Below, piece after piece: positions 1 to 12,007 of a stretch of 12,007 nucleotides of DNA (position 1 is its first letter; the number at the start of each line of letters is the position of its first letter). The stretch covers positions 2,028-14,034 of the forward strand of contig JAPTWR010000020.1 of assembly GCA_028065135.1 (NCBI GenBank), in the 5' to 3' direction. The DNA is from Acidithiobacillus sp. (lineage in GTDB: Bacteria; Pseudomonadota; Gammaproteobacteria; Acidithiobacillales; Acidithiobacillaceae). The notes beneath the pieces were generated by a model that saw only the letters and a program-made list of their open reading frames with translations, was not told the origin of the DNA and ran no database searches. Both the position numbers and the translations under genes were made by a program.

Positions 1-755
1 GCCGGAAGCTGATAAAGACGGGCCGGGCCATTATCCGCAGGCCTGGTCACGAGTTGCAGTGGACCAAATTGCTGCTCTACGACTTGCTGTGCCTCCGCGG
101 CGCTCAAAAATTGCACGTCCTGGGCACCCGCCCCGGCCTCGCCCAAGGGCATGGTTTCAATAAAGCGTATGTCGATACCGCGCTGTATCGCATATTCCAC
201 CAGCGCGGGCAGGTCATTTCCGTTATCCTGGCGAAGCAGTACGACATTAAGCTTAATCCGTGGAATTTCCGCGATAATAGCTGCTTCGATACCGTTCAGC
301 ACACGCTGCAAGTCACCACCCCGGGTCACCCGTGCAAAGACTTCAGGATCAAGACTGTCGAGACTGATATTTAAATTATTGACGCCTGCCTGACGCAGAG
401 CCTCTGCGTGACGCCCTAACAGTAACCCATTTGTGCTGATACTGATCTTGCCCACACCGTGACGACGTGCGGAGCCGACGAGAGAAAGAATCTGCGGATG
501 AATGAGCGGTTCGCCACCCGTAAACCGCATATGGCGGACGCCGAGCTCACTGAAGACACGAATCAGGCGATCATATTCTTCTGCCTGAAGATGATCGTCC
601 CGCGCGAAGAAGGGGGTCCCCTCTTCAGGAGAACAATAATTACAGCGAAAGTTGCAGTGCTCAGTCACCGAAATTCGCAGATAGGTGACATACCGGCCGA
701 ACTGGTCCGCCAATGCGGATTCCCGTATCGGTTCTGCAAGGAACCTCTGCAACAT
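1..755 (-). CDS. moaA: GTP 3',8-cyclase MoaA, 3' end cut off by window start
   Basis: Radical-SAM enzyme for the first step of molybdenum-cofactor synthesis, turning GTP into 3',8-cyclo-GTP in the cytoplasm, which MoaC then converts to cPMP. The first 251 residues are visible. The CxxxCxxC motif binding the SAM 4Fe-4S cluster is C34, C38, C41, in the context EHCNFRCNYC. The GGEP motif follows at residues 80-83, and STNG and NISLDSL strands of the radical-SAM barrel at about 107-134. The C-terminal part with the second cluster and the GG tail lies outside the window. The ATG at 755 was chosen because AAGGAG (764-769) lies 8 bases upstream. It starts 63 bases after soeC on the same strand, so it is probably co-transcribed with soeABC, whose SoeA subunit needs this cofactor. 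Family assignment is firm; the name rests on motif order and on moaC nearby. Confidence 0.93.
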   Translation of the reverse strand, partial: MLQRFLAEPIRESALADQFGRYVTYLRISVTEHCNFRCNYCSPEEGTPFFARDDHLQAEEYDRLIRVFSELGVRHMRFTGGEPLIHPQILSLVGSARRHGVGKISISTNGLLLGRHAEALRQAGVNNLNISLDSLDPEVFARVTRGGDLQRVLNGIEAAIIAEIPRIKLNVVLLRQDNGNDLPALVEYAIQRGIDIRFIETMPLGEAGAGAQDVQFLSAAEAQQVVEQQFGPLQLVTRPADNGPARLYQLP

Positions 756-818
756 GCCTTCCACTCCTTGGAGATTTCTCCCTCGGAAATCTATACTAGA
801 CCTCCTTTAAGACCGAGT

Positions 819-1757
819 TCAACATTGCTGGCGACCATGATAGAGGTTGACCACATGCTGCGCTTCGACAAAAAACAGCCAGCGCTCCACACCGATTCCG
901 AAGATGACCGACAGAACGGCAATCCAGGCGAAGGCCGACTCTCCGGTGGCCAAACTGATCATCAGTGCGGCAATAGGAATGACAAAGGCACAGACAAACA
1001 TCATGACCTTGATGCTCCGCGCTTTAGCCTTCGGCAAGGTATGTCCGAACTCTTCCGTCAGGAAGGTACCAAAGGTATGTCCCTGTTCCAGAATGCGCAC
1101 GGTAGAACGATTGAAACCGATGGCGGTACGTATGGTCGGCCCGCCTGGACGAGCAATCCAAAAATAATAGATTCCTTTCATAACGGCGGACGCAGCCAGC
1201 AGGGCCAGAGCGATGCCCACCAGAGTGTCCGCCGGAGCGCCCATAATAACTCGCTCCGCGGCCAACACCGTAGCACCGATAGCTAGGCCCATGGCGTAAA
1301 AATTGGCGGGGACCAGCGCTGTATTCCACTGACGAATCGTACGCAATACCGCGTAAATCATGCCTTGGCAGAAAATGGTCACCAGCCCGACCACCCCAGC
1401 CAGATTCAGCAGAATCAGCCCCGCGGTGTCGTGAGTACCACCGGTGAAGAAAACCCAGCCCAGATAGAGCACCGCGAATGGATAATAGAGCACCGCAAAA
1501 ACGCCCTCCCGTGCCAGCCAGGAAGTACGCCAGCGGGTAAAAGCCCGCCAGGCATTCTTGGGATTCGCGAGATGGGCGGTGGAGGACAACATCCCGATGC
1601 TGACGAAAACAAGGGAGAGAATCACCGCGACCACCGTCTGCAACGGATTAAGACCTCCATCAATCTGGAAGTCATTGACGATGGCCGTGAGGGCCATGAT
1701 GCCAAAACCGCCGCCGGAGAACAGGGTCAGGAATATAACTGCGAGAGCCGGATGCAT
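819..1757 (-). CDS. soeC: SoeC-like membrane anchor (DmsC/NrfD family)
   Basis: Integral membrane subunit that anchors the SoeAB-type complex on the cytoplasmic face and exchanges electrons with the quinone pool. The 312-residue protein is mostly hydrophobic with about eight transmembrane segments. It opens with MHPALAVIF and has the DmsC-family pattern AHLANPKNAWRAFTRWRTSW near residues 62-81, followed by LAREGV, plus a C-terminal ERWLFFVEAQHVVNLYHG. These match the DmsC-type anchors rather than the longer classical NrfD proteins. ATG at 1757 is preceded by AAGGAA, which overlaps the soeB stop codon, so translation is probably coupled to soeB. It ends 63 bases before moaA. Known SoeC proteins have about this length; the specific sulfite role is inferred from the whole operon, and a DMSO- or polysulfide-reductase anchor is the alternative. 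Confidence 0.85.
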   Translation of the reverse strand: MHPALAVIFLTLFSGGGFGIMALTAIVNDFQIDGGLNPLQTVVAVILSLVFVSIGMLSSTAHLANPKNAWRAFTRWRTSWLAREGVFAVLYYPFAVLYLGWVFFTGGTHDTAGLILLNLAGVVGLVTIFCQGMIYAVLRTIRQWNTALVPANFYAMGLAIGATVLAAERVIMGAPADTLVGIALALLAASAVMKGIYYFWIARPGGPTIRTAIGFNRSTVRILEQGHTFGTFLTEEFGHTLPKAKARSIKVMMFVCAFVIPIAALMISLATGESAFAWIAVLSVIFGIGVERWLFFVEAQHVVNLYHGRQQC

Positions 1758-1766
1758 GGGATTTCC

Positions 1767-2459
1767 TTAACGCTCAACCACGCGATTGACCCACTCCTTC
1801 ATCTTGCGAACAGCCTTTTTCTTGAGCTCTTCGGTCGGGATGGGGGCGTGGACACGGGGGGGCAAATAGTGATTTGTGGGGTTGTAATCAAGCTCGGGCA
1901 TAAGCTGGTAACCACCTCGGTCGCGTACCGCCCGGCTCACCGGGCTTTCCGGATCGTCCACGTCGCCGAACATACGGGCGTGTGCCGGACAGGTCAGCAC
2001 GCAGGCGGGCTGCCGTTCTTCTTCCGGAATCTCCATGTCGTAAATGCGGTCGATGCAAAGGGTGCATTTCTTCATGGTGCCGGAGACACGATCCAGTTCG
2101 CGGGCGCCATAAGGACAGGCCCAGGAACAGTAATTGCAGCCCATACATTTATTCTGATCGACCAGTACGATACCGTCTTCGGCGCGTTTGTAGGAGGCTC
2201 CGGTCGGACACACGGTCACACATTCAGCGTTCTCGCAGTGCATGCAGGACATGGGGAAATTAATGGTTTTATTGTGGGGGTAATCGCCCACCTCAAAGTG
2301 ACGGATGCGGTTGAACCATACGCCCGAAGGCTTGGCGCCATAGGGGTCGTAGTCCGTCAACGGCGCTGTCGTACCGCTGGTATTCCATTCCTTACAGGCC
2401 ACTGCGCAGGCATGGCAACCTACGCAAGTGTCCAGATCAATGACCAAACCGAGTCTCAT
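1767..2459 (-). CDS. soeB: SoeB-like ferredoxin subunit with four 4Fe-4S clusters
   Basis: Electron-transfer subunit linking the molybdenum subunit to the membrane anchor. The 230 residues contain 16 cysteines in four groups: C12/C15/C18/C22, C72/C75/C80/C84, C105/C108/C111/C115, and C132/C135/C153/C157. This is the DmsB/PsrB/SoeB layout. The MRLGLVIDLDTCVGCHACAV start has no signal peptide, which fits a cytoplasmic complex. Start ATG at 2459 has AAGGAG (2466-2471) six bases upstream. It begins 18 bases after soeA stops and its own stop lies nine bases from the soeC start, so soeABC is a tight operon. Family identity is clear; SoeB rather than DmsB or PsrB rests on the partner SoeA lacking a Tat signal and on the sulfur-oxidation context. 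Confidence 0.88.
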   Translation of the reverse strand: MRLGLVIDLDTCVGCHACAVACKEWNTSGTTAPLTDYDPYGAKPSGVWFNRIRHFEVGDYPHNKTINFPMSCMHCENAECVTVCPTGASYKRAEDGIVLVDQNKCMGCNYCSWACPYGARELDRVSGTMKKCTLCIDRIYDMEIPEEERQPACVLTCPAHARMFGDVDDPESPVSRAVRDRGGYQLMPELDYNPTNHYLPPRVHAPIPTEELKKKAVRKMKEWVNRVVER

Positions 2460-2477
2460 GGCATTCTCCTTGGCGCC

Positions 2478-5336
2478 TCAGGATTTCAGGTTGACGGGCC
2501 TGTGGGTGTGATAACGCAGCACATCAGGGGCAGGGGTGTCTCCGGGGAGAGGCTTTATGGTTGGAAATACCGGCCAGGTGCCCTCTTCTCCCGGTGCTGC
2601 CGGATAGATCTTGACCATCAGGTCATACCAAGCAGCCTGACCGGTGATTGGGTCGGAATTCGTCAGACGCCTTTCACCCTGCTTGGCTGGCAGCAGTTCG
2701 GAAATGAGATGGTTCATCAGGAAGCCACGAGTCGCTTCGGCAGCCTCTGGTTTCAATCCCCAGGCGCCTGATTGCTTGCCAATGGCATTCCAGGTCCACA
2801 CCGTATCTGCCTGGCAGCCTTCGATGAGCTTGACCTGCACACGAATCTTACCGTTGTGACTCTCTACCCAAACCCAGCTTTTGTCCTCGATACCCATCTG
2901 CAGGCCGCGCTGACGATTCATATAGAGGTAGTTCTGGGCGATGATCTGGCGCAACCAGGCATTCTGGCTGTCCCAGGAGTGATACATCATCATCGGCCGC
3001 TGGTTGACGGCGTAGAAAGGATATTCCTTCTTATCGATGCGCTGCTGTTCTAAAGGCTCATAGAAATCGGGCAACGGATCGAAGTAGGTTGCCAGACGTT
3101 CGCGATCCACCGGATCTTTGGGTTGCGGCCCATCGTAAAGCCCCTGTCCCGCCAAACGGAAGCGCTGGAAAGTCTCAGAATACAATTCGATAACAATAGG
3201 ATCAGCCGTCGGATTGAAGCCAACGCGCTGCGCCAGCTCCAGATAATCCTTGTTGGCAAAGCGGTAAAAGGCCATGGATTCCGGCAGGTGATACTTGAAG
3301 AACCCTTGATTTTCGATATACCGATCCCACTGGTTGGGGTTCGGCTCGCCACGCAGATGGCTATTACCATCCGTGCCGCGCCAACCCGCCAGGAAGCCAA
3401 TACCCGGCGCCCGCTCATAGTTGATGATGAAGTCTTTATAGTCTGTAAATCGGGGCTCGCCATTCTCTTTGGTGAATGCCGGAAATTTGAGACGACCAGC
3501 AATATCCACCATCACTTCCTGCCAGGGCCGCACGTTACGGTCGAGCTGGAGAATGGGATGACGAATGGAGTCACAAATGGCATCCGGCTCCGAAATAGGG
3601 CGATCAAGTAGAGAAATGGCGTCGTAGCGCTCCAGATAGGTGGTATCGGGCAGAATCAGATCGCCGAAATTGACCATTTCGGAATGGAAGGCATCCACGA
3701 CCACGAGGAAGGGGATTTTGTATTCGCCATCGTCGTCCTTAGATTTAAGCATCTCCTGCACGTTAGCCGTGTTCATGGTGGAGTTCCAACTCATGTTAGC
3801 CATGAAGAAAATCAACGTGTCGATAGCATAGGGGTCTTTGTTGACCGCGTTGGTGATTACCATGTGCATCAGGCCATGGTTGGCGATCGGTGCTTCCCAC
3901 GAATACGCCTTATCGATGCGTTTGGGTTGGCCATTTTCGTCGATGACCAAATCCTCCGGTGCCGTGGGGAACCCCAGCGGCAAGGACTTGAGCGGTGTAT
4001 TGGGTGCGCTGTGTTGGGCTGGCTTGTTGGGTGGTGGTACCGGCTTTGGGTACGGCGCTTTGGAACGGAAGCCGCCGGGGCAATCGATGGTGCCCAGCAA
4101 AACCTGGAGCAGATGGATAGCGCGAGCCGACTGCATACCGTTGGAATGGGCAGAGATACCGCGCATGGCATGCATGGACACCGGGCGCCCGATGAATTTG
4201 TCGTGTTTGCGACCCGCCCAGTCGGTCCACTCCACTTCGATTTCAATGCTCTCCTTGAAGGCCACATGGGCCATTTCCAGAGCCAGACGCTCAATGGTCT
4301 CGGCAGGAATCCCGGTAATCTTGCTGGCATTTTTGGGCGAAAAGCGATCGTCCAGATAACGCTCAGCGAGCACGGACATAACGGTGCGCACGGGTCTCCC
4401 GTCTGGCGCGCTATACGCGCCAAAGAGGGCGCCAGTGGAACCGGCTTCCATCCCGTTGGCGAAAGCCTCTTTTTTGAGGTCCCAAATCATGGGATGCCCT
4501 TCGGCATCCCGCAGAATCAGGCCATCACCCTTTTTACCGGGGGTATTGACCACGAGGAAGGGTGCATTTGTGTAGCGCAGGAGAAAATCCCAGTCGAACT
4601 GTTCGTTCTGCAAGAGTACATGCACCATGGAGAGTGCCAGCAATCCGTCAGTGCCCGGTTTGATTGGCACCCACTCGTCCGCAATAGCCTGATAGCCGGT
4701 GCGCGCCGGATTGATGCCGACGAATTTACCGCCGCGACGCTTGAGTTTCTCTAGTCCGATCTTCAAGGGATTGGAAGAATGGTCTTCAGCCACCCCCCAA
4801 AGCATGAAGTACTTGGTGCGCTCCCAGTCCGGGTCGCCAAACTCCCAAAAGGCATGCCCCAACATATACAGGCCCGCGGTGGCCATATTCACCGAACAGA
4901 AGCCGCCATGGGCAGACCAGTTGAGCGTACCGAACTGCTGCGCCCAAAGGCCGGTCAGTGCCTGCATCTGGTCTCGGCCAGTAAAAAAGGCGAGTTTGTT
5001 GGGGTCCGTGGCACGAATGTGGGCGAGCCGCTGAGTCAGGGTACCGATAGCCTCATCCCAGGAGATTTCCTCAAACTCACCGGCACCGCGCTCGGTACCC
5101 GGCTTACGCCGCAACGGATTACGCAGCTTCCCAGGGGAATACTGCTTCATGATCCCGGCGGAACCCTTTGCACAGAGAACGCCCTGATTGATCGGGTGGT
5201 TGCGATTGCCCTGAATAAATCGCACCTTATTATCCTCTACCGTGACCTTGATGCCACAACGGCAAGCACACATGTAGCAAGTCGTGTATTTAACTTCCTG
5301 CTTGCTGTGGTCTTCAAATTCTGTGGCGCTAGCCAT
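2478..5336 (-). CDS. soeA: SoeA-like molybdopterin oxidoreductase, catalytic subunit
   Basis: Probable catalytic subunit of a cytoplasmic sulfite-oxidising enzyme (sulfite to sulfate, electrons to quinone), in the DMSO-reductase superfamily. With ATG at 5336 the protein is 952 residues. An N-terminal 4Fe-4S site is C20, C23, C27, C55 (YTTCYMCACRCG...GVLCAKG), with an extra C25 between. GGFCSVNM at 144-151 places C147 where sulfur-enzyme relatives carry a Mo-ligating cysteine, and GVAEDHSSNP at 181-190 is in the cofactor-binding region. There is no twin-arginine signal, which separates SoeA from exported PhsA/PsrA/TtrA enzymes. A further in-frame TTG at 5363 would add nine residues. The ATG is preferred because GAGGT sits five bases before it. 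First gene of soeABC-moaA, divergent from the small gene at 5514. Sulfite as substrate is inferred, not shown; thiosulfate or polysulfide chemistry is the main alternative. Confidence 0.78.
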   Translation of the reverse strand: MASATEFEDHSKQEVKYTTCYMCACRCGIKVTVEDNKVRFIQGNRNHPINQGVLCAKGSAGIMKQYSPGKLRNPLRRKPGTERGAGEFEEISWDEAIGTLTQRLAHIRATDPNKLAFFTGRDQMQALTGLWAQQFGTLNWSAHGGFCSVNMATAGLYMLGHAFWEFGDPDWERTKYFMLWGVAEDHSSNPLKIGLEKLKRRGGKFVGINPARTGYQAIADEWVPIKPGTDGLLALSMVHVLLQNEQFDWDFLLRYTNAPFLVVNTPGKKGDGLILRDAEGHPMIWDLKKEAFANGMEAGSTGALFGAYSAPDGRPVRTVMSVLAERYLDDRFSPKNASKITGIPAETIERLALEMAHVAFKESIEIEVEWTDWAGRKHDKFIGRPVSMHAMRGISAHSNGMQSARAIHLLQVLLGTIDCPGGFRSKAPYPKPVPPPNKPAQHSAPNTPLKSLPLGFPTAPEDLVIDENGQPKRIDKAYSWEAPIANHGLMHMVITNAVNKDPYAIDTLIFFMANMSWNSTMNTANVQEMLKSKDDDGEYKIPFLVVVDAFHSEMVNFGDLILPDTTYLERYDAISLLDRPISEPDAICDSIRHPILQLDRNVRPWQEVMVDIAGRLKFPAFTKENGEPRFTDYKDFIINYERAPGIGFLAGWRGTDGNSHLRGEPNPNQWDRYIENQGFFKYHLPESMAFYRFANKDYLELAQRVGFNPTADPIVIELYSETFQRFRLAGQGLYDGPQPKDPVDRERLATYFDPLPDFYEPLEQQRIDKKEYPFYAVNQRPMMMYHSWDSQNAWLRQIIAQNYLYMNRQRGLQMGIEDKSWVWVESHNGKIRVQVKLIEGCQADTVWTWNAIGKQSGAWGLKPEAAEATRGFLMNHLISELLPAKQGERRLTNSDPITGQAAWYDLMVKIYPAAPGEEGTWPVFPTIKPLPGDTPAPDVLRYHTHRPVNLKS

Positions 5337-5369
5337 CTTGTACCTCGCGTCTGCGTGCACCAAATTAGA

Positions 5370-5394
5370 AACATCCTGTTATCCCCGGGATGTT
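5370..5394. promoter_or_regulatory. Inverted repeat upstream of soeA, possible operator
   Basis: AACATCC (5370-5376) and GGATGTT (5388-5394) are perfect 7-base arms with an 11-base spacer that includes CCCCGGG. The repeat lies 34-58 bases upstream of the soeA ATG, the usual place for a repressor or activator site near a start. The arms are one and a half to two helical turns apart, centre to centre 18 bases. There is no run of T that would make it a terminator. The protein bound is unknown and no clear -10/-35 pair could be assigned. Confidence 0.4.
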
Positions 5395-5438
5395 GGCGGA
5401 GCAGGCCTGATAAAGCAAGTCAGCGTTTTTGATTTTGT

Positions 5439-5491
5439 AATAAGTAGTCCTTATTTGCTTTGTACCCGACGTGGTGAGTAGCTTAGGGTAC
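5439..5491. promoter_or_regulatory. Two inverted repeats in divergent soeA / small-gene region
   Basis: Two further dyads lie in the 177-base divergent region. AATAAG-TAGTC-CTTATT (5439-5455) has 6-base arms and a 5-base spacer. GTACCC (5462-5467) and GGGTAC (5486-5491) are 6-base arms 18 bases apart. A weak plus-strand promoter could be TTGATT (5429-5434) with TATTTG (5452-5457) at 17-base spacing; the first dyad would then sit in its spacer. All are short and A/T-rich or common motifs, so this is suggestive only. Confidence 0.25.
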
Positions 5492-5513
5492 CTAATTCCG
5501 AGGAGATTCACGC

Positions 5514-5819
5514 ATGAATCGCAACGAGTTCAAAGAACATTCGCGCATTACCGTTTCCTGGAAGGATAGAGAAGGCAAGCTGCGCCCCGGCAATTTCTAC
5601 GTCTATGCCCTCCTCAAGGACGCCATGATCGTCCGCGCCACGGACAAAGACGGTTTATTACGCAAACTTGCCTTCAGCGACGTGCTGCGCGTGGTGAAGT
5701 TTCAGGACGTGGCGCCGCAAGATCGCTACATGATCCCTGATGAGATCCTGAAAGAGGCGAACTGGAAAGATCGGGATGTGATGGTGCGTTACAGTTCTTC
5801 ACCAAGCTGCGGCAAGTAA
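5514..5819 (+). CDS. Small conserved-looking protein of unknown function
   Basis: I do not recognise this 101-residue protein. It is charged and soluble, with no signal peptide or membrane segment. The first 65 residues look beta-rich: alternating hydrophobic strands RITVSWKD, NFYVYALLKDAMIVRAT and VLRVVKF separated by basic turns, which would suit a small barrel (SH3- or Sm-like), but this is a guess. The only cysteine is near the C-terminus (SPSCGK). A strong ribosome site GAGGAG (5500-5505) stands eight bases before the ATG, and codon use resembles the neighbours, so it is probably a real gene. It is divergent from soeA and shares its control region. It converges with moaC, with only four bases between the two stop codons. 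Confidence 0.75.
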   Translation: MNRNEFKEHSRITVSWKDREGKLRPGNFYVYALLKDAMIVRATDKDGLLRKLAFSDVLRVVKFQDVAPQDRYMIPDEILKEANWKDRDVMVRYSSSPSCGK

Positions 5820-5823
5820 GGTA

Positions 5824-6333
5824 TCAGGCGGAAGGCGGACGGGACGTCTGGTCTCTCTCCCAGAGGCCCGTCTTACCGCCGTCTTTCCGCAAGAGGCGGA
5901 TATTTTGCAGCAACATCCCGCGATCTATGGCTTTGCACATGTCGTAAATAGTAAGCAAACCCACGGAAACCGCCGTGAGCGCTTCCATCTCGACACCCGT
6001 CTGACCGACGCAGCGCACTTCGGTACGGCAAACAATCCGCGCCGGATCATACGCAGGCGTCAATTCGACCTCGACGCCCGTGAGGGGCAGAGAGTGTGCC
6101 AAAGGGATCAGTTCCCACGTTTTTTTGGTGGCCTGAATGGCTGCGATGCGTGCTACACCCAGGACATCGCCCTTCCCCATCCGTCCAGATTCTATGCACT
6201 CCAGCGTCGCTACCGCCATGACGATTTCGCCCGCCGCCAGTGCCACCCGATTGGTCACCGTTTTCCCGCCGACGTCGACCATGTGCGCTTCCCCAAGCAC
6301 ATTAAAATGACTGAGACTATCGAGACCTGACAT
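5824..6333 (-). CDS. moaC: Cyclic pyranopterin monophosphate synthase MoaC
   Basis: Second enzyme of molybdenum-cofactor synthesis, converting the MoaA product into cPMP in the cytoplasm; works as a hexamer. The 169 residues follow the family pattern throughout: LSHFN and [12 protein letters not shown] near the start, [19 protein letters not shown] and [11 protein letters not shown] in the middle, [20 protein letters not shown] containing the active-site region, then [14 protein letters not shown]. Length is normal. ATG at 6333 (MSGLDSL) was chosen over the longer reading from 6402 because homology starts here and AAAAGGAG (6344-6351) lies 10 bases upstream. That longer extension would read through the sigma54 promoter of the sensor operon. 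Together with moaA it brackets soeABC, consistent with cofactor supply for SoeA. Confidence 0.95.
5838..5872. terminator. Possible bidirectional terminator hairpin between convergent genes
   Basis: GACGGG (5838-5843) pairs with CCCGTC (5867-5872), and inside it TCTGG (5847-5851) pairs with CCAGA (5860-5864) around an 8-base loop, with small internal bulges. It starts 18 bases after the stop of the gene at 5514 and lies within the last codons of moaC. It could stop transcription from the left, but only TT follows on the plus strand, so classic intrinsic termination is unproven. Confidence 0.3.
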
Positions 6334-6338
6334 AAATC

Positions 6339-6354
6339 TGGCACTCCTTTTGCT
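6339..6354 (+). promoter_or_regulatory. Sigma54 (-24/-12) promoter of the sensor-regulator operon
   Basis: TGGCACTCCTTTTGCT matches the sigma54 consensus TGGCAC-N5-TTGCW at every fixed position. GG is at 6340-6341 and GC at 6352-6353, the required spacing. Transcription would start near G6365, giving a 25-base leader with the ribosome site at 6379-6384 and ATG at 6390. Since the operon encodes a sigma54 activator, this implies autoregulation. No activator site with a clear dyad was found upstream, where moaC coding sequence lies. Confidence 0.85.
6344..6351 (-). promoter_or_regulatory. moaC ribosome-binding site embedded in the sigma54 promoter
   Basis: Read on the minus strand these bases are AAAAGGAG, ten bases before the moaC ATG at 6333. 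The same bases form the spacer between the -24 and -12 boxes of the plus-strand sigma54 promoter. The moaC messenger must therefore begin to the right, inside the start of the binding-protein gene or its leader, so the two transcription units overlap. Confidence 0.6.
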
Positions 6355-6389
6355 TGATACTATGGACATACGCAACTCAGGAAGCGGAC

Positions 6390-7919
6390 ATGACCTTTCC
6401 AAAACGCCTCTGGCTGTGGATGATTCTCTTTTTTTTCAGCATCTCTGCACAAGCCGATCTGCGCTTTTTGCTGCCGCCGGTCAGCAGCCCGGCGGTGATG
6501 TACGCCGCGTTCACGCCGCTCGCCAAGTATCTGAGCCAGGCAATAGGCCAAAAGGTCACCCTCAGCTTCAGTGCCAACCTGGAAAACTTCTATAATGAGG
6601 CCGAGAAACCGACGGCACAGATTGCCCTGTTCTGCCCGATTTCCTATATTCGCACCGCGCATACCGAAGCCTACCGACCACTGGTCGCGGTGACACCCAC
6701 CCCTGGCGGGAATCATAGTGTGATTGTCGTACGCAAGGATAGCCACATTCATAGGATCCTCCAACTCCGCAACCAGAGCTTCGTGATGGGAGATCCGGCC
6801 TGTGCGGCTTCATCGCTGATTCCCCTGTCGCTGTTCCACGAAGTGGGACTCACGCGCAAAAGCTTCAGCACCTTTCGCCAGAGCGGCTCTGACCAAAGCG
6901 CGCTGATGGACGTGGCCGCACGTTTCTATGATGCAACGGCCGTGGCAGAAAACGTGGCGGCGCCCTACTTGCGTTCAGGCAGTTTGCGCGTTATCGCCCG
7001 CGCTGATGTAGGGCCAGGCGACCTGCTAGCCGCCTCATCCGAGGTTCCGGCGATGGTACGATCGCGCCTGACTGCCGCTTTTTTACAGGCTTATCGGGCC
7101 GATCCAGCCGCTCTCCATGCTTTGGGTGGGCTGGCTGCGGGCTTTCAGCCCATCAGCGATGAAGACTACAATGTGCTGCGTACGCTCTATAAGGACATAC
7201 ATGGTGTCGCCTTGAATCCCAAGATTCGACAGGAAGCATTGACACTCGGTATCCCGCCCACGTTCACCCCCCTCTCTGCCTATCGTATTTTTGCGCCGCT
7301 GCAAGCGACATTATCTCACATCACCCAGCGCCCTGTCCGAATGGTCATTCCCCGTAATGAGGAGACATATGTCGCAGATGGGCGCAAGGGCCGTTTTGAC
7401 TTCGCGTTACTGACGCCCAAAATGGTACCGGCGGAGAACAACTGGATGATTCCGCTCGCGGAATCTGTGCCGAACAGACGCGAACAAGGGCTAGCCATCA
7501 TCGCGCGCGATACCGCGCAGGGGACCAAGTTTAGATTATCCGACCCGCTATCGGTCGCCTACGCCAGCCCCTATTGCAGTGGGAAGTCCATTGTGACGAA
7601 AAAGCTGCATAAACTCGCAGACGGACGCACCATCGTTTGGTTGGCCGTAGGATCGGAACGCGCCGTATTCACCCATTTGGCCGACGGCAAAGCGCAATTG
7701 GGCGTTGTGCGGGTAGCAACCATCACTGCCCGGGAAAAGGAATTACCCGGAACCTGGTCTATTATACAAAACGGGGGGGATGCGCCAGCCTGGACACTGG
7801 CCGCCAATCGGCGGTTGTCGCCGGAGTTGCGCGATCGTGTGGAAAAGAAGATCCTGGCGCTACCCGCAGAGGCCATGAAGGACACGGGCTTTCAGAACTT
7901 TAGTTCGCCCAGACCATGA
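6390..7919 (+). CDS. Periplasmic PhnD-family binding protein with two tandem domains
   Basis: Probable ligand-sensing partner of the adjacent kinase. The 509-residue protein has a signal peptide (basic MTFPKRLW, hydrophobic [13 protein letters not shown], cleavage likely after AQA22). Domain 1 spans about 24-275 and domain 2 about 288-505. They share pattern: [19 protein letters not shown] and ALFCPISY in the first against [19 protein letters not shown] and ALLTPKMV in the second. At the position of the DPxSTSG ligand loop of phosphonate-binding relatives both carry cysteine: GDPACAASS (C138) and ASPYCSGKS (C396). The only other cysteine is C82. No permease or ATPase gene is nearby, which argues for sensing rather than uptake, as in AioX or the TtrS sensor domain. 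ATG at 6390 has AGGAAG (6379-6384) five bases before it. A TTG at 6354 is rejected because it lies in the promoter. The stop overlaps the kinase start (ATGA). The ligand is not known; a sulfur oxyanion is inferred. Confidence 0.85.
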
Positions 7920-9481
7920 ACAGTTCTTTCAAGGACAACCAGGTATCGGCGCTCCGCAGCGCGTCTCCGGACCCGCGTGAGGTAAGCACATTACACACCT
8001 TCTTGGCGCACATCCTGCGCAAGTTGACCCGGTCCTATATCGTGGTGGTGCATCCCATTTTGCGGTCTTGGCAGAATATGACCTGGCGTGCCAAGAGCAT
8101 GGCTTTTGTGCTCTTGCTGGTGGCGCTCATCTATCTTTTGATTGCCCTCTTTCTGTATACCTCTGTACGTACGGATCTTACCAGTCAGGTGCAGACTGAA
8201 CTGATGCGCCTGACCCAGAATCTGGCCAGCGACGCCGCAGATCCGTTGCTCCTCAAAGATGGCGGCAAACTCAGTAAGCTAGCAAACTCCAATAACCCTT
8301 TAGTGCGCTCGATCGTGGTGGTCAACCACTTGGGCGTTATTGTCGCCAGCAAGAATATTTCGCAACTGGGGCAGGTCATTCGGCTGCCACTACCCGATAT
8401 GGCGAATCATCAGACCGATCAGTTTATGGCCCCTATCCTGGCGGGCGGGCATCGCCTCGGGGCTGTCTGGGTGAATAGCGACCGCCAGCAAATTGCTGAA
8501 CTGGTCAACCAACGATTGAATCGCACGACCAGCCGTTTGCTGATACTTGGCTTGATTACAGCTTTACTGGGTTTACTGGGTGCTTACCTGGTGAGTTTGG
8601 CAATGACGCGTCCGGTACTGCGGCTCCTTGGCGAGATTGAGAATATGGGAGCACGGCTAGGCCTTGAGGAGCGCCCGACAACACCGTGCCAACCCCTGTC
8701 CGGTGATGAATTGCATCGCCTGGAACGTGCTTTTCGTCTGACAGAGCAACGTCTCAAAGAGCACCTAACGGAACTTCGGCAGCTACATCAACGCCAGCAG
8801 GCCATGCAATGTATGGCCACTATCGGTGAGATGTCGGCGCAGGTAGCGCATGAAATTCGCAATGCCTTGTCATCTCTGCGCGGTGCCGCACGCTACCTGG
8901 TACGCCATGGGAATGAGGAAAATCAAGGGGATTTCATTTGCATCATTGAAGAAGAAGTACAACGCCTCTACGACATGACTCAGGGCTTTCTCGATTTTGG
9001 CAGGCCCTATGCCGCCATGCCCGTGGACATAGAAATCCACAGTTTGCTGAAACATAGCGTACAGCGCCACAGCATCGATCTGGAGGCTAAAGCCATCGCT
9101 ATTTCTGTGGATTGCCCTCCGTCGCTGCACGCACTGCTCGACCCATCGCTGATCGGGCAGGCACTCAGTAACCTGCTCCTCAATGCCATAGATGCCCTGC
9201 CACCAACAGGTGGGCATATCTTCCTTTACGCAGAGTCGCTGCCATACTACCAACTCAATATTGGTGTCCGCGATAACGGTCCTGGCATACCCGATGAAAA
9301 ACACAGCACTATTTTCAAGCCTTACGTCACCACCAAAACCAAAGGCAGCGGACTCGGGCTGGCCGTGGTTACCAAAATCATGATGGTGCATGATGGTGGG
9401 GTAGAACTACGCTCCACAACAAGCGGAGCAGATTTTGTCCTGCATTTGCCGCTGCGTCTCCCCCGCTCAGGTCAAAAATAG
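7916..9481 (+). CDS. tspS: Membrane sensor histidine kinase, TspS-like
   Basis: Membrane kinase of the NtrB type that phosphorylates the next gene's regulator. The 521 residues are laid out as follows: a basic cytoplasmic N-terminus of about 60 residues; TM1 at 62-82; a periplasmic domain at 83-206 with a PDC/Cache-like strand pair (SIVVVNHLGVIVASKN, 132-147); TM2 at 207-229; then HAMP and a coiled linker to about 295. HisKA follows with phosphoacceptor H312 in QVAHEIRNALSSL, then N box SNLLLNAIDA (418-427), G1 DNGPGIP (453-459) and G2 GSGLGLAVV (477-485). All catalytic motifs are intact. The ATG overlaps the stop of the binding-protein gene (ATGA), implying coupled translation. The regulator starts 40 bases downstream. 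The name TspS follows from the pairing with a sigma54 activator upstream of sox; it is inferred. Confidence 0.85.
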   Translation: MNSSFKDNQVSALRSASPDPREVSTLHTFLAHILRKLTRSYIVVVHPILRSWQNMTWRAKSMAFVLLLVALIYLLIALFLYTSVRTDLTSQVQTELMRLTQNLASDAADPLLLKDGGKLSKLANSNNPLVRSIVVVNHLGVIVASKNISQLGQVIRLPLPDMANHQTDQFMAPILAGGHRLGAVWVNSDRQQIAELVNQRLNRTTSRLLILGLITALLGLLGAYLVSLAMTRPVLRLLGEIENMGARLGLEERPTTPCQPLSGDELHRLERAFRLTEQRLKEHLTELRQLHQRQQAMQCMATIGEMSAQVAHEIRNALSSLRGAARYLVRHGNEENQGDFICIIEEEVQRLYDMTQGFLDFGRPYAAMPVDIEIHSLLKHSVQRHSIDLEAKAIAISVDCPPSLHALLDPSLIGQALSNLLLNAIDALPPTGGHIFLYAESLPYYQLNIGVRDNGPGIPDEKHSTIFKPYVTTKTKGSGLGLAVVTKIMMVHDGGVELRSTTSGADFVLHLPLRLPRSGQK

Positions 9482-9521
9482 GTTAAGTTAGAGCCATTCG
9501 AAATTCAGCAGCGAGTAGTCC

Positions 9522-10892
9522 ATGACAAATCCTGTATTGATTGTAGAAGACGAAAAGAATCTGCGCCGGGTACTTGTCGCGGTCCTAGAGGCAGAGGGCT
9601 ACCCGACCATCGCCGCGGAAAATGCCGAAGAAGCTTTGGGCATGATACAGACCAAGCATCCCGCCCTGGTTCTGAGCGATCAGCGACTACCCGGACTGTC
9701 GGGAACAGATCTGTTGCGCCGGATTAAGGAAACGCACCCAGAGATCCCGGTCATCATCTCCACGGCCTACGGAGAGATTGAACAGGCCGTAGAAGCCATC
9801 AAGGCGGGGGCAGAGCATTATCTGACCAAGCCGGTCGATGAAGGCGAGCTGATTGCCCTCATCCGCCAGACTTTGGCTCGGCACGGGGAATCTCTGCCCC
9901 CGCTGCACCGGGAGTTGCGCCGATATGGCCTGATTGGCGTGAGCCGCGCCATTGAGACGTTATTGGAGACCATTGATCTGGTAGCACCGGCGCCATCAAA
10001 CGTACTCATCACCGGAGAATCCGGTACCGGGAAAGAGCTGGTTGCGCGCGCACTGCATCAGGCATCGCCACGGGCCGAACAGCCTTTTGTCGCGTTCAAC
10101 TGCGGTGCCATTCCTCTGGAACTGGTGGAAAGTGAGATTTTTGGCTATGAGCGCGGCGCTTTTACCGGCGCCACCCGAGCTCAGGCGGGCAAGTTGGAAA
10201 TGGCGGCCAGTGGCACGCTCTTCCTCGACGAGGTCGGTGATATGCCACTGCCCATGCAGGTCAAGATGTTACGTGCCTTGCAGGAACGGGAATTTACCCG
10301 CCTCGGCACCCATCAGCCCCAACGCCTTGCGGCCCGCATCGTCGCGGCCACACATGTTGATCTTGCGAAGGCAGTTAGTGAAGGCCACTTTCGTGAGGAC
10401 CTGTACTATCGCCTCAATGTGATTCCGCTCCTTATCCCACCGTTGCGTCAGCGACAAGCCGATATCGCACCTTTGGTACACCATTTTCTGCGCCAAATTT
10501 GTACGGTTATCGGCCGGGATCCCATGGTCACCATCGCTCCAGACGCCCTAGCCGCCCTGGAGGCATATGAGTGGCCAGGGAACATCCGTCAACTCGAGAA
10601 TCTTCTGGAACGAATGGTTGTCCTCAATCGCCATGGCCACCTCCAGCGGAGTGATCTACCCACCGAAATCGCCCGACACCAAAGCGATAACGCTTTCCCT
10701 ACTTCTAGCAGTCCGTTCGACCTGCCGGCGCTCGAGCGCCAAACCGTACTCAACGCGCTCGAAAAGACCCGGTTCAACCAGAGCCAGGCGGCGGTTCTCC
10801 TGGGAATCAGCCGCAAACAGTTGCGCACCAAAATGAAAAACATCGGACTTCTGGGTGATCAGGATGGTGAAGACGACACCATCGACACCTGA
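9522..10892 (+). CDS. tspR: NtrC-family sigma54 activator, TspR-like response regulator
   Basis: Response regulator that, once phosphorylated, uses ATP to open sigma54-polymerase promoters. Of 456 residues, 1-120 form the receiver domain with acidic E9-D10, phosphoacceptor D53 in LVLSDQRLPG, and K103 in LTKP. The AAA+ domain (about 137-375) has Walker A GESGTGKE (165-172), the sigma54-contact loop GAFTGA (212-217), Walker B GTLFLDE (231-237) and FREDLYYRLNV (290-300). The C-terminal Fis-type helix-turn-helix is about 418-443 (NQSQAAVLLGISRKQLRTKM). Everything needed for sigma54 activation is present. No strong ribosome site precedes the ATG (only GCGAG upstream), so expression may be lower than the kinase or coupled to it. 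Two sigma54 promoters in the window (6339, 11157) are the obvious targets. Identity as TspR is inferred from position upstream of sox. Confidence 0.88.
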   Translation: MTNPVLIVEDEKNLRRVLVAVLEAEGYPTIAAENAEEALGMIQTKHPALVLSDQRLPGLSGTDLLRRIKETHPEIPVIISTAYGEIEQAVEAIKAGAEHYLTKPVDEGELIALIRQTLARHGESLPPLHRELRRYGLIGVSRAIETLLETIDLVAPAPSNVLITGESGTGKELVARALHQASPRAEQPFVAFNCGAIPLELVESEIFGYERGAFTGATRAQAGKLEMAASGTLFLDEVGDMPLPMQVKMLRALQEREFTRLGTHQPQRLAARIVAATHVDLAKAVSEGHFREDLYYRLNVIPLLIPPLRQRQADIAPLVHHFLRQICTVIGRDPMVTIAPDALAALEAYEWPGNIRQLENLLERMVVLNRHGHLQRSDLPTEIARHQSDNAFPTSSSPFDLPALERQTVLNALEKTRFNQSQAAVLLGISRKQLRTKMKNIGLLGDQDGEDDTIDT

Positions 10893-11071
10893 TGGAAGCA
10901 ATAAACGGGACACGCCATAACGAACTGGCCCTTTTGGCGCAGCAGAAGCCACCCGGAATGCACCACACGACGCTCCCGCAATCGGCGCTGCCGATCCCAG
11001 ATAACAGGAATTCAACCCGACGCCCCACGCCTCTTTCATAACTTGAATTAAAACAGCCTGATTTTATCTGG

Positions 11072-11095
11072 TGTTCAACCCCCTGCGTCGGGACA
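11072..11095. promoter_or_regulatory. Candidate activator (TspR) site upstream of sox
   Basis: TGTTC (11072-11076) and GGGACA (11090-11095) form an imperfect dyad about 100 bases upstream of the predicted sox start, a normal distance for a sigma54 upstream activator site. From memory, the A. caldus TspR site contains TGTCCC and GGGACA half-sites with a shorter spacer. Only the right half matches exactly here, so this is tentative. Confidence 0.3.
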
Positions 11096-11111
11096 TCCCC
11101 CACATCATCGA

Positions 11112-11129
11112 CGACAATAGCAATTGTCG
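11112..11129. promoter_or_regulatory. 18-base inverted repeat just upstream of the sox promoter
   Basis: CGACAAT (11112-11118) and ATTGTCG (11123-11129) are perfect 7-base arms around AGCA. The repeat ends 27 bases before the -24/-12 element. Symmetry and arm length fit a dimeric regulator, either TspR or a second regulator of sox. It is not followed by T residues and lies outside genes, so a terminator is unlikely. Confidence 0.5.
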
Positions 11130-11156
11130 CCCGGCAGCAAACGCGCAAACCTTCTC

Positions 11157-11172
11157 TGGCATGAAAGCTGCT
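11157..11172 (+). promoter_or_regulatory. Sigma54 (-24/-12) promoter of the sox operon
   Basis: TGGCATGAAAGCTGCT carries GG at 11158-11159 and GC at 11170-11171, the correct 12-base register, with TGGCA and TGCT conserved. It differs from consensus at the C of TGGCAC and the first T of TTGC. Transcription would start near G11183, 40 bases before the soxX-remnant ATG. The same type of promoter upstream of sox has been reported in A. caldus (from memory), and the matching activator is encoded immediately upstream. Confidence 0.8.
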
Positions 11173-11222
11173 AGATATTATTGCCGCACCCGTGGAATTT
11201 TTAGCGTCAGAGGAACATATTA

Positions 11223-11556
11223 ATGAAGCGCAGCTTGCGTCGACTTGTCAACCTGATGTTACTGGCTGGCTCTTCATCCGCTCTACCTTTTGGGGTAAAT
11301 GCGTACACCACCGTCGCTGATTCCACGATCCATAATATTGAGGCTGGCGCACTATCGCCGTTGATCGTGCAAAAGGAACTGGCCTGCCTGTCATGCGCGC
11401 CATGGCCCATAAAGGGAATCAGCTTTCCACAACGATTTCGGAGTCAAGTAAAGATTGGCCTATATTTCTCGGTATTCTGAAAATCTGTTCCCTTACGCAT
11501 GGTACCAGGATTTGGCAAAAATGTGGTCTTTGAATCAAACCAGAGAACAAACTTAA
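11223..11556 (+). pseudogene. soxX: Degraded soxX (cytochrome c subunit of SoxXA), frameshifted
   Basis: The first reading frame (11223-11480, 85 codons) has a good ribosome site (AGAGGAA, 11209-11215) and a signal peptide ending near NAYTT. SoxX-like YTTVADSTIHNIEAG leads to CLSC at residues 55-58, where a haem motif CxxCH is expected, but the next residue is A, not H. PIKGISFP and RFRSQVKIG follow, resembling the SoxX stretch that normally reads P-G-x-x-G-P-x-L-x-G-x-G. Homology then appears to continue in the +1 frame (11452-11556): SRYSENLFPYAWYQDLAK, like the SRYSE-x-x-L-x-x-x-x-W-D part of SoxX. That frame stops at 11554, overlapping the soxY ribosome site, and lacks the usual MPPF region and C-terminus. 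No histidine after CxxC means no normal c-type haem. It is the first gene after the sox promoter. The homology was judged by eye; an unrelated small gene is possible. Confidence 0.55.
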
Positions 11557-11570
11557 GGAGATTTTTTGTG

Positions 11571-12007
11571 ATGAATAAAACGATACATAGACGCCAGTTT
11601 TTGGGTACCACCTTAGCCACCGGGGCGGTCGCCACCGCAGCGGGAATCGGTCTGATAAAGCCCCGACTGGCCTTTGCAGATAATGTGCCGGGCTGGCCAG
11701 CCAAGGCCTTTGATGCCAAGGTCCTTAAAGATGCCATGAGCAATACCATAGGCAAAACACAAGTGGCTGTTTCATCCAAGGTTAAACTGACTGCACCCTC
11801 TATCGCCGAAAACGGTGGTGCAGTACCCGTCACTATCGAAATTGATTCGCCGATGACCGCCGATGACTATATTGCCACGGTTTACTTGTTCGTGGATCAC
11901 AATCCGACCCCCCTTACCAGCCAGTTTACCTTCACCCCGGCTTGCGGACAGGCTTATATTCAGGAACGCATCAAGATGGCCAAGACGGATAACGTCCGCG
12001 TGGTAGC
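11571..12007 (+). CDS. soxY: SoxY, sulfur-carrier subunit of SoxYZ, cut by window end
   Basis: SoxY carries thiosulfate-derived sulfur covalently on a C-terminal cysteine during periplasmic oxidation by the Sox complex. The first 145 residues are visible. A twin-arginine signal HRRQFLGTTLATGA leads to a hydrophobic stretch and cleavage near LAFADN. The family core follows: KLTAPSIAENGGAVPVTIEI, then SPM, VYLFVDHNPTP, and ERIKMAKTDNVRVVA, typical of SoxY before the GGCGG tail, which lies beyond the window. ATG at 11571 has AAGGAG (11555-11560) ten bases upstream. A GTG directly before it (11568) is seven bases away and could serve instead. It follows the soxX remnant, so its transcript probably begins at the sigma54 promoter near 11183. 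SoxZ is expected next. Confidence 0.93.
   Translation, partial: MNKTIHRRQFLGTTLATGAVATAAGIGLIKPRLAFADNVPGWPAKAFDAKVLKDAMSNTIGKTQVAVSSKVKLTAPSIAENGGAVPVTIEIDSPMTADDYIATVYLFVDHNPTPLTSQFTFTPACGQAYIQERIKMAKTDNVRVV

Follow-up and report, generated by a model that had tools for sequence, protein, structure and literature searches.

A tandem PhnD-type binding protein encoded before tspSR and sox genes in Acidithiobacillus is a candidate sulfur sensor

The question raised by this locus is what a PhnD-type binding protein does when its gene stands directly before a two-component system and a sox gene. The window, i.e., the whole stretch of 12,007 nucleotides analysed, comes from an Acidithiobacillus and covers a sulfur-oxidation locus; of its sampled words, 91% recur in the closest genome compared. 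Its minus strand carries moaC, the genes for the three subunits of a molybdoenzyme and a gene read by eye as moaA-like. On the plus strand we found the gene of a tandem PhnD-type binding protein of 509 amino acids (6390..7919, ATG start), which we name here TspX, followed by a TspS-type histidine kinase (7916..9481) with a cysteine-free periplasmic region and a sub-threshold match to sCache_3_2, a TspR-type sigma-54-dependent response regulator (9522..10892) and soxY (11499..12005), which runs off the end of the window. The fusion of the first two genes by overlap, already noticed in the original prediction, is real, the TGA of the ORF at 6390-7919 overlapping the kinase ATG at 7916 as ATGA; over 18 tandem loci this start/stop overlap was ATGA in 10, GTGA in one and neither in seven. 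Elsewhere in the window, an ORF of 101 amino acids (5514-5819) has 55–99% identity in 19 whole syntenic loci and matches no Pfam or NCBIfam family. Upstream of soxY, a soxX-like short frame (11223-11480) is without the intact haem-motif reading present in G005 and G022, and in G014 the soxX-like region before soxY looks disturbed as well; the broken frame may reflect decay of the locus here.

TspX starts with a putative signal peptide, recognized by eye (residues 1–22, 6390-6455), and continues with domain 1 (residues 22–275, 6453..7214) and domain 2 (residues 280–509, 7227..7916), a diverged copy found in Acidithiobacillaceae only; all three are on the plus strand. Two PhnD-like halves, with C138 and C396 at the same aligned position, had been proposed from the sequence, and both claims held. 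Pfam PF12974 matched the protein in two stretches (3.2e-59), the profile comparison of one half against the other (probability 98.2, E 3.5e-14, 217 columns) aligned C138 to C396, and AlphaFold2 with 21 sequences predicted two binding-protein units of PhnD-type fold (pLDDT 78.4, pTM 0.72) instead of a single domain. The domain-1 ligand loops (residues 133-142 and 160-178) were below 50 pLDDT in the full-length model; domain 1 folded alone, with 15 sequences, reached 93.2. A Foldseek match of the tandem fold was 4q0c (BvgS). The flytrap domains of BvgS and EvgS are not known to belong to the PhnD family. These sensors resemble TspX in having two binding-protein folds in tandem, but there the flytraps are fused to the kinase, while TspX is separate from it. 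A tandem-domain sensor had originally been expected to be unusual; tandem flytrap sensors are known, BvgS being one (described as such in PMC4352136, in the part consulted). Another tandem PF12974 protein, P0034 (528 amino acids, outside the window), has Cys/Ser and Gly/Ser in its halves at the two places. In the tree domain 2 formed one group on a long branch, its origin not being placed. From the sequences we infer that the duplication is secondary, because a version with one domain, carrying both C82 and C138, has the same operon place in the sister family and in one more distant genus; that it arose inside the lineage is suggested by the restriction of domain 2 to Acidithiobacillaceae and by the shared cysteine/acid signature of the halves. 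The tandem architecture was rejected as the key feature, as single-domain orthologues occupy the same operon place.

Among 25 genomes of Acidithiobacillaceae the tandem gene was full or near-full in 18; pieces of it lay at two contig ends in G004, and in G002 a contig ends inside the gene. A stump of 31–35 codons was left in G008, and in G011, G013, G015 and G016 a binding-protein gene was not found, the absence from G016 being a weak one as that genome is only 81% complete. The stump (L097 8735-8827) adjoins moaC, and the stretch examined around it gave no match to tspSR or soxY. The place of the gene before tspSR is fixed (tspS and tspR come next in 17/17 whole tandem loci) and nearly always it is also before sox (soxY in 16/17), the exception being G007. 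Past position 13219 of that locus (L031), where the binding protein and tspSR are kept with no adjoining soxY, a mreB-like gene and other cell-shape genes were recognized by eye. Both genomes of the sister family encode a protein of one domain, again with C82 and C138, in an identical gene order. A single-domain version also occurs in G147 and G210, two of the three genomes of another order, with soxY 3.7–3.8 kb off; the genes around the G147 copy were read as those of a kinase, a regulator and a peptidase, moaC and molybdoenzyme genes. An M48-peptidase-like gene, identified by eye, is found just 5' of the single-domain gene in L044 (7958-9418), L045 (7645-9393) and L149 (8756-10219), i.e., in three genomes of two families. 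In a class survey of 30 loci read, both cysteines were found outside Acidithiobacillia only in G147. When the profile searches were widened, with a threshold of 1e-45, 7 of 369 genomes of the class and 2 of 398 of the phylum had a hit; one of those found this way, G106, carries Gly and Ser in the cysteine positions (G593 was left out of this reading of residues). A species-genome scan returned 15 loci, of which 13 are titled Acidithiobacillus or Igneacidithiobacillus and the other two just Proteobacteria. Among the genomes searched, the tandem form was confined to Acidithiobacillaceae.

TspX has three cysteines and no others, C82 (codon 6633..6635, plus strand, like the following codons), C138 (6801..6803) and C396 (7575..7577), the last the domain-2 counterpart of C138. 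All three are invariant in the 21 distinct tandem proteins, whose identity falls as low as 46%, which is more than chance conservation and extends the cysteines to other tspSR-sox loci. Local alignments shortened many domain-2 rows (cysteine at the C138 place in 13/22, a gap in 9/22), and the full alignment has C396 in 21/21. The original prediction had spoken of C138 and C396 as paired; they are indeed conserved and located in ligand loops, but they belong to different domains, and a single site made of both was rejected, the two lying in separate folds. C82 and C138, both in domain 1, more likely make up the functional pair. It is C82, absent from the original prediction, and not C138 that aligns to AioX Cys106, to which arsenite is bonded in the crystal described in PMC5908839, in the part consulted. 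The strand order of the domain-1 model places C82 after a lobe-1 strand and C138 at the start of a lobe-2 helix, so that the two cysteines should face each other across the predicted cleft. In domain 2, E423 (7656..7658) aligns with D168 (6891..6893) of domain 1, and each half thus pairs one cysteine with one acid.

The remainder of the pocket was compared with AioX by counting residues from Tyr88 to Asp210 along the AioX sequence (the spacings match the numbers of PMC5908839) and mapping them to TspX via P0030. Tyr88 corresponds to Leu64, Ser161 to Cys138, Ser163 to Ala140 and His192 to Asp168, while Tyr131 falls in an alignment deletion and Asp210 within a gap that gives no placement. Leu64, Cys82, Cys138, Ala140 and Asp168 are kept in 22/22 tandem rows (two rows are identical proteins). 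The six single-domain rows keep Leu64, Cys82, Cys138 and Asp168, with Ala140 in four; G147 has Asn for Asp168. The cysteine at the Cys106 place is present in all six, as in the 22 tandem rows. The AioX-type residues are the rule in 104 distant relatives, a set that leans to ArrX-like proteins and was drawn from the best 120 among the 2739 hits to a profile including P0030 and P0023: Tyr in 103, Cys in 99, Thr/Ser in 101, His in 101 and, at the C138 position, Ser in all 104, just as serine had been predicted there. The alignments show a TspX pocket changed, by its predicted residues, from the oxyanion type to Leu/Cys/Cys/Ala/Asp.

Like AioX, ArxX and ArrX, TspX has a PhnD-type fold, is encoded with a kinase and a regulator and has a cysteine at the Cys106 place. 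It differs from them in the second pocket cysteine in place of Ser161, in the change or loss of Tyr88, Tyr131, Ser163 and His192, in being tandem and in adjoining sox instead of arsenic genes; in the tree it branches apart from six ArrX-like proteins. By analogy TspX would work like AioX, yet most of the residues that mark an AioX pocket are changed or lost in it. The precedents invoked originally were AioX and TtrS, and it is the analogy with AioX that stands. TtrS and ThsS are described in PMC5408782 (part consulted) as kinases to which a PhnD-type domain is fused, for tetrathionate and thiosulfate, respectively. They share with TspX the PhnD-type domain and a two-component output, the sulfur signal being putative for TspX, and differ in that TspX and its kinase are separate ORFs. 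In the PhnD-kinase fusions that the TtrS model retrieved, the two places hold residues of the Asn/Ala type, with cysteine in 0/18; these rows come from 18 of the 20 best TtrS-model loci and are TtrS-like rather than proven TtrS. Over 185 genomes the TtrS kinase model matched in 183, never above the cut-off and mostly to kinase parts.

The gene is probably the extracytoplasmic sensing component of a TspX-TspS-TspR system that would control the sox-II cluster, with a sulfur compound held in domain 1. By analogy, the best reading is that TspX is an overlooked third component of TspSR, built like AioXSR and sensing a sulfur compound by thiol chemistry. From its N-terminus, TspX would be exported, and its predicted fold and pocket residues suggest that domain 1 holds the binding cleft. 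There, a sulfur compound akin to thiosulfate, tetrathionate or polysulfide would be held via C82 and C138 on the facing cleft walls. Gene order and the AioXSR model suggest that closure of the cleft would be read by the cysteine-free periplasmic region of TspS. TspR would then turn on sox-II, a step published for A. caldus; the published TspR site occurs in relatives. Domain 2, with C396 and E423, may be a diverged copy for tuning or docking. The existence of G007, with the gene and tspSR but no adjoining soxY, counts against the sensor reading, as do the broken soxX-like frame of the window and the absence of the published TspR site from it.

Kinase and regulator are of the same type as TspS-TspR of Acidithiobacillus caldus and hold the same place before sox. 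That system is described in PMC6335251 as having two components, TspS itself being the proposed thiosulfate sensor, and the binding protein added here does not appear in the consulted part of that account. The word phosphonate has no occurrence in the consulted parts of PMC6335251, PMC5093147 and PMC12194929 on TspS. A literature search tying Acidithiobacillus or thiosulfate to such a binding protein, the kinase and sox found none among the papers covered, although the main 2017 TspSR paper may mention the gene. The published TspR site, TGTCCCAAATGGGACA (PMC6335251, part consulted), was found in identical form within about 60 bases 3' of the tspR match in G022 and in the single-domain G027. 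G019 and G026 have it with at least one change in the spacer; a further match lies elsewhere in L149. It was not found in the window or in most other loci scanned. As a weak candidate for a diverged site we identified by eye the diverged repeat TGGCCCTTTTGGCGCA (10926-10941, plus strand), and a weak candidate sigma-54 promoter, GG-N10-GC, at 11157-11172 on the same strand; a strict sigma-54 pattern gave no match in the window, the latter element included. A kinase and a sigma-54 regulator stand before sox-II in the window and in 16/17 loci.

The pocket could also belong to a sensor of thiophilic metals or metalloids, with Cys82, Cys138 and Asp168 as the ligands of Cu(I), As(III) or another such ion common in mine waters. 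Two cysteines and an aspartate make a plausible soft-metal site, which speaks for this explanation. So does the binding of arsenite by AioX via the cysteine at the C82 place (PMC5908839, part consulted), but the gene stays by the sox genes in 16/17 tandem loci and no metal-resistance gene was found among the window ORFs scanned, and we consider a metal sensor unlikely.

The genomes devoid of TspX bear on whether the protein signals at all. An orthologous kinase, with 52–54% identity, is kept in G008, G011, G013, G015 and G016 (Fe-oxidiser-like), from which an intact binding protein is absent; three of them have no SoxY match, and in G008 and G016 SoxY is at 61%, otherwise the grade of second copies. 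By this comparison the binding protein appears to follow sox-II rather than the kinase, which suits a dedicated input. The kinase is able to exist without the binding protein, and TspS/TcsS may therefore sense alone, as in the published model, which also counts against TspX as the sensor. In G013 the kinase-regulator pair adjoins a gene read as tetH, an arrangement published for TcsSR, which is called orthologous to TspSR in PMC12194929 (part consulted). Divergence of the kinases gives no support, because the periplasmic part of TspS is 35% identical to that of TcsS and 33% to that of the sister-family kinases, which do have the binding protein (23 rows: 15 TspS, 5 TcsS, 2 sister-family and G147, with G020, G023, G024 and G025 left out). 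In this part the Acidithiobacillaceae rows and G147 are free of cysteine and the two sister-family rows have a CC pair; the kinases of the latter (L044 10455-11960, L045 10289-11875) contain a periplasmic insert whose CCP motif is not seen in any other row. That presence tracks sox-II more than the kinase would also fit a carrier or buffer of a sulfur compound for the Sox enzymes, with no signalling. Against it, the gene adjoins tspS in 17/17 loci, with a start/stop overlap in 11/18, and G007 keeps it with tspSR and without adjacent soxY, so that a carrier seems quite unlikely.

Within the sensor reading, covalent capture is a tentative proposal: a sulfane-sulfur ligand (tetrathionate, polysulfide or persulfide) would bridge, or react in turn with, C82 and C138, lock domain 1 and switch TspS on, the single-cysteine domain 2 adding a differently tuned reading. 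Two invariant cysteines expected from the model on facing lobes might instead form a periplasmic redox switch, a C82-C138 disulfide locking the cleft with no small ligand; this is improbable, C396 being equally invariant though without a partner in domain 2. Least probable is that TspX serves an ABC transporter of the phosphonate or phosphite type, encoded at another place, as its binding protein. PF12974 membership and some database entries (phosphonate transporter protein) would favour this, but TspX scores 95.7 bits against a PhnD (TIGR03431) cut-off of 261.1, the Ser, His and Tyr oxyanion ligands of PhnD, PtxB and HtxB are replaced, and PhnE reached the cut-off in 0/19 genomes (gene-bearing G002, G004, G009, G021 and G210 left out), weaker ABC-permease matches in 14 of them attaining at best 72.5 of the 216.7 bits. 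A plain phosphonate transporter was rejected on these three grounds, and the absence of transporter genes claimed originally agrees with the PhnE result and with the nine window ORFs scanned, none of which matched a transporter family.

In TspX a fold that otherwise binds oxyanions would have acquired a thiol pocket, and the protein might supply a new part for sulfur biosensors. If covalent capture is true, it would define a class of periplasmic dithiol binding proteins for sulfur signals, apart from the oxyanion binders and from TtrS/ThsS. For the bioleaching acidophiles, TspX is a concrete candidate for what senses the sulfur signal.
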